Assembly (NCBI RefSeq): GCF_013343005.1 | Contig: NZ_CP054491.1 | Coordinates: forward strand, 3,268,501-3,332,500 | Length of the DNA: 64,000 bases | Reading direction: 5' to 3' | From: Candidatus Reidiella endopervernicosa | GTDB lineage: Bacteria > Pseudomonadota > Gammaproteobacteria > GCF-013343005 | Shown: positions 1 through 64,000 of the stretch, one piece after another | Layout of the letters: each line of letters starts with the position of its first letter | Position numbering within the stretch: the first letter of the stretch is position 1 | Notes under the pieces: model-generated | Database searches by the model: none | Told to the model about the DNA's origin: nothing | What the model saw: the letters and a program-made list of their open reading frames with translations, nothing else | Program-made: the position numbers and the translations under genes

Positions 1-221
1 TCAAAAGCGTTGAATAGCGACCGTGCGTAATAACGTTCAGCCCACCCCGCCCCCTGTGAACCCGCTTTCACACCACGTTTAATACCTGGGCAACTTTCAC
101 GATAGTCTGGCAGACCATCACCATCGCCCTGTTTCGGACAACCATTCTCAACAACTCCCTTTTCCAGCACCTGCGGCGTGCCGTTGCGACAGCATCCGAG
201 GCCGTTAATACACTCAGAGCG
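1..221 (-). CDS. Partial protein with a thrombospondin type 3-like Ca-binding repeat (runs off the left edge)
   Basis: On the minus strand the frame is open from a stop at 222-224 to the window edge. It reads a Cys-containing segment and then the calcium-loop-like stretch GCPKQGDGDGLPDYRESCPG, followed by GVKAG. That pattern is the type 3 repeat found before OmpA-like domains and in large surface or outer-membrane proteins. The C-terminal part lies outside the window. No ATG is present; a GTG at position 170 is the only obvious start and has no good ribosome site, so this may be a 5'-truncated or frameshifted remnant. The repeat is read directly; everything else about the protein is inference. 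Confidence 0.35.
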
Positions 222-344
222 TTAGGTGATTGGCCCCTGGAATAACGCCCACCTCAGCCTTAAGCCTTTGTGAGGTAATATGTGCAGTCCGATAACCACC
301 CCATAATATCCACACAGCGCACACTGTAACCGCAGCTAGAGAAG

Positions 345-971
345 ATGCAGCTCACACCAACAATCATTCACGTCGATACCGACATCATCGTTATTGAAAA
401 ACCAACGATGCTGCTCTCGGTACCCGGTCGCGGAGAAGACAAACAGGACTGCGTCGTTTCGCGTCTTGCCATCGACTACCCAGAGGCGCTGATTGTGCAT
501 CGACTCGACTGGGAGACCTCTGGCCTGATGGTTCTGGCCAGAAACAGAGAGGCACATCGAGAGCTCAGCCGGCAGTTTCAGGACCGGGAGGTTGAGAAGC
601 AGTACATCAGTATCGTCTATGGAAGCCCCCCCGAGGATCATGGCTCGATCGACCTGCCACTACGCTGTGATTGGCCCAATCGACCGCGTCAAATGGTCGA
701 CCATAAACAGGGAAAAGCAGCACTCACTCACTGGCGAGTGCTTTCAAGAGATAACGATCGAAGCCGCATCGAACTCACACCCGTGACGGGTCGTTCGCAT
801 CAGCTCAGGGTGCACCTGCTTTCCATCGATAACCCCATCCTCGGTGATCAGCTCTACGCCCACGAAGAGGCATTGCAGATGGCTAACCGTTTAATGCTGC
901 ACGCCACATCACTAAGTTTTCGCCACCCTTGCAACCGCTCACTGCTGTCATTCGACTCCCCCCCCTTCTAG
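345..971 (+). CDS. rluA: Dual-specificity rRNA/tRNA pseudouridine synthase RluA
   Basis: This 208-residue protein matches RluA, which converts U746 of 23S rRNA and U32 of some tRNAs to pseudouridine. The catalytic motif VHRLDWETSGL is at residues 51-61, with Asp55 as the nucleophile. The RluA-specific stretches LLSVPGR (near 23-29), DLPLRCDWPNRPRQ and TGRSHQLRVH are all present. The length is close to the 219 residues of the E. coli enzyme. The ATG at 345 follows a GAGAAG ribosome site. It is a single gene with a sulfotransferase gene 43 bp downstream. Similarity to RluA, as opposed to RluB-F, is clear from the DWPNRP segment. Confidence 0.93.
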   Translation: MQLTPTIIHVDTDIIVIEKPTMLLSVPGRGEDKQDCVVSRLAIDYPEALIVHRLDWETSGLMVLARNREAHRELSRQFQDREVEKQYISIVYGSPPEDHGSIDLPLRCDWPNRPRQMVDHKQGKAALTHWRVLSRDNDRSRIELTPVTGRSHQLRVHLLSIDNPILGDQLYAHEEALQMANRLMLHATSLSFRHPCNRSLLSFDSPPF

Positions 972-1014
972 TAGGGTTGGCGTCACAACAACACATAATC
1001 GATAGAACGCCACA

Positions 1015-1743
1015 ATGATCATCTCCAGAGAGAAGAACTTCATCTTTTTCTGTAACGGAAAAACAGGAACCACGAGCATCGAATTCGCACTCAAGAAGTG
1101 TGGAGATAAGCCAAGAGAGGGAAAGCCGTTATTAAAAAAGCACTTCACACCATCAGAAGCAAAGCATCTAATTCCAATTGAGCAGTGGGAGAGTGCCTTT
1201 AAATTTGTGTTTGTAAGAAACCCCTACGACTGGTTTGTTTCGCAGTGGTTTCACAACTTCAGAACCAAATACAGACCCGACACTAACAACCCGATACTTA
1301 ATACCCTGCTGCGCGCAAAAAAGTTTCGGCGTGGATTTAAAAAAAAGATGGGACGCAGAAGACACACTCTGACTTCAAAAACACTCTTCACCGCTGATGA
1401 CGTTAGATTTCTTCACGACTTTCTTACAACCCACTTTTACAGATCACCACAAAACAACACATCTTTTCAGGGACGATACATCGTGGATCCTGAGAACAAT
1501 CAGCTCGTCGATTTCATTGGTCGATACGAATCTCTACAAGAAGATTTCGATTACATCACCAATAATATTGGCGTCGAGGTCACACTACCTCTGATCAACT
1601 CATCCTCTCACCTCGACTACAGAAGTTATTTCACAGAGGAATCTGCCAACGAGGTCTATAACCTTTGGAAAAAAGACTTCGAGATCCTCGGTTATTCAAA
1701 GAACCTTGATGACAAACAACAGACAACAGCGAAAACATCATGA
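1015..1743 (+). CDS. Sulfotransferase family protein
   Basis: A 242-residue protein with the two PAPS-binding signatures of sulfotransferases. A 5'-phosphosulfate loop, CNGKTGTTSIE, lies near residues 13-23, and a 3'-phosphate site, FVFVRNPYDWFVSQW, lies near 63-77. Such enzymes move sulfate from PAPS to sugars or other acceptors; the acceptor cannot be told from sequence. It has no signal peptide, so it is probably cytoplasmic. Its stop overlaps the start of the next gene (ATGA at 1740), so the two are translationally coupled and probably act on the same surface glycan. A second, unrelated sulfotransferase lies at 53311-54135. Confidence 0.75.
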   Translation: MIISREKNFIFFCNGKTGTTSIEFALKKCGDKPREGKPLLKKHFTPSEAKHLIPIEQWESAFKFVFVRNPYDWFVSQWFHNFRTKYRPDTNNPILNTLLRAKKFRRGFKKKMGRRRHTLTSKTLFTADDVRFLHDFLTTHFYRSPQNNTSFQGRYIVDPENNQLVDFIGRYESLQEDFDYITNNIGVEVTLPLINSSSHLDYRSYFTEESANEVYNLWKKDFEILGYSKNLDDKQQTTAKTS

Positions 1744-2639
1744 AAAAATCGGTCATCTCTGCAGCTGCCAGCTATGTACCCGACAAACTCGAGGTTTTCC
1801 TGCGTTCAGCGTACGACGCTATGCCAGATACCGAAGTGCACCTTATTGTCACTCCAGAGGCCACCGCATTTGAGCACACACTCAAAGGATTCAACCCCAA
1901 CACTCGACTCTGGCTCAGCAATCAGCGTGATCATCTGCTCAACAAACTCGAGCGTTTAACCGGGATACCTATCACCACTAAACTCCCCGGCATTAATCGA
2001 GCAGCGCTCACTACGACCCATGGCAGAGAGAGGCTCGCCCGTGTCACGCACGCAAAATTTGCGCGCTATTTCCTGGCACAAAATATTATTGAGGCGACAG
2101 CACCGAGTCATGTCTTGCTAGCCGATTCAAGAGACATTCTGTTCCAACGCGATCCATTTCCAAACGGCGATATAGGAATACTCTGTGGCGACGAGGGATT
2201 GCCACTGAAGAGCTGTAATTGGATCTACAAAAGACTCTCCCGTTTTTATGATGCAAAGACCATTCAGCAGATAGAGAACAGGCCGAACATCAACTCAGGT
2301 GCCACCCTCGGCGACACAAATAGTATTCTCGAGTATCTACGCGCAATGTCACTCGAAGTATTCGACAGGATGTTGGGCAGTGGTGAGAGGGGTGGCGATC
2401 AGGCTATACATAATCGACTGCTGCATAGCGGACTCGCTACCAAGGTTAGTCTCGAAGCTCCGGGTGGTGAGACAATGGCGCACTTCGATATTGCCAAACC
2501 GAGCAGTTATAGATTTAATTCCCGCAACGAACTCACCAATCTAGACAGCGACACGCCAATCGCCATCGTTCATCAATATGACCGATACCCCGAGCTTCAG
2601 CAGTGGGTCGACACACGTTATCCCTCTACGTTGAGATAG
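1740..2639 (+). CDS. Putative glycosyltransferase (nucleotide-diphospho-sugar transferase-like)
   Basis: A 299-residue soluble protein. A segment resembling the metal/nucleotide-sugar site of GT-A type glycosyltransferases reads VLLADSRDILFQRDPF near residues 124-139, with DSRD in the place of a DxD motif, followed by a GDxG-like stretch (CGDEGLP). A later GGDQAIHN segment resembles the acceptor-side motif seen in transferases of this kind. No membrane segment or signal peptide is visible. It overlaps the upstream sulfotransferase by four bases, so a joint role in making or decorating a sulfated glycan is likely. The exact family is uncertain, and the donor and acceptor are unknown. Confidence 0.55.
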   Translation: MKKSVISAAASYVPDKLEVFLRSAYDAMPDTEVHLIVTPEATAFEHTLKGFNPNTRLWLSNQRDHLLNKLERLTGIPITTKLPGINRAALTTTHGRERLARVTHAKFARYFLAQNIIEATAPSHVLLADSRDILFQRDPFPNGDIGILCGDEGLPLKSCNWIYKRLSRFYDAKTIQQIENRPNINSGATLGDTNSILEYLRAMSLEVFDRMLGSGERGGDQAIHNRLLHSGLATKVSLEAPGGETMAHFDIAKPSSYRFNSRNELTNLDSDTPIAIVHQYDRYPELQQWVDTRYPSTLR

Positions 2640-2660
2640 AACCATCACCAGAGACACCCT

Positions 2661-3881
2661 TCACCCACTATCAATTCTAGCGAGCCGATCGCCATAGATC
2701 CGATAGTAGAGTTTGATCCAGAAGGGTGAGAGCAGGGTTGTGTAGGCTATGACAATCACCATTCCCGCGTAGACCTCATTATCGAACACCCCGGAGACGC
2801 GCCCTAGCTCGGCAAAAATCAGTCCCACCTCGCCACGTGGCACCATCGCCATGCCAATCGCAATACGCGTGTAGCGATCCTCCGGCACCATCAATCCACC
2901 GATGAGCTTACCGACGATCGCCACCGCCGTGACCGTAATAGAGAAGAACCAGATAAAGGGTGAGCCCCAATCGACGGCGGAGAGATCGAGTGATAATCCG
3001 ACCATGACAAAGAAGATCGGGCTAAAGATATGAATAATCGGTTTCATCTGCTGGTGCATATGATGACCAAAATCAGGATCAACTCGTAGCGAGATACCGA
3101 ACGGCAGGAAGAAACGTCGGGAGAGTGCGATACCTGCAGCAAAACCGCCCAGTAGCTCCGGTGCGCCCACCATATGTGCGATTGCCGCAAAGGTAAGTAC
3201 CAGCGAAATCAGCCCCACCGGGATCATGCCCGGTGCCTCACTCAGGTTGTGAAAATGGTGGATTGCATAGGAGAGCAGTTTCGCCACGATTGGCGCCAGG
3301 ACAAAAAAGACCCCGACAAAGAGCGCAATCTTTCCAGCATTGGCCATGCTGATAGTATCGGTCACCGAGAACTCGTAGAGCAGCGCCAGCAGCACCACGC
3401 CCATCACATCATCTACGACTGCAGCTCCAAGCACGATCTGACCTTCACGACTCGAGTTTCGTCCTAGATCAGCCAGTATCCTGACTGTCACACCGATACT
3501 GGTCGCCGTTAGCGTGCCACCAATGAAGAGTGAGACCAGCATTGGTAGATCGAAGGTGTAGTAGCAGATGCCAAAGCCGAGCAGGAAGGGGGCAATAAAA
3601 CCGGCCAGAGCAAGAATCATCGCCCGGTTACCCGATTTCACCATTTTGCCCAGATCGGTCTCCAGACCGATCTCAAACAGAAGCAGGATAATGCCAATCT
3701 CAGCCAACAGCTTGATCGGCTCACCCGGCTCTATCCAACCGAGCAGACTCGGCCCGAGCACGACACCCGCGCATAGCTCGCCAATAACCCGTGGGGTATT
3801 GAATCGCGCTGCAATCTCTGCAAACACCCGCGCTGAGACGAGGATCGCAGCAATCTGCATCAGTAGAATATGACTCTCCAT
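2661..3881 (-). CDS. CPA2-type cation:proton antiporter
   Basis: A 406-residue integral membrane protein with about 12 hydrophobic segments, of the Na+/H+ exchanger superfamily (Kef/NapA type). The AAVVDDVMGV segment carries the paired aspartates used for ion binding in electrogenic CPA2 antiporters. The FEIGLETDLGKM and VIGELCAGVVLGPSLLG segments near the N-terminus are typical of Kef-like transporters. It ends right after the last membrane segment, so the C-terminal RCK/TrkA-N regulatory domain of KefB/KefC is absent. The gene stands alone. The ion (Na+ or K+) is not predictable; pH or cation homeostasis is the likely role. Confidence 0.85.
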   Translation of the reverse strand: MESHILLMQIAAILVSARVFAEIAARFNTPRVIGELCAGVVLGPSLLGWIEPGEPIKLLAEIGIILLLFEIGLETDLGKMVKSGNRAMILALAGFIAPFLLGFGICYYTFDLPMLVSLFIGGTLTATSIGVTVRILADLGRNSSREGQIVLGAAVVDDVMGVVLLALLYEFSVTDTISMANAGKIALFVGVFFVLAPIVAKLLSYAIHHFHNLSEAPGMIPVGLISLVLTFAAIAHMVGAPELLGGFAAGIALSRRFFLPFGISLRVDPDFGHHMHQQMKPIIHIFSPIFFVMVGLSLDLSAVDWGSPFIWFFSITVTAVAIVGKLIGGLMVPEDRYTRIAIGMAMVPRGEVGLIFAELGRVSGVFDNEVYAGMVIVIAYTTLLSPFWIKLYYRIYGDRLARIDSG

Positions 3882-4061
3882 ACCAGCAAGAATAACCCAA
3901 TTAAATCTGACAGATTGGAATCAATTTGGACATTATTTGTGTCAATATGGGGGAATCACACAACCCGGTAGAATCGCGCCTCACCTGGGCAACCTGGTAA
4001 TAACCAGACTGTTTTGGTGAGATATTTAGATTCTCACCATACTGCGATAGCATACTGCCCA

Positions 4062-5063
4062 ATGTTCACAGGCCATAAGCTATTGGGAAGATCGACTTTG
4101 CAAGCACAACCCTCAAAAAACAGTGTCACCGTAACCTGGGATGAAGATGACCAGCTCTGGCGTGGTCGTTTTCACTCGATGTACTCCCCCTGTGAAATGC
4201 TGATCGATGGCGGCGATCAGGAAGGGGCAAAACAGATCGTGCAGATGGCGGTCAACGAGGCGCGTCGTGTCGACCGCAAGTTCAGTCGTTATCGCAATGA
4301 CAATATCGTGCACAAAATCAACAGCGCCAATGGAGAAGCCGTTGAGGTCGACAGCGAAACCGCATCCCTCATTAACAGTGCCGTGCAGAGTTATGAACTG
4401 AGCGAGGGGCGTTTTGACATCACCATCGGCGTGCTGCGCCAGGCGTGGCAGTTTGATGCCGAGGCTGAGCCACCCGAACAGTATCAGATCGATCGACTCA
4501 AAGAGAAGATCGGCTGGCACCGCGTCGAGTGGGACGGCCGCACCCTCACTCTGCCCGCCGGCATGGAGATCGATTTTGGCGGTATCGGCAAGGAGTACGC
4601 CGTGGATCGCGTCGCACAGCTGCTCAGTCAGGAGCACATCCCCCCAGTTTTGATCGACTTCGGCAGTGACATCTTTGCCACCGGCGCGAGAAAAGAGGGT
4701 AGTAGCTGGCGCGTTGCCATCGATGCTCACCAGGATGGTGATGAACTAGGCATGGTGGAGATCCGCCGTGGTGGTATCGCATCAAGCGGACTCGCCCCCC
4801 GCCATCTAATGAATTCGGGCCGGCACCACTGTCATATCCTCGATCCACACAGCGGCTGGCCGGTTGAGCATGCGCCTCACTCGGTCACGGTCGTTGCAGA
4901 GAGCTGTATGGAGGCCGGTAGACTTGCAACACTGGCGGTACTCAACGGTAGCGGTGCGGTTACATTCCTCGACAGCCAACAGGCCCACTATCAGTTGATC
5001 GACGGACCGAACGGCACCGTTCACTCATCGATCAGCTCAATCCGCTCGACATCGGCAATATAG
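4062..5063 (+). CDS. apbE: ApbE family protein (FAD:protein FMN transferase-like)
   Basis: ApbE enzymes attach FMN from FAD to threonines of Rnf/Nqr subunits and other flavoproteins. This protein has MYSPCEM near its N-terminus, the FAD-site motif DFGGIGKEYAVD, and HILDPHSGWPVE near the C-terminus. In the last motif, where many ApbE proteins have EADxLAT with an Asp Mg2+ ligand, it reads EAGRLAT, so this Asp is Gly. I recall related subfamilies with the same change, so it may not be a defect. The open frame begins at a TTG at 4014; the ATG at 4062 is the more likely start, though its ribosome site is poor. The 3' end overlaps the convergent gene by 43 bp. Confidence 0.8.
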   Translation: MFTGHKLLGRSTLQAQPSKNSVTVTWDEDDQLWRGRFHSMYSPCEMLIDGGDQEGAKQIVQMAVNEARRVDRKFSRYRNDNIVHKINSANGEAVEVDSETASLINSAVQSYELSEGRFDITIGVLRQAWQFDAEAEPPEQYQIDRLKEKIGWHRVEWDGRTLTLPAGMEIDFGGIGKEYAVDRVAQLLSQEHIPPVLIDFGSDIFATGARKEGSSWRVAIDAHQDGDELGMVEIRRGGIASSGLAPRHLMNSGRHHCHILDPHSGWPVEHAPHSVTVVAESCMEAGRLATLAVLNGSGAVTFLDSQQAHYQLIDGPNGTVHSSISSIRSTSAI

Positions 5064-5389
5064 ACCTTACGCCCATCGACCGTGGTAAAGCTGCCGCGGG
5101 CCACATCGTCCCGTCGCGCCTGATAGTCGACATAGTCGCCACTACGGGTATCGATTACCCGGATCACCACCTCACGACTACCGTTGTACCACTCAAGCAG
5201 CAGGATACCGACGGTCACACTCATCATCAGGCCGATAAAGATATAGGCCGCAATACGCAGATCCGATGGCGGTGCCTTCTCGACCGTCACCGGCTCAGCT
5301 CTGGGTGCAACACGTCCCGACGAGCGACTCTTAACAAAGAGCAGCACCACTATTACAACCAAAACCGTAAAGAGAATTTTTATTAGCAT
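5021..5389 (-). CDS. Small two-segment membrane protein of unknown function
   Basis: I do not recognise this protein. Starting at the ATG at 5389 (MLIKILFTVLVV) it has 122 residues: a strongly hydrophobic N-terminal anchor at about 1-18, a short Arg/Pro-rich linker, a second membrane segment at about 45-65, and a soluble C-terminus with the sequence SGDYVDYQARRDDV and an acidic end. The C-terminal part looks like a small beta-rich domain outside the membrane. The frame is open further upstream to a TTG at 5533, but that would add an implausible Cys/Arg-rich stretch. It is convergent with apbE and divergent from the phosphatidyltransferase gene. Confidence 0.6.
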   Translation of the reverse strand: MLIKILFTVLVVIVVLLFVKSRSSGRVAPRAEPVTVEKAPPSDLRIAAYIFIGLMMSVTVGILLLEWYNGSREVVIRVIDTRSGDYVDYQARRDDVARGSFTTVDGRKVYIADVERIELIDE

Positions 5390-5517
5390 CGAAGCAGCTT
5401 TATTGAAGATCCAACCGCCACTATAGATGAACATCCCCAACCGGGGCCAGCGACAAAAGCGGTATATACTCTCTTTGAGTAGGGCTTTATAACAACAAGT
5501 GGTGTCACACGATTGAG

Positions 5518-6069
5518 ATGATGACCATTCCAAACATGCTCAGCATGATCAGAATTGCAGCCGTCCCTCTGCTGCTCTGGCTGGCCGCTACCGAAAAGGC
5601 CAACACCTTCCTCACCCTGCTGATATTTGCCTGGTTCACCGACATCCTCGATGGCTACATTGCACGCCGACTCAATCAGGTCACAGAACTCGGCACCCGC
5701 CTCGATAGCTGGGGGGATCTGCTTATCTACCTCACGCTACCGATCTGCACCTGGCTGCTCTGGCCAGAACTGGTTATCGAAGAGCTCTTCTACCTCATCG
5801 CACTGCTCGCCTGCTTCTTACTACCCCATCTGGCGGCACTAATGAAATTTAGAAGCCTCACCAGCTATCACACCTGGGCCGACAAGCTCGCAGCACTCAT
5901 TCTGGGCTTCGGCGTGTTACTGCTCTTCTTCGACATCACCCCAATACTGTTCAGGGTGGGTGTAATAGTGGTTATCTTCACCGCCCTTGAAGAGATCGCC
6001 ATTACCCTGCGACTCAAACAACCACGCAGCGATATTCGCTCACTCTGGCACCTTATCCGAGCTCAATAA
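5518..6069 (+). CDS. CDP-alcohol phosphatidyltransferase
   Basis: A 183-residue membrane protein carrying the full family signature DG-x2-AR-x8-G-x3-D-x3-D, read here as DILDGYIARRLNQ followed by LGTRLDSWGD, near residues 42-67. These enzymes exchange CMP of a CDP-lipid (or CDP-alcohol) for an alcohol such as glycerol-3-phosphate or inositol at the inner membrane. Five to six hydrophobic segments are visible, and the N-terminus (IPNMLSMIRI) is typical of PgsA-like members. Which alcohol it uses cannot be told. Its size fits PgsA (about 180 residues), but housekeeping PgsA is normally next to uvrC, which is not here, so it may be a paralogue. Confidence 0.82.
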   Translation: MMTIPNMLSMIRIAAVPLLLWLAATEKANTFLTLLIFAWFTDILDGYIARRLNQVTELGTRLDSWGDLLIYLTLPICTWLLWPELVIEELFYLIALLACFLLPHLAALMKFRSLTSYHTWADKLAALILGFGVLLLFFDITPILFRVGVIVVIFTALEEIAITLRLKQPRSDIRSLWHLIRAQ

Positions 6070-6183
6070 GCCCTACCCCTGTCCGTTACGTTTTGTTACC
6101 AAACCGCTACACGAACCTGTCTATAATCGATCACACATCATCGATAGCCATCTTGTCGCTGAATCAACCAAGGAAGCTGCACC

Positions 6184-7524
6184 ATGCAAGAGAAGCATCG
6201 CAAGCTACTGATCATTCCCGCCATCCTCTTTGGTCTGCTGGTACTCTTTCTACTTACCAAGGGGCGCAGCGAAGCGCCTCGCACCAGTGAGAGTGAACGA
6301 GCCACCCCGGTCCGAATCATCACCGTACAACCCCGCGATGTCACACCCCGTGCTGTCGGTTACGGCACTGTGCGCCCAGCACGGGTCTGGTCGGCTGTGA
6401 GCCAGGTCTCAGGACGGGTTGTGGAGTTACCCGATCGGGTAAAGGCCGGCAAACGGATTCAAGCAGATGATCTACTACTGCAGATCGATGAAGCAGACTA
6501 TCAGCTCGCCCTCAGTCAGGCCGAAGCGAACATACTCTCTGCCGAGGCACAGCTGAAACAACTCGATGCGCAGGAGAAGAACTACCGAAACTCACTGGCG
6601 ATCGAACAGCGCGCTCTTAGCTCGAGCAAAAAGGAGCTGCAACGCAAGCGTAAACTTGCCAAACAGGGCACCATCTCAGCCAGCTCGCTCGATACTCAGG
6701 AGCGTAGCCACCTCAACCAGCTACAGAGCGTTCAAAACCTAACCAACAGCCTCGAACTTATTCCCGCTGACCGCACCACCAAGCAAGCGTCGCTGGCGCA
6801 GCAGCAAGCCGCACTTGCACAGGCACAGCTCAACCTGCAGCGCACCCGTATCGTCGCACCGTTCAATGCGCGCCTGGCCAGCGTCAATATTGAGCACGAT
6901 CAATATGTTCGCCAGGGTGAGGTCCTTGCCGAGCTGGATGATATGGGGCAGGCGGAGATTGAAGTGCAACTGCCCATCGCACAGTTTGCGCAGCTTCTTC
7001 CTCGCATCAACATCAGCGAACTGATCAGCCAGGGCGTCACCCCTGGGCCGCATCTCTTCAACCTGCAGGCCACCGTCCGTATTGTCGATAGTGGTGTGGA
7101 GTGGCCGGCCCGTTTTGTCCGCACCAGCGCTGGCATCGATCCTCAAACCAGAACCGTTGGCGCCGTGGTGGCTGTCGACAAGCCCTATGAGAACGCACTA
7201 CCGCCACTGCGACCCCCACTGCTTAAGGGGCTCTATGTTGAAGTAGAGTTTCGTGGTCCTCCTCGCACCGCACAGCTGGCGATTCCCGGCCATGCACTGC
7301 ACGGAAATCAGGTCTACATCGTCAATAGTGAGCAGCGACTTGAGCGGCGTCTGGTTGAGACCGGACTCACCCAGCCCGGCTCGGCAACCATTAACAGTGG
7401 CATCGCTCCCGGAGAGCAACTGATCATCTCCGACCTGATCCCTGCCATCGACGGCATGTTGCTTCAACCAATGCAATCCACGCCGCGACAGGCCGTCGAC
7501 ACGGGGGCGTTGCAGCAGCCATGA
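6184..7524 (+). CDS. RND efflux periplasmic adaptor (membrane fusion protein)
   Basis: A 446-residue HlyD/AcrA-type adaptor linking an inner-membrane RND pump to an outer-membrane channel. It has an N-terminal membrane anchor (residues 8-24), a lipoyl-like half-motif (SQVSGRVVELPDRV), a long alpha-helical hairpin rich in Gln/Ala/Leu (about 105-225), then the second lipoyl half (TRIVAPFNARLASV) and beta-barrel domains. The stop overlaps the start of the RND permease gene (ATGA at 7521), so the two form an operon. No TolC-like gene or regulator lies beside it; the outer-membrane partner must be encoded elsewhere. The substrate is unknown. Confidence 0.88.
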   Translation: MQEKHRKLLIIPAILFGLLVLFLLTKGRSEAPRTSESERATPVRIITVQPRDVTPRAVGYGTVRPARVWSAVSQVSGRVVELPDRVKAGKRIQADDLLLQIDEADYQLALSQAEANILSAEAQLKQLDAQEKNYRNSLAIEQRALSSSKKELQRKRKLAKQGTISASSLDTQERSHLNQLQSVQNLTNSLELIPADRTTKQASLAQQQAALAQAQLNLQRTRIVAPFNARLASVNIEHDQYVRQGEVLAELDDMGQAEIEVQLPIAQFAQLLPRINISELISQGVTPGPHLFNLQATVRIVDSGVEWPARFVRTSAGIDPQTRTVGAVVAVDKPYENALPPLRPPLLKGLYVEVEFRGPPRTAQLAIPGHALHGNQVYIVNSEQRLERRLVETGLTQPGSATINSGIAPGEQLIISDLIPAIDGMLLQPMQSTPRQAVDTGALQQP

Positions 7525-10500
7525 TCCGTTACTTTGCCAACCACCCCACGGCAGCCAACCTGATGATGTTGATCCTGCTGGTGATGGGCATCATTGCGCT
7601 GCCAGAGATGAAACGTGAAACCTTCCCCGAGTTCACCGCCCGCTCGGTACAGATCACCACCGCCTATCCCGGCGCCAGCGCTGAGGAGATTGAGGAGGGC
7701 ATCTGCCGCAAACTCGAGGATGCCTTCGATGGTATGAACAATATTGATGAGTTGCGTTGCGAGGCGCGTGAAGGGATTGCCATCGCCGTGGCCGATATGC
7801 GCGAGGGTGAAGATGCTAAGAGCTTCCTAGATGACCTGAAGAGCGCCGTCGATGAGATCGACTCCTTCCCAGAACTGGTCGAGACACCGACCGTTTCAGA
7901 GCTGAACCGTACCGACCAGGTGGTCTCGATCGCCATTACGGGTCCCATGCAGCCGAACCACCTGAAGGCGTACTGCGAAGGGGTCAAACAGCGCCTGTTG
8001 AGCCACGGTGGAATCCCTCAGATAGAGATCAACGGCTTCTCCGATCACCAGATCAGTATCGAGATACCGACTGCAACGCTGCGCCAGTACGGACTCTCTG
8101 CTGCCTCGATTGCCAATACGATTCGCAACCAGAACATCGACACGCCCATCGGCACCCTGATGGGTGACGAGCAGGAGCTACTGCTGCGTTTCTCCGAGCA
8201 ACGCCGTACACCCGAGGAGTACGCTGAACTGCGAGTGATCGCCGGAAATAGCGGGGCTGAACTGCGTCTTGGCGATATCGCCACCATTACTGATACCTTT
8301 GCCGACGACAACAATCAGATCGCTTTTAACGGCAATCGCGCCTGCCTGCTCAGCATTACCAAGAGCCGCAGCCAGGACACCTTGACGGTCTACGATGCCG
8401 TTGAACGCGCACTGGAGAAGGAGCGCGCAACCAAACCGGCTACGGTTGAATTTCATCTCACCCAGGATATGTCCTCTGTGGTGCGCGAGCGTCTCTCACT
8501 GCTGGTCAGCAATGGCATTCAGGGTCTGGTGCTCGTCGCCGCAACGCTGTGGCTCTTCTTTGGCGCCCGCTTCTCCTTCTGGGTGGCGATGGGGCTACCC
8601 GTCTCCTTCCTCGCCGCCTTCTTCTTCATGCAGGCATTTGGCCTCTCGATCAACATGATCTCGATGGTGGCACTGCTGGTAGCACTCGGCCTCCTGATGG
8701 ACGATGCGATTGTGCTGGCTGAAAATATCGCCGCCCATCGTGCGCGGGGAAAATCCCCTCTGCAGGCTGCGATTGATGGCACCAAGCAGGTGGCACCAGG
8801 CGTCTTCTCCTCCTTCCTCACCAGCATCTCCGTGTTCGGTCCACTTGCCTTTCTCAGCGGACAGATGGGGGCGGTACTCAAGGTGATCCCGATGGTGCTG
8901 ATCATCACCCTGGCGGTTTCGCTAATTGAGGCATTCCTGATCCTGCCCAGCCACCTCAACCACTCCCTTTCGCACCACGACCCATCGGAGAGCCCAATGC
9001 GTCGCCGCTTTGAACGGTGGCTGGCCCACGTACGTGAAGATTGGGTGGGTGCGCTGGTTGATCGGGCCATCGCCTGGCGCTATTTCACCCTCGGACTGGT
9101 GGTAGCACTGTTTCTCATCACCATCGGTCTGACCAGTAGCGGTATACTCAAATTTCAGGGTTTCCCTTCGATCGAAGGGGATCAAATCGAAGCGCGCATC
9201 TTACTACCGCAGGGCACACCACTGGATAAAACCGAGGCGGTTGTTAACGAGATAGAGCGTGCCGCACTTGCCCTCAACGACAGTTTCAGAGAGCAGCAGC
9301 CGCAACAGGTCGATATCGTTGAGAACTCGATCGTTCGCTACGGCCTGAACAGCGATGCCAATGAGAGCGGTCCACATCTGGCCACGGTCAGTCTCGACCT
9401 GCTGAGCACCGAGACCCGTAACGGTTCGATCCCCAAACTGCTCAACCGTTGGCGTGAACTGAGTCAGCTGCCTCCCGAGGTAATCAATGTCAGTTTCAAG
9501 GAGCCGACCCGGGGACCCGCTGGCAAACCGATCGAGATTCGTCTGCAGGGTAACGATCTCGATCAGCTCAAAGGGGCATCGCTCGAATTGCAGACGTGGC
9601 TCGCCGCCTATCGCGGCCTGAGCGATGTCAGTGATGATATGCGTCCTGGCAAACCGGAACTACGGCTGCGGCTCAAACCGGGTGCGCTCAACCTCGGACT
9701 CGATGCCAACACCATCGCCACTCAGTTACGTGCGGCCTACTTCGGCATCACGGCAACAGAGATTCAGGTCGGTATCGAATCGTATGAGGTTGATATCAGC
9801 CTCTCTGAGCAGGACCGTAATCAGATCTCCGATCTGTCACGCTTTACGATCATTAGTGCAACAGGGATCGCGGTGCCACTAGAGAGCGTCGTGACTATTG
9901 AACAGGATCGCGGTTATGCGCGTATTCAACATGTTGACGGTCAACGCAGCGTCACCGTGCAGGCCAATCTCGATACCCGTCTCAACAACTCCACCGAAAT
10001 CCTCAGCCACACCAAGAAGGTGTTCCTGCCACAGCTCAGCCAGCAGTTTCCGCAGGTTGAGGTGGTCTTCCAGGGTGAGTCGAAGGAGAACGCCAAGACC
10101 GGCGACTCGGTACTACGTGCCGTGGTGGTCGGTATCCTCGGCATCTTTGTCATCCTCAGTTTCCAGTTCAAGAGTTATAGAGAACCGCTGCTGGTGATGG
10201 CGATTATTCCGATGGCGGTGATCGGCTCCTTCTGGGGACACCTGCTGATGGGACTAACCCTGTCGATGCCAAGCATCATCGGCCTGGTCTCACTCTCCGG
10301 TATCGCCGTTAACGATTCGATACTGCTGGTCACCTTCATTAAGGAGAATATTCGCCAGGGAATGGCGCCGCTGGAAGCGGCCGCCCAGGCGAGCCGTGCC
10401 CGTTTCCGCGCCGTGCTGCTCACCTCCGCTACCACCATCGCCGGACTACTGCCGATTTTGACCGAGACCAGCATGCAGGCGCAGATACTTATCCCGCTTG

Positions 10501-10646
10501 TGGCCAGTATCGCCTTTGGTCTGGTTGCCACCACGCTGATGGTGCTGTTTCTGGTGCCGTCGCTCTACGGCATCCTGCACGACCTGAACTGGACACGAGA
10601 GGTTGAACCACTGGAGGGGAAATCGGACAGCGAAGCAAATCGCTAA
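7521..10646 (+). CDS. RND efflux transporter permease subunit
   Basis: A 1041-residue protein of the AcrB/MexB superfamily with the standard two-half architecture: TM1, a large periplasmic loop, a cluster of membrane segments, then the same again. The proton-relay aspartates are visible in LLMDDAIVLAENIAAH in TM4, and the second-half counterpart is SGIAVNDSILLVTFI. The length is standard. It is more like the less-characterised AcrB-like permeases of environmental gammaproteobacteria than like the CusA/CzcA metal pumps, because no Met-rich or acidic metal pathway stands out. It is coupled by overlap to its adaptor gene. Substrate not predictable. Confidence 0.9.
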   Translation: MIRYFANHPTAANLMMLILLVMGIIALPEMKRETFPEFTARSVQITTAYPGASAEEIEEGICRKLEDAFDGMNNIDELRCEAREGIAIAVADMREGEDAKSFLDDLKSAVDEIDSFPELVETPTVSELNRTDQVVSIAITGPMQPNHLKAYCEGVKQRLLSHGGIPQIEINGFSDHQISIEIPTATLRQYGLSAASIANTIRNQNIDTPIGTLMGDEQELLLRFSEQRRTPEEYAELRVIAGNSGAELRLGDIATITDTFADDNNQIAFNGNRACLLSITKSRSQDTLTVYDAVERALEKERATKPATVEFHLTQDMSSVVRERLSLLVSNGIQGLVLVAATLWLFFGARFSFWVAMGLPVSFLAAFFFMQAFGLSINMISMVALLVALGLLMDDAIVLAENIAAHRARGKSPLQAAIDGTKQVAPGVFSSFLTSISVFGPLAFLSGQMGAVLKVIPMVLIITLAVSLIEAFLILPSHLNHSLSHHDPSESPMRRRFERWLAHVREDWVGALVDRAIAWRYFTLGLVVALFLITIGLTSSGILKFQGFPSIEGDQIEARILLPQGTPLDKTEAVVNEIERAALALNDSFREQQPQQVDIVENSIVRYGLNSDANESGPHLATVSLDLLSTETRNGSIPKLLNRWRELSQLPPEVINVSFKEPTRGPAGKPIEIRLQGNDLDQLKGASLELQTWLAAYRGLSDVSDDMRPGKPELRLRLKPGALNLGLDANTIATQLRAAYFGITATEIQVGIESYEVDISLSEQDRNQISDLSRFTIISATGIAVPLESVVTIEQDRGYARIQHVDGQRSVTVQANLDTRLNNSTEILSHTKKVFLPQLSQQFPQVEVVFQGESKENAKTGDSVLRAVVVGILGIFVILSFQFKSYREPLLVMAIIPMAVIGSFWGHLLMGLTLSMPSIIGLVSLSGIAVNDSILLVTFIKENIRQGMAPLEAAAQASRARFRAVLLTSATTIAGLLPILTETSMQAQILIPLVASIAFGLVATTLMVLFLVPSLYGILHDLNWTREVEPLEGKSDSEANR

Positions 10647-10650
10647 GATG

Positions 10651-11971
10651 TTACTTCAACAGGTTTACCAGAGTGGCAAAGATATCACTATCAAAGTGAT
10701 GCGCCATCTTCTCCTTCATCAGGGTTAACGCCTCGAAGGGTTTCATCGCCTTTTTATAGGAGCGCTCAGCGGTCAGCGGGCAGCGCATCGTAGACATCGG
10801 CAATGCCACAGATGCGCCCATAGACGTGGATCTCTTCATCACGTAGTCGTTTTGGATAACCGCTACCATCAACGAACTCGTGGTGCTGCATGACAATCGT
10901 ACGCACCTCTTCGGTGAGTGCGTCCGCCTGTTGGAGAATCTTGTATCCCTGATAGGGGTGGATGCGGATATGCCGCATCTCCGCATCATCCAGGCGGGCC
11001 GGCTTGTTTAGCACCTCGGGTCTGACCATGATCTTGCCCAGGTCGTGCAGAAAAAAGCCTGCGCCCAACTCCTGCAGATTCGGGGAGTCGCTATTTTTGC
11101 GGAAGCTTGTTTTGGGCATCAAGCCCAAGCAAGCGGCAAATACTTAACGCGACCGTTTATGCCTACGGCGCCCGACGTCCTGCGTTCGTTGCGTAATCAC
11201 CTCTTCGCGGCTCTACACAACTCCCTCACTGACTCTACGCCGACATAGAAGCCGTGCTGCATCTTCTTCGTCGTTCGCTCGCGCTCTCAACTACGAATAG
11301 GCAGACGGCGTCGACTATCGCGGACTAACCGCCTTCGCTTCGCTATCCATGGCGGTCAGCGCATGAGCATCGGAGTTTTTGAATAGCTCCTTGCAGAGCA
11401 ATATTCCGGTCACCCCGACGTTGACCGAGTGGGTATAGGTGTAGAAGTCGTGAGAGGTAATGCGCAGCAGACTCTGAGCTGTTGCATCATCGGAGAGGAT
11501 CATATCGGTGAGCGAGTGTATTGCCCCTTTGCTTGCCTTGATATTCTCTGCCGTCGGACTCTCCAGCAGCTTATCCATCATCTCCAGCGAGTGTTCATAG
11601 ATCACAACCGACTTCTGCTCTGGCGCCATGCTGTTATCAGCTATCGCCGAGACAAACGCCTCTGGCACCACCTGCTCCGATGACCACGCTGCAGGCGCGT
11701 CACCCTCCTTGGGATCGCTCACTGCTTGTGGATGATTTATGTTGTGTTCGAACTCTTCTGTGGCCGACTCATCCTCAGTAGGCTGCACTTCACGATCACT
11801 CTTACTGAAATCGACCAACACCTCCTCAATGCCTTGCTCGCGCAGCTGCTTGAGTTGATCGATCGAGGTCAGCTTGAAACGACTTCGCATGAAGCCGTGT
11901 GACAGCCACGAGTCGGCCAGGATGACAAACATCCCCACCTTCAACTCGTTCGTTGTGATTCGTTTCTGCAT
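10651..11971 (-). pseudogene. HD-GYP c-di-GMP phosphodiesterase gene, interrupted by repeat copy A and a frameshift
   Basis: The gene begins 6 bp after the rubredoxin gene with a DUF3391-like N-terminus (residues 1-60, KVGMFVILADSW), then an acidic linker and the start of an HD-GYP domain (HSVNVGVTGILLCKELF). It is cut after KNSDAH by the repeat at 11084-11361, which brings a stop codon. The domain resumes beyond the repeat with NLQELGAGFFLHDLGK, HPYQGYKIL, MQHHE and GSGYP, so the catalytic HD and GYP motifs survive. A second break near 10775 shifts the frame after DVYDAL: seven extra bases (CCCGCTG) separate it from the expected TAERSYKKAM. An intact copy would have been about 395 residues and would have degraded c-di-GMP. 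As it stands no full protein can be made. Confidence 0.85.
11084..11361 (+). repeat. Copy A of a ~280-bp hairpin-ended non-coding element
   Basis: One of four copies in the window (others at 18801, 19638 and 21714), all in the same orientation. The shared core starts GGAGTCGCTATTTTTGCG and ends CATGGCGGTCAGCG. Near the left end is an imperfect stem-loop around TTGGGC/GCCCAA; near the right end ACCGCC (11328-11333) pairs with GGCGGT (11351-11356). No long ORF, transposase or terminal inverted repeat is visible. This copy sits inside the HD-GYP gene. Removing 11081-11362 rejoins the reading frame as SDAH-NLQELGAG. The left stem is more decayed here than in copies C and D. Confidence 0.9.
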
Positions 11972-11977
11972 CGCGTT

Positions 11978-12136
11978 TTAAACGTCGGGAACAAACGACT
12001 CTTTGGTTGCGCCACAATCGGGGCAGACCCAATCATCGGGAATATCCTCAAGACGGGTTCCCGGCGCAATGCCCTCATCGGGCAGCCCCTTCTCTTCATC
12101 GTAGATCAGACCACAGACATCACACATGTAACGCAT
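11978..12136 (-). CDS. Rubredoxin
   Basis: A 52-residue rubredoxin, a small one-iron electron carrier. The iron ligands are the four cysteines of CDVCG (residues 5-8) and CPDCGA (residues 38-41), with the usual [16 protein letters not shown] and WVCPDCG surroundings. The ATG at 12136 follows a GGGGAAG ribosome site. The longer open frame upstream to 12340 is not part of the gene. It lies between a diguanylate cyclase gene and the broken HD-GYP gene, all in the same direction. The redox partner cannot be told from the context. Confidence 0.9.
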
Positions 12137-12263
12137 TAACGCTTCCCCGTAGATCGGTTGAGGCGTCAGACACAGATGCATCTGATTAGCCATACAATCC
12201 CTTTGTAAGGGGCTAGCCGGGAGATGTAAAGCATCGCACGAATGTGCGAGGAAAATAGACGGT

Positions 12264-13439
12264 TTATGCCAGTTGTTCGAGCTGTTCGCTATCGAGGGTA
12301 TCGGCAACAACAACCCGATTACGACCTGATGATTTGGCACGATAGACCGCTTCGTCCGCCGAGTTAACTAGCTGATGACCAACCGACTCAATGGCCGTCA
12401 CACCACTATTCGAAAGTGCTGCCACTCCGATCGATATCGTCACCTGAGTCGTCTCACCGTTATCGATCTTAAAAGCGCGCTCAGCGACCAGTCGACGGGT
12501 TCGCTCAGCAATCTCACAGGCGTCATGTAGCGAAGTATTGGGCAGTAGTGAGACAAACTCCTCACCACCATAGCGGCAGAGAATATCGTTCCGACGCAGC
12601 TGAGCGCCCATCAGTTCCGCGAGCTGACAGAGCACCAGATCACCGGCCTGGTGACCCAGCGTATCGTTGACCTGCTTGAAGTGGTCAACGTCAAGGAACA
12701 TGCAGACCAGTGGCTGTTCATAGCGGGTCGAGGCGGAGACCTCCTCACCTAAACGCTGGTCGAAGAAGCGACGGTTATTGACCCGAGTCAGCGGATCGGT
12801 GAGTCCAACCAGCTTGAGACGTTCCTGATTGAGGGTGTTCTCCAGACAGATGGCAACCACTACCGCAAGACGATTGAGAAATTCAGTGCCGGTACCGCGA
12901 CCGTAGCGGCTGCTATCGAAACTGCCGAGGTTGAGACTGCCAATCAATTTGCGCTGACGTACCAGAGGCAACATCGCAATACACTCCGGCTGAACTGCGC
13001 CTTTTGGGAACAGCATCGAATGGTGTGAGCTACGGTAACGCCCCAGCTTGGGTACATAACTGCCGTTGTAGAGGTAGTCGAGATTGAGCGGATCGGGTTC
13101 AATGATCAGCTCAGGCACCTGATCGACCTGCACGCCAGAGCCTTCAAGAATGCGGGTGAACTCATATTCGGGATCAACCAGTGTCAGTGTGATCACATCA
13201 AGGCCAAACGCCTTGCGCGTCTGGTAGAGAATCAGATGTACCAGTTCAGCCAGTGAGGTCGTACTGATCAGCCACAGCTCCTGATCGTTGAAGCGGCGCA
13301 TCTTCTCCTCATTGTTGCGCGCCTCCTCGACAAAGGCCTTGAGCTGGCCTCTGAGCTGCTGGTTCTCCGCTAGATGATCTTTGGCCACAATCCCGTGGAC
13401 TCCACGATAAATAGTTATTATCTGACCGATTCTATCCAA
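12264..13439 (-). CDS. GAF-type sensor diguanylate cyclase
   Basis: A protein of about 390 residues that makes c-di-GMP. It has an N-terminal helical region, a DUF484/GAF-like sensing domain (about 60-205) and a C-terminal GGDEF domain with an intact active site [13 protein letters not shown] and an upstream RRND that fits the inhibitory I-site (RxxD five residues before GGEEF). No membrane segment is seen, so it senses something in the cytoplasm. The frame begins at a TTG at 13439 with no good ribosome site; a GTG at 13385 preceded by GGAG is an alternative start. It is the only apparently intact c-di-GMP gene in the window. Confidence 0.85.
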
Positions 13440-13630
13440 TGAAAAAACAAATACCTAGAACACCGTCACAAAACAACTGATTTTCCTACTAAAATACGTA
13501 TTTACCGCTGTAAAAGCTGGACAGCGAGTATCAAACCAGTCTGACCATCGGCAACCGGCACCTAATTAAGGGTTTTTAGTAATCGCTCATCGTTATAATT
13601 TAACCAATGACGGTACAGAGGGGATAAGAC

Positions 13631-14526
13631 GTGTTTTTAGGCGGCATCCGGCGCAGGATCACGAAGGCCCTGTACCCCGACCAGCATCTGGCTGAACGGT
13701 TTATGAGCTGTCACGGCCACCCACTCAACCTTGAAAATCCCAGGTCTCTTTCAGAAAAGGTGCTGTGGTTAAAACGGCACGTCGATCTCGAACCACTCTC
13801 AATCTTCACCGATAAATTTGCAGTTCGTGACTATGTCCGCGAGCAGATCGGTAGTGACTATCTAATCCCACTCATCGGTATCTACGATCATGTCAATGAA
13901 ATTGACCTTGATGCGCTGCCCGACAGCTTCATGATCAAGACCACCCACAGTAGCGGTTGGAATATCCGTGTAGCCAACAAAGCTCAAATCAGTTGGCACA
14001 GCATTAAAAAACAGCTCAAAAGGTGGTTATCACAGTGCTTCTACGAGCGTCACGGAGAAGCTAACTACAGAGGGATCAAGCCGAGAATCATGATTGAGCC
14101 TCTGCTATCAGAAGATCAGGGGGAGTTGCGTGACTACAAACTCTACTTCTGCAATGGTAAATATCTCGGTGCACACGTCGATTTTAACCGTTTCAGTGAT
14201 CACCAATACCGAATCTACGATGTCGCGTGGAATGAGTTCGAAAAGGAGGATCCCAATATCGTACGAAATCTTCCATTATGTCCCAGACCCGAAAAGTTGG
14301 ATGAAATGATCGAGATCGGCCTCAAGTTGTCTCAGGGTTTCCCCTATGTACGTGTCGATCTCTACTATCCTCAGGGTCAAATCTTTTCGGTGAACTGACA
14401 TTCACCCCGGTAACGGGCTATCACGATTTGACCCCATCGAGAGTGACTTACTTCGGCGCCCCTTTCATGTCCTTCATTATCTCAATACCCCTACTACGAA
14501 CCACACTGGACACCGACGCCCAGTGA
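13631..14526 (+). pseudogene. TupA-like ATP-grasp protein, frameshifted near the 3' end
   Basis: The frame starts at GTG 13631 behind GAGGGG and reads 255 residues resembling TupA-type ATP-grasp proteins of polysaccharide loci: SLSEKVLWLK near the N-terminus, then DKFAVRDYV, FMIKTTHSSG and FPYVRVDLYYPQGQIF. The frame then ends early at 14398. Adding one T to the TTTT run at about 14383 gives FFGELTFTPVTGYHDLTP, the conserved end of the family, and continues to a stop at 14526. It is therefore a one-base frameshift, either real or a sequencing error in a homopolymer. The family is thought to form amide or glycosidic links in teichuronic or exopolysaccharide synthesis. It stands alone. Confidence 0.72.
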
Positions 14527-14601
14527 AGATGGGGAGGGGAGTGCTATACCCGAGTCATAACTCGTTGTCGTAAACGGGGTTAGCAACAATCTTGCGCCCA
14601 C

Positions 14602-14632
14602 AAAAAAGCCCGCCAAAAGGCGGGCTTTTTTT
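14602..14632. terminator. Rho-independent terminator between the TupA-like gene and adk
   Basis: A perfect stem AAAAAAGCCCGCC / GGCGGGCTTTTTTT with a 4-base loop (aaaa). A-run and T-run on either side let it work in both directions; it lies just past the stop of the minus-strand adk gene at 14654. Confidence 0.85.
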
Positions 14633-14653
14633 CAGATCAGATTAGCGCCTGGC

Positions 14654-15295
14654 TTAGAGGCCAACCTTCTCCTTGATTGCATCTACTACGGCATCGCTTG
14701 AAGTAGCAACAACTTCCATCAGCATGCCTTCGTTCTTGTAGAAACCGGCCAGAGGTGCGGTCTTCTCGTTGTAGACGTCGAGACGGTTAGAGATCGCCTC
14801 TTCGGTCTCGTCATCACGCTGTACAACCGGACCACCACACTTGTCACACTTGCCCTCTTCCTTGGTGGGGTTCGATTTAACGTTGTAGATCGCGCCACAA
14901 TCGGTGCAGGTACGACGGGTGGTGAGACGATCGAGGATTACATCACGAGGAACCTCAAGGCTTACAACAGCGTCAAGCTTCTCGCCGATCTCTTCCAGCA
15001 GAACCTTCAGCTGCTCAGCCTGGGGAATGGTGCGGGGGAAACCGTCGAGCAGGTAACCGGCCTTGCAGTCGTCCTCACGCAGACGATCCTTCATGATGTT
15101 CATGATCAGCTCGTCAGGAACCAGATCACCTGCGTCCATGAACGCCTTGGCCTGCTTACCCAGGTCGCTGCCAGCCTTAACTGCAGCACGCAGGATGTCG
15201 CCAGTAGAGATCTGTACTGAGCCGTCGATCGCGGTCAGCAGCTTGGCAACGGTGCCCTTACCTGCGCCTGGGGCGCCCAAAAGGATCAGTTTCAT
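14654..15295 (-). CDS. adk: Adenylate kinase
   Basis: A 213-residue long-type adenylate kinase, interconverting ATP + AMP and 2 ADP in the cytoplasm. The P-loop GAPGAGKGT is at residues 7-15. DGFPRTIPQAEQL is the AMP-side motif. The LID holds four cysteines, CTDCG and CDKCGG, so it is of the zinc- or metal-binding LID type. The length is normal and there is no tail. It stands alone with its own terminator at 14602. A second adenylate kinase with the same Cys4 LID but a basic tail lies at 49662-50918. Confidence 0.95.
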   Translation of the reverse strand: MKLILLGAPGAGKGTVAKLLTAIDGSVQISTGDILRAAVKAGSDLGKQAKAFMDAGDLVPDELIMNIMKDRLREDDCKAGYLLDGFPRTIPQAEQLKVLLEEIGEKLDAVVSLEVPRDVILDRLTTRRTCTDCGAIYNVKSNPTKEEGKCDKCGGPVVQRDDETEEAISNRLDVYNEKTAPLAGFYKNEGMLMEVVATSSDAVVDAIKEKVGL

Positions 15296-15561
15296 GGATA
15301 TTTCCTCTAGTTAGTGGTTGAAAAATGGAATTCTTCGCCCGCAACATCCGGGCTTTGGAGCGCAAAGATTACTCGAAATATCAGATTTGTCTAATATTTT
15401 GTCTCTATAACGACCGAAAACCGCCTAATGGCGGCCAAATCTACCGGAGCAGCTCAATATCTGCTGCCATTAGTCGGGTTGGGCGGTGTAAAACGGGGTA
15501 TCATCTCCCCGCCCGGCATGATCGTCGGCAGTCACTATAACGATCCAGACCCCCTATATTT

Positions 15562-17694
<2,133 letters not shown>

Positions 17695-18800
17695 GTACTC
17701 TTTTGAAAGACGGTATAGGCGTTGCGACCACGCTGCTTAGCCGCGTACATCGCACTATCGGCACCCTTAATGAGCGCCTCAATCGAGTCTGCGTCACGCG
17801 GATAGATGGCCACGCCTACGCTCCCCGAGATTTCAACCTCATGTTCTTGCAGCAGTGTAAATGGCAACGCCAGCTGCTCCAGCACACGTTCGACGACCTG
17901 CACTGTACTCTCTTCACTCTCTACCTCTGGCAGGATCACGGTGAACTCATCACCGCCCATACGCGCCACTGTATCGGCCTCGCGAATACAGAGTTCCAGG
18001 CGCCGCGCCACCTGCTCGAGCAGCTCATCACCGGCATTATGACCATAGTTGTCATTAACCCACTTAAAGCGGTCAAGATCGATAAAGAGCAGTGCCAACT
18101 GATGCTGCTCACGGTGTGAGACCTTGATCGCCTGCGAGAGGCGATCAAAAAAGAGGTTGCGATTAGGCAGTCCGGTCAGTCCATCAAAGTTGGCACGGCG
18201 AACCATCACCGCCTCGATCTCACGTCGCTCCGTTACATCCTGAACCGTACCCTCCAGCTTGATCGGGCTCCCCTGGCTATCGAGATAGAGCTCTCCCTCC
18301 AGCTCAACAATCTTCTCTTCGCCACCATCAGCCATCAGGCGCAGCTCCAACTCACCGACCTCACCCTTACTGATGGCGTGGGCACGAAGACCACTCATAT
18401 AGGGCGATCATCAGGGTGGAGTCGCTCCAGCAAACAATCACGCCCACCGGGAAGGCCCGTGATACCGAAGATACGGTAGAGTTCATCAGAGCCACTGAAG
18501 CGATCGTTGACCAGGTCCCACTCCCAGCTACCGAGTCGTGCGATACGCTGCGCATTAGCCAGACTCCGCTCTTTATACTTGAGCACCGAATTGGCACGAC
18601 TCAAATCCTCGGTACGCTCCGCTACCTGCTGCTCAAGTGTCTCACTGTAGTTACGCAGCTCACTATTTTTCTGCTCAATTGCATCAACCATATTGTTAAA
18701 GCGCTGCGCCAACAGCCCAACCTCATCGCGGCTATCGATTTCAATGTGGGTATTATCTCCACCCGCTGCGATCTGGTCAGTCCGCTCAGTCAGTCGCTGA

Positions 18801-19060
18801 GGAGTCGCTATTTTGCGAAAGTTTGTTTGGGCATCAGCCCAAGCAAACAGCAAAAACTTAACGCGACCGTTTATGCCTGCGGCGCCCCGACCGTCCTGCG
18901 TACGTTGCGTAATCACCTCTTCGCGGCTCTACACAACTTCCTCACTGACTCTACGCCGACATCTTCTTCGTCGTTCGCTCGCGCTCTCAACTACGAATAG
19001 GCAGACGGCGTCGACTATCGGGGCTAACCGCCTTCGCTTCGCTATCCATGGCGGTCAGCG
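18801..19060 (+). repeat. Copy B of the ~280-bp element (inside the sensor gene, HAMP region)
   Basis: Same core and ends as copies A, C and D, about 260 bp long. It lacks 17 bp that the other copies have between two CAT trinucleotides (ACGCCGACAT then CTTCTTCGTCG), as expected from a small deletion at a direct repeat. Taking out 18801-19061 joins the flanking gene as LAPIV-QRLTER in frame. The right-end hairpin ACCGCC/GGCGGT is intact. Confidence 0.9.
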
Positions 19061-19637
19061 CACGATTGGTGCCAGTACTCGCCGCGACAGCCCGCTGCCA
19101 ATAAATGCCACTAACAGGAAGCCCATAAAAGAGAAGAGGAAAAATTGATTAACTAGATTCTGTTCGATCGTGCGAAAGGGTGCCTGAGGGTAGGTCAACA
19201 TTATCGAACCTTCCATCGAAGGATCGATGGAGTCGAGCGCACGCGCCTCAACAAAGTAATGAGTATCACTAAAACGTATCTCACTCACCTTGTCGCGATC
19301 ATTAAGTAACAGTTGATACTCGAGGTAGGAGAGCGGTATGGAACGAAGCCGGTTATCACCCCGGTTCAGCGTAGAGGCCATCACGGCACGACGCCTGACC
19401 AACGTGATATCAACATCGGTATCGCGACTGATATTACTAATGAGTTGATCGTTGATCACATACCCCACCAACACGATGCCATCAAATGCCCGCGCAGCAT
19501 GACCATCGGGAAAGCCCGATGAGTAGATAATCAGGTTATTGAGATCCTGAACTACGCTGGTATCGCGCTTGTGATCAAATACGGCGCGGCGCACCAGACG
19601 CCATGACATCAGCGACAGACCTTGACGCTCAGGACCG

Positions 19638-19914
19638 GGAGTCGCTATTTTTGCGAAAGTTTGTTTTGGGCATCCAAGCCCAAGCAAACAGCAAAACTTC
19701 ACGCGACCGTTTATGCCTGCGGCGCCCGACGTCCTGCGTACGTTGCGTAATCACCTCTTCGCGGCTCTACACAACTCCCTCAGTGACTCTACGCCGACAT
19801 AAAGCCGCTGCTGCATCTTCTTCGTCGTTCGCTCGCGCTCTCAACTACGAATATACGACGGCGTCGACTATCGGGGACTAACCGCCCTCACTTCGCTCTC
19901 CATGGCGGTCAGCG
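19638..19914 (+). repeat. Copy C of the ~280-bp element (inside the sensor gene, periplasmic domain)
   Basis: About 277 bp, most similar to copy D: both share the CTCACTTCGCTCTCCATGG right end, whereas A and B have TTCGCTTCGCTATCCATGG. Taking it out joins the flanks so that HHSAD continues in frame into GPERQGLS. No target-site duplication is visible at the junctions. Confidence 0.9.
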
Positions 19915-20279
19915 TCGGCTGAGTGGTGACGTACCCGCCCTTTGTGATCGAGCCATATCACCACATCGGCTGAAATCTCCTGACGCAGCTGATCGAGACG
20001 CGCAACGGTGCCATCACGGTCAGCCTGCACCTGTAGCGCAAGCAGTCGTTCATCGTGAATAAAACGGTTACTACCGATTCGCCCCATCTCACCGACCACG
20101 GAGAAGAAGTTCTCTACCAGTCGAAATGGTATTGTGAAATTGATCGTGCAGAACCTCGCGAAACTGTTTATCAGCGAGCTGCACCATGGTGAAAGCACCG
20201 GCAGCAGTCCCGATAAAGACCACCAGCGAGAAGAGCAGAATGATCCTAAAGCGCAGCTGTCGATAAAACGGGATCTTGT

Positions 20280-21653
20280 TCATTTCACCGCAGCGGTCGT
20301 ATCTACCCTGATATCGGGATAGTGGCGTTCAAACGCCTCAACCGCCCACTCCAGTGTTCTCTCTTCATGACAGCCACCGTTTTGACACGAGTTGGGGATC
20401 TTATCTCCCTTGCTCAGATCGGGTGGAACAACCTTGAAGGCATGACTACGCAGGCTGAAGAAACCGCCGGTTTTGACCATGCGCGGCATATGACAATCGG
20501 CACAGCCAACGGCGGTGGTTGGGCAGGGGTAGTGCGTCTCACCACGTTCAGCCACCCAGTGCGACATACTGTCGATATGGCAGGCGGCACACTTGGCAGT
20601 GCCATCCTCTTGTGTCGCCTTACCTCGATCCTTGCCATGCGGCTCATGGCAGGCGACGCAGGTCACACCATATTTCGCACTATCAAGGGTCGGACGATTC
20701 TCGGGTTTCGCGTGACGATAATCTGTCGAGTGGCACTTCAGGCAGCGCTCCTCCAGCTCACCACGGCCGTCACCCTCGCCTGCATTTTCCATCAATTTAC
20801 GATGGGCACTGGCGTGTTTGGATTTGCCCCAGTCACTAAACTCCTGGTGACGATTTTTCGCAATACCCGAACCCCACCAGAATTTACCTTTCTTATCACT
20901 CTCAGGTGTTGAGGGCTGCATCGCCTGCTCGATATCGCCATCGGGTGAGAAATTAACAGGAAAGTTAAATTTGTTGGCGTGCACCGCCTCACCGGCCGTA
21001 TTAGTACCGCGATTATGGCACTGCCCACAGACTGAGGCCGAGACACTGCGAATAATGGTGTGATCGAGTGTCTTAGCCGCCTCATCATCTTTATGACAGA
21101 AGGCGCAGGTTGCCGAGGCGCTCATATCTGCTCGTTCGACATGGGTGCTGCCCGGTCCATGACACGCCTCACATCCGATACCAAATTCGGAGAATTTGAG
21201 TGTTACCGGATCGAAACCGGTGGTGTGACAGCCGTTGCACTTGTAGGACATTGGCGTCTCTTTCCAATCCTTCACCTTGTAGGGAACCCAACGCTTCTGG
21301 ATGACATACCATTTGGCCGGCAGCAGATAGTATTCGCCATCGATCATTCGCACATAGACCTGCTCCCATTTATTACCGACCACATATTCGATCTCGCTCT
21401 TATCGAAAGTGACCACTTTGGGATCTGCGTTGTCGAAATCGGCAAGGATATCCGCATCACTCTTCACGGGTCTGAACATATAGGGGTGGAGTGTGTTGGC
21501 CTTCCAGGATGTGTAATTTTCCTGGTGGCACGACTCGCACGACTCGGAGGTGACGTAATGGGGCTCTCCACCCACTTCAAGATGCAGATAGACCGAATAT
21601 AAGAACATCGCTACAGCCAGTGCAGCGAGGAGAGAGAGGAAGTTTTTGATCAT
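20280..21653 (-). CDS. Membrane-anchored multiheme c-type cytochrome (about 10 hemes)
   Basis: A 457-residue exported cytochrome with an N-terminal hydrophobic segment (FLSLLAALAVAMFLYSVYL) that may stay as an anchor. Nine CxxCH heme motifs are visible (CESCH, CNGCH, CEACH, CAFCH, CGQCH, CLKCH, CVACH, CAACH, CADCH), plus a tenth of the unusual form CQNGGCH (CX4CH) near the C-terminus. The layout resembles the cytochrome c554/c' group of multiheme proteins. It is probably a periplasmic electron carrier or reductase; the substrate is unknown. Its stop overlaps the start of the sensor diguanylate cyclase, suggesting redox-linked signalling. Repeat copy D begins 61 bp upstream of its start. Confidence 0.85.
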   Translation of the reverse strand: MIKNFLSLLAALAVAMFLYSVYLHLEVGGEPHYVTSESCESCHQENYTSWKANTLHPYMFRPVKSDADILADFDNADPKVVTFDKSEIEYVVGNKWEQVYVRMIDGEYYLLPAKWYVIQKRWVPYKVKDWKETPMSYKCNGCHTTGFDPVTLKFSEFGIGCEACHGPGSTHVERADMSASATCAFCHKDDEAAKTLDHTIIRSVSASVCGQCHNRGTNTAGEAVHANKFNFPVNFSPDGDIEQAMQPSTPESDKKGKFWWGSGIAKNRHQEFSDWGKSKHASAHRKLMENAGEGDGRGELEERCLKCHSTDYRHAKPENRPTLDSAKYGVTCVACHEPHGKDRGKATQEDGTAKCAACHIDSMSHWVAERGETHYPCPTTAVGCADCHMPRMVKTGGFFSLRSHAFKVVPPDLSKGDKIPNSCQNGGCHEERTLEWAVEAFERHYPDIRVDTTAAVK

Positions 21654-21713
21654 TACTTACCCGAAACGGTTAATTCTCAACATTGAAACTGACCGCTCAT
21701 CTCCCCGAGCCGG

Positions 21714-21994
21714 GGAGTCGCTATTTTTGCGAAAGTTTGTTTTGGGCATCCAAGCCCAAGCAAACAGCAAAAACTTCACGCGACCGTTTATGCCTGCGGC
21801 GCCCCGACGTCCTGCGTTCGTTGCGTAATCACCTCTTCGCTGCTCTACACAACTCCCTCAGTGACTCTACGCCGACATAAAGCCGCTGCTGCATCTTCTC
21901 CGTCGTTCGCTCGCGCTCTCAACTACGAATAGGCAGACGGCGTCGACTATCGGGGACTAACCGCCCCTCACTTCGCTCTCCATGGCGGTCAGCG
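21714..21994 (+). repeat. Copy D of the ~280-bp element (upstream of the multiheme cytochrome gene)
   Basis: The longest copy, about 281 bp, and the one with the best-preserved left stem-loop: TTTTTGC (21724-21730) pairs with GCAAAAA (21767-21773), inner arms TTTG/CAAA, and the tip TTGGGC/GCCCAA. The right end has ACCGCC and GGCGGT. It lies in the leader or promoter region of the cytochrome-sensor operon, leaving 60 bp between its left end and the cytochrome start. Confidence 0.9.
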
Positions 21995-22013
21995 AGTGAG
22001 CGGTGCGCCACAA

Positions 22014-22386
22014 GACGCAACCGTGCCTTCGACCATTTCACTATACAATGAACAGGTATTACTAATTAGTAAACTTTTGTGTCCCTATAACAGACAGCTA
22101 CCCAGTCGCCCCAAACTGGAGCGGATGGGATGATCGGGTTAAAGATACGGCAACAGCGTATCCAGACGTCATATCATCGGCTCATGCAACACATCATCGG
22201 CGTCACGACCAAGGCTGCCATCGATGAATTATCGTATCGCCATTAAGGTTTTCTGACTCTTCGAATTCACACACTTCATCGAGTCACGGGGCTGGTGCTT
22301 TACGCAACCGACCCGTGCCTTCGACCAATTCAATCATACAAATACGGTTGAATAGATCGAGTAAACTTTTGCTTCTAGAATAATAG
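22014..22386 (+). repeat. Pair of diverged direct repeats (~80 bp each) in a gene-poor stretch
   Basis: Unit 1 (22014-22090) and unit 2 (22301-22386) share ACGCAACC, CGTGCCTTCGACCA, TTCA, ATACAA and GTAAACTTTTG in the same order with small gaps. A weaker third trace (TGCGCTGAAGACGCAACCATG) is at 23240-23260. The whole stretch 21995-22674 holds no convincing gene. It also contains a short hairpin AAATCG/CGATTT near 22535. What the repeats do is unknown; remnants of an older mobile sequence or paired regulatory sequences are both possible. Confidence 0.5.
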
Positions 22387-22674
22387 TACCATTTCAAACT
22401 GATCGACTTTTTGGCAAAATACTGAGCAGCGATCAGACTCAGATATCCCCGCAAAACTCATTAAATTGCAATAATAACCGATGAACCAAATTCCGATTTT
22501 CCAACCGAGGTGCAGGTGAACGGTAAACTGAAAAATCGATCAACCGATTTCAGGTTGCCACGCACTATTTGCAACCTTGTGAAACTTCAAAAAAGGTAGA
22601 ATGTTTCTGCACATCATGCGCACGGTCTTGCGTCTGCCGACAAATCAACAGAATCAGCGAAAATCTCCGATGCA

Positions 22675-23175
22675 ATGACGCTCTATGCCCAGGCACTTCC
22701 CATGGAAGTCAATTCTCCCAAAAGAGCCGAGCTATTGGATCAATCTGCGGAGATCCTGAAAAAAGTCATCGAGTCGAATCCCCAATCGTTGGACGCTCAC
22801 CGAAAACTGATGGGGGTCTACCTTCTGAAGCAGGATTATTCCAATGGCATCCGTACCATGCAGGATGCAATCACGCTCTCTCCCGAAGACCCTAAACTGT
22901 TTATCACTCTGGCCTTTCTCTACGAGCATTCGGGCTCTTTTGAATATGCCAGTGCAATGCTAGATCAGGCACTAGCCCTTGACCCCAATCACAAGCTGGC
23001 GAAGGAGTACAAAATCGCCATTAAGCAAAAGATTGCTCAGCGGAACATGGATCAATTGCATGAAGGCAAGGAGATAGAGGGCAATCCTCATGGGCAGGGC
23101 AAATCCCATGGGCAGAGTGATCCTCACGGAAAGAGTGCTGAACTCTCCCCTATCCCCGTTGAAGTAAAAAAGTAG
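22675..23175 (+). CDS. TPR-repeat protein with His/Gly-rich C-terminus
   Basis: A 166-residue protein with three tetratricopeptide-like repeats (about 25-125: VIESNPQSLDAHRKLMGVYL, then ITLSPEDPKLFITLAFLYE, then LALDPNHKLAKEYK) and a tail with repeated HG pairs (NPHGQGKSHGQSDPHGKS) that could bind metal. The frame stays open upstream of this ATG to 22600, reading an Ala/His-rich stretch without a start codon. The N-terminus, possibly a signal peptide, may therefore have been lost by a frameshift. TPR proteins of this size often help assemble c-type cytochromes, and two multiheme cytochromes flank it, but that role is only inferred. Confidence 0.6.
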   Translation: MTLYAQALPMEVNSPKRAELLDQSAEILKKVIESNPQSLDAHRKLMGVYLLKQDYSNGIRTMQDAITLSPEDPKLFITLAFLYEHSGSFEYASAMLDQALALDPNHKLAKEYKIAIKQKIAQRNMDQLHEGKEIEGNPHGQGKSHGQSDPHGKSAELSPIPVEVKK

Positions 23176-23208
23176 CCGTATATTTGGCTTACAATGACCT
23201 GCCATTTT

Positions 23209-23239
23209 CCCTGAACCCTGTCAGCCTCGGGGTTCAGGG
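23209..23239 (+). terminator. Hairpin after the TPR gene
   Basis: A perfect 10-bp inverted repeat CCCTGAACCC (23209-23218) / GGGTTCAGGG (23230-23239) with an 11-base loop, 34 bp after the TPR stop. No T-run follows, so it is either a weak terminator or an mRNA 3'-end stabiliser. Confidence 0.5.
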
Positions 23240-23341
23240 TGCGCTGAAGACGCAACCATGATCGAATCGCGTGACCGTCTGAGAATTTCAGGTTACCTGT
23301 TCTTTATCTGAAACCTTTCTATTCCGAGAAGATGTAAAAAC

Positions 23342-23692
23342 ATGAAGCCTTTTACAACAGCGATCGCACTTTTTTCGACTGCGCTAATCTGCAGTACGGC
23401 CTGGGCAGATGAGTCCGCTCTTGCCCAACGGGTTATCGATCTTGAAAATCGTGTAACAACACTCGAAATGCTCCTTGAAGAGACGAACACCAAAGATCGT
23501 TGGAAAGATCCCATTCTTTGGCAAAGAATCAAGAAAGAGATGTCCAGCAACGAGATTCGCAAACTGCTGGGAAAACCCGCTCGAGTAGAGGAGGCGATAT
23601 TTGTCACCTGGTACTACCATCAAACCTCAAAACTACATAGTTACATCTGGTTTGATGAGGGAAAGGTACTCGGTTGGGAGATCACAGAGTAA
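23342..23692 (+). CDS. Small periplasmic SmpA/BamE-like protein
   Basis: A 116-residue protein. The N-terminal 22 residues form a signal peptide ending STAWA, followed by a coiled-coil stretch (LAQRVIDLENRVTTLEMLLEE, split at about 30-52). The C-terminal part has EIRKLLGKPARVEE and TWYYHQTSKLHSYIWFDEGKVLGWE, which fits the small BamE/SmpA-like fold found in many periplasmic proteins. It is not BamE itself: the lipobox is missing and the layout differs. The function is unknown. The ATG at 23342 follows GAGAAGATG about 7 bp upstream. It stands alone. Confidence 0.7.
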   Translation: MKPFTTAIALFSTALICSTAWADESALAQRVIDLENRVTTLEMLLEETNTKDRWKDPILWQRIKKEMSSNEIRKLLGKPARVEEAIFVTWYYHQTSKLHSYIWFDEGKVLGWEITE

Positions 23693-24430
23693 TTACCTCA
23701 GTATTCCTGCCAATTTAATTATCAACTTATCACCAATACTGCATGTGCAGGGAAAAGGGCAGCGACGCCTTTTTAACCACAGCTACCTAATCGGCCATCT
23801 TTTTCAAAGATCTATTTGCGCCTTCCACAGCACCCGCATCTAACCCAATCACATCTGCCAGTAGCTAACCGCCGCACCTGATTATTACGTCACAGTCTGC
23901 ACGATGACTAAGCTATCACTTATATAGAAATAATCCTTGGGGTACTTATCTCCTTCGTAAGGAAAACAATGTAACTTTAGTTAAGCATTATTCCATCACC
24001 ACTCGATTGGGCCCAATTGATACTCAGGTAGTACCAATTGATGCATCAACATACATCTTATTGTCAGCAACATTTAGCTCATTCACATTCGACCATTGAT
24101 CACTCGAGAACTCAGGTTAATCTCAATAATTATTCTCACCCGTCTGATTCACTCAAAATAAACCAATGACTTCCTGGGATAGATGCCAATTGCATCAATT
24201 TATTTCTGGCGCCAGCCAGCTGGCGACAATCAAGGTGAGACATCAAGCGCTAAGCACTACATTCATTGACAACGGTTGGGCGTGCAGAGAAGTTAATCGA
24301 TAACAAACCCATCAAATTGCCACTGTTCGGATCACCTCACACTTCAATGATCACTCTCATAGCTCCACCTGTCACCGCTGCTTTCTAGTACAACTTGTTT
24401 AGAGATGTAACGATTATCTTTCTCCCATAA
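23693..24430. other. Long gene-free, AT-rich stretch
   Basis: About 740 bp with no supported gene on either strand. It contains the repeat CCAATTGAT twice (near 24010 and 24036) and a GC-rich hairpin CTGGCGCCAGCCAGCTGGCG near 24207. It lies between two convergent genes, so no promoter is required here. A small RNA gene or degenerated gene cannot be ruled out. Confidence 0.4.
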
Positions 24431-24463
24431 AAAAACCCTCCACCCGAAGGTGGAGGGTTTTCT
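24431..24463. terminator. Terminator downstream of the octaheme cytochrome gene
   Basis: A perfect stem AAACCCTCCACC / GGTGGAGGGTTT around a cgaa loop (ttcg when read on the minus strand), with A- and T-runs on both sides, just beyond the stop of the minus-strand gene. Confidence 0.88.
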
Positions 24464-24489
24464 GTCATAACGACAGTACTTCTAGGATG

Positions 24490-25941
24490 TTACCTGGAAC
24501 CACCAGTTTTCTTGTAACGTGCCTTGAAGTCGGCCTGACGTTTCTTACGCTCTGCAGCCTTCTTAGGATCCTCTTTACCGAGGAACCACTTGTGAGAATC
24601 GTGGTTCAGTACTTCGTCGAGTACCTTAGCCAGGTTCTTAGCAGCCTTCTTGTCAGCGGCAGAACCGTGCATGCCGTGCTCAATCAGCTCACGCAGTTCA
24701 GGCACCATCTCGGTGTAGAAGTTCTTACCCAGATCGTAAGTACCTTCCCAGTGAGTGATATCCGGACCCATCATGGACGCGGCCATACGTGCGCGACGAC
24801 CTTCGTGATGCCAGAGTTCGAACCAGACGAAGTCAAGCTTGTGAGAGAACTTGGGTCCCTTCATCAGCGGCTTGGCAGCCTTCATCAGTTTCACGCCAGG
24901 CTTACCGAACTTACGGTTGTACATTTCAACAAGGCCGTCGTACTGGATGTACCAGTTCTCAACCCAACCCTCTTCGTGGCAAGACTGACAAACATCTTTC
25001 ATGTTGTCGCGACGCTCTTCCCAACCCATGGTGCCTTTAACCCAGCCCTGCTTCTTGGAAACAGGAGGACGGTTGTTCCAGCTCAGGCGATCGCCCACAT
25101 CATGGGTAACCGGCTGGTTCTTGGTCTCACTCATGTGGCAGGTAGCACAGGTCGGTGCAGCCCAGTAGTCTTCACCCGGGATCCACTTGGAGCTGTCCAG
25201 ATTCATCTTCTCGCGATTGGCGCGATAGGCGATACCGTGCTTGGACTCGTTGTAGATCTCAATCTGTGGATGGTCAGGACCCATGTGGCACTTACCGCAG
25301 TTTTCAGGCTGGCGAGACTGCGCAACGGAGAAACTATGACGGGAGTGACAAGCGGCACAGGTGCCCTTGGAGCCATCTGGGTTGATTCGACCGATACCGG
25401 TGTTAGGCCATGTAGCCGGATCTAGTTGACCGTCCTTTAGTACCTTGACGGTAGAACCGTGACACTGCCAGCAACCGTTAACCGCCGCTGCTGAGATACC
25501 ATCTGGGAATCCAGGGGTAACCATGCCGTTATCGCCTTCGATAACCTCGGCGAGCAGGTTGTCCAGAGAACCCATGATCTTACCCGCTTCAGAGTGATGA
25601 GACTTCTGCATCTCTTTCGCTTCATTCTCATGACAGTTTGAGCAGTCCTTAGGAGAAACGATGATGGAGATGTGTTTTTTAACCTTTTTCTCATCGTGGA
25701 TGAAAGCATCCGGGTCTTTGGCATCAGCCTGGTGACACTCGTAGCAGCCTACGTTGGCACCATAGTGACGACTTGAACCCCACATCTGGACCAGACCGGG
25801 ATTGTTCTTTTTGTGACACTTAACGCACTCTTTGGTCTCTTGCGACATCTGTTTCGGTGGAGCTTTTACCGCCGCCCAGCTCGCACCCTGCATCATCAGC
25901 AGAATGAGCGCCGCGCCGACTATTTTAATGTAGCTAGTCAT
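24490..25941 (-). CDS. Octaheme hydroxylamine oxidoreductase-like cytochrome c
   Basis: A 483-residue exported protein with a signal peptide (IVGAALILLMMQGASWA) and eight CxxCH motifs (CVKCH, CYECH, CSNCH, CWQCH, CAACH, CGKCH, CATCH, CQSCH). That count and the conserved end (FELWHHEGRRARMAASMMGP, then KNFYTEMVPELREL) place it in the HAO family of octaheme cytochromes. In ammonia-oxidiser HAO a tyrosine after MMGPD crosslinks the catalytic heme; here the matching stretch reads MMGPDITHWEG, with Ile in that place. By my from-memory alignment it belongs to the group lacking the crosslink, which favours reduction of nitrite or hydroxylamine. The start follows GGGGGAAACACA. It is transcribed alone and has its own terminator. 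Confidence 0.85.
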   Translation of the reverse strand: MTSYIKIVGAALILLMMQGASWAAVKAPPKQMSQETKECVKCHKKNNPGLVQMWGSSRHYGANVGCYECHQADAKDPDAFIHDEKKVKKHISIIVSPKDCSNCHENEAKEMQKSHHSEAGKIMGSLDNLLAEVIEGDNGMVTPGFPDGISAAAVNGCWQCHGSTVKVLKDGQLDPATWPNTGIGRINPDGSKGTCAACHSRHSFSVAQSRQPENCGKCHMGPDHPQIEIYNESKHGIAYRANREKMNLDSSKWIPGEDYWAAPTCATCHMSETKNQPVTHDVGDRLSWNNRPPVSKKQGWVKGTMGWEERRDNMKDVCQSCHEEGWVENWYIQYDGLVEMYNRKFGKPGVKLMKAAKPLMKGPKFSHKLDFVWFELWHHEGRRARMAASMMGPDITHWEGTYDLGKNFYTEMVPELRELIEHGMHGSAADKKAAKNLAKVLDEVLNHDSHKWFLGKEDPKKAAERKKRQADFKARYKKTGGSR

Positions 25942-26383
25942 TGTGTTTCCCCCATATGTGGATTATTGGTGTTAGTTTCCAAGACAGTTACGGCTATCCT
26001 CTCTTCCACCTAGCCTGCGCTCTCATTCAGTGCGAAAACATCAACTAGCAACACACCATCGAGACACATTCCCCCGTCTATGCATCAAGTTATAGCAGAG
26101 CCATGACCAATAACCACATGAATAAAATGACATCTTCTGCCACTACCTCCAACAGCATCGACAGTACTACTTTGGTGGTACGCCAAGCCCTGCTTTATGA
26201 CAGCTTACGTCACAAGTCGAGCTGACAGCCCTCGACAATATCAGCCAACAAAATCACTCAGCTTTACCCCTTCTATTGCCGAATCAGCATTAACCGCGCA
26301 AATGGAGTATCATTAGCTATCGTAAGTACACCACCCGCTCGGCAAGACCATCACGTTCACCGGGCTCTCCAGATAGGCCCAAC
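25942..26383. other. Divergent intergenic region between the octaheme cytochrome and deaD
   Basis: About 440 bp containing the 5' leaders and promoters of two divergent genes. I could not pick out a convincing -35/-10 pair or FNR-type box. The long leader before deaD resembles the long 5'UTRs common for cold-shock DEAD-box helicase genes, but nothing specific supports that here. No gene is seen. Confidence 0.4.
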
Positions 26384-28165
26384 ATGTCAGAAGAAACCAT
26401 CAGCTCCTTTGCGCAGCTCGCTCTCGCCACCCCGATACTTAAGGTTATTGAGGAGATCGGCTACGAGACACCTTCCCCTATTCAGGCACAAAGCATCCCC
26501 CCACTACTTGATGGCAACGACCTGATAGGCATGGCACAGACCGGCACCGGCAAGACCGCCGCCTTTGCACTGCCACTGCTTAGCCGTATCGACCTATCGA
26601 ACAAGACACCGCAGCTACTGGTACTGACACCCACTCGCGAGCTGGCCATACAGGTCGCCGAGGCTATTCAGACCTACGCTCGCCACCTGAAGGATTTCCA
26701 TATCCTGCCAGTCTATGGTGGCCAGGGTATGGATATCCAACTGCGCCAGCTACGGCGTGGCGTACAGGTTGTTGTCGGTACACCCGGACGCGTTCAGGAT
26801 CACCTTCGTCGCCGCACCCTGGTACTCGACAATCTCACCGGTCTTGTTCTTGACGAGGCTGATGAGATGTTGCGCATGGGCTTTATTGATGATGTCGAGG
26901 CGATTCTTGAGCACACACCCGAAACACGTCAGATCGCCCTCTTCTCTGCCACCATGCCGGATCAGATTCGACGCATCGCCAAGAAGTATCTTAAAGAGCC
27001 GGTCGAGATCAAGATCAAGGCGAAGACCGCTACCGTATCAACGATCACACAACGCTACTGGCAGGTGAGTGGCACCCACAAACTCGACGCACTGACACGC
27101 ATACTGGAGGTGGAAGAGTTCGATGCGATGATCATCTTCGTTCGCACCAAGGTCGCCACCACTGAGCTAGCGGAGAAACTTGAGGCACGCGGCTACGCCA
27201 CCTCACCGCTCAACGGCGATATGAATCAGGCGATGAGAGAGAAGGCCGTTGATCGCCTTAAAAAGGGCTCTCTCGATATCATCGTCGCCACCGATGTTGC
27301 TGCACGTGGTCTCGATGTACAGCGCATAAGCCATGTCGTTAACTACGACATCCCCTACGACACCGAGGCCTACATCCATCGTATTGGACGTACCGGACGT
27401 GCAGGCCGAAAGGGCGATGCCATTCTCTTCGTTGCACCGCGAGAGCGACGCATGCTGCGCTCCATCGAACGCGCTACCGGACAAGAGATCACCTCGATGC
27501 AACTTCCCAGCCGGGACGACATTGCCAGTCGTCGCGTCGATCAGTTCAAACAGACCATCACCGACACCCTCGAATCTCAGGATCTTGGTTTCTTTGAAGA
27601 GGTCATTGAGGGGTATCAGAGCGAACATAATATCGGCCTGAGTGAGATCGCAGCTGCGCTCAGCTACCTGGTTCAGAAAGAACGTCCGTTACTACCCAAA
27701 CTTCAAGATACCAAGCCCGCGAGAGAAGAACGAAGCGACCGTGGCCGTGATTACAAAGAACGCGAGCCCAGACGCAGCCGTGAACGTTCACCTGTGCGCG
27801 AACGTGAACTCGAAGAGGGGATGATTCGCTACCGCATCGAAGTGGGTCACAGGCACAAGGTTGAGCCTAAGAATATCGTCGGTGCCATCGCTAATGAGGC
27901 GGGTATTGAAAGCCAGTTTATCGGTCAAATCGCCATTCACGACGATTACAGCAATGTCGATCTTCCTGACGGGATGCCCAAAGAGATCTTCAAACACCTG
28001 AAGAAGGTTTGGGTCTGTGGCCAGCAGCTACGCATCAGCGCGCCAAGCGAACAGGGTTCAAGCGAAAAACCGAAAGGCTATAAAAAACCAAAAGCCGACA
28101 AGGATAGAGGCGGCCACAAGCCACCTAAGAAACAGAGCGGGAAAGGGAAAAAGGATCGCAGCTAA
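26384..28165 (+). CDS. deaD: ATP-dependent RNA helicase DeaD (CsdA)
   Basis: A 593-residue DEAD-box RNA helicase that unwinds RNA during ribosome assembly and mRNA decay, mostly in the cold. The Q motif and Walker A AQTGTGKTAAF (Lys57), the DEAD box LVLDEADEML, the SAT motif FSATMP and helicase C motifs (HRIGRTGRAGR) are present. An Arg/Glu-rich linker and a DbpA-type RNA-binding domain follow (RYRIEVGHRHKVEPKNIVGA, then VWVCGQQLRIS), and the end is a Lys-rich tail. This order is that of DeaD/CsdA rather than RhlE or SrmB. A terminator hairpin follows at 28181. Confidence 0.95.
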   Translation: MSEETISSFAQLALATPILKVIEEIGYETPSPIQAQSIPPLLDGNDLIGMAQTGTGKTAAFALPLLSRIDLSNKTPQLLVLTPTRELAIQVAEAIQTYARHLKDFHILPVYGGQGMDIQLRQLRRGVQVVVGTPGRVQDHLRRRTLVLDNLTGLVLDEADEMLRMGFIDDVEAILEHTPETRQIALFSATMPDQIRRIAKKYLKEPVEIKIKAKTATVSTITQRYWQVSGTHKLDALTRILEVEEFDAMIIFVRTKVATTELAEKLEARGYATSPLNGDMNQAMREKAVDRLKKGSLDIIVATDVAARGLDVQRISHVVNYDIPYDTEAYIHRIGRTGRAGRKGDAILFVAPRERRMLRSIERATGQEITSMQLPSRDDIASRRVDQFKQTITDTLESQDLGFFEEVIEGYQSEHNIGLSEIAAALSYLVQKERPLLPKLQDTKPAREERSDRGRDYKEREPRRSRERSPVRERELEEGMIRYRIEVGHRHKVEPKNIVGAIANEAGIESQFIGQIAIHDDYSNVDLPDGMPKEIFKHLKKVWVCGQQLRISAPSEQGSSEKPKGYKKPKADKDRGGHKPPKKQSGKGKKDRS

Positions 28166-28180
28166 ACAAACCGTGACCAA

Positions 28181-28211
28181 TAATAAATCCCGCTATCAGC
28201 AGGATTTATTA
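28181..28211 (+). terminator. Hairpin after deaD
   Basis: A perfect 10-bp stem TAATAAATCC (28181-28190) / GGATTTATTA (28202-28211) lies 16 bp after the deaD stop. It is AT-rich and has only a short T stretch after it, so termination is likely but not certain. Confidence 0.6.
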
Positions 28212-28399
28212 TTCCGGACAGAATAGATCGCCCACTTCTTAAGTCTCCTCACTCAACCCGCCACCTTGCTCGATTCTGGAATCCAATACAGAACTGTTAC
28301 CTCAGGCTGTACCTGTCTACATAACATGTCGTATCGACCTGCAGTAGACGTATGGTTGAGTTCTTCTCAAACAATGGAGCCCAGTAGCCCCGACTGACT

Positions 28400-29035
28400 T
28401 CAAGCCCCCACATAGGGGTTACTCCGTCGCTCCTCGCCCAACGTGGAACGGGGCCCATGCCCGGGGACAATCGTCACATCATCACCCAGCGGAAACAGTC
28501 GGCTTTGAATGCTCTGTATCAATGCGTGTTGATCGCCACCAGGAAGGTCAGATCTACCGATTGAACCTCTAAACAGCACGTCCCCGACAAAGGCCGTCTG
28601 CGACGGCTCATGATAGAAGACAACGTGCCCTGGAGAGTGACCAGGAGCGTGAATGACTTGCAGCGGCTCACTGCCAACATTGACCACCTCACCATCCTTG
28701 AGCCATCGATCTGGAGTAAATGGTTCTGTAGATGGCAAACCAAACATCTCCGCCTGCTGCTGAAGGGCGTTGAGTAGCGGCTCATCTCCAATATGGGGAC
28801 CGGTTATTGCGTTCCCCGTGAGCGCCGATATTTCTGACGCTGCACCGACGTGATCGAGATGACCGTGAGTCAGCAGGATACCCTCCAGCGTCACACCCGC
28901 TTGTCCTACGGCCTCCAATAGACGTGTCGCCTCCCCTCCCGGATCGATCAATGCGGCCTTGTTGCTCTGATCACACCAGAGTAGTGAACAGTTTTGCTGA
29001 AAGCTGGTGACAGGAATCGAGTGATATCTCAGCAC
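28400..29035 (-). CDS. gloC: Hydroxyacylglutathione hydrolase GloC (YcbL-type metallo-beta-lactamase fold)
   Basis: A 211-residue metallo-beta-lactamase-fold hydrolase. The metal site LLTHGHLDHVGA is at about residues 56-67, with further ligands in HAPGHSPGHV, the GDVLFRGSIGRSDLPGGD segment and PGHGP. It follows E. coli YcbL/GloC closely along its length (SFQQNCSLLWCDQ, TPDRWL, FRGSIGRSD). GloC is a type II glyoxalase that hydrolyses lactoylglutathione in methylglyoxal detoxification. It starts at a GTG overlapping the end of the upstream small gene by 7 bp, so it is the last gene of a short operon. Confidence 0.9.
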   Translation of the reverse strand: MLRYHSIPVTSFQQNCSLLWCDQSNKAALIDPGGEATRLLEAVGQAGVTLEGILLTHGHLDHVGAASEISALTGNAITGPHIGDEPLLNALQQQAEMFGLPSTEPFTPDRWLKDGEVVNVGSEPLQVIHAPGHSPGHVVFYHEPSQTAFVGDVLFRGSIGRSDLPGGDQHALIQSIQSRLFPLGDDVTIVPGHGPRSTLGEERRSNPYVGA

Positions 29036-29394
29036 GGCTTAATCCACACTGCGAGCGCCTTGTTGAACCGCTGCTTGGCACGTTCAAGTTCGACTGCAGC
29101 CGCAGCCCCCGCCTCACCACCGGCGATATCAGCCAGGCCATTTACCGTTCCCATACACTCCTCATAAAAACGATCGAATGCTTCACGAACCACCTCTGCC
29201 GATAGCGACGCACTCTCTTCATTTACAACTTCAGAAATTTCGCCATCAAGCGGTTCAACCATTGCGGCACGCGGCACAATCTTCTGTCGACTATCGCTCT
29301 CAAATTCGGCAATCAACGGGCTCACCTTGCGCATTGTGTCGCCTCTAAATTCAAACCGACGACCAATCTCGAGCTGAAAGAATTTTATTTTCAT
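29029..29394 (-). CDS. Hypothetical protein upstream of gloC
   Basis: I do not recognise this 121-residue soluble protein. The N-terminus (KIKFFQLEIGRRFEFRGDTM) looks like a small beta-rich domain of about 55 residues, followed by an acidic helical part rich in Glu and Ala that ends WIKPC. It overlaps gloC by 7 bp and lies 48 bp after a 58-residue Cys4 gene, all in the same direction, so the three are probably cotranscribed. No signal peptide or membrane segment. Confidence 0.65.
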   Translation of the reverse strand: MKIKFFQLEIGRRFEFRGDTMRKVSPLIAEFESDSRQKIVPRAAMVEPLDGEISEVVNEESASLSAEVVREAFDRFYEECMGTVNGLADIAGGEAGAAAAVELERAKQRFNKALAVWIKPC

Positions 29395-29442
29395 ATTGAC
29401 GATCGCGCGCTGCTGTCAGGCGCCTCAACTAAACCACACATA

Positions 29443-29619
29443 TTATTCTTCACCCTGCTGCTTTCCCTTCTCTCTAACGGCACGTTTGGTATTTTTCTCA
29501 TCCTCACTAAACAGAAAACGACCGGCCAACACACACCCCTTCATACCGGGCTCACAATTACGCTGCTCCACCCGATCGCACAAACCTTTCACCTCATGCG
29601 GACAACCCCAACCACCCAT
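29443..29619 (-). CDS. Small Cys4 protein (58 residues), function unknown
   Basis: A short gene: ATG at 29619 behind an AGAGGGGCGAG ribosome site, TAA at 29443. The protein starts MGGWGCPHEVKGLCDRVEQR and carries cysteines at 6, 14, 22 and 29 (CX7CX7CX6C) plus His8, then GCVLAGRFLF and a charged tail. The even cysteine spacing and the CPHE and PGMKGCVL stretches look like a metal- or Fe-S-binding module; I have an impression of similar small proteins in related bacteria but cannot confirm it. It is the first gene of the group leading to gloC. The opposite-strand 82-codon frame over the same region is its shadow. Confidence 0.65.
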   Translation of the reverse strand: MGGWGCPHEVKGLCDRVEQRNCEPGMKGCVLAGRFLFSEDEKNTKRAVREKGKQQGEE

Positions 29620-29814
29620 TTCTCGCCCCTCTATTGAAGCCTAACGAACCACATCGATTGTAATTGACCATGTTACAGATTGAGATTCGCCTCAATCACG
29701 CAGATAACTGAGACACACGTGCCTGCTACTAACTCTTTATATGTCACACCCTTGACACAATCTCCCCCTACTCTCTGCGATGACAACAAAGACAAAACAG
29801 ATGAGGTGAAGAGT

Positions 29815-30003
29815 ATGGAAGTTTACACACATAGCACCAGCCACTCTGCGCCAAGCGCAGAAACAATTAGAGATGAGATCGCCTATTTTGAGTCACGACT
29901 TGCAGAGATGGGGCTGGCTGGCGACTGCGCCTATGAACACGCCCTCTCCCGTGTATACACCTCACTGATCGATGAAAAACGACTGCAGATCGCCGCCTTG
30001 TAA
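29815..30003 (+). CDS. Small hypothetical protein (62 residues)
   Basis: The likely start is the ATG at 29815, preceded by GATGAGGTGAAG. The product starts MEVYTHSTSH and contains a helical stretch (AETIRDEIAYFESRLAEMG) that may be a coiled coil, ending KRLQIAAL. The frame is open further upstream to 29680, but that part is low-complexity and lacks a ribosome site. Nothing shows its function. It lies between the divergent gloC group and the sulfur globule gene. Confidence 0.5.
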   Translation: MEVYTHSTSHSAPSAETIRDEIAYFESRLAEMGLAGDCAYEHALSRVYTSLIDEKRLQIAAL

Positions 30004-30178
30004 GTTGATTTAGCCGTTCATGCCATCACTGCCACAAGATTCCAGCCCCCAACCACTTGACCAGACTTCACTTGCACGCTTTAAGAATTACCTTGGTTAT
30101 TCAGCACGTTATAAACATACAGTCGAATCAAACCCTAGCCCAGCCAACAGATTGATGAATAAATTTATGGCTAGAAAC
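30004..30178. other. Gene-free upstream region of the sulfur globule gene
   Basis: Between 30004 and 30334 no gene is supported. A 61-codon frame at 30020-30205 lacks a ribosome site and has unconvincing composition. The part from 30179 on is strongly AT-rich and holds the promoter described next. Confidence 0.4.
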
Positions 30179-30217
30179 TTGACAAATAAATTAGCATATC
30201 AATAATAACTAATATGC
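30179..30217 (+). promoter_or_regulatory. Probable sulfur globule gene promoter with an inverted repeat
   Basis: A perfect -35 box TTGACA at 30179-30184 is followed, 18 bp later, by TAATAA (30203-30208) as a -10 candidate. An inverted repeat GCATAT (30194-30199) / ATATGC (30212-30217) straddles the -10, in the position of an operator. It lies about 120 bp upstream of the sulfur globule start. The boxes are read directly; the regulatory role is inferred. Confidence 0.45.
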
Positions 30218-30334
30218 ATTAGTTCGCACAGGGGTAGTGCAACCAGTTATCAATGTGCGTGGTGAGTGACTTAGCTTTTTTTACTTAGCTTTATTTTTAA
30301 AACCATGATGTAACAAACAAAGAGGATTTAAACC

Positions 30335-30739
30335 ATGATGAAATTCACTAAAGCAGCTGCTCTCGCAGCACTCGTCGGTGTTAGCGCACTCTCTATGTCT
30401 TCTGCCAGCGCCTGGTGGACCCCTTGGAACAACAACGGTTGGGGCAACAACAGCCCATGGAACAACGGTTGGGGTAACAACGGTTGGAACAACAACAACG
30501 GTTGGGGCAACGGTAACGGTTGGGGCAACGGCATGGGCGACATGATGGGCGATTTCGACCTGAGCTTCCGCGGTCGTGGTAACGGTAACGCTTCTGGCAA
30601 CGGTTATAACGGCTACAACGGTTTCAACAACGGTTACAACGGCTACAACGGTTATGCTCCTTACGGCGCTCCTTACGGCTACGCTCCTTACGGCGCACCC
30701 GTAGCACCAGTTGCTCCAGTAGCACCTGCTGCACAGTAA
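30335..30739 (+). CDS. Sulfur globule protein (SgpA/CV1-like)
   Basis: A 134-residue exported low-complexity protein. A signal peptide (about 1-26, ending SSASA) is followed by a WxxW start, a Gly/Asn/Trp-rich region with repeated GWGN units, a short GMGDMMGDFDLSFRG centre, then repeated YNG units, APYGAPYGYAPYGAP and a PVAPVAP end. This composition and order match the envelope proteins of sulfur globules in purple and colourless sulfur bacteria (SgpA/SgpB of Allochromatium), which coat stored S0 in the periplasm. ATG 30335 follows AGAGGA; a strong terminator comes 20 bp after the stop. Single gene with a strong promoter candidate upstream, as expected for a very abundant protein. Confidence 0.85.
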   Translation: MMKFTKAAALAALVGVSALSMSSASAWWTPWNNNGWGNNSPWNNGWGNNGWNNNNGWGNGNGWGNGMGDMMGDFDLSFRGRGNGNASGNGYNGYNGFNNGYNGYNGYAPYGAPYGYAPYGAPVAPVAPVAPAAQ

Positions 30740-30759
30740 GTCATTACTGTAGCAGGCAC

Positions 30760-30789
30760 AAAAAAGGCGGCACTTGTGCCGCCTTTTTT
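30760..30789. terminator. Strong bidirectional terminator after the sulfur globule gene
   Basis: A perfect stem AAAAAAGGCGGCAC / GTGCCGCCTTTTTT with a two-base loop, 20 bp after the stop. It also serves the convergent glutaredoxin gene. Confidence 0.92.
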
Positions 30790-30826
30790 GTGCCTGCTAC
30801 CTTCGTAACAAGTTTTTCATTCAGTT

Positions 30827-31084
30827 CTAACCTCCCATCAGGGCATCGAGCTCACCATCCATCTTCAGCTCGGTCAGCTCGCTAAAGCCACCAATCCAGC
30901 GATTATCGATCGCGCTCTGCGGAACGGTCCTGGCATTATCGGTCACCTCGAGCATCTCTTTGAGTCCGGCGCGATCGAGATCGACACGCATCTCATCAAA
31001 CGCAATATTCCACTTATCAAGCAACATCTTCGCCTTGTCACAGATTGGACAGGTACCGGTGCTGTAGATCTTTACCCTAGCCAT
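30827..31084 (-). CDS. Glutaredoxin
   Basis: An 85-residue glutaredoxin, close to GrxC in size (82-83 residues). The dithiol active site CPIC is at residues 12-15 (TGTCPICDKAK), the cis-Pro glutathione loop reads ARTVPQSAID, and IGGFSELTEL is the second glutathione site. It reduces disulfides using glutathione in the cytoplasm. The usual CPYC centre is CPIC here. It stands alone and shares the terminator at 30760 with the sulfur globule gene. Confidence 0.88.
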   Translation of the reverse strand: MARVKIYSTGTCPICDKAKMLLDKWNIAFDEMRVDLDRAGLKEMLEVTDNARTVPQSAIDNRWIGGFSELTELKMDGELDALMGG

Positions 31085-31236
31085 AACGTCTCACAACCTC
31101 ATTTCATACTTTATCAAAGCCCAGATAGTGCCTCTTAACCGAGCAACTAGGCAAATAACGACCGCTTTACATCCGCATGGGCGATGCGTACAAACGGATC
31201 AAAACCACTCGCCCGTTTGACCCGACTGGAGCCACT

Positions 31237-31836
31237 ATGGATGACCGTCTACAGGAGCTGCTGCAAGATATTCAGCAGCTTGAGGATCAGCTACTCCTGG
31301 AGCTACAGAAGAAAAAAGAGGAGTTTCTCTACGAGGTCGAAGAGAAACGCGTGCTCTTCGACCGTGAGATCCGCAAACAGCACCGCAGACTCTCAACCGG
31401 CCTGTTTCGCTACCTGAGCCAGAGCAAACCGAAACATATCCTGACTGCACCACTGGTCTGGCTGATACTGTTTCCCGCGCTGCTAATCGATCTCAGCGTT
31501 AGCCTGTTCCACGCCATCTGCTTCCCGCTCTACGGTATACCCAGGGTTCGGAGAAGCGACTATATCGTCATCGACCGTCACTACCTGCGCTATCTCAACA
31601 TCATTGAACGACTCAACTGCATCTACTGCGGCTACTTCAACGGACTGATCGCCTATATTCGCGAGATTGCCGCGCGGGTTGAACAGCACTGGTGCCCGAT
31701 CAAGCATGCGCGTCATACTGCCGCCTTTCATAGTCGCTACAGCAACTTTATCGACTATGGTGACGCCAAACAGTTTCGGCAGCGCTATGAGAGCATTAGG
31801 GGCTCATTCAGCGACCTGAAACCTGACGACAAATAA
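31237..31836 (+). CDS. Conserved hypothetical protein: coiled coil plus membrane segment
   Basis: The chosen ATG at 31237 follows GGAG at 31228; an in-frame start at 31177 lacks a ribosome site. The 199-residue product has an N-terminal coiled coil (about 5-60, rich in Glu/Lys/Leu), one or two hydrophobic segments (LTAPLVWLILFPALLIDLSV) and a His/Cys-containing C-terminal part with NCIYCGYFNGLIAYIREI and HWCPIKHARH. The two cysteines in CIYC plus the later Cys and His could bind a metal. I have no function for it. It lies 57 bp before mgtE in the same direction. Confidence 0.7.
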   Translation: MDDRLQELLQDIQQLEDQLLLELQKKKEEFLYEVEEKRVLFDREIRKQHRRLSTGLFRYLSQSKPKHILTAPLVWLILFPALLIDLSVSLFHAICFPLYGIPRVRRSDYIVIDRHYLRYLNIIERLNCIYCGYFNGLIAYIREIAARVEQHWCPIKHARHTAAFHSRYSNFIDYGDAKQFRQRYESIRGSFSDLKPDDK

Positions 31837-31893
31837 CCGCCAACCCTCAAGGGCAACAACCACAGCTAAACACCCAGCGTTACGGAACCAATA

Positions 31894-33123
31894 ATGAACG
31901 AAGAGAGAGCGAAACATCTCGACGAGACGGTCATCAACGACCTCGTCAAGCTGGCCACACAACGTGCCCCGTTGGATGCCGTCAGCACCCTGAGCGGTGA
32001 GACAGCAGAAACCGTTACTGAGGTACTTCAGCGCCTGAAGCCGTCTCTGGCAATCAAGTTGCTCCACCACTTACCGAGCGAATTAACCGATGCGATCACA
32101 ATCGACCGATCGGACAGCATCGGCGCGCAGTGGGAACTCAATCGCGACTATCCCGAAGATCAAATCGGCCGATTCATGGAGCAATCACTCGCGGTCTACA
32201 CAGCAGAGACCACCGCTAGTGAGGCGATCGAGAATATCCGCCACATTACTCAAGAGAGCCTTATCACCTACGCCTACGTGGTAGACAGTGAACAGAAACT
32301 GATCGGTCTGGTAGTGATGCGCGATCTAATGCTTGCCGAAACCGATGCACCACTCGGCACTATCATGATCGACCAGCCGTTCTATCTAACAACCGACACC
32401 TCGATCAGCGATGCGATGGCGGCAACCGTACAGAGACACTATCCCGTCTACCCTGTCTGCAATGAGCTAGGCGTGCTGCAGGGAGAGCTACAGGGCTACG
32501 TGCTGTTTGAGGAGCACACCTTTGAGCTGACGGCCCAGAGTGGGCGAATGGTCGGTATCGAAAAGGAGGAGCATCTACACACTCCCTGGCGCAGCAGTCT
32601 CAAATCGCGTCATCCCTGGTTACAGTTCAATCTGCTCACAGCATTCCTTGCCGCCTTCGTCGTGGGCTTTTTTGAAGAGACGATCAGTCAGATCGTCATG
32701 CTCGCCGTATTTCTTCCGGTTCTGGCCGGACAGGCCGGCAATACCGGCAGCCAATCGCTCGCGATCACCCTGCGTGGACTGACACTCGGCGAATTCAAAG
32801 AGAATGCAACGCGAGACGCGCTATTCAAGGAGGGCCTGTTAGGTTTAAGCAACGGCATCCTGGTAGGTGTCACAGCGGGCGCGGCGATGTTTGCCTACGC
32901 CATGATCAGTGGTAGCAACGATGGATTGTTGTTGGCCCTGGTGGTCTTTATGGCGATGGTAGGCAGTTGCGTAATCAGCGGCATCACCGGCGTTCTGGTA
33001 CCCCTCGGACTGGAGAAAATAGGCGCCGATCCCTCCACCGCATCGGCAATCTTTCTCACCAGCATCACCGATGTTGTCAGCCTGGGTCTGTTCCTTGGCT
33101 TCGCCACCTTGATCGTTCTCTAG
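31894..33123 (+). CDS. mgtE: Magnesium transporter MgtE
   Basis: A 409-residue Mg2+ channel/transporter. It has a shortened N-terminal domain (about 1-95), a pair of CBS domains (about 95-235: GRFMEQSLAVYTAETTASEA, then IDQPFYLTTDTSISDAM) that close the pore when Mg2+ is high, and a five-helix pore domain with the signature VLAGQAGNTGSQSLA and ISGITGVLVPLGLEKIGADP with pore Asp residues. It is shorter than the usual 450 residues because the N domain is reduced. A terminator follows directly. It may share a transcript with the hypothetical gene upstream. Confidence 0.92.
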   Translation: MNEERAKHLDETVINDLVKLATQRAPLDAVSTLSGETAETVTEVLQRLKPSLAIKLLHHLPSELTDAITIDRSDSIGAQWELNRDYPEDQIGRFMEQSLAVYTAETTASEAIENIRHITQESLITYAYVVDSEQKLIGLVVMRDLMLAETDAPLGTIMIDQPFYLTTDTSISDAMAATVQRHYPVYPVCNELGVLQGELQGYVLFEEHTFELTAQSGRMVGIEKEEHLHTPWRSSLKSRHPWLQFNLLTAFLAAFVVGFFEETISQIVMLAVFLPVLAGQAGNTGSQSLAITLRGLTLGEFKENATRDALFKEGLLGLSNGILVGVTAGAAMFAYAMISGSNDGLLLALVVFMAMVGSCVISGITGVLVPLGLEKIGADPSTASAIFLTSITDVVSLGLFLGFATLIVL

Positions 33124-33125
33124 AC

Positions 33126-33158
33126 AAAAAAAGGGGCGCCGATCGGCACCCCCTATTT
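33126..33158. terminator. Terminator after mgtE
   Basis: AAAAAAGGGGCGCCGATCGG pairs with its 3' half up to CACCCC, built around the palindrome GCCGATCGGC, with an A-run before and TATTTT after. It can also serve the convergent membrane-protein gene. Confidence 0.78.
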
Positions 33159-33174
33159 TCTGACTATCGGAGAG

Positions 33175-33606
33175 TTACTCTTCGATTTCGTCTACATCTG
33201 CCTGACCGCTGAGACGGCGGCGGATATGTGACCACGACATACCAACCGCAAGAATCGCGCACATCACCACCTCGGCCAGGTAGGTCACGGCGCGGATGCT
33301 ATCGGTCGGAATCCAGCCCCAGTCGACGATCATCCACAGCAGGGTGCCGAAGAAACCGAAGGCGAGAATCAGGCCGATCGGGCCGAGTGAGCGCAGGGTC
33401 GCGCGGATATAGATCACCCAGCCAATCAGCAATACAAAACCGACAAAGAGCTTCACCGGCAGCGATTGCGGCAACGCCTCGAGATTGTTCATCACCACCC
33501 AGTTGAAGTAGTCGAACCCCTCGGGGTTATAGGTGGTGAAGACCAGAATTGCAGCGAAGATAAAGCGCAGCAGGATGCCCTGCCAGGTTATGGAGCCAAC
33601 GGCCAT
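33175..33606 (-). CDS. Four-helix membrane protein (DUF6524-like)
   Basis: A 143-residue integral membrane protein with four hydrophobic segments (about 8-26, 50-70, 74-93, 103-124) and an acidic C-terminus (QADVDEIEE). Segments such as LRFIFAAILVFTTYNPEG and SLGPIGLILAFGFFGTLLW resemble the DUF6524 family of gammaproteobacterial membrane proteins as I remember it. No catalytic motif. Function unknown. It is convergent with mgtE. Confidence 0.7.
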   Translation of the reverse strand: MAVGSITWQGILLRFIFAAILVFTTYNPEGFDYFNWVVMNNLEALPQSLPVKLFVGFVLLIGWVIYIRATLRSLGPIGLILAFGFFGTLLWMIVDWGWIPTDSIRAVTYLAEVVMCAILAVGMSWSHIRRRLSGQADVDEIEE

Positions 33607-33690
33607 GGATACTCCCTCTCTCGGTAGTTATTGTTGAGTTGCAGCGATTCTAAAGTATTGAAGAGGTGAAGCGAAACCGGATATCACCCC

Positions 33691-34179
33691 TCACTGGCGC
33701 AGCTGACCATTCGGCTCACCCGCCGCATCGAGCAGATTGTGATCTGCCAGCCACTGATTGGCATCTACAGCGTCCTGCTCAAACCAGCGTTGCGAGGAGC
33801 CGAGCCGGAAGCTATAACCCCAGGCATCCATATCGGCAAACATGCGCGCACGACCAAAACCAGCAATACGATCTGCGAGCAGCACCTGCAGATAACAGAC
33901 ACCGTTCTCCTCATCGTACCCACCACCGGCATCGGTGTGCAGCCCCTGGCGTCGTGACTGATCCATACAGATGTAGTGACACGCCTCATGCAGCGCCGAA
34001 TGCAGTGGTGTGTCATCTCGCACCAGCAGACGGTTCTCGATCAGCCCCGCCTCCTCATCGCCCCAGAAACTACCAGGGATTTCCTCTTCAGCAGCCACCC
34101 CTTCAACCACCATCCCGTAGGGCTTCAGCACCCGCTGTAGGGGTTCCAGCCCCACCTCTCCACAGTTCAGCACATTCAT
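33691..34179 (-). CDS. Putative zinc metalloprotein with an HEACH motif
   Basis: A 162-residue soluble protein (start chosen at the ATG 34179, behind AGGTGTTTGAG; a GTG at 34188 is also possible). Near residue 65 it has LHSALHEACHYICMD, a zinc-type HExxH motif (HEACH), followed by YDEENGVCYLQVLLAD, where an acidic residue could be the third ligand. No signal peptide. It could be a small metallopeptidase or a metal-binding protein; I do not recognise the family with certainty. It is divergent from nnrS, with only 109 bp between starts. Confidence 0.65.
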   Translation of the reverse strand: MNVLNCGEVGLEPLQRVLKPYGMVVEGVAAEEEIPGSFWGDEEAGLIENRLLVRDDTPLHSALHEACHYICMDQSRRQGLHTDAGGGYDEENGVCYLQVLLADRIAGFGRARMFADMDAWGYSFRLGSSQRWFEQDAVDANQWLADHNLLDAAGEPNGQLRQ

Positions 34180-34211
34180 CTCAAACACCTACATTCATTG
34201 CCAGTTTGCGA

Positions 34212-34225
34212 TTGATACAAAACAA
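34212..34225 (+). promoter_or_regulatory. FNR/DNR-like box upstream of nnrS
   Basis: TTGATACAAAACAA fits the TTGAT-N4-ATCAA consensus with one mismatch (AACAA for ATCAA). It lies 63 bp before the nnrS start, where an activator of the FNR/DNR family would bind. nnrS is known to belong to nitric-oxide regulons in other proteobacteria, which supports it; a single box of this length can also occur by chance. Confidence 0.35.
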
Positions 34226-34288
34226 GGCACCGAGCCGGAACCTCCGCTATGATCGGCGCCGATACTAGCCCAACCTGAGAGTGAACGC

Positions 34289-35488
34289 ATGCCACCGCTG
34301 AATATTGAAGAGCGCACCCCCACCCCATCACCGAATGGATTTGCTCTCTTTGCGCTCGGCTTTCGCCCCTTCTTTCTCGCTGCTGGTATTGCGGCCGTGG
34401 CACTGCTCGCCGGCTGGCTCCACAGTTACAGCTCTGGCACCCCGCTCTCTAACTATTACGGCTTTGTCGGCTGGCACAGCCACGAGATGCTGTTTGGCTA
34501 TGTACTGGCAGTGGTGGCTGGTTTCCTGCTCACCGCAGTGCGCAACTGGACCGGTATCGACACCCCATCCGGGACACCGCTGATGCTGCTGTTTCTACTC
34601 TGGGCCGCAGGTCGTATCACCCCCCTCTTCTCAGAGCTGATCCCGGCGCCGCTGATTGCCCTCATCGATCTCGCCTTTGTACCGGCACTGGGCGTTGCTG
34701 CAGGTACCCCACTGGTCCGCGCGAAACAGAAGAACAACGCTATCTTCCTGTTGATTATCGCCCTGCTGACCATCGCCAACCTGATGATCCATCTCGAGGC
34801 GCTCGATATCGCACCGACGGGTAAAAGCGGCATTAACCTGGCCGTCGGCATGATCGTGCTGCTGGTGGCGGTGTTGGGTGGCCGCGTCATCCCCTTCTTC
34901 ACCGAACGCGGTCTTGGCAACGTTAAGACCCATAGCTGGCCCTGGGTAGAGAAGAGCGCCATCGGTACGCTGCTGCTACTGGTGGTCACCGAACAGCTAC
35001 TGCCAGATACCGTTGCGGTCGCTCTGGTCGCCATCTTTGCCACCCTGATTCACGCCTTTCGCCTCTACGGCTGGCTACCGCTGCGTACCGCCCGTACACC
35101 GCTACTGTGGGTACTCCATATCGCCTACCTCTGGATCGTGATCGGGCTGCTGTTCAAGGCACTGGTGATCTTCGACATAATCCCATCCGTTCTGGCACTG
35201 CACGCCCTGACCGTGGGTGGCATCGGCATGATGACGCTCGGCATGATGGCTCGCGTGGCCATTGGCCATACCGGGCGTGAGATGGTCATCGGCCACTCTA
35301 TCGCCTTCGCCTTTGCACTGGTTGGCATTGCTGCTGTGATTCGCGTGCTACTACCGCTATCGATGATGGATCAATACCCACTGTTGATCACCCTCTCAGG
35401 GGTAGCCTGGATCACTGCATTTTCGATCTTTGTGGTGGTCTACCTGCCGATTCTGATCCGCCCCCGCATCGACGGACGCCCCGGCTAA
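34289..35488 (+). CDS. nnrS: NnrS family heme/copper membrane protein
   Basis: A 399-residue protein with about 12 hydrophobic segments. NnrS proteins sit in the inner membrane, bind heme and copper and protect against nitrosative stress. The family hallmarks are visible: ALGFRPFFLAAG near the N-terminus, VGWHSHEMLFGYVLAVVAGF (His residues at about 53-56), GGRVIPFFTERGL, and LTVGGIGMMTLGMMARVAIG with further His residues. The length is normal. An FNR/DNR-like box lies upstream. No nitrite or NO reductase gene is next to it. Confidence 0.93.
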   Translation: MPPLNIEERTPTPSPNGFALFALGFRPFFLAAGIAAVALLAGWLHSYSSGTPLSNYYGFVGWHSHEMLFGYVLAVVAGFLLTAVRNWTGIDTPSGTPLMLLFLLWAAGRITPLFSELIPAPLIALIDLAFVPALGVAAGTPLVRAKQKNNAIFLLIIALLTIANLMIHLEALDIAPTGKSGINLAVGMIVLLVAVLGGRVIPFFTERGLGNVKTHSWPWVEKSAIGTLLLLVVTEQLLPDTVAVALVAIFATLIHAFRLYGWLPLRTARTPLLWVLHIAYLWIVIGLLFKALVIFDIIPSVLALHALTVGGIGMMTLGMMARVAIGHTGREMVIGHSIAFAFALVGIAAVIRVLLPLSMMDQYPLLITLSGVAWITAFSIFVVVYLPILIRPRIDGRPG

Positions 35489-35578
35489 TCGCCTCGCACC
35501 GAATTCCCCCACAAAAACCTCTGTTGGTCACCGGGTGTCGAGCCGGTAGAATGCTATAAAAATTCAGGGAATTGCTCG

Positions 35579-36508
35579 ATGAACGACTACAAAAAGAACT
35601 ACAGCCGCCGCGTACTGATTCGTTTGGTGATAATGACGCTACTGGCGCTAGGCATCGTGGCGATCAACCTCGACCTGCTCACCGGCGTCTACTTCCGTAA
35701 CCAGCTCACCCAGACCGGCATCATCATCAATAGCAGCATCCTGGTGCTGTTCCTGCTCGGCCTTTCCAAGGTGATCTGGATTCTGCTGCGCTATATGCGC
35801 GAAGAGTCAGCACTCTCACGTTTCATCTTCAAGCTCGAACAGGATCAACTCGGCAAGCCGGAGAAGGGCGAGAGCACCAATCTGATCAACGACCGCTACC
35901 GCACCATTCTAAATCTCGACCGGCAGAACGCGCCGATCAACCACAGCGCGTTGGCCGCCGTGTTACTGGCACAGGAGAGCACCCGCATCAGCTTTCCCAA
36001 GTTCATCCACAACATCCTGATCCTGACCGGCGTCTTCGGCACCATCATCTCGCTCTCCATTGCACTGATCGGTGCCTCCGACATGCTCGGTTCACCGCAG
36101 GAGATCGGTAACATGGGGCTGATCATCCATGGCATGTCGACCGCCCTCTCGACCACTATCACCGCCATCCTCTGCTATCTCTTCTACGGCTACTTCTACC
36201 TCAAGCTCACCGACACCCAGACCCACCTGGTCGGTGGTATCGAGCAGGTCACCACCCTCTACCTGCTGCCACGCTTTAGCCACAGCAGCGACACCCTGCT
36301 GCACGACATTGCCGGGCTAGTTAAGAGCCTGCGCACCACTGCCACCATCATGCATACGGCACAGGAGAGCTACAGCGAGGCGGGTAGCCAGTTGCAACAG
36401 ATGTTCACCAGCATGAACGACCAGACCGGTTCTATCAGTAGCGACATGAAAGAGATCAAACAGCTGTTGCAGGAAGGTTTCCGCCTACCCGCACGAGATG
36501 ACGCGTAA
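35579..36508 (+). CDS. MotA/TolQ/ExbB-like proton channel protein of an uncharacterised motor pair
   Basis: A 309-residue membrane protein with four predicted segments (about 10-30, 45-68, 143-165 and 178-205). The third reads ILILTGVFGTIISLSIALIG and the fourth MSTALSTTITAILCYLFYGY, the two segments that line the ion path in ExbB/TolQ/MotA proteins. A cytoplasmic stretch of about 70 residues separates TM2 and TM3, and the C-terminus is a helical cytoplasmic tail. Stop and start overlap with the next gene (TAATG), so the pair is translationally coupled. It is not the housekeeping tolQ, because tolR/tolA/tolB/pal are absent. Confidence 0.72.
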   Translation: MNDYKKNYSRRVLIRLVIMTLLALGIVAINLDLLTGVYFRNQLTQTGIIINSSILVLFLLGLSKVIWILLRYMREESALSRFIFKLEQDQLGKPEKGESTNLINDRYRTILNLDRQNAPINHSALAAVLLAQESTRISFPKFIHNILILTGVFGTIISLSIALIGASDMLGSPQEIGNMGLIIHGMSTALSTTITAILCYLFYGYFYLKLTDTQTHLVGGIEQVTTLYLLPRFSHSSDTLLHDIAGLVKSLRTTATIMHTAQESYSEAGSQLQQMFTSMNDQTGSISSDMKEIKQLLQEGFRLPARDDA

Positions 36509-37443
36509 TGGATCAGGGTTTCGTCGATCTTCGGCAGGCTCATAATGACAACAACAGCGTCAGTGAGAACTACTGGCCCTCGCTGACCGACATCATGACC
36601 GTGGTGGTGATGATCTTCATGCTCGCCAGCACGGTGCTGATCGTACGCAACTGGGAGCTGATGGCGGAGCTGCGCAATACCATGGAGGCCGAACAGCGAG
36701 CGGCATCGATGGCGCGTAATGTTGCCGACGCCAACGCCACCCTTGAGGAGCAGCTTGCCTCCGCCCAGCACCAGCTCTCACTGCTGCGCATGCAGATGAT
36801 GCAGGCACAGGAGACCGACGCTGAGAAGAGCCGACAGCTCGCCGAACGCGAAGCACAGCAGCTGGCACTCGAATCTCAGCTTGAACAACTTCGTAACCAG
36901 CTCAACCAGACCGAGCAACAGCGCTCACTGCTGAGCGATCAGTTGCAGCAGGCCAACAGCCGCTACACCGAACTCAAGGCCGAACACGAAACGCAGCTGG
37001 CTCAGCTGAGCAACGCCGAAGAGAAGATCACCGCTCTGGAGCTGAATAACCAAAAGCAGGCCGATGCATTGATCGACCTCAAGCAGCAGCAGCTCTCCTC
37101 AACACGTAGCTTTACTTCACTACAGGGTGAGTATGACGACCTGAAAGTGAAGTACGACAAGCTGGTTCGTCCCGCACGTACGCCGGTTGGCAAACATGTG
37201 GTCGAGGTCCGCTTCGAGAAGATCTCCGGCAACAAGCGCATCGCCATTCGCGAAGGAGAGGCGGAGTACCGCCAGCTCACCATGGAGCAGCTCAACAATG
37301 AGCTCGGTGCTCTCAAGCAGGCGCATCCGGGCATGCTCTATGTGAAGATCGTGATCCCTGACGAGAGCGGCCTCTCTTATAATGAGGCGTGGAACTTTAC
37401 CAAACAGATCCTGCAGGAATACGACTACTACCATCAGGAGTAA
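36508..37443 (+). CDS. ExbD/MotB-like partner with a long periplasmic coiled coil
   Basis: A 311-residue protein. After a short cytoplasmic start, NYWPSLTDIMTVVVMIFMLA (about 22-41) is a single membrane segment with the aspartate (Asp29) in the place of the proton-carrying Asp of ExbD/TolR/MotB. A coiled coil of about 180 residues follows, very rich in Gln/Glu/Leu/Ala. The end (about 228-311: VEVRFEKISGNKRIAIREGE, then VKIVIPDESGLSYNEAW) resembles the ExbD/TolR periplasmic domain rather than an OmpA peptidoglycan-binding domain. Normal ExbD is about 140 residues, so the coiled coil is a large insertion that may reach across the periplasm. Confidence 0.72.
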   Translation: MDQGFVDLRQAHNDNNSVSENYWPSLTDIMTVVVMIFMLASTVLIVRNWELMAELRNTMEAEQRAASMARNVADANATLEEQLASAQHQLSLLRMQMMQAQETDAEKSRQLAEREAQQLALESQLEQLRNQLNQTEQQRSLLSDQLQQANSRYTELKAEHETQLAQLSNAEEKITALELNNQKQADALIDLKQQQLSSTRSFTSLQGEYDDLKVKYDKLVRPARTPVGKHVVEVRFEKISGNKRIAIREGEAEYRQLTMEQLNNELGALKQAHPGMLYVKIVIPDESGLSYNEAWNFTKQILQEYDYYHQE

Positions 37444-37576
37444 CCTGCCAATGGTGAGGTGGCCTCACAGCCGGGTGAAGCCACTTATTCACCTGGGCTG
37501 CGGACAAGGTCTATACTTGCCCACCACTGCAGCGCACGGACTGACAGTGATAGACAACGTTTGATCAAGAGCGAAC

Positions 37577-38695
37577 ATGGCCACCACTAAACAGAGCAGT
37601 GAAGCGCAGAACCTACTCTCCTTTGGGTTTATTTTTGCCATCGCACTCGTCGTTGCCGTTATCTCCATCGGCCTCAATCGCATGAAGCACGTCACCAGCA
37701 ATATCGAGAAGGTGGTGAACGAGCATAATGTACAGGCCGATCTGTTACGTCTGATGCGCAACGCCTCGCGCGAACGCTCACTGATTCTGCAGAGCATGGT
37801 GATGACGCCCGACCCCTTCGAGCGTGACGATCTCTATCTAAAACTGCGCGATCGTGGTGAGGAGTTTCTCAAAATACGAGAGGCACTGGAGCTGCTCGAT
37901 CACGATGAAACCGAGCTCCAGATCCTTGCCGATGTACGCTCCGGCATCGCTGAGATTGTCACCTTTCAGGATCAGGTACTCGATCTGCTCGCCATTGATC
38001 AGTTCCAGTCGGCCGCAGACATCCTGACCCAGCAGGCGATACCAACCCAGAACAAAGTGCTGTGGCACATGGATGACTTTATCCGTCTGCAACAGGCCCA
38101 CGGCCGCGAAGCCCTGGAAGTCGCACAGAAAGATTTTGACCTCGCCTACCAGCTGATGATCGCACTCGGCATTCTCGCTGCGGTACTCAGTGGTGTCACC
38201 GTCAACTACGTGATGCGACGTATCGCCGACATCATGTCCGATCTCAACACCACCGGCGACCAGCTACGCATCTCCAACGACCACCTCAAGGAGGAGATCG
38301 ATGAGCGTTTCAGAATCGAGAGTGATCTACTCAAGAGCGAACGACGCGAGCGCGCAATTCGCGAGAACATGATCGACAGCGTGATTACCATCAATCGTCA
38401 CGGCATCATTGAGTCGTGTAACCCAGCGGTGGAGAAGCTACTCGGCTACCGCGTCAAGGAGCTGATTGGTAAGAATGTCCGCATGTTGATGCCCCAACCC
38501 GACAGGGACCAGCACGACGGTTATCTAAAAAATTATCTCGATGGCGGTGAGCCGAGCATTATCGGTAAGGGGCGTGAAGTGACTGCACAGCACAAGGATG
38601 GCACCACCTTCCCGGTCGATCTGAGTGTGACCGAGATCGAACATGAGGGAGAACACCTCTTCTTCGGTATTCTGCGCGATCTGCGTGAACGCTAA
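37577..38695 (+). CDS. Membrane sensor with 4-helix periplasmic domain and FixL-like PAS, no output domain
   Basis: A 372-residue protein with a membrane segment at 14-33, a four-helix-bundle sensing domain like those of chemoreceptors (about 35-190), a second membrane segment (LMIALGILAAVLSGVTVNYV), a linking helix, and a C-terminal PAS domain. The PAS domain follows FixL closely: GKNVRMLMPQPDRDQHDGY, then PSIIGKGREVTAQHKDGTTF. His313 and Arg333 stand 20 residues apart, as do the heme-ligand His200 and oxygen-sensing Arg220 of Bradyrhizobium FixL. The protein ends right after the PAS (LRDLRER) with no kinase, GGDEF or methyl-accepting domain, so it must act through a partner or be truncated. 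Heme binding is inferred. Confidence 0.8.
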   Translation: MATTKQSSEAQNLLSFGFIFAIALVVAVISIGLNRMKHVTSNIEKVVNEHNVQADLLRLMRNASRERSLILQSMVMTPDPFERDDLYLKLRDRGEEFLKIREALELLDHDETELQILADVRSGIAEIVTFQDQVLDLLAIDQFQSAADILTQQAIPTQNKVLWHMDDFIRLQQAHGREALEVAQKDFDLAYQLMIALGILAAVLSGVTVNYVMRRIADIMSDLNTTGDQLRISNDHLKEEIDERFRIESDLLKSERRERAIRENMIDSVITINRHGIIESCNPAVEKLLGYRVKELIGKNVRMLMPQPDRDQHDGYLKNYLDGGEPSIIGKGREVTAQHKDGTTFPVDLSVTEIEHEGEHLFFGILRDLRER

Positions 38696-38701
38696 ATCCG
38701 A

Positions 38702-39370
38702 TTACTTTCCATTCAGATAACGACGGTCATCGAAGCTGGTAACCCACTCTGGCTTGTTCAGCACTAGCGCAGAAATCAGCATTCCGGTCAGCAGCGCCTC
38801 TGCAAAGAGCATCATCGGGATAAAGATCAGATACTCCCCACCAATCCGTTCGAAGCTATAGGCTCCACTGAGCGCCAGTACCAGCGTGCTCGAGAGCACT
38901 CCAGCAGCAAAGGCGAGCGCGGCGGAGAGATAACCGCAGAAGAGTATGTAGACGAAGAAGTTCTTCGGCAGATATCGGACCGAAAACCTGAGCAGCAGGT
39001 GGCTCACCGCAATCGGCACTCCCCCCAGCAGTAGCGCATTGAGCGGCAGCGCCAACCACTGGGCTGCGCCATTGAGAGCGGTACCAACCAACACCAGTGA
39101 AATCGACAGCAACGCGTAGCGCCAGCCAAACATCAACACCAACAGCGTTACTCCCAAACAGTGGAACTCGAGCCCTGGCAGAACCCCCGCGCGCATGCTC
39201 CAGAGCAACAGCACTGCAACGGTGCTAGCAAGCCATGCATTCCAGAGTCTCAACTCACGTCGCATCTGCCCCCAGTCAGCACCGATCACACTCCATAAAA
39301 TCAGTACGCCATATATCAACGTGGCCAGCCATAGCCAGCTATGGGGAATCAATTCAGTGGTCAGATTCAA
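38702..39370 (-). CDS. CbiM-like ECF transporter permease family protein
   Basis: A 222-residue integral membrane protein with six to seven hydrophobic segments. The stretch GLEFHCLGVTLLVLMFGWRYALLSI is characteristic of the CbiM/NikM-like family (given here as GLEFHCLGVTLL plus MFGWRYALLS), and GGEYLIFIPMMLFAEALLTGM is also family-like. True CbiM/NikM proteins begin MHIPDG; that metal-binding start is missing here, so substrate binding (Co or Ni) is doubtful. No CbiN/CbiQ/CbiO genes are nearby. The start is a TTG behind GAGGTG. It is convergent with the sensor gene, with 6 bp between stops. Confidence 0.7.
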   Translation of the reverse strand: MNLTTELIPHSWLWLATLIYGVLILWSVIGADWGQMRRELRLWNAWLASTVAVLLLWSMRAGVLPGLEFHCLGVTLLVLMFGWRYALLSISLVLVGTALNGAAQWLALPLNALLLGGVPIAVSHLLLRFSVRYLPKNFFVYILFCGYLSAALAFAAGVLSSTLVLALSGAYSFERIGGEYLIFIPMMLFAEALLTGMLISALVLNKPEWVTSFDDRRYLNGK

Positions 39371-39453
39371 TTAGCACCTCGCAACACCACTCAATGCCAT
39401 AACGTTATAATAGCCTCTCTCCTTTTTGATGATTACGGATACGCATTACCGCC

Positions 39454-40296
39454 ATGGATACTGAACTGACACCTCAACAGCACAAACAGGCGATTGCCAA
39501 ACTCTTCTCGCGCGTTGCCGATGGCTACGATAGCCCTGCACTACGCTTCTTCCCCTTCTGTGCCGACAAACTGGTCTCCAAGGTTGCACCCAGACCCGGA
39601 CAGAAGGTGCTCGATGTGGCCACCGGCACCGGGGTTGTCGCCATCTCCATGGCGCAGGCACTGCTTCCAGGCGGTCGCGTTGTGGCAATCGACCTCTCGG
39701 AGAAGATGCTCGACCGCACCGCCTTTCATGCACGGAAGATGGGATTGGAAAACATCGATATTTTCGATATGGATGGCGCCAAGCTCGACTTTAAACGCGA
39801 CTATTTCGATACCATCGCCTGCAGCTACGGCCTCTTCTTTATGCCTGATATCGATGCGGCGCTTCAGGAGTGGAAACGCGTCTGCAAACCGGGTGGCAAG
39901 ATCATCTTCACCAGCTTTGACGTCAAGGCGTTCGTGCCGCTGCGCGATCTATTTCTCGATGATTTGGAGCGCCTCGGTGCCAAGCTCCCGGAGGGGCGCA
40001 CCTTTATGGCCGATCAGCTCAACAACGCTGAGCGCTGCAGCGACGCACTCGATCGTAACGGCTTCGAAAAGATTCAGATCGACAATGAACAGCTCGGCTA
40101 TCACCTCTCGAGTGCTGATGACTGGTGGGAGATCATCTGGAATAGCGGCTACCGCGCTCTGATCGATCTACTCCCCTCCGATCAACTCGGCAATTTCAAG
40201 GTAAAACACCTACGCGAGGTCGATAAACTGGTGACCGAAAAGGGAATCTGGCTGCCGGTCGACACCCTGTTCAGTCAGGCAATCAAACCCGCCTAA
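39454..40296 (+). CDS. Class I SAM-dependent methyltransferase (UbiE-like)
   Basis: A 280-residue soluble methyltransferase. SAM motif I is VLDVATGTGVVAISMA (about 53-68), followed by VVAIDLSEKMLDR (acidic loop) and RVCKPGGKIIFTSFD (post-motif). The start (AIAKLFSRVADGYD) resembles UbiE/COQ5 quinone methyltransferases. It is longer than UbiE (about 250) and lacks its full set of motifs, so it may methylate another small molecule. Single gene, divergent from the CbiM-like gene. Confidence 0.8.
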   Translation: MDTELTPQQHKQAIAKLFSRVADGYDSPALRFFPFCADKLVSKVAPRPGQKVLDVATGTGVVAISMAQALLPGGRVVAIDLSEKMLDRTAFHARKMGLENIDIFDMDGAKLDFKRDYFDTIACSYGLFFMPDIDAALQEWKRVCKPGGKIIFTSFDVKAFVPLRDLFLDDLERLGAKLPEGRTFMADQLNNAERCSDALDRNGFEKIQIDNEQLGYHLSSADDWWEIIWNSGYRALIDLLPSDQLGNFKVKHLREVDKLVTEKGIWLPVDTLFSQAIKPA

Positions 40297-40376
40297 CCCG
40301 CATCGGTTGCGTGGATTGCAGCCTATCGATGTGGTTTATCATCACTCACTTCTGAAACGCTCGACAAGGATCCAGC

Positions 40377-40970
40377 ATGCGCGACCGTACTCTCTCCGAG
40401 AAGGCACTCGACACCCTGTTTCGTGAGGCACGAAGCTTCAGTAACTGGCTCGATCAACCAGTTAACGACGAGCTGCTGCACAAGCTCTACGATCTACTGA
40501 AGATGGGTCCAACCGCCGCTAACAGCTGTCCGGCACGTATTCGCTTTATCAAAAGTAGTGAGGCCAAGCAGCGTCTTAAACCGTGCCTGGCCGAAGGTAA
40601 TATCGAGAAGAGTATGAGTGCGCCGGTGGTGGCCATTATCGGTATGGATATGACCTTCTATGATCAATTACCAAAACTCTTTCCCCACACCGATGCGCGC
40701 AGTTGGTTTGCTGGCAAGCCCGATAAGATTGAGGAGAGCGCCTTCCGCAACTCATCACTGCAGGCGGCCTACCTGATTCTGGCCGCTCGCTCACTCGGGC
40801 TCGACTGCGGTCCGATGTCGGGTATCGACTACCCCGCGATGGATGCCGAGTTCTTCCCCGAGGGCACCATCAAGACCAACTTCATCTGCGCTATCGGTTA
40901 CGGCGACAACACTCAGCTCTTCCCACGCCAACCGCGTCTCGACTTTGATGAAGCAGCAGAGATTCTCTGA
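40377..40970 (+). CDS. Nitroreductase-family protein, RutE-like malonic semialdehyde reductase
   Basis: A 197-residue FMN enzyme of the nitroreductase fold. It follows E. coli RutE closely: KMGPTAANSCPARIRFI, FPHTDARSWFAG, AFRNSSLQAAYLILAARSLG and GPMSGIDYPAMDAEFF are all counterparts of RutE segments, and the length is the same (196). RutE reduces malonic semialdehyde to 3-hydroxypropionate in pyrimidine breakdown; no other rut genes are here, so the real substrate may differ. The start follows AAGGATCCAGC. Confidence 0.85.
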   Translation: MRDRTLSEKALDTLFREARSFSNWLDQPVNDELLHKLYDLLKMGPTAANSCPARIRFIKSSEAKQRLKPCLAEGNIEKSMSAPVVAIIGMDMTFYDQLPKLFPHTDARSWFAGKPDKIEESAFRNSSLQAAYLILAARSLGLDCGPMSGIDYPAMDAEFFPEGTIKTNFICAIGYGDNTQLFPRQPRLDFDEAAEIL

Positions 40971-41079
40971 ACGACACAGAAGCCCCACAACTTGACTGTT
41001 ATTGTCGGGATTACATATCTCTCCCATGGTGACCACCACGACGGCTACGCCTGTAGCTCAGGTTGCTCGGGAGAGCACC

Positions 41080-41585
41080 ATGAAGAGACGACTCTACCTA
41101 CTCTTTCCCGACGCCGATTTCGCCGCAGCGGTGTCGCTGTGCTCAATCAGGACGGCATCAAAACAAACAGATACACACAATCGCGCGCAGCGGTGAGGCG
41201 TCTGGAAGGCCTGCCCGCTCCACCTTTGAGCAGCGCAGCGATCGGCTCCATCAACTAGAGCGCTGGGTCTGGAACGGCAATTTAACCCCTTTGCTTCGTC
41301 ATGCTGGCGGGTTTTATTGCCGCTATCAGCTATGGTGCCGAGCTACTCGCACTGTTACTGATCGTAGGAATGATTACGAGTTTTGTTGCCGGAGAGCGCT
41401 TCACCCACCTGCCCGATGCCGACTTCCGAGAGGTGCGCGACGCCCTGGCCCACGGTGAGATCATGTTGATGGTCGATATCCCCGAGAGCGAGGTCTATCG
41501 CATCGAACACCAGATACATCAGCAGGTGCCTGAAGCACGCTTTGGCGGCGTCAGCTGGCTGCCCGACACCGCCGCCCAGCTCTAG
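41080..41585 (+). pseudogene. Decayed small membrane-protein gene with several frameshifts
   Basis: Three frames must be joined to recover one protein. ATG 41080 behind GGGAG gives KRRLYLLFPDADFAAAV, then another frame gives VAVLNQDGIKT, a third gives HTIARSGEA and later FEQRSDRLHQLERWVWNGNL, and the last part from 41301 reads AGFIAAISYGAELLALLLIV to the end (LPDTAAQL). The joined order suggests a protein of about 165 residues with a soluble N-terminus, one or two membrane segments and a soluble C-terminus rich in acidic residues. At least three indels, not in long homopolymers, separate the pieces. I do not know its function. The 94-residue frame 41301-41585 might still be translated. Confidence 0.65.
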
Positions 41586-41590
41586 ACCGA

Positions 41591-42979
41591 CTATCCGTTT
41601 AGACGGTTGTAGGCATCTAGCGCAGCGACCTTATAGGCCTCGGCTAGAGTCGGGTAGTTGAAGACGTTCTCAATAAAGTAGTCGAGCGTACCGCTAAGCA
41701 GCATCACTGCCTGGCCGATGTGGATCAGTTCGGTCGCGCCCTCACCCAGGATGTGCACACCAAGTACACGACGGTCTTCACTGCTAAAGAGGATCTTCAG
41801 CACACCGTCTTCGAGTCCCATGATCTGTCCACGCGCGGTCTCTCGCAGCCGCGCCAGCCCCACCTCGTAGGGGATCTGCTCCTTGGTCAGCTGCTGTTCA
41901 GTACGGCCAATCATGCTGATCTCCGGCACCGCATAGATACCGAAGGGGAAGTCACTACTCTGCTGACAGGCACTCTTGCCAAAGGCGTGACAGGCCGCAA
42001 TACGTCCCTGCTCCATTGAGGTCGAGGCGAGACTGGGAAAACCGATCACATCACCACCGGCATAGATATGTGGCACTTCGGTCTGGAAAAACTCATTGAC
42101 CTTGATGCGTCGTCGCGAGTCGGGTTCGATACCGGCGTTGTGCAGATTCAGTGCATAGGTGCAGCCAATTCGACCAGCAGCAAAGAGAATCAGCTCTGCA
42201 CTAACCTGCTTACCGCTCTCCAGGTGGGCTACGATCTTCCCCTCCTCTTTCTCTTCTACGCGGTCAATATTTTCTGAGAGACGCAGCATCACACCACGAT
42301 CCCGCATGTGGTGAACCAGCTCATCAGCCAGCTCTCGATCAAGAAAATCGAGCAGCCGCTCACGGCCATCAATCAGTGTGACCTTGACGTCCATAGCGCT
42401 GAAGATCGAAGCGTACTCGACACCGATCACACCACCACCGACGATAATCATCGATTTGGGGATCTCTTTGATATCGAGAATGCCGTCACTATCGACCACC
42501 GACTCACTCTCGAACGGAACCCCCTCGGGGCGAACCGGACGACTGCCAACGGCGATTAGGATCTTTTCACCGTGGAACCCCTCCAACTTACCGCCTGGAC
42601 GCTCCACCTGCAGGGTGTGCTCATCGATAAATGAGGCCTCGCCCTGAATCACAGTCACCCCATTACGCGATAACTGGTGTGACATCACCTCGGTCTCATG
42701 ATTGAGCGTAATGTGCAGACGTTGCATTAGATCTTCGATGGTCAAATTCTCTTTGAGCCGGTAGCTGCGACCATAGAGACCACGCTGATCCCAGCCGGTT
42801 AGATAGAGCACCGCCTCTCGAAGCGTTTTGCTTGGGATAGTGCCGGTATGGACAGAGACACCACCAATCTCCGCCTGACGCTCAATGATCGCAACGCGTT
42901 TGCCCAGCTTGGCGGCTTGAACCGCGGCCTTCTGTCCTGCTGGGCCACTGCCGATTACCAAAAAGTCGTAGTTCTGCAT
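41591..42979 (-). CDS. sthA: Soluble pyridine nucleotide transhydrogenase SthA
   Basis: A 462-residue FAD flavoprotein exchanging hydride between NADPH and NAD+. FAD motif VIGSGPAGQKAAVQAAK lies near the start, the NAD(P) motif is IIVGGGVIGVEYASI, and YAGGDVIGFPSLAS is the second FAD motif. In place of the redox-active CxxxxC of dihydrolipoamide dehydrogenases it has VSVHTGTIPSKTLREAV, as SthA does. The start was set at the ATG 42979 (MQNYDFLVIG) behind GGTGAG; the frame is open 8 codons further. Single gene. Confidence 0.92.
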   Translation of the reverse strand: MQNYDFLVIGSGPAGQKAAVQAAKLGKRVAIIERQAEIGGVSVHTGTIPSKTLREAVLYLTGWDQRGLYGRSYRLKENLTIEDLMQRLHITLNHETEVMSHQLSRNGVTVIQGEASFIDEHTLQVERPGGKLEGFHGEKILIAVGSRPVRPEGVPFESESVVDSDGILDIKEIPKSMIIVGGGVIGVEYASIFSAMDVKVTLIDGRERLLDFLDRELADELVHHMRDRGVMLRLSENIDRVEEKEEGKIVAHLESGKQVSAELILFAAGRIGCTYALNLHNAGIEPDSRRRIKVNEFFQTEVPHIYAGGDVIGFPSLASTSMEQGRIAACHAFGKSACQQSSDFPFGIYAVPEISMIGRTEQQLTKEQIPYEVGLARLRETARGQIMGLEDGVLKILFSSEDRRVLGVHILGEGATELIHIGQAVMLLSGTLDYFIENVFNYPTLAEAYKVAALDAYNRLNG

Positions 42980-43054
42980 TTGCTCACCACTCCAACAGAT
43001 CAAACCATGTTAAACAGACCACCCGACCACTGATCGGGCTCAAAAGCGCCTTAG

Positions 43055-43537
43055 CTAGTCGTCACCCCGATTCCAGGCACCCGACTTGCCACCGGACTTA
43101 TGGATCAGACGAACACCCTCCATGCTCATGCCACGATCAACCGCTTTACACATATCATAGATGGTCAGCAGCGTAACCTGCACCGCCGTCAGCGCCTCCA
43201 TCTCAACACCGGTCTGACCGGCCGTCTCAACCGTCACCCTGCAGTAGACGCGCGATGCATCTGTCTGGGGTTCAAGATCGATACCGACATGGGTCAGTGC
43301 CAATGGATGACAGAGCGGTATCAGATCAGCAGTACGCTTGGATGCCATAATGCCGGCCACCCGCGCGATGCCGAGCACATCACCCTTTTTGTGATCTCCT
43401 GCCACGATCCTCTCCAGCGTTGACGGCTCCATGCTGATCGCACCCTCGGCAACGGCTCTACGCTTGGTCACCGACTTCTCACCAACATCGACCATATGGG
43501 CCTCACCAGCGCTGTTGAAGTGGGTTAATTCGCTCAT
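43055..43537 (-). CDS. moaC: Cyclic pyranopterin monophosphate synthase MoaC
   Basis: A 160-residue enzyme of molybdenum cofactor synthesis, converting the MoaA product to cPMP. Visible parts: [18 protein letters not shown] near the start, [38 protein letters not shown] and KSGGKSG at the end, with the usual catalytic Lys and His positions. The start is the ATG 43537; the open frame upstream is not coding. It is divergent from moaD-moaE; moaA and moaB are not in the window. Confidence 0.95.
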
Positions 43538-43647
43538 CGATCTCTCCGTCAGGAAGCCCTCTTTAGGGCAATTGGTAGATAGGATCATCCATGATAGGCT
43601 GCTGCGAATAGTGGTGCAATTGAGCACCTGCAGAGTAGGTAAAGACT

Positions 43648-43881
43648 ATGAGGGTAACGGTAAAATTCTTCGCCAGCCTGCGTGAGCAGATGGGCTGCGA
43701 TGGGGCCACCGTCGAGATCGGGGAGGTCGCCACAGCGGCCGATGTGTGGTTACAGGCCTCCGGCGGAAAGGCACTGCCCACCAACGTACTGGTTGCGATA
43801 AACATGGAGTACACCGACCAAAATCACCTGGTGAAAAGTGACGATGAGGTCGCCTTCTTCCCACCCGTTACCGGTGGCTAG
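43648..43881 (+). CDS. moaD: Molybdopterin synthase sulfur carrier subunit MoaD
   Basis: A 77-residue ubiquitin-fold protein ending in the required Gly-Gly (PPVTGG), where the thiocarboxylate forms. VKFFASLREQMGCDGATVEI at the start and DDEVAFFPPVTGG at the end are typical. moaE follows one base after its stop, so the two subunits are made together. Confidence 0.93.
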   Translation: MRVTVKFFASLREQMGCDGATVEIGEVATAADVWLQASGGKALPTNVLVAINMEYTDQNHLVKSDDEVAFFPPVTGG

Positions 43882-43882
43882 T

Positions 43883-44323
43883 ATGACCATCGAGGTACGT
43901 CCCGCGCCATTCGAACCCTGGCAGGAGCTGCAGCAATTTGAAGCTGCTCACGATCAACTCAAGGGTAAGGCCGGGGCGAGCGCTGTCTTTGTTGGCACCA
44001 TGCGTGATTTCAACGAGGGTGATGAGGTTAACGGCATGTCGCTGGAGCACTACCCCGGCATGACCGAAAAACACCTTGAGAAGATTTGTGAGGAGGCAGC
44101 AAGCCGCTGGCAACTGCTCGATACGCTAGTCATCCACCGTGTTGGAGATCTCAAGCCAGCTGATCCGATCGTCCTAGTGGCTGTCTGGTCGGCCCATCGC
44201 AAAGACGCCTTTGAAGCGAGTCGCTTCATCATGGAGGATCTGAAATCGAAAGCCCCTTTCTGGAAGAAAGAGCAGCTTGAAGAGGGTAGCCGCTGGGTGG
44301 AGAAAAACACCTCAGGTTACTGA
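43883..44323 (+). CDS. moaE: Molybdopterin synthase catalytic subunit MoaE
   Basis: A 146-residue subunit that, with MoaD, inserts two sulfurs into cPMP to make molybdopterin. Family segments: GASAVFVGTMRDFNEGDEV, LEHYPGMTEKHL, VIHRVGDLKPADPIV, SAHRKDAFEASRFIMEDLK and APFWKKE with the catalytic lysines. The start is ATG 43883, one base after the moaD TAG; the frame extends into moaD but that is not used. The length is normal. Confidence 0.94.
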   Translation: MTIEVRPAPFEPWQELQQFEAAHDQLKGKAGASAVFVGTMRDFNEGDEVNGMSLEHYPGMTEKHLEKICEEAASRWQLLDTLVIHRVGDLKPADPIVLVAVWSAHRKDAFEASRFIMEDLKSKAPFWKKEQLEEGSRWVEKNTSGY

Positions 44324-44328
44324 GGGGC

Positions 44329-44889
44329 CTACTTCTTATAGTCTGGGGTGTGCTGCGGTTGATGATCAACCTTGCCACCCGGCACATCGAAAATCTCAAA
44401 CTCCATCGTCTCTAGATCACCCATAACGTAGGTAGCACGCGGCCCAACGCCCGCCACCGTTCCCGGATTCACAATCAACGACTCACCACCCTTAATGTCC
44501 TCCACAGGCGTGATCGCTGGGCGGTGATCGTGACCACAGCAGACCACATCCCACTCCCCTGTTAACGCCAACGCCTCAGCGTAGTGCGGATAGTGCACAA
44601 TGAAAATCCGCTTACCGCCGAGATTCAAACCCGCATCCTGCCCGTGATAATGGATCACACTGTCGGGCTCCTGCACTAGCATGAACATGGCATAGGTATC
44701 ACCCATGTTGTTGCCATGAATCACATGCACCGGCAGACCGAACTGCTGCAGCGGGCGCAGCGCGGTCGGTGCCACCACATCGCCGCAGTGCAGTACCGCC
44801 TCGGCACCACGCAGCTCCTTCGCCTCGTGCACGGCGGCGGTCAGCATCGGGCGGTTGTCGTGGCTATCGGAGACGACACAGATCTTCAT
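44329..44889 (-). CDS. YfcE/MJ0936-type metallophosphoesterase
   Basis: A 186-residue calcineurin-like phosphoesterase with all five metal-binding blocks: VVSDSHDN (residues 4-11), HCGDVV, HGNNMGD, VHYPHYAEA and CCGHDHRP. Proteins of this size act as phosphodiesterases on small substrates; the natural substrate is not known. It is convergent with moaE (5 bp apart) and 22 bp downstream of ppa in the same direction, perhaps cotranscribed with it. Confidence 0.88.
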   Translation of the reverse strand: MKICVVSDSHDNRPMLTAAVHEAKELRGAEAVLHCGDVVAPTALRPLQQFGLPVHVIHGNNMGDTYAMFMLVQEPDSVIHYHGQDAGLNLGGKRIFIVHYPHYAEALALTGEWDVVCCGHDHRPAITPVEDIKGGESLIVNPGTVAGVGPRATYVMGDLETMEFEIFDVPGGKVDHQPQHTPDYKK

Positions 44890-44911
44890 CGTTGAAGTAA
44901 CTCGCGGTTAT

Positions 44912-45460
44912 TTAGAAATTAGGCTTCTCAGGGGCATCCTGGAACATCTTAACGCTATCCATGATCTCCTGTTTCGCCTCATCGATATCACCCCAACCAC
45001 CGACACGAACCCACTTACCCTCATCAAGATCCTTGTAGTGCTCGAAGAAGTGGGAGATGCGGTTGAGAACCTCCTCCTGAACATCGCGGAAGCTGGTTAC
45101 CTTGCGATAGGATTTGCAGAGCTTGTCGACCGGCACGGCGAGGATTTTGGCGTCATCACCCGACTCGTCCGCCATCTTCAGTACACCAACAGGACGACAC
45201 TGAATCACCGAACCGGGAATCAGCGGATAGGGGGTCAACACCAGCACATCGACGGGATCACCATCTTTGGAGAGAGTGTGTGGCACGTAGCCGTAGTTAC
45301 AGGGGTAATGCATCGCGGTCGACATGAAACGATCGACAAACATCGCGCCGGTATCCTTATCCAGCTCATACTTGACCGGATCGGAGTGTGCAGGGATCTC
45401 AATAATTACATTGATCTCGTTGGGAACGTCATTACCGGAGGTGACTCTGTCGAGGTTCAT
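44912..45460 (-). CDS. ppa: Soluble inorganic pyrophosphatase (family I)
   Basis: A 182-residue family I PPase hydrolysing PPi to phosphate. The signature [12 protein letters not shown], with the metal aspartates, is near residues 62-73; [19 protein letters not shown] and [12 protein letters not shown] are the usual N-terminal blocks. It lies just downstream of the membrane PPase gene but a strong terminator at 45483 separates them. A soluble PPase next to two PPi-using enzymes suggests that its activity is controlled or timed differently, since it wastes the PPi the others use. Confidence 0.93.
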
Positions 45461-45482
45461 CGCTTCAAATCTCAGAAAAACA

Positions 45483-45510
45483 AAAGGGCCGGTAATTATA
45501 CCGGCCCTTT
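45483..45510. terminator. Terminator between hppA and ppa
   Basis: A perfect 11-bp stem AAAGGGCCGGT / ACCGGCCCTTT with a 6-base loop. On the minus strand it lies downstream of hppA (54 bp after its stop) and upstream of ppa. Confidence 0.8.
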
Positions 45511-45564
45511 ATCAAGATTTGCTAATATTATCTGCCGCGCCACTCGGCGCGACAGACACCCTAC

Positions 45565-47592
45565 TTAGAGCAGGGGCACAATCATCAGCGCAACGATATT
45601 GATGATCTTGATCAGCGGGTTGATCGCTGGACCAGCAGTATCCTTGTAGGGGTCGCCTACGGTGTCACCGGTAACCGCTGCCTTGTGAGCATCGGAACCC
45701 TTACCACCGAAGTTACCATCCTCAATGTACTTCTTGGCGTTATCCCACGCACCACCACCGGTGGTCATAGAGATAGCGACGAAGATACCGGTAATGATGG
45801 TACCGATCAGCAGACCACCCAGCGCTTCAACGCCGAGGAAAACACCGACCAGGATAGGCACCAGAATCGGCAGCAATGAAGGAATAATCATCTCCTTGAT
45901 CGCCGCCTTGGTCAGCATGTCTACAGCACGACTGTAGTCAGGCTTCTCGCTGTGGTCCATGATGCCAGGCTTCTCTTTGAACTGACGGCGTACCTCGTTC
46001 ACGATACCGCCTGCTGCACGACCTACCGCCTCCATCGACATCGCGCCGAAGAGATACGGAACCAAGCCACCAAGGAACAGGCCGATGATGACCATGTGGT
46101 TGGAGAGATCAAATGATGCTACATGCCCCGCCTTCTCCAGGGTGTGAGTGTAATCAGCGAAGAGTACCAGCGCAGCAAGACCTGCCGAACCAATCGCGTA
46201 ACCCTTGGTAACTGCCTTGGTGGTGTTACCCACGGCATCGAGAGGATCGGTAATGTTGCGGATCTTCTCATCAAGCTCAGCCATCTCAGCAATGCCACCC
46301 GCGTTATCGGTAATCGGACCGTAAGCGTCGAGTGCAACGATAATGCCGGTCATCGAGAGCATAGAGGTTGCCGCAATCGCGATACCATAGAGTCCTGCCA
46401 GGTCATAGGCACCCCAGATAGAGGCACAGACAGCAAGTACAGGTGCTGCGGTAGATTTCATTGAAACACCGAGACCCGCGATAACGTTGGTACCATCACC
46501 CGTGGTTGAGGCCTCAGCGATATGACGTACCGGCTGGAACTCAGTCGCAGTGTAGTACTCGGTGATCACAACCATCGCTGCAGTCAGTGCCAGACCGATC
46601 AGAGAACAACCAAAGAGGCTCATGGTGACGTTGGTAACACCTTCGATTTCAACACCACCCATGAACATATCGGTGACGAAGTAGAAGGCAACCGCCGCCA
46701 GCAGACCTGCAACGATCAGGCCACGATAGAGGGCGTTCATAATCTTGCCTCCTTCACGTGCCGTTACGAAGAAGGTTCCGACAACAGAGGCGATGATCGA
46801 AACACCACCCAGCACCAGCGGATAGACCGCTGCCGCGCCACCAGTTTCGCCCAGCAGCAGGCCACCGAGCAGCATGGTCGCAACCACGGTTACTGCGTAG
46901 GTCTCAAACAGGTCAGCCGCCATACCCGCACAGTCACCGACGTTGTCACCAACGTTATCGGCAATAACCGCAGGATTACGTGGATCATCCTCAGGGATGC
47001 CCGCCTCAACCTTACCGACGATATCGGCACCGACATCCGCACCCTTGGTGAAGATACCGCCACCGAGACGTGCAAAGATCGAGATCAGTGAACCACCGAA
47101 GGCGAGACCGATCAGTGGGTGAAGGTTATCCGCACCAGGGTGCATCATCTCGAGCACCATGTAGTAGCCTGCCACACCGAACAGACCGAGCCCCACCACC
47201 AACATACCGGTGATAGCGCCGCCACGGAAGGCAACCTGCATCGCAGCATTCAGGCCATCATTAGCCGCCTCAGCAGTACGCACATTGGCGCGAACCGAGA
47301 TATTCATGCCGATGTAACCTGCCAATCCAGAAAGGATGGCGCCGATGGCAAAACCAATCGCCGTATGCAGGTCGAGGAAGTAGCCAATTGCGACCAGCAG
47401 CACAACACCAACAACGCTGATGGTCATGTACTGACGATTAAGATAGGCCTTGGCACCCTCCTGAACAGCAGCGGCGATCTCATTCATACGCTCGTTACCG
47501 GTCGGTTTAGCCAAGATCCATTTCATAGAGAAGATGCCGTAAGCGATCGCGACACCTGCACAGATTAGTGAAAACAGCAAACTAGTGGTCAT
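45565..47592 (-). CDS. hppA: Membrane-bound proton-pumping pyrophosphatase (K+-independent type)
   Basis: A 675-residue protein with 15-16 membrane segments that couples PPi hydrolysis to proton pumping, or makes PPi from the proton gradient. The PPi-binding aspartate motifs [20 protein letters not shown] and [19 protein letters not shown] are present, as is [16 protein letters not shown]. The key segment reads [17 protein letters not shown] Lys after GNTT marks the K+-independent class, where K+-dependent enzymes have Ala. It lies downstream of the PPi-PFK gene, with a terminator between. Confidence 0.95.
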
Positions 47593-47673
47593 GTTATATA
47601 CCTCTCCCCTTCAATTAACGTTTTTACTTATATGATGTTCATTATTATTGCGACTAATAATTAGTCTAGATAC

Positions 47674-47702
47674 AAAAAAGGGAGCAAATAAGCCCCCTTT
47701 TT
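47674..47702. terminator. Terminator after the PPi-PFK gene
   Basis: An imperfect stem AAAAAAGGGAGC / GCCCCCTTTTT with a 6-base loop, followed on the minus strand by TTTTTT. It lies 5 bp after the PPi-PFK stop. Confidence 0.7.
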
Positions 47703-47707
47703 CATAA

Positions 47708-48970
47708 CTATTTGACCTTGAATTCAGGCAGCTTTTTCTTCACTGACACTAACTTCAATTTCACATACTGCGGCATGCCGTTTTTATAGGGAGGATAATC
47801 TTCACCCTTAATCAACGGCTCGAGGTAGCGGCGACATTTCGGTGTGATACCGAAACCATCACGACTGATGAAGCTCTTTGGCATCATCTTCTCGACGTTG
47901 GCTACCTTAGAAAGCGGTGCCTCGCCGATGGTCCAGCGGTATGGCTTGTCAGACTTACGAACCACGGTTGGCATGACCGAGTTCTTACCTTTGAGTGCCA
48001 GCTCAACCGCAGCCTTACCCATAGCGTAGGCCTGATCAACGTCAGACTTAGACGCGATGTGACGGCTCGCACGCTGCAGGTAGTCAGCAACGGCCCAGTG
48101 GTACTTCAGACCGAGATCTTCCTGAATCATGCCGGCAACAACAGGTGCGGCACCACCCAGCTGGCTGTGACCGAAGGCATCCTTCAGACCGGTCTCAGCG
48201 AGGAACTTGCCATCTTTATAGTGGACACCCTCAGAGACTACGATCGAGCAGTAGCCATACTTCTTAACCTTAGCGCTAACCGCAGCCATGAACTTCTTAC
48301 GATCGAAAACGACCTCAGGGAAGAGAATGACGATCGGTAGATCGGTCTTCTCATCAGAGGCCAGTGCACCGGCAGCAGCGATCCAACCAGCGTGACGACC
48401 CATTACCTCAAGTACGAAGACCTTGGTAGAGGTGGCGCACATAGAACCAACGTCGAAGCTCGCCTCGCGGGTTGAGATAGCAATGTACTTGGCAACCGAG
48501 CCGAAGCCAGGGCAGTTATCGGTGATTGGCAGATCGTTATCAACGGTCTTAGGTACGTGGATCGCCTGAACTGGGTAACCCATCTTCTTCGAAAGCTGAG
48601 AGATCTTGTAGCAGGTGTCAGCGGAGTCACCACCACCGTTGTAGAAGAAGTAACCGATGTTGTGTGCCTTGAAGATCTCGATCAGGCGCTCGTACTCCGC
48701 CTTGTTTGCCTCGAGGCTCTTCAGCTTGTAACGGCAGGAGCCGAAGGCACCCGATGGAGTGTGGCGCAGACCAGCGATAGAACGCACTGTCTCTTTTGAG
48801 GTATCGATCAGATCCTCTTCCAGCGCACCGATGATGCCGTTACGACCGGCGTATACCTTGCCGATCTTGTCTTTATTCTTACGAGCGGTCTCGATCACAC
48901 CACAAGCAGAGGCGTTGATCACTGCGGTAACACCGCCGGACTGTGCATAAAATGCATTCTTCTTTGTCAT
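47708..48970 (-). CDS. Pyrophosphate-dependent 6-phosphofructokinase
   Basis: A 420-residue phosphofructokinase using PPi in place of ATP, which makes the step reversible. It has AQSGGVTAVINAS at the N-terminus, FFYNGGGDSADT (the phosphoryl donor site), HVPKTVDNDLPITDNCPGFG (catalytic Asp), EVMGRHAGWIAAAGAL and SEGVHYKDGKF. PKTVDND in place of the ATP-enzyme's PGTIDND is the usual mark of the PPi type. In autotrophic sulfur oxidisers and methanotrophs such enzymes also act on sedoheptulose bisphosphate and stand beside hppA, as here. Named pfp in some genomes. A single transcription unit with its own terminator. Confidence 0.92.
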   Translation of the reverse strand: MTKKNAFYAQSGGVTAVINASACGVIETARKNKDKIGKVYAGRNGIIGALEEDLIDTSKETVRSIAGLRHTPSGAFGSCRYKLKSLEANKAEYERLIEIFKAHNIGYFFYNGGGDSADTCYKISQLSKKMGYPVQAIHVPKTVDNDLPITDNCPGFGSVAKYIAISTREASFDVGSMCATSTKVFVLEVMGRHAGWIAAAGALASDEKTDLPIVILFPEVVFDRKKFMAAVSAKVKKYGYCSIVVSEGVHYKDGKFLAETGLKDAFGHSQLGGAAPVVAGMIQEDLGLKYHWAVADYLQRASRHIASKSDVDQAYAMGKAAVELALKGKNSVMPTVVRKSDKPYRWTIGEAPLSKVANVEKMMPKSFISRDGFGITPKCRRYLEPLIKGEDYPPYKNGMPQYVKLKLVSVKKKLPEFKVK

Positions 48971-49052
48971 TTAGGTTCCCCTTAATTTGACGCTATTTCA
49001 AAAGCTATTTTTGTAAAAACTATGGCCACCAACCAACTGAATGGATCGGCAG

Positions 49053-49415
49053 CTATTTCTGCGATTCTTTCTCTGCTTCATCTTGCAGATTTTTATCGTG
49101 ATCGGCCTGAACCTGAAGCAGGGTCACAGTACAGTCGGCGAGGTTGTCAAACTCATGTACGCCAGTGCCGTACTGCTGGTGAACACGAAAGAAAAATTGT
49201 GCGCGAAAACGCTCGTCGCCAGTCTTACAGATAATGAAATTACAGTTATCGTAGTGCCAGTAAACAGTCGGGCAGGGGACCATTTCCGTTGAAGAAGGGT
49301 TGAGACGCAGCTCGGTCTCAGCCAGTTCCAGCTCAACATCATGCCCATAACGCTCCTGGAGCGTACTCTTGATGGTCCAGAGATCAGAATCATTAAAATC
49401 TGGGATAGTACTCAT
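49053..49415 (-). CDS. Hypothetical protein (120 residues)
   Basis: I do not recognise this soluble, acidic protein. Start chosen at ATG 49415 (MSTIPDFNDSDLWTIKSTL) behind AGGTAG. It looks like a single small alpha/beta domain with a conserved-looking CPTVYWHYDNCNFIICKTGD stretch (three Cys, one His) and RAQFFFRVHQQYGTG, ending in a charged helix. It lies upstream of the PPi-PFK gene in the same direction (82 bp) and is divergent from the tailed adenylate kinase; a role linked to either is only a guess. Confidence 0.65.
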   Translation of the reverse strand: MSTIPDFNDSDLWTIKSTLQERYGHDVELELAETELRLNPSSTEMVPCPTVYWHYDNCNFIICKTGDERFRAQFFFRVHQQYGTGVHEFDNLADCTVTLLQVQADHDKNLQDEAEKESQK

Positions 49416-49661
49416 ATCTACCTGTAAATTAGGCACATTCCGTAGTAACAGGCATAAAAAAGAGGATGATTCCCCTATCCATGGCTATTTCGTACTGTGC
49501 TTCGTTGACTTGGACGTTTGCGGAATGTAGGTTAATCGCTGATGGGTGACACGGCCATGCAAAATCGTGTATGCGGTCATGCAAAATTTTAATAACCAAG
49601 CGATTTCCGGCCACCCCGATAACAAGAGCAACAATAATATACAGCCAAGGGAGCTATTGCG

Positions 49662-50918
49662 ATGAGAATCGTACTGCTTGGAGCGCCGGGCTCTGGAAAA
49701 GGGACTCAGGCCAAACTCCTTGTTGATAAATACAAAATCCCCCAGATCTCCACTGGAGACCTACTTAGAGATGCCGTAGCAGCGGGTACACAGCTCGGAA
49801 ACCAGGCCAAACTGGCCATGGATGCCGGCCATCTCGTTTCTGATGAGATCGTGCTCGGCATTATTCGCGAGCGCCTCGAGGAGAAGGATGCCAAGAAGGG
49901 TTTTATCCTTGATGGTTTCCCCCGCAATCTCGCCCAGGCCGAATCACTCGATGCCCTGCTGATGGAGATCGGCCAGCCCCTTGAGCTGAGCCTGCTGATC
50001 GACGTCGACTTTGACATCTTGCTACAGCGCCTCACCGGACGGCGTACCTGTCGTTCATGTGGTCAGATGTACAACATCTACTCCAGCCCACCGAAGATGG
50101 ACGACCAGTGCGACAAGTGTGGCGGCAGCCTGCACCATCGCGGCGACGACAACGAGGAGACGATCAGTAATAGACTGCGTGTCTATGAGACCCAGACCAT
50201 CCCCGTGGTCGACTTCTATCAGGAGCAAGAGCTCCTGCGTAGCGTGCAGGGTATTGGAGAGATCAAGGACATCTTCAAAGCGATCTCAAAAGTTGTCAGC
50301 GCCACACCCAAACGCAAAGCAGTCATACCCTCTGCCAATGCACCCACAGTAGAAGACCTTGAGAAGAAGGTAATGGAGAAGGTTCTTGCGGCCGCCGGAA
50401 CATCGGATTCTGCCGATGAGGCTCCCGAGCCAGCCACCTCTACGGCCAAGGCCCCTGCCAAGAAACCGAGCAAGAGCAAAACCTCTGCAGGCAAGAAGAA
50501 CGCAACCAAGAAAAAGGTGGCTCCCACCAAGAAGGCCGTAGCGAAGAAAAAAGCTGCAACACCCAAGAAGAAGAGCACACCGGCGAAGAAGAGCGCCACC
50601 AAAAAGACTACGCCAAAGAAGAAAACAACCGCCGTTAAGAAAGCTGCGGTAAAGAAAAAGGTCACACCAGCGAAGAAAAAGGTAGCCTCTGCCAAAAAGC
50701 CCTCTAAACCAGCCGTCAAGAAGAGCATCCCAAAAAAGAAGACAGCTTCGAAGAAGAGCGCCAAGAAACCCGCCGTTAAGAAAAAGGCTGCCATCAAGAA
50801 GAAGGTTGTTAAAACCGCAGTCAAGAAACGTGCCGCCACCAAGATCGTACCTAAAAAGAAAACGATTACAAAAAAGGCTCCCGCTAAAAGCGGTAGCACC
50901 AAAGAAAAAAGTCGTTAA
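49662..50918 (+). CDS. adk: Adenylate kinase with a ~190-residue Lys/Ala-rich, histone H1-like tail
   Basis: Residues 1-215 are a complete adenylate kinase: P-loop GAPGSGKGTQAK, STGDLLRDAV, DGFPRNLAQAES and a Cys4 LID (CRSCG and CDKCGG). After a linker (about 216-255) comes a tail of about 160 residues made almost only of Lys, Ala, Pro, Thr, Ser and Val, in PAKK/KKKA-like units, as in histone H1 and AlgP-type DNA-binding tails. The frame ends at 50918, but dropping one A from the AAAA run near 50886 continues the same basic composition (KVVKKKSTKKRR) to a stop at 50946. The true end may therefore be later. Divergent from the hypothetical gene; the tail is probably nucleic-acid binding (inference). 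Confidence 0.9.
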   Translation: MRIVLLGAPGSGKGTQAKLLVDKYKIPQISTGDLLRDAVAAGTQLGNQAKLAMDAGHLVSDEIVLGIIRERLEEKDAKKGFILDGFPRNLAQAESLDALLMEIGQPLELSLLIDVDFDILLQRLTGRRTCRSCGQMYNIYSSPPKMDDQCDKCGGSLHHRGDDNEETISNRLRVYETQTIPVVDFYQEQELLRSVQGIGEIKDIFKAISKVVSATPKRKAVIPSANAPTVEDLEKKVMEKVLAAAGTSDSADEAPEPATSTAKAPAKKPSKSKTSAGKKNATKKKVAPTKKAVAKKKAATPKKKSTPAKKSATKKTTPKKKTTAVKKAAVKKKVTPAKKKVASAKKPSKPAVKKSIPKKKTASKKSAKKPAVKKKAAIKKKVVKTAVKKRAATKIVPKKKTITKKAPAKSGSTKEKSR

Positions 50919-51072
50919 AAAGAAGAGCACCAAGAAACGTCGCTAACACTCAAAGTTACGCTTCAGTGATCAACTACTCGCGCCGCCCTGACTATTCAGC
51001 AGCGTGAGTGGTTGCATCCCACACCTCGAGTCATGCAGCATATGCGGCCTCTATTGAGGATGCACACGAATC

Positions 51073-52143
51073 ATGATTAGCAGCACGCACATCATAGGCA
51101 GCCAGGAATCCGGAGGCGCTGAACGCTTCTACTCCAGACTTGTCTGTGCACTCCAACGTAACGGCGCCCCGACCCACGCAATCAATCGTCCCGACAGCGC
51201 TGTTGCCCAGCAGATTGGTGCATGCGCGCCTCAGACACATATTCAGATGAGTGGAATCATTCGCTTCCACACCAAATGGCGCATTCAGCAAGCGATAAAA
51301 CAACAACAGCCCGATATCGTGCAGACCTACATGAGTAGAGCGACATCACTCACATCACTCAAACCAGACCGAGGGCCGATCCATGTTGCGCGCCTTGGCG
51401 GCTACTACAACTTAAAACGTTATCGTCACGCCCACGCTTGGATCGGCAATACCCGTGGCATCTGCGACTACTTGGTTCAAGAAGGCCTACCTGTAAATCG
51501 TGTTTTCTATATCGGAAATTTTGCCGACGCTCCTCCACCGCCAGACATCGACACACTCAATAGCCTGAGGAGAGAACACGGCATACCTGATGACGCATGG
51601 ATAATCACCGCCGTAGGAAGGCTTCACCCGAACAAGGCGTTCGATACATTACTTAAGGCATTCTCTTTACTACCACACGAGATCGCAGGTCGTCCGACTC
51701 ATCTGCTCATCGCTGGCGATGGTCCGTTATCAGAAGAGCTTCGCCAGCTCTCTAACAAGCTATCCATTAGCAATCGGACAACGTGGGCCGGTTGGCAGGC
51801 CAATCCCAGCAACTACTACTACCTGGCCAATCTGTTTGTCTGCCCTTCTCGTCATGAACCGTTAGGCAATGTGATACTCGAGGCCTGGGCGCACAACACA
51901 CCTGTAGTTGCCACGGCCTCCCAGGGTGCAATGGAGTTAATTAGCGATGGAGAGAATGGTGTCGTCACACCAGTCGATCAAGCCGCACCACTGGCCGACG
52001 CAATGCTCTCTGTTCTACAAGAACCACAACGCTCTAATGAAATTGCGGACAGCGGTACGGCGCTAGTCAGTACTCGTTTTAGCGAGAAAGCCATTGTTGA
52101 GAGCTATCTGGAGACTTACAGAACACTACTTGAGCAGCGCTAA
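51073..52143 (+). CDS. Glycosyltransferase family 4 protein
   Basis: A 356-residue GT-B fold glycosyltransferase. The start has GSQESGGAERFYSRLV (acceptor-side GGAE motif), the C-terminal half has AVGRLHPNKAFDTLLKAF, LLIAGDGPLSEEL, and the donor site CPSRHEPLGNVILEAWAHN with the family EX7E pattern (EPLGNVILE). It probably adds a sugar to lipopolysaccharide core or exopolysaccharide in the cytoplasm. It is convergent with a second GT4 gene (31 bp between stops). Confidence 0.88.
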   Translation: MISSTHIIGSQESGGAERFYSRLVCALQRNGAPTHAINRPDSAVAQQIGACAPQTHIQMSGIIRFHTKWRIQQAIKQQQPDIVQTYMSRATSLTSLKPDRGPIHVARLGGYYNLKRYRHAHAWIGNTRGICDYLVQEGLPVNRVFYIGNFADAPPPPDIDTLNSLRREHGIPDDAWIITAVGRLHPNKAFDTLLKAFSLLPHEIAGRPTHLLIAGDGPLSEELRQLSNKLSISNRTTWAGWQANPSNYYYLANLFVCPSRHEPLGNVILEAWAHNTPVVATASQGAMELISDGENGVVTPVDQAAPLADAMLSVLQEPQRSNEIADSGTALVSTRFSEKAIVESYLETYRTLLEQR

Positions 52144-52174
52144 CATAAGCGCCAACTTGTCGAGCTACGCGACA

Positions 52175-53317
52175 TCAGGGGCGAGCAGCCAACTCTTCAT
52201 AGAGCGCAAGAGTCAACGCTAACATATGTGCCAACGTATAGTTGTGACGCGACGGCCTCTTCAGCGAACCATCTCGCAAGTTAGCCAGAAGCCGACAAAG
52301 ATCATCAACACCACCCACGACAACCCGCCCTTGTGGATAGACACGCCCAAGTATCTCACCCACACCACCATGATCGTAACCGAACACAGGCACACCCAGC
52401 GATAACGCCTCAAGCGTGGTGCGACCAAACGATTCGGGCTTGGTAGAGAGGGAGAAGACCGCATCTGAGATCGCATAGATTTCACGTACATCCGAACGAT
52501 GCCCCGTAAAGGTAACGTCCTCCTGCAGGCCTCTCTGCACCACCTTTTCTCGCAACTCCTCGGCATAGGCCTGACGCCGAGGATCTTCACCTCCAACAAT
52601 CAGACCATGCACCGCAATAGCTTTTCGTTTGAGACAACGGATCAGGTCAATGAAATCGTGATGTCCCTTAAGACGAGTCAATCGACCTGGAAGGGTGAGC
52701 ACCAGCTTTCCATCAAGCTGAGGAAAATCGTCACACCATTGTTGCAGCCACGACTCGGAGGGAGTGAAGTCGTATGGAAACATCTCTAGATCAACACCAC
52801 GAGGAATCACCCTCACTCTATTCACGTCGACCGAAGGGTAGTTGGTTTTGATATATCGTTTAACCGTCTCTGACACAGCGATGACCCGTTCTCCCTTAGT
52901 CATTACCGCACTGTAGCGTCCAACCGAGTAGAGTCCATGCACTGTGGTTACAAAGTGCGGTCTGTTTTTTTTAGGTATCCCTTGTAGCGCGAACCAGGCG
53001 ATCCAGGCCGGTAAACGCGACCTGGCATGCACAACATCAACACGCCGTTTTCTAAAGAGTCTTCGCAGCTTCCAGATAAAACGCAGCGTTAACAGACTCT
53101 TTTTACCAATCGACCAATTAACATGCTCACTTCCCTCAGCATGTAGCTGCTCGACCATGCGCCCCCCAGCAGAGACCACCATAGATCGATGACCACGCTC
53201 AACCAGCGCCTGCGCCACTTCCAACGTGCCACGCTCAACGCCACCATCTTGAAGTGACGGCAACAGCTGAACGATTGTCAGTTGCGTTGCAGAGCCCACT
53301 CCGTTATTCGCTACCAC
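52175..53317 (-). CDS. Glycosyltransferase family 4 protein
   Basis: A 380-residue GT4 enzyme. It has LLPSLQDGGVERGTLEVAQA at the start (GGVER acceptor motif), a linker with VIAVSETVKRYI, then LPGRLTRLKGHHDFI and the donor site KPESFGRTTLEALSLGVPV with the EX7E pattern. The GTG start overlaps the end of the upstream sulfotransferase gene, so the minus-strand block from 55245 to 52175 is one operon. It acts on the same surface glycan as its neighbours, by inference. Confidence 0.88.
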   Translation of the reverse strand: MVANNGVGSATQLTIVQLLPSLQDGGVERGTLEVAQALVERGHRSMVVSAGGRMVEQLHAEGSEHVNWSIGKKSLLTLRFIWKLRRLFRKRRVDVVHARSRLPAWIAWFALQGIPKKNRPHFVTTVHGLYSVGRYSAVMTKGERVIAVSETVKRYIKTNYPSVDVNRVRVIPRGVDLEMFPYDFTPSESWLQQWCDDFPQLDGKLVLTLPGRLTRLKGHHDFIDLIRCLKRKAIAVHGLIVGGEDPRRQAYAEELREKVVQRGLQEDVTFTGHRSDVREIYAISDAVFSLSTKPESFGRTTLEALSLGVPVFGYDHGGVGEILGRVYPQGRVVVGGVDDLCRLLANLRDGSLKRPSRHNYTLAHMLALTLALYEELAARP

Positions 53318-54135
53318 CTGGTGAAGTCATACCCAAAGTTATAATTCAAATGACGTTTGAGGATATCCTCAACAAATCGTTTATCTATCTCCGAGTACCA
53401 CTCACCCAGATCATCTGCCGACTTTCGAACTACAGGCGCCCGCTCACCGGGGCGCTCTCGTTCAGACATCTTGCTCTTTGTGCACTCATCAACCGCCCGC
53501 TCGATCGAATTCATACTTACACTCTCCAAGCCAAAGCGATAACACACGTTTTTTAGCATTGCGACAGGTTCAGTCCGTAGCGCTTCGTAGCTGACCATCA
53601 GAGATTTTTCGGGATATTTTTCGAGATATCGTCCCCACGCATTCATAAAGCGAATATCCCACCAGATATCTTTATCAAAATGTTTATCTCTCGGATCACC
53701 CTTTAGAAACTCCGAGAAATCGAGATCATAGCGCCGCTTCCAGCGTTCCTGCTTTGAACCATGCATTTTCACATAATGTGATACCAGCGCGTACCTTAAA
53801 TCACGAACCAGTATTACTACCGGGGGAACTGGAGCAAGCACACTAAACAGGCTAGAGGAGATTAACGTGCTTGGTATAGTGTGGCTTTGCACTATTTTTG
53901 GCATTCCCTCATACGTCGGAGGACGCTTGGGGCTGCCAATAATCGAGTTATCCTGTATGTATTCGGGTAGATCAACGCCGTATTCATAGGACAATACATG
54001 CGCAAGTAAATTTTTCAGCCAATGCGTACCCGATTGATGCATGCTAACGAGAATGCCATCGAAGCCTCCCCAGCGTACAAAAGGGATATTTGTATAATCT
54101 TTACACGCACGGTACCAATTAGGAGACAGACTCAC
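53311..54135 (-). CDS. Sulfotransferase domain protein
   Basis: A 274-residue sulfotransferase of the Sulfotransfer_1 type. The PAPS 5' loop reads SMHQSGTHWLKNLLAHVL (near 31-48) and the 3'-phosphate site VVILVRDLRYALVSHYVKMH (near 106-125); a late RKSADDLGEWYSEIDKRF fits the RKGxxGDWKxxF motif of cytosolic sulfotransferases in a weakened form. It overlaps genes on both sides (GTGA with the ELM1-like gene, 7 bp with the GT4 gene), so it is translationally coupled. The acceptor is probably the glycan or lipid made by this operon. Confidence 0.85.
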   Translation of the reverse strand: MSLSPNWYRACKDYTNIPFVRWGGFDGILVSMHQSGTHWLKNLLAHVLSYEYGVDLPEYIQDNSIIGSPKRPPTYEGMPKIVQSHTIPSTLISSSLFSVLAPVPPVVILVRDLRYALVSHYVKMHGSKQERWKRRYDLDFSEFLKGDPRDKHFDKDIWWDIRFMNAWGRYLEKYPEKSLMVSYEALRTEPVAMLKNVCYRFGLESVSMNSIERAVDECTKSKMSERERPGERAPVVRKSADDLGEWYSEIDKRFVEDILKRHLNYNFGYDFTRW

Positions 54136-55115
54136 TTACAACTCCACTTACTGAATATCCACTCAGCACAACGCTCTGCTTCATTAAAGGGATCTGAATT
54201 CTCACGCAGCGTTCCGCACTCTTGCCAAGCCGAATATCCCGTAACCATTCCGCACTTCTTCAGCGCTCCAATTCCTACAGAGACACGCCCCTCCACTAGC
54301 TGAGGTACCGACAGCAATCCAACGGGGGATCCTGAGGTCAGCGCCTCGTAGACCATCGAGACACTATCTTCGCTCACCCATACACGATCCGCGCATGTTA
54401 GCTGTTGTGGCAACCAGTCGGACCCAGTCTGCTCATGGGACAGCACTTCAAGATTTTCAAGCTCTCGACTACGTAAGAGTGGTAGAAACACTGAAGGCGT
54501 ACGACGTGAACTGGTCAGCACCCAGTTAACACCAGGAGCAGATGTGACAATTTCAAACACCTGAGCCAACATCTGATCATCTGACCAGCCATAATTTTTC
54601 GATGGCCCACCAATCAATATCAGCCCTTTATCAAGATCGCGTGCGGCGCCGGAAACGACGTTATTCAGTACACCATGCGTCAACAATACCGTTTCAGAGG
54701 CAGCGAGCCCGTCATGCTTGGGTACAATCGCAAGATCGAATAGTGAGATCGGCAAGGAGGGCTTCATTAACACCACCACACGACCACCACGCGCTCGACG
54801 TGCAGCCAACATGGGTAAGTGGGTAGCGTGGCCTGCGCCGATAATATAATCCGGACTGGGCAACCCTTCGCCAGCAGAAAATCGGGAGGTTAACCACTGT
54901 AACCACGGCAGCCTGACTGCAGTTGCAGGTATCTCGTGAATTGTGAGCGTAAAGTGGTTACCGAGGGCGCGAATCAGTCCGCGCCCCTGATTTTCATGCC
55001 CCGGCTTACCATCGGTGAACCACCAGACGACCCGGCAACCCAAGTCAGCCGATTTATCGTTTAAGTGTGTACTCGGCACCGCAATAGGGACACTTGGCGT
55101 GACCGCTCTTCTCAA
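54132..55115 (-). CDS. ELM1/GtrOC1-type putative glycosyltransferase
   Basis: A protein of about 310-327 residues of the ELM1 family (named after a plant mitochondrial fission protein; bacterial members are probably GT-B-like). Key segments: WWFTDGKPGHENQGRGLI near the start, YIIGAGHATHLPMLAARRA, LILIGGPSKNYGWSDDQM, VLTSSRRTPSVF and WVSEDSVSMVYEALTSGSPV (donor-site-like). The frame begins at a TTG at 55115, inside the Zn-finger gene; a GTG at 55079 is also possible. It heads the sulfotransferase-GT4 group and lies in an LPS-type locus. Confidence 0.82.
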   Translation of the reverse strand: MRRAVTPSVPIAVPSTHLNDKSADLGCRVVWWFTDGKPGHENQGRGLIRALGNHFTLTIHEIPATAVRLPWLQWLTSRFSAGEGLPSPDYIIGAGHATHLPMLAARRARGGRVVVLMKPSLPISLFDLAIVPKHDGLAASETVLLTHGVLNNVVSGAARDLDKGLILIGGPSKNYGWSDDQMLAQVFEIVTSAPGVNWVLTSSRRTPSVFLPLLRSRELENLEVLSHEQTGSDWLPQQLTCADRVWVSEDSVSMVYEALTSGSPVGLLSVPQLVEGRVSVGIGALKKCGMVTGYSAWQECGTLRENSDPFNEAERCAEWIFSKWSCK

Positions 55116-55245
55116 TCGATAGAAATACGCGTGGGTGTGAATTCCAGAGACTCATCTCCGGCGTCGGACAGTGCAGCGGCAGGTCACCCTGCACCATCTC
55201 GTAACGGTTCTCAGCATTAGGCTGACTGTTAGTTTCCTGACTCAC
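55054..55245 (-). CDS. Zinc-finger domain protein (NDUFS6-like, PF10276 type)
   Basis: A 63-residue protein with one zinc site built from LHCPTPEMSLWNSHPRVFL and AKCPYCGAEY (His/Cys ligands including CPYC). Small proteins of this family often precede LPS core genes in gammaproteobacteria, as here; their function is unknown. GTG start behind AGGAG. Its end overlaps the start region of the ELM1-like gene. Confidence 0.88.
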   Translation of the reverse strand: MSQETNSQPNAENRYEMVQGDLPLHCPTPEMSLWNSHPRVFLSIEKSGHAKCPYCGAEYTLKR

Positions 55246-55270
55246 TACAAAACTCCTGTACTATCGTTGC

Positions 55271-56194
55271 TCAGACCAGCGTCAGCCACTCAGGGCGATC
55301 GTTGCGACGACCATAGACGTAGTCGAAATAGATGCTCTGAATCTGCTCGGTAATCGGCCCACGCGAACCGCTACCGATGGTGCGATCATCGAGTTCACGA
55401 ATTGGCGTCACCTCAGCAGCGGTACCGGTGAAGAACGCCTCATCGGCAACGTAGACCTCATCACGGGTGATGCGCTTCTCACGCACCTCGATACCGAGAT
55501 CGGCCGCGATCTGCATGATCGTCTCACGGGTGATGCCTTCCAGTGCGGAGGTCAAGTCGGGAGTGAATATCACACCATTGCGAATGATAAAGATATTCTC
55601 GCCACTACCTTCCGCAACGTAACCCTCATTATCGAGCAGCAGTGCCTCGTCATAACCACAGCTGATTGCCTCCTGCAGTGCCAGCATTGAGTTCATGTAG
55701 TTGCCGTTGGCCTTCGCCTTGCACATGGTGATATTGACGTGGTGACGGGTATAGGAGGATGTACGGATACGAATACCCTTTTCGATACCGTCCTCACCCA
55801 GATAGGCACCCCACGGCCAGGCAGCAACCATGACGTGAGTTTTGAGGTTGTCTGCTCGAATACCCATTCCCTCTGAGCCGTAGAAACACATTGGACGCAG
55901 ATAGGCAGAGTCGAGGTTATTCTCACGCACCACTGCACGCTGCGCCTCGTTGAGCGTCTCCTTGTCGAAGGGCATCGGCATCATCAAGATGTGAGCAGAG
56001 CGGAACAGACGATCAGTATGATCCTGCAGGCGGAAGATCGCCGCCCCCTTATCGGTCTGGTAGGCACGCACCCCTTCAAACACACCCATACCGTAGTGGA
56101 GGGTATGGGTCAGCACATGAGTCTTCGCCTCACGCCACTCAACCATCTCGCCATCCAGCCAGATGACCCCATCACGGTCAGCCATCGTCGTCAT
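55271..56194 (-). CDS. ilvE: Branched-chain amino acid aminotransferase
   Basis: A 307-residue fold-type IV PLP enzyme making leucine, isoleucine and valine from their keto acids. VIWLDGEMVEWREAKTHVLT and THTLHYGMGVFEGVRAY open the protein; the PLP lysine is in CKAKANGNYMNSMLALQEA, and EGYVAEGSGENIFIIRNG and EGITRETIMQIAADLGI follow. All match IlvE closely. The start follows GAGGAG. It lies 43 bp after glnE in the same direction, an arrangement common in gammaproteobacteria. Confidence 0.95.
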   Translation of the reverse strand: MTTMADRDGVIWLDGEMVEWREAKTHVLTHTLHYGMGVFEGVRAYQTDKGAAIFRLQDHTDRLFRSAHILMMPMPFDKETLNEAQRAVVRENNLDSAYLRPMCFYGSEGMGIRADNLKTHVMVAAWPWGAYLGEDGIEKGIRIRTSSYTRHHVNITMCKAKANGNYMNSMLALQEAISCGYDEALLLDNEGYVAEGSGENIFIIRNGVIFTPDLTSALEGITRETIMQIAADLGIEVREKRITRDEVYVADEAFFTGTAAEVTPIRELDDRTIGSGSRGPITEQIQSIYFDYVYGRRNDRPEWLTLV

Positions 56195-56237
56195 GCTCTA
56201 CTCCTCAAAATATTTAGAACCACAAAATTATTCACAT

Positions 56238-59156
56238 CTACGCTGGGTCTTCCATACGCTGACGCCACATTGCTGCGACCGTCTCGCGCAGTTCGGAGAA
56301 CTCCACAGCATCAACCTCGGCCGACTGCTCCTGCAGCGTCAAGTGGTGGGCCCGCTTACGAAATACTCGATAGGCATCACACAACAGCGCCACCTCGTCA
56401 GCGGCCATCAGACCCGCCCGTCCAAACCCTTCGAGAATACGAATATTGTCGGTAAATTCGGTCAACTCGGGATGATCGTGCGCCCATGCCAGAACGCCGT
56501 ATTGCACCATAAATTCGATGTCGGCGATACCACCTCGATCGTGCTTTAGCTTGAATCGACCCGGCTTTTTCGAGCCAAATTCGCTGCGCATCCGCTCGCG
56601 CATCTCACTCACTGCTTTGCGCAACTCCTCAGGTTCTCTACGCTGAGTCAGAATGGTGTGGCGGATCTTCATAAATCGTTCTGCAATCAACGGATCACCG
56701 GCCACCGGACGCGCGCGCACCAGCGCTTGATGTTCCCAGGTCCACGCCTCGCCCTGCTGATACTCCTCAAATGCGGTGAGATTGCTTACCAGCAGTCCAG
56801 AGGCACCACTGGGACGAAGACGAAGGTCAATCTCATAGAGCACGCCCGCCGGGGTCAGGGTAGTCATCAAATGAACAATGCGCTGTCCAAGCCGTGCAAA
56901 GAACTCTGGCACCGCCATTGCCCGCTTGCCGGTGGTCAGCTGCGACTCATCCTCCGCACTATGCAGGAACACCACATCAAGATCGGAGCCGTATCCGAGC
57001 TCAAGACCACCCATCTTGCCGTAGGCGATCACGGCAAAACCTTTGTCACAGAGCGTGCCGTCGCTGCTGCAGACTGGGCGACCGTGTTTGGCAACAAGAT
57101 GATGCCAGGCAAGCTCCAACACCTCATCGACGATCCCCTCTGCAATCCAGGTCAGGTGATCGCTAACCACCATCAGTGGCATTGCTTCAGCGATATCAGC
57201 GGCGGCGACGCGCAGCACATTGGTCTGCTTAAAGAGACGCAACACCTCCATCTGCTGCTCAAGATCATCGAGAGGTAGGCGTAACAGCATCTGCCGCAAC
57301 TCATCCACCAACCGTTCTCGGTCGGGGGGTGAGTAGAGTGTTCTAGGGTCAAGCAGCTCATCGAGCAGAATCGGGTGGCTGGCGAGATAGCGTGCAATCC
57401 AGGGGCTGGCACTGCAGAGACTCACCAGCTGTGAGAGCGCCAGCGGGTGCTCAGAGAGCAGTGCAATGTAGGCGCTACGGCGCGCCACTGCCTCGATCAA
57501 ATTCACGACTCGCGGTAGCGCCTCATCGGACTTCTCATTTTCGCCAACCGCTGAGATCAACAGAGGCATCAAGCGATCGAGACGCTCGCGTCCGTGGGTA
57601 GAGAGCGATTCATAGAGACTGCTCTCGCGCAGCGCACGGAGTCGCCACACGATCTCTTTCGGCTCAGCGTAACCGGCCTCAGCCAGCAGCCCTGGTGCCT
57701 GCGACTCCTTCAGTCCCTCTTGCCAGAGCGAAACCAGATCGGGACCAGCATGCTGCTCGCCGCCCTTATCCTCGGTCTGTGGTGCAGCAAAGATCTGCTC
57801 AAAATGTTGCTCAACCCGCTGTCGATAGCTGTCGAGCCTCTCAAGGAAACGCTCCCAATTTGAGAATCCCATCGAGAAGGCGAGACGCAGCTGCCCAATC
57901 TCTTCTTGCGGCAGCAGATGGGTCTGCCGGTCAGCCCACGCCTGCAGGCGATTCTCTACGCGACGCAGGAAGTCGTAGGCCTCAATCAATTCACTGCTGG
58001 CGTAGTCGGGAATCAGACCGTAGTGAGGCAATGCAGCCAACACCTTGAGGATACGACGCTCCTGTAGCTCGACCTCACGACCACCGCGCACCAGCTGAAA
58101 GGCCTGGCCGATAAATTCGATTTCACGTATACCGCCCGGCCCCAGCTTGACGTTGTGCGCCATCCCCTTGCGCGCCACCTCGCGTGCAATCATCCCCTTC
58201 ATCTCACGCAGCGACTCAAACACGCCGTAGTCGAGATAGCGGCGATAGACAAAGGGGCGCAGGCTCGACATCAGCTCGGCTCCCGTGTCGCGATCACCCG
58301 CGACCACACGCGCCTTGATCATCGCGTAGCGCTCCCACTCACGCCCCTGGGTCTGGTAGTACTCCTCCATCGCGTCAAAGCTCATCGCAACGGGACCACT
58401 ATCTCCATAGGGGCGCAGACGTAAATCGACACGATAGACAAAACCATCATCGGTCGATTGATCAAGCACCCGCGCCAGCTGCTGTCCCATACGGCCGAAG
58501 AATTCACTATTGCTCAGACCATTGCGTTTGCGTGTCTCTCCCTCTTCGGCATAGGCGTAGATCAGATCAATATCAGAGGAGAAGTTAAGCTCCCAGGCAC
58601 CGAGCTTGCCCATGCCGAGCACCACCAGGCCAAGCGGCTTACCATCACTCCCTTTAGGTGTACCGTGCTGCTTGCGTGCCCACGCCTCGACCTTCTGCAG
58701 CGCGCCATCGATACACGCCTCGGCCAGATGAGTCAGATCACGTAGCGTCTCCTCCAGGCCACTCCAGCCTGCCAGATCACGCCAGGCAATACGCACCATC
58801 TCTCGACGCCGGAAGCGACGCAGCCGCAACATCAACCCCATCTCATCCTTGACCGGTTTCAGCTGCGTATCGAGCTTCTCGACATACTCATCTGACAGAT
58901 AGTCACTCAGCAGGTCACCACTCTCGAGCAGATCACCGATCAAACCCGGTTCACGTGCACAGGCCTGCGCGACAAACTCGCTACTGCAGAGCACTCGTAG
59001 TGTCACGCGCTGGAAATCTTCACTCTCTGGAACCCGGCACTCATGTCGCTCAGCGGCTTCAACAAACTGCTGCCAATGGTGAAGCGTTACGGATTGCAGG
59101 GGTTCAGGGATAACCGCCATTGCGGTGTTGACATCGGAGATAGCTGAATCGGCCAA
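56238..59156 (-). CDS. glnE: Bifunctional glutamine synthetase adenylyltransferase/deadenylase
   Basis: A 972-residue enzyme that switches glutamine synthetase off by adenylylation and on again by phosphorolysis, under PII control. It has two nucleotidyltransferase domains: GKLGAWELNFSSDIDLIYAY in the N-terminal (deadenylase) half and GKMGGLELGYGSDLDVVFLH in the C-terminal (adenylylating) half, each with the DxD metal pair. Length as in E. coli (946). The frame starts at a TTG behind GGAG; an ATG at 59120 is an alternative. Confidence 0.95.
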   Translation of the reverse strand: MADSAISDVNTAMAVIPEPLQSVTLHHWQQFVEAAERHECRVPESEDFQRVTLRVLCSSEFVAQACAREPGLIGDLLESGDLLSDYLSDEYVEKLDTQLKPVKDEMGLMLRLRRFRRREMVRIAWRDLAGWSGLEETLRDLTHLAEACIDGALQKVEAWARKQHGTPKGSDGKPLGLVVLGMGKLGAWELNFSSDIDLIYAYAEEGETRKRNGLSNSEFFGRMGQQLARVLDQSTDDGFVYRVDLRLRPYGDSGPVAMSFDAMEEYYQTQGREWERYAMIKARVVAGDRDTGAELMSSLRPFVYRRYLDYGVFESLREMKGMIAREVARKGMAHNVKLGPGGIREIEFIGQAFQLVRGGREVELQERRILKVLAALPHYGLIPDYASSELIEAYDFLRRVENRLQAWADRQTHLLPQEEIGQLRLAFSMGFSNWERFLERLDSYRQRVEQHFEQIFAAPQTEDKGGEQHAGPDLVSLWQEGLKESQAPGLLAEAGYAEPKEIVWRLRALRESSLYESLSTHGRERLDRLMPLLISAVGENEKSDEALPRVVNLIEAVARRSAYIALLSEHPLALSQLVSLCSASPWIARYLASHPILLDELLDPRTLYSPPDRERLVDELRQMLLRLPLDDLEQQMEVLRLFKQTNVLRVAAADIAEAMPLMVVSDHLTWIAEGIVDEVLELAWHHLVAKHGRPVCSSDGTLCDKGFAVIAYGKMGGLELGYGSDLDVVFLHSAEDESQLTTGKRAMAVPEFFARLGQRIVHLMTTLTPAGVLYEIDLRLRPSGASGLLVSNLTAFEEYQQGEAWTWEHQALVRARPVAGDPLIAERFMKIRHTILTQRREPEELRKAVSEMRERMRSEFGSKKPGRFKLKHDRGGIADIEFMVQYGVLAWAHDHPELTEFTDNIRILEGFGRAGLMAADEVALLCDAYRVFRKRAHHLTLQEQSAEVDAVEFSELRETVAAMWRQRMEDPA

Positions 59157-59279
59157 GAGCGCTCCAAATAAAACTGATTAACGATAGCTTGCTGACGGGT
59201 GCATTCCAGCTCACTCATGCAGCGAATAAAAAGGCAGCCACACTCAACAAAGTGGGCTGCCTCGCTTAACAAAGAAGCA

Positions 59280-60599
59280 TCATTTTACGGGGGGTAACGG
59301 TGACTCTCTCTTGGGCGCTTCCATCTGATGTGCGGCTACAGCACCGCGCTGAGTCAACAACGCCGCAATCTCTTTGTGCCCACCACGGGTTGCAACAACC
59401 AGCGGCGTTTCGCCATAGTCGTTACGCACATTCACATCGGCGCCCCACTCGATCATCATTCGTACGATATCCATATTGCCCTTCTCTGCGGCAACAAACA
59501 GCGCAGGACTGCCTCTATCGTCCTTGGCATTGATATCGATTCCACGCGCAATCAACTGCTCAAGCACCTGTAGATGTTTATGTTTAACCGCCCAGTGCAA
59601 CAGGGTCTGACCATAACGACGACGCACGTTGACATCCGCACCCTTACTGATCAGTAACTCGACGATTTCAACCCGCGACTCATCAGCCGCCCAGCAGATA
59701 ATTGGCTCACCCTCCTTGCTCACCGCATCAACATCGGCACCCTTGTTGATCAGGAACTCAACCATATCAACCTGCCCCTTCAGCGCCGCCCACTGCAGCA
59801 GCGAATCGCCATAGCGGTTCTTGGTGGCGATATCAGCACCCTTATCCAGCAGGTACTTAATCACCTCGACATGGTTATGCTCGGCCGCCATATGAATCGG
59901 TGTCTGACCCAGCGGATAGGTCGCGTTCACATCCGCCCCCTTGCCGATCAACATCTTCACCACCTCAAGGTGGCCATGATCGGCCGCTCGGTGCAGCATA
60001 GTGGTGCCATCCTTACTGCGCACATCGATATCGCCAATTCTCTTTATCAGCAGATCGACCACATCACGATTCTCCTGCGCCGAGGCGAGATGGATCGGTG
60101 GTTGGCCATTACCATCCTCAACATTGGCATCGGCACCGCTGTCGAGCAGGTGCTTGACCACATCAACATGGCCAACCAGAGCGGCCAGATGCAGCGGCGT
60201 GCTGCCCTGCACATCACGACTATCTACCAACGCGCCACTTTTCAGCAGTAGCGCGGCGATATTGCTGTAACCAAATTCGGCACTAGCATGCAACGGACTC
60301 TTACCGCTATTACCGGCCATATCGACGCCCGCACCACGTTCAAGCAGTATTGCAGTGGCGCGCTCATAACCTCGTGCGACCGCCCAGTAGAGAGGTGTAT
60401 GGCCGTTTTTGTCTTTGAGATTGATATCGACCCCAGCATCAAGCTGGGCCGCAATCTTCTGCAGGTCTCCCGTACTCGCGGCGTAGTGGAGCGAGACCGT
60501 CTGCTCGCCACTCTCCTTACCGCAACCGACCACCACCAGCGCAAACAGCAGCACGGCAATCGATCTCGACACCCACTTCCCTCTAGCGAAAAAACTCAT
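59280..60599 (-). CDS. Ankyrin-repeat lipoprotein (12 repeats)
   Basis: A 439-residue protein. Start at ATG 60599 (MSFFARGKWVSRSIAVLLF) behind ACGAGGG. A lipoprotein signal peptide ends VVVGCGKESG, so the mature protein is lipid-anchored. About 12 ankyrin repeats of 33 residues then fill the protein from about 35 to 425, each with the TPLHxAA and LLxxGADVN pattern (for example GSTPLHLAALVGHVDVVKHL). The tail is Pro-rich. Ankyrin proteins bind other proteins; lipidated ones act at the cell surface or in the periplasm. Its partner is unknown. Single gene, between glnE and groEL. Confidence 0.9.
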   Translation of the reverse strand: MSFFARGKWVSRSIAVLLFALVVVGCGKESGEQTVSLHYAASTGDLQKIAAQLDAGVDINLKDKNGHTPLYWAVARGYERATAILLERGAGVDMAGNSGKSPLHASAEFGYSNIAALLLKSGALVDSRDVQGSTPLHLAALVGHVDVVKHLLDSGADANVEDGNGQPPIHLASAQENRDVVDLLIKRIGDIDVRSKDGTTMLHRAADHGHLEVVKMLIGKGADVNATYPLGQTPIHMAAEHNHVEVIKYLLDKGADIATKNRYGDSLLQWAALKGQVDMVEFLINKGADVDAVSKEGEPIICWAADESRVEIVELLISKGADVNVRRRYGQTLLHWAVKHKHLQVLEQLIARGIDINAKDDRGSPALFVAAEKGNMDIVRMMIEWGADVNVRNDYGETPLVVATRGGHKEIAALLTQRGAVAAHQMEAPKRESPLPPVK

Positions 60600-60710
60600 C
60601 GTTTCAAACCCTCGTTGTAATCCACTCAGTCGGAGTGAAACCACTCAATCCGGACCATTCTATACCCAAATGAGGCGCTAAGAACTAGTCACTTTTTTAC
60701 CCTTACAAAA

Positions 60711-60742
60711 CAGAAAGGGCCTCACCATTTCCGGCAAGGCCC
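60711..60742 (-). terminator. Terminator downstream of groEL
   Basis: GGGCCT (60717-60722) pairs with AGGCCC (60737-60742), with partial pairing inside; on the minus strand it is followed by TTTCTGTTTTG. It lies 32 bp after the groEL stop. Confidence 0.6.
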
Positions 60743-60773
60743 CTTCAGGGTCAGAATGGTTCTGAGACAGCTA

Positions 60774-62447
<1,674 letters not shown>

Positions 62448-62471
62448 TTAAAGCGGTTAATGGTGTAGGGA

Positions 62472-62762
62472 TTAACCCTCAACCACACCCATGATGTCCG
62501 CCTCGGTCATCATCATCAGCTCTTCGCCGTCGACCTTGACTGCGGTGCCCGCATACTGGCCAAACAGAACCTTGTCGCCGACCTTCACGTCCATCTGACG
62601 CACTTCGCCGTTCTCGAGGATCTTGCCCTTACCAGCAGCGATAACTTCACCCTGATTTGGCTTCTCGGTAGCGGAACCGGGTAGGACGATACCTGAAGCA
62701 GTGGTGGTCTCCTCCTCCATACGGCGCACCAATACACGGTCATGTAGCGGACGAATATTCAT
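62472..62762 (-). CDS. groES: Co-chaperonin GroES
   Basis: A 96-residue lid of the GroEL chamber. [20 protein letters not shown] and the mobile loop ([18 protein letters not shown]) are typical, as is the end [20 protein letters not shown]. First gene of the operon; the CIRCE operator is 77 bp upstream of its start. Confidence 0.98.
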
Positions 62763-62838
62763 TCAGAAACTCCTTAACTTATTGATTTAAGATCAAAAAA
62801 TAAAACCGCATTACGGTTAATTACATATTCCTGGGGCG

Positions 62839-62865
62839 TTAGCACTCACCCCGAGTGAGTGCTAA
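62839..62865 (-). promoter_or_regulatory. CIRCE operator (HrcA-binding site) of groESL
   Basis: TTAGCACTC (62839-62847), nine bases, then GAGTGCTAA (62857-62865). This is a perfect match to the CIRCE consensus. It lies upstream of groES, so groESL is expected to be repressed by HrcA at low temperature and released on heat shock. Confidence 0.95.
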
Positions 62866-63000
62866 TAATAGTGACGAAGAGGTGAAAATCAAGGGTCGTG
62901 GGGTGAGATTTCTACTTCAGAGCTGCTTATTAGTGCTCAAAGAAGGGATTTTCGCTCTGACAAGCGGAGAAATGGAACCGAACTGGCAGATACTGACGAT

Positions 63001-63429
63001 TTAATCGCGCCAGAACTCGCCCTCAAGGGTGCGCGGACCATCACCGCTGCCGCCGCTCGGCGGGCGGGGACCACCGCGCTGCCTCAACATCCAACGAATC
63101 ACCACCTTACGCAGCGGTGGTACCAACATCAGAAAACCCAGACCATCACTGAGAAAACCGGGAATCAGCAACAACGCACCACCCAGCAGCAGCGCCACCC
63201 CCTCCAGCATCTCAAGCTCTGGGGTATCGCCACGCGCCATCGCCTCCTGTGCGCGCTGCAGGGTCTTGAAGCCCTGGTAACGCATCAATAGCAGTCCCAG
63301 CGCAGCTGTAAAGATGACCAGAAAGACGGTGGTGAAGGGGCCAATCAGACCACCCACACCGATCATCACGTAGAGCTCCAGCAGACCGATCAGGATCAGC
63401 GCAACAAAGGGGTACAGTAGGGTATTCAT
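63001..63429 (-). CDS. fxsA: FxsA family membrane protein
   Basis: A 142-residue membrane protein, start at ATG 63429. Three to four hydrophobic segments; GLLELYVMIGVGGLIGPFTT at the start and TLQRAQEAMARGDTPELEML then LLIPGFLSDGLGFLMLVPPL are FxsA hallmarks. The C-terminus is Gly/Pro/Arg-rich. In E. coli FxsA limits exclusion of phage T7 by the F plasmid; its normal job is unknown. It lies next to groESL, as in many gammaproteobacteria. Confidence 0.9.
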   Translation of the reverse strand: MNTLLYPFVALILIGLLELYVMIGVGGLIGPFTTVFLVIFTAALGLLLMRYQGFKTLQRAQEAMARGDTPELEMLEGVALLLGGALLLIPGFLSDGLGFLMLVPPLRKVVIRWMLRQRGGPRPPSGGSGDGPRTLEGEFWRD

Positions 63430-63516
63430 CAATGTTTTCCATGCACCATTTGAGGCATTGTAACAGCCTGCAGAGCTATAATAACCCGCCGACGAGCTAC
63501 GGGACCGAACAATAAA

Positions 63517-63837
63517 ATGGATGATGCCAAACTACTGGTCTACTCCACCTGCCCCGACCGCAACTGCGCCGAACAGATTGCGCAGCAGCTGGTTGAGCTA
63601 CGTCTTGCTGCCTGTGTTTCGATTGCTCCCGGCCTCACCTCCATCTACCGTTGGAAGGAATTGGTTGAGCGAGACGAGGAGCTGCTGCTTATAATCAAGA
63701 CTTCAGAGAGAAGTTACTCTGCGCTCGAAACGAAGCTGAACGAACTCCATCCCTATGAACTTCCTGAGATCGTTGCCGTCCGAATCGAGAGGGGTCACCC
63801 CCAATACCTGAACTGGATCGACGAGAACCTGGATTAA
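63517..63837 (+). CDS. cutA: Divalent-cation tolerance protein CutA
   Basis: A 106-residue trimeric protein of the CutA1 family. VYSTCPDRNCAEQIAQQLVE at the start, LAACVSIAPGLTSIYRWKE and LHPYELPEIVAVRIERGHPQ all match. It was linked to copper and divalent metal tolerance; the molecular role is unsettled. It is followed 4 bp later by dsbD, the common order cutA-dsbD. Confidence 0.93.
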   Translation: MDDAKLLVYSTCPDRNCAEQIAQQLVELRLAACVSIAPGLTSIYRWKELVERDEELLLIIKTSERSYSALETKLNELHPYELPEIVAVRIERGHPQYLNWIDENLD

Positions 63838-63841
63838 TACT

Positions 63842-64000
63842 ATGCATCGTAAACTGACCCGCTGGCTCACCACCCTGCTGATCACTCTGCCACTGCTCGC
63901 CTTCGCTGAAGAGGGGGAGCTGCTCGATCCGGAGCAGGCGTTCCAGTTAAGTGTCAGCGCAGCTGATGCAGAGACCCTTATTGCTGAATGGAAGATCGCC
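63842..64000 (+). CDS. dsbD: Thiol:disulfide interchange protein DsbD, N-terminal part (cut by the right edge)
   Basis: ATG 63842 opens a frame with a signal peptide (LTTLLITLPLLAFA) and then GELLDPEQAFQLSVSAADAE, the start of the DsbD N-terminal domain. DsbD carries electrons from thioredoxin across the membrane to periplasmic thiols, and is needed for c-type cytochrome maturation. The remaining 90 percent lies outside the window. The call rests on the first 53 residues and on the position after cutA. Confidence 0.8.
   Translation, partial: MHRKLTRWLTTLLITLPLLAFAEEGELLDPEQAFQLSVSAADAETLIAEWKIA

Follow-up and report, generated by a model that had tools for sequence, protein, structure and literature searches.

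Two overlapping genes, here called A and B, lie on the forward strand of the window (the whole stretch of 64,000 nucleotides that was analysed), at the positions given to them in the original prediction. The first encodes a channel subunit and the second a subunit with a single membrane span, a long coiled coil (the shaft) and a terminal head. ORF analysis of the window shows the stop codon of A and the start codon of B overlapping as TAATG, the junction already described for the pair. The features of the locus are as follows:

35579-36508, + strand: gene A, channel subunit of the MotA/TolQ/ExbB/ZorA type, 309 aa (open reading frame; profile and fold matches)
35615-35788, + strand: membrane helices 1 and 2 of A, about residues 13-33 and 48-70 (hydropathy peaks at 15-30 and 51-65; model helices 8-29 and 45-87)
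36017-36196, + strand: membrane helices 3 and 4 of A, about residues 147-206 (invariant columns; alignment to TolQ, ExbB and PomA)
36041-36043, + strand: codon of Thr155 of A (invariant)
36155-36157, + strand: codon of Thr193 of A (invariant)
36287-36481, + strand: cytoplasmic tail helix of A, residues 237-301, with the conserved GFRLP motif at its end (model helix; conserved columns)
36508-37443, + strand: gene B, 311 aa, subunit with one membrane span, a coiled-coil shaft and a TolR-like head (open reading frame)
36580-36648, + strand: membrane helix of B, about residues 25-47 (invariant residues; ZorB matches in the PDB; weak PF02472 match at residues 25-43)
36589-36591, + strand: codon of Asp28 of B (invariant)
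36652-37164, + strand: coiled-coil shaft of B, residues 49-219, 171 aa, about 25 nm (model helix; period 3.50; heptad-stepped lengths)
37171-37431, + strand: head of B, residues 222-308, TolR/ExbD fold, beginning at the RPAR motif (VIA structural matches; conserved motif)

The source genome, which contains the window, is complete (3.45 Mb) and carries the A-B pair as a single copy, in addition to TolQRA, one ExbBD pair and PomAB, the genes of which are all sited elsewhere. The pair is flanked by an NnrS gene on its 5' side and, on its 3' side, by a sensor gene whose product combines a four-helix input with a PAS domain, so that Ton, Tol, flagellar or anti-phage partners are absent from its immediate surroundings, as had been predicted. 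Neither the NnrS nor the PAS sensor gene was seen to recur beside the pair in the other loci of our survey (109 distinct loci). Elsewhere in the window (30335-30739, + strand) lies the gene of a secreted-looking repeat protein rich in Trp, Asn, Gly and Tyr (WWTPWNNNGWGNN...NGYNGYNG), the composition of which recalls sulfur globule proteins; the source genome has dsrA.

The channel subunit

Family-averaged hydropathy places four membrane segments in A, near residues 15-30, 51-65, 147-165 and about 190-202 (the last one weak), and the same layout is found in the predicted structure (mean pLDDT 80). The layout of A is therefore that of MotA and ZorA, not the three-segment type of TolQ and ExbB. 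Apart from this refinement, the proposed MotA/TolQ/ExbB character of the protein is borne out both by structure and by profile. Foldseek matched the model to ExbB and TolQ with a probability of 1.00 and to ZorA and PomA with 0.95-0.99, MotA/PomA being among the returns, while VIA gave a Z of 13.8 against TolQ and ExbB (rmsd 3.5 over 199-207 residues). The Pfam family PF01618 matches A itself with 19.5 bits, which is below its cut-off of 22.9 (E 8.7e-4), and matches all 51 aligned members of the A family at E<0.1. Nearest by sequence profile is ZorA (PADLOC ZorA2/ZorA1), with weak matches in 36 of the 51 members and a best value of 1.5e-6.

T155 and T193 are invariant in the family alignment. 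The Thr of the GVFGT motif of A aligns with that of GLFGT, GLLGT and GMIGT in TolQ, ExbB and PomA of the source genome, and the Thr of ALSTT with that of ALIAT, ALITT and ALLTT in the same three proteins. Near-invariance extends to G300, F301, R302 and L303 at the end of the cytoplasmic tail.

The single-span subunit

The single membrane segment with an Asp that had been noticed in B contains D28 (in WPSLTDIMTVVVMIFM), which, like W23, P24, T27 and M30, is invariant among 50 sequences; the short cytoplasmic start of the protein carries a conserved F-x-DLR motif. A PDB search found the nearest solved relatives of the membrane stretch in ZorB (8vvn, 8vvi), and ZorB profiles match residues 10-86 of B only. 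AlphaFold2 predicts a single helix from residue 27 to 219 (pLDDT of the shaft mostly >90), followed by a b-b-b-a-b-a head at 230-305, with a mean pLDDT of 84. The coil, previously estimated at some 180 residues, comprises about 171 after the membrane helix. Matches of SMC, myosin, taxilin and JetC to this part were rejected as matches of composition.

The end of B had been called ExbD-like, a description which the structural comparison narrows to a TolR fold: the best VIA matches of the head are TolR 5by4 (Z 8.6), TolR 2jwk (Z 8.3) and then ExbD 8p9r (Z 6.9), all above unrelated rows. HIV integrase and ribosomal proteins, which also matched, were rejected as of low probability or as common arrangements with lower Z. 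The head is marked by a conserved motif, LYxKIIIPxxSGLSYxEAWxF...KYDYYYQ. A Pfam search of B gave no match above cut-off to PF02472 (ExbD) or to OmpA, in agreement with the predicted absence of an OmpA domain, and the head lies outside all curated Pfam families.

Distribution and neighbourhood

Of 369 gammaproteobacterial genomes sampled, 54, belonging to 26 families, contain full-length A homologues (32-56% identity), and such homologues also occur in further families of a phylum-wide sample; a search at the level of the order reached the source genome only. A scripted count over 136 A loci found B adjoining in 119, the remainder being mostly contig ends or start-codon problems, and by sequence comparison the conservation of the pair is well above chance. 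Searches of phage and plasmid collections gave no match to the pair. Two relatives (L005, L013) come from MAGs named Desulfuromonadales, in a family whose other members here are gammaproteobacterial; they could be due to mis-binning or to transfer. TolA is present in all 38 pair-bearing genomes tested. The gene dsrA is found in 40 of the 54 pair genomes vs 78 of the 315 others, a comparison from which ancestry has not been removed; a sulfur-specific role was rejected, because dsrA, albeit enriched, is absent in 14 pair genomes and because of this same reservation about ancestry.

Several loci depart from the common arrangement. One sub-lineage (L135:213-959, L136:2479-3216) has kept A together with a B that has the membrane helix and no TolR-like head, and in L137 and L138 A is followed directly by a nicotinate-nucleotide adenylyltransferase-like gene, without B. 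There is also a sister motor pair (L094:5941-7802, L096:5069-6867, L097:5075-6963, L098:5066-6891, L099:5024-6807), in which the A-like protein has 331-369 aa (PF01618 is above cut-off in L096) and the B-like protein 256-277 aa (SFSDVALLMLATFIFL) with a much shorter coil.

The survey of neighbourhoods that had been suggested for the pair revealed, beside the wide adjacency of A and B, no third gene recurring broadly in the 109 distinct loci, with the exception of an MlaC-family gene in some lineages (treated below). Other neighbours are restricted to single groups, such as rmuC directly upstream of A in one family (L105, L150), or an mnmE-like gene upstream of the pair in one lineage (L053-L056), where an mnmG-like gene also lies directly downstream in L054 and L056.

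Length of the coiled coil

In a first measurement the membrane-to-head distances of 80 loci fell almost all into one class modulo 7. With a stricter anchor, from the Asp to the Pro of RPAR in 109 distinct B proteins, 96 distances are 5 mod 7 and 11 are 2 mod 7, the latter class being shifted by exactly 4, i.e. by one stutter (4 = 11 mod 7); the remaining proteins are that of L131, shifted by 1, and one that is unreadable owing to a run of N. Length changes were inferred by parsimony on a single tree (FastTree, from A and the ends of B), and of the 45 changes 33 are multiples of 7 (6.4 expected), 11 equal 4 mod 7, one is +1, and none falls into classes 2, 3, 5 or 6. The binomial probability of at least 33 whole-heptad changes among 45, vs an expectation of 1/7, is 6e-19, a figure to be taken as indicative since the changes were inferred on one tree. 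The hydrophobic pattern tells the same story: its period in the shaft is 3.50, and the register is the same whether counting starts at the membrane or at the head. Among the proteins shifted by 4, the register on the side of the head is displaced as one stutter predicts.

As a general baseline for length change in heptad steps was not found in the literature on coil evolution, two internal controls were made. The distance from helix 4 of A to GFRLP, where it varies, takes values across six classes modulo 7 and shows no lock, and in RmuC, a single-span coiled-coil protein of the same genomes, the membrane-to-domain distance occurs in all seven classes (24 sequences, with a looser membrane anchor). 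Taken together, this is strong evidence that B is one uninterrupted parallel coiled coil, the angular register of which is continuous between the motor helices and the head. Whole-heptad steps denote an uninterrupted coil and are by themselves no proof of torque or force. The lock fits a stiff shaft, and its phase may have been kept by selection for torque transfer rather than for mere stability of the coil.

Among intact proteins (first anchor) the shaft measures at least 157 residues (about 23 nm), with a median of 188, and is close in length to domain II of TolA, for which PMC12204202 gives 110-335 with a median of 192. Some relatives possess shafts of 43-104 nm, too long for a straight crossing of a periplasm of ordinary width. 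When shaft and TolA ORF of one and the same genome were compared, their lengths proved unrelated (Spearman 0.07, n=35), and the idea that the shaft is a ruler of periplasm width was rejected on these grounds.

Relation to known systems

None of the searches with PF01618, PF02472, OmpA, NCBIfam and PADLOC profiles assigned the pair to one of the characterised families of Tol, Exb, Mot or Zorya proteins, and the refuting test named in the original prediction did not go against its reading; Zorya profiles match weakly. At the level of the superfamily (MotA/TolQ/ExbB with MotB/TolR/ExbD, forming 5:2 complexes) the fold of A and the membrane Asp and Thr are both present.

Nearest by sequence to A and to the membrane helix of B is ZorAB (PDB 8vvn, 8vvi, 8qyd), which likewise has a four-helix channel subunit. 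The pair differs in having neither the long A tail nor an OmpA-like peptidoglycan domain (the ZorB profile match ends at residue 86 of B), and instead bears a TolR-fold head on a long coil; ZorC, ZorD and ZorE genes are absent from the immediate neighbours at the source locus. With TolQR and ExbBD the pair shares the core fold of A, the membrane Asp of B and the fold of the head, whereas A has four segments rather than three, B has an extra coil of at least 157 residues, and no TolA, TolB, Pal or TonB gene recurs beside the pair in the 109 loci. The MotAB/PomAB stators have in common with it a four-helix A and the Thr and Asp of the ion path; by contrast, B is devoid of an OmpA-type peptidoglycan-binding domain and the pair has no known flagellar link.

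Two further systems resemble the pair in their reach. GldLM and PorLM of type 9 secretion are ion-driven 5:2 motors in which the long periplasmic part of the dimer acts on outer-membrane-associated proteins (PMC8986121), a likeness which, for A-B, presupposes the inferred 5:2 stoichiometry. GldM, however, has a large periplasmic domain where B has a coil and a TolR head. Pfam and NCBIfam matches, listed as far as E 10, include neither GldL nor GldM for the pair, and no GldK or GldN genes adjoin it. For TolQ-like proteins with transpore-helix vWA partners, PMC12204202 contains the proposal that the dimeric partner needs neither TolA nor TonB and itself applies the force of the motor at the outer membrane; here the similarity lies in this direct force and the difference in the vWA domains, which stand in place of coil and TolR-fold head. 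The A-B pair appears to work like a 5:2 motor, yet it lacks defining features of Tol/Exb, Mot and Zorya. No description of it was found in the portions of the literature covered by our search, which included passages of PMC9389320, PMC12505986 and PMC12204202.

Proposed mechanism

The fold of each part, the conserved motor residues, the adjacency of the genes, the coil register and the heptad-locked length were all computed, and the fold of A, the ion-path Thr residues, the Asp of B and the TolR-fold head were counted in favour of a 5:2 motor; folds and motor residues thus support the motor pair originally envisaged. Counted in favour of a shaft in B were the heptad lock with its two unlocked controls, the agreement of register between both ends, and a length close to that of TolA domain II. 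Our main reading, to which we assign a probability of roughly 0.55, is that A and B form an ion-driven 5:2 motor in which the B dimer is axle and periplasm-spanning transducer in one. By homology with the known motors, five A subunits would surround a pair of membrane helices, one from each of two B subunits, and the drive would come from ions, most likely protons, which on their way past Asp28 in B and the ring of Thr155 and Thr193 in A would make A5 and B2 turn against each other. Beyond the membrane the helices of the B dimer would continue as a parallel coiled coil without breaks, about 25 nm long, cross the periplasm and place the TolR-like dimer head near the peptidoglycan or the outer membrane. 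In this manner B may unite the axle role of ExbD/TolR with the spanning role of TonB/TolA, and the motion of the motor would be passed directly to the outer envelope. We infer the stoichiometry, the ion, the rotation, the direction of force and the contacts of the head. The most plausible class of load is upkeep of the outer membrane, and the absence of a broadly recurring third gene fits a self-contained transducer.

A more specific version must be regarded as tentative, and we would sooner doubt it than adopt it: a stiff drive shaft carries rotation or force to the outer membrane within one protein, with selection preserving its torsional phase so that length changes only by heptads or stutters, and is coupled in some lineages to an MlaC-type lipid carrier of its own. 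Counted against the main reading were the shafts of 43-104 nm, the lacking relation to TolA length, the loss of the head in L135 and L136, and the conserved GFRLP end of A, which hints at a cytoplasmic task that the main reading leaves unexplained.

Alternative explanations

This last motif is central to the alternative that survives best, an envelope sensor in which the peptidoglycan or the outer membrane anchors the head and the shaft acts as a stiff tether; by rotating or gating, A would send a signal inward via its tail, as proposed for ZorAB. ZorA and ZorB are the nearest sequence relatives of A and B, rotation of ZorA relative to ZorB has been proposed to change the cytoplasmic part of ZorA (PMC11890865), and heads of the TolR/ExbD fold can bind peptidoglycan (PMC10771500). 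The tail of A, however, has only about 65 residues, far below that of ZorA, no recurring gene for a cytoplasmic effector lies beside the pair, and a pure tether has no obvious need of a phase-locked coil, so that we consider a sensor unlikely.

The MlaC genes raise the question of lipid traffic. In 18 distinct loci (e.g. L016:7115-7768, L011:7175-7891) a gene confirmed as MlaC by Pfam immediately precedes A on the same strand, and in L002 (10670-11362) and L022 (4752-5366) one lies downstream of B; these genes form a divergent subfamily, apart from the usual mla genes. The motor could accordingly serve a dedicated periplasmic phospholipid carrier of the MlaC type that moves lipids between the membranes, with the usual MlaC of the genome taking over where none adjoins. 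Co-occurrence speaks for such a link, as the subfamily is present in 18 of 54 pair-bearing genomes vs 11 of 315 others (P 7e-10) and the association holds inside dsrA-bearing genomes (P 1e-4); but the adjacency is confined to few lineages and shared ancestry has not been removed. Moreover, 36 of the 54 pair genomes, the source genome among them, are without the subfamily at the score used, the sole MlaC of the source genome adjoins a STAS (MlaB-like) gene, and seven pair-bearing genomes have no MlaC match at all. A lipid-traffic machine is in our view quite improbable, and MlaC is best treated as a functional lead, not as a defining partner of the pair.

Still less probable is a spare, ordinary ExbBD/TolQR pair that serves the TonB or TolA of the cell and merely has a longer linker. 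The TolR-fold head and the ExbB/TolQ-like core are what one would expect of it, but the four membrane segments of A are not, TolQRA and ExbBD are already present in the genome, a head some 25 nm away could hardly act beside the membrane helices of TonB or TolA, and a linker needs no heptad-locked length. A divergent Zorya-like anti-phage system, suggested by the weak ZorA matches and by that of ZorB over the membrane helix of B, is hardly credible given the lack of adjoining ZorC, ZorD or ZorE, the missing OmpA domain, the short A tail, the varied non-defence surroundings in 26 families and the lack of matches in phage and plasmid collections.

Implications

In the known 5:2 motors of the Ton or Tol kind, the outer membrane is reached via a separate protein, TonB or TolA. 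In the A-B pair, read as an ion-driven motor with axle and transducer in one, the motor dimer itself is the apparent transducer. Members of the family are common among gammaproteobacteria, their hosts including many sulfur oxidisers and symbionts of animals, and in the profile libraries used the family falls below the level of named families. Its natural shafts, which come in many lengths and in heptad steps, may make the transmission of rotation by such motors testable.
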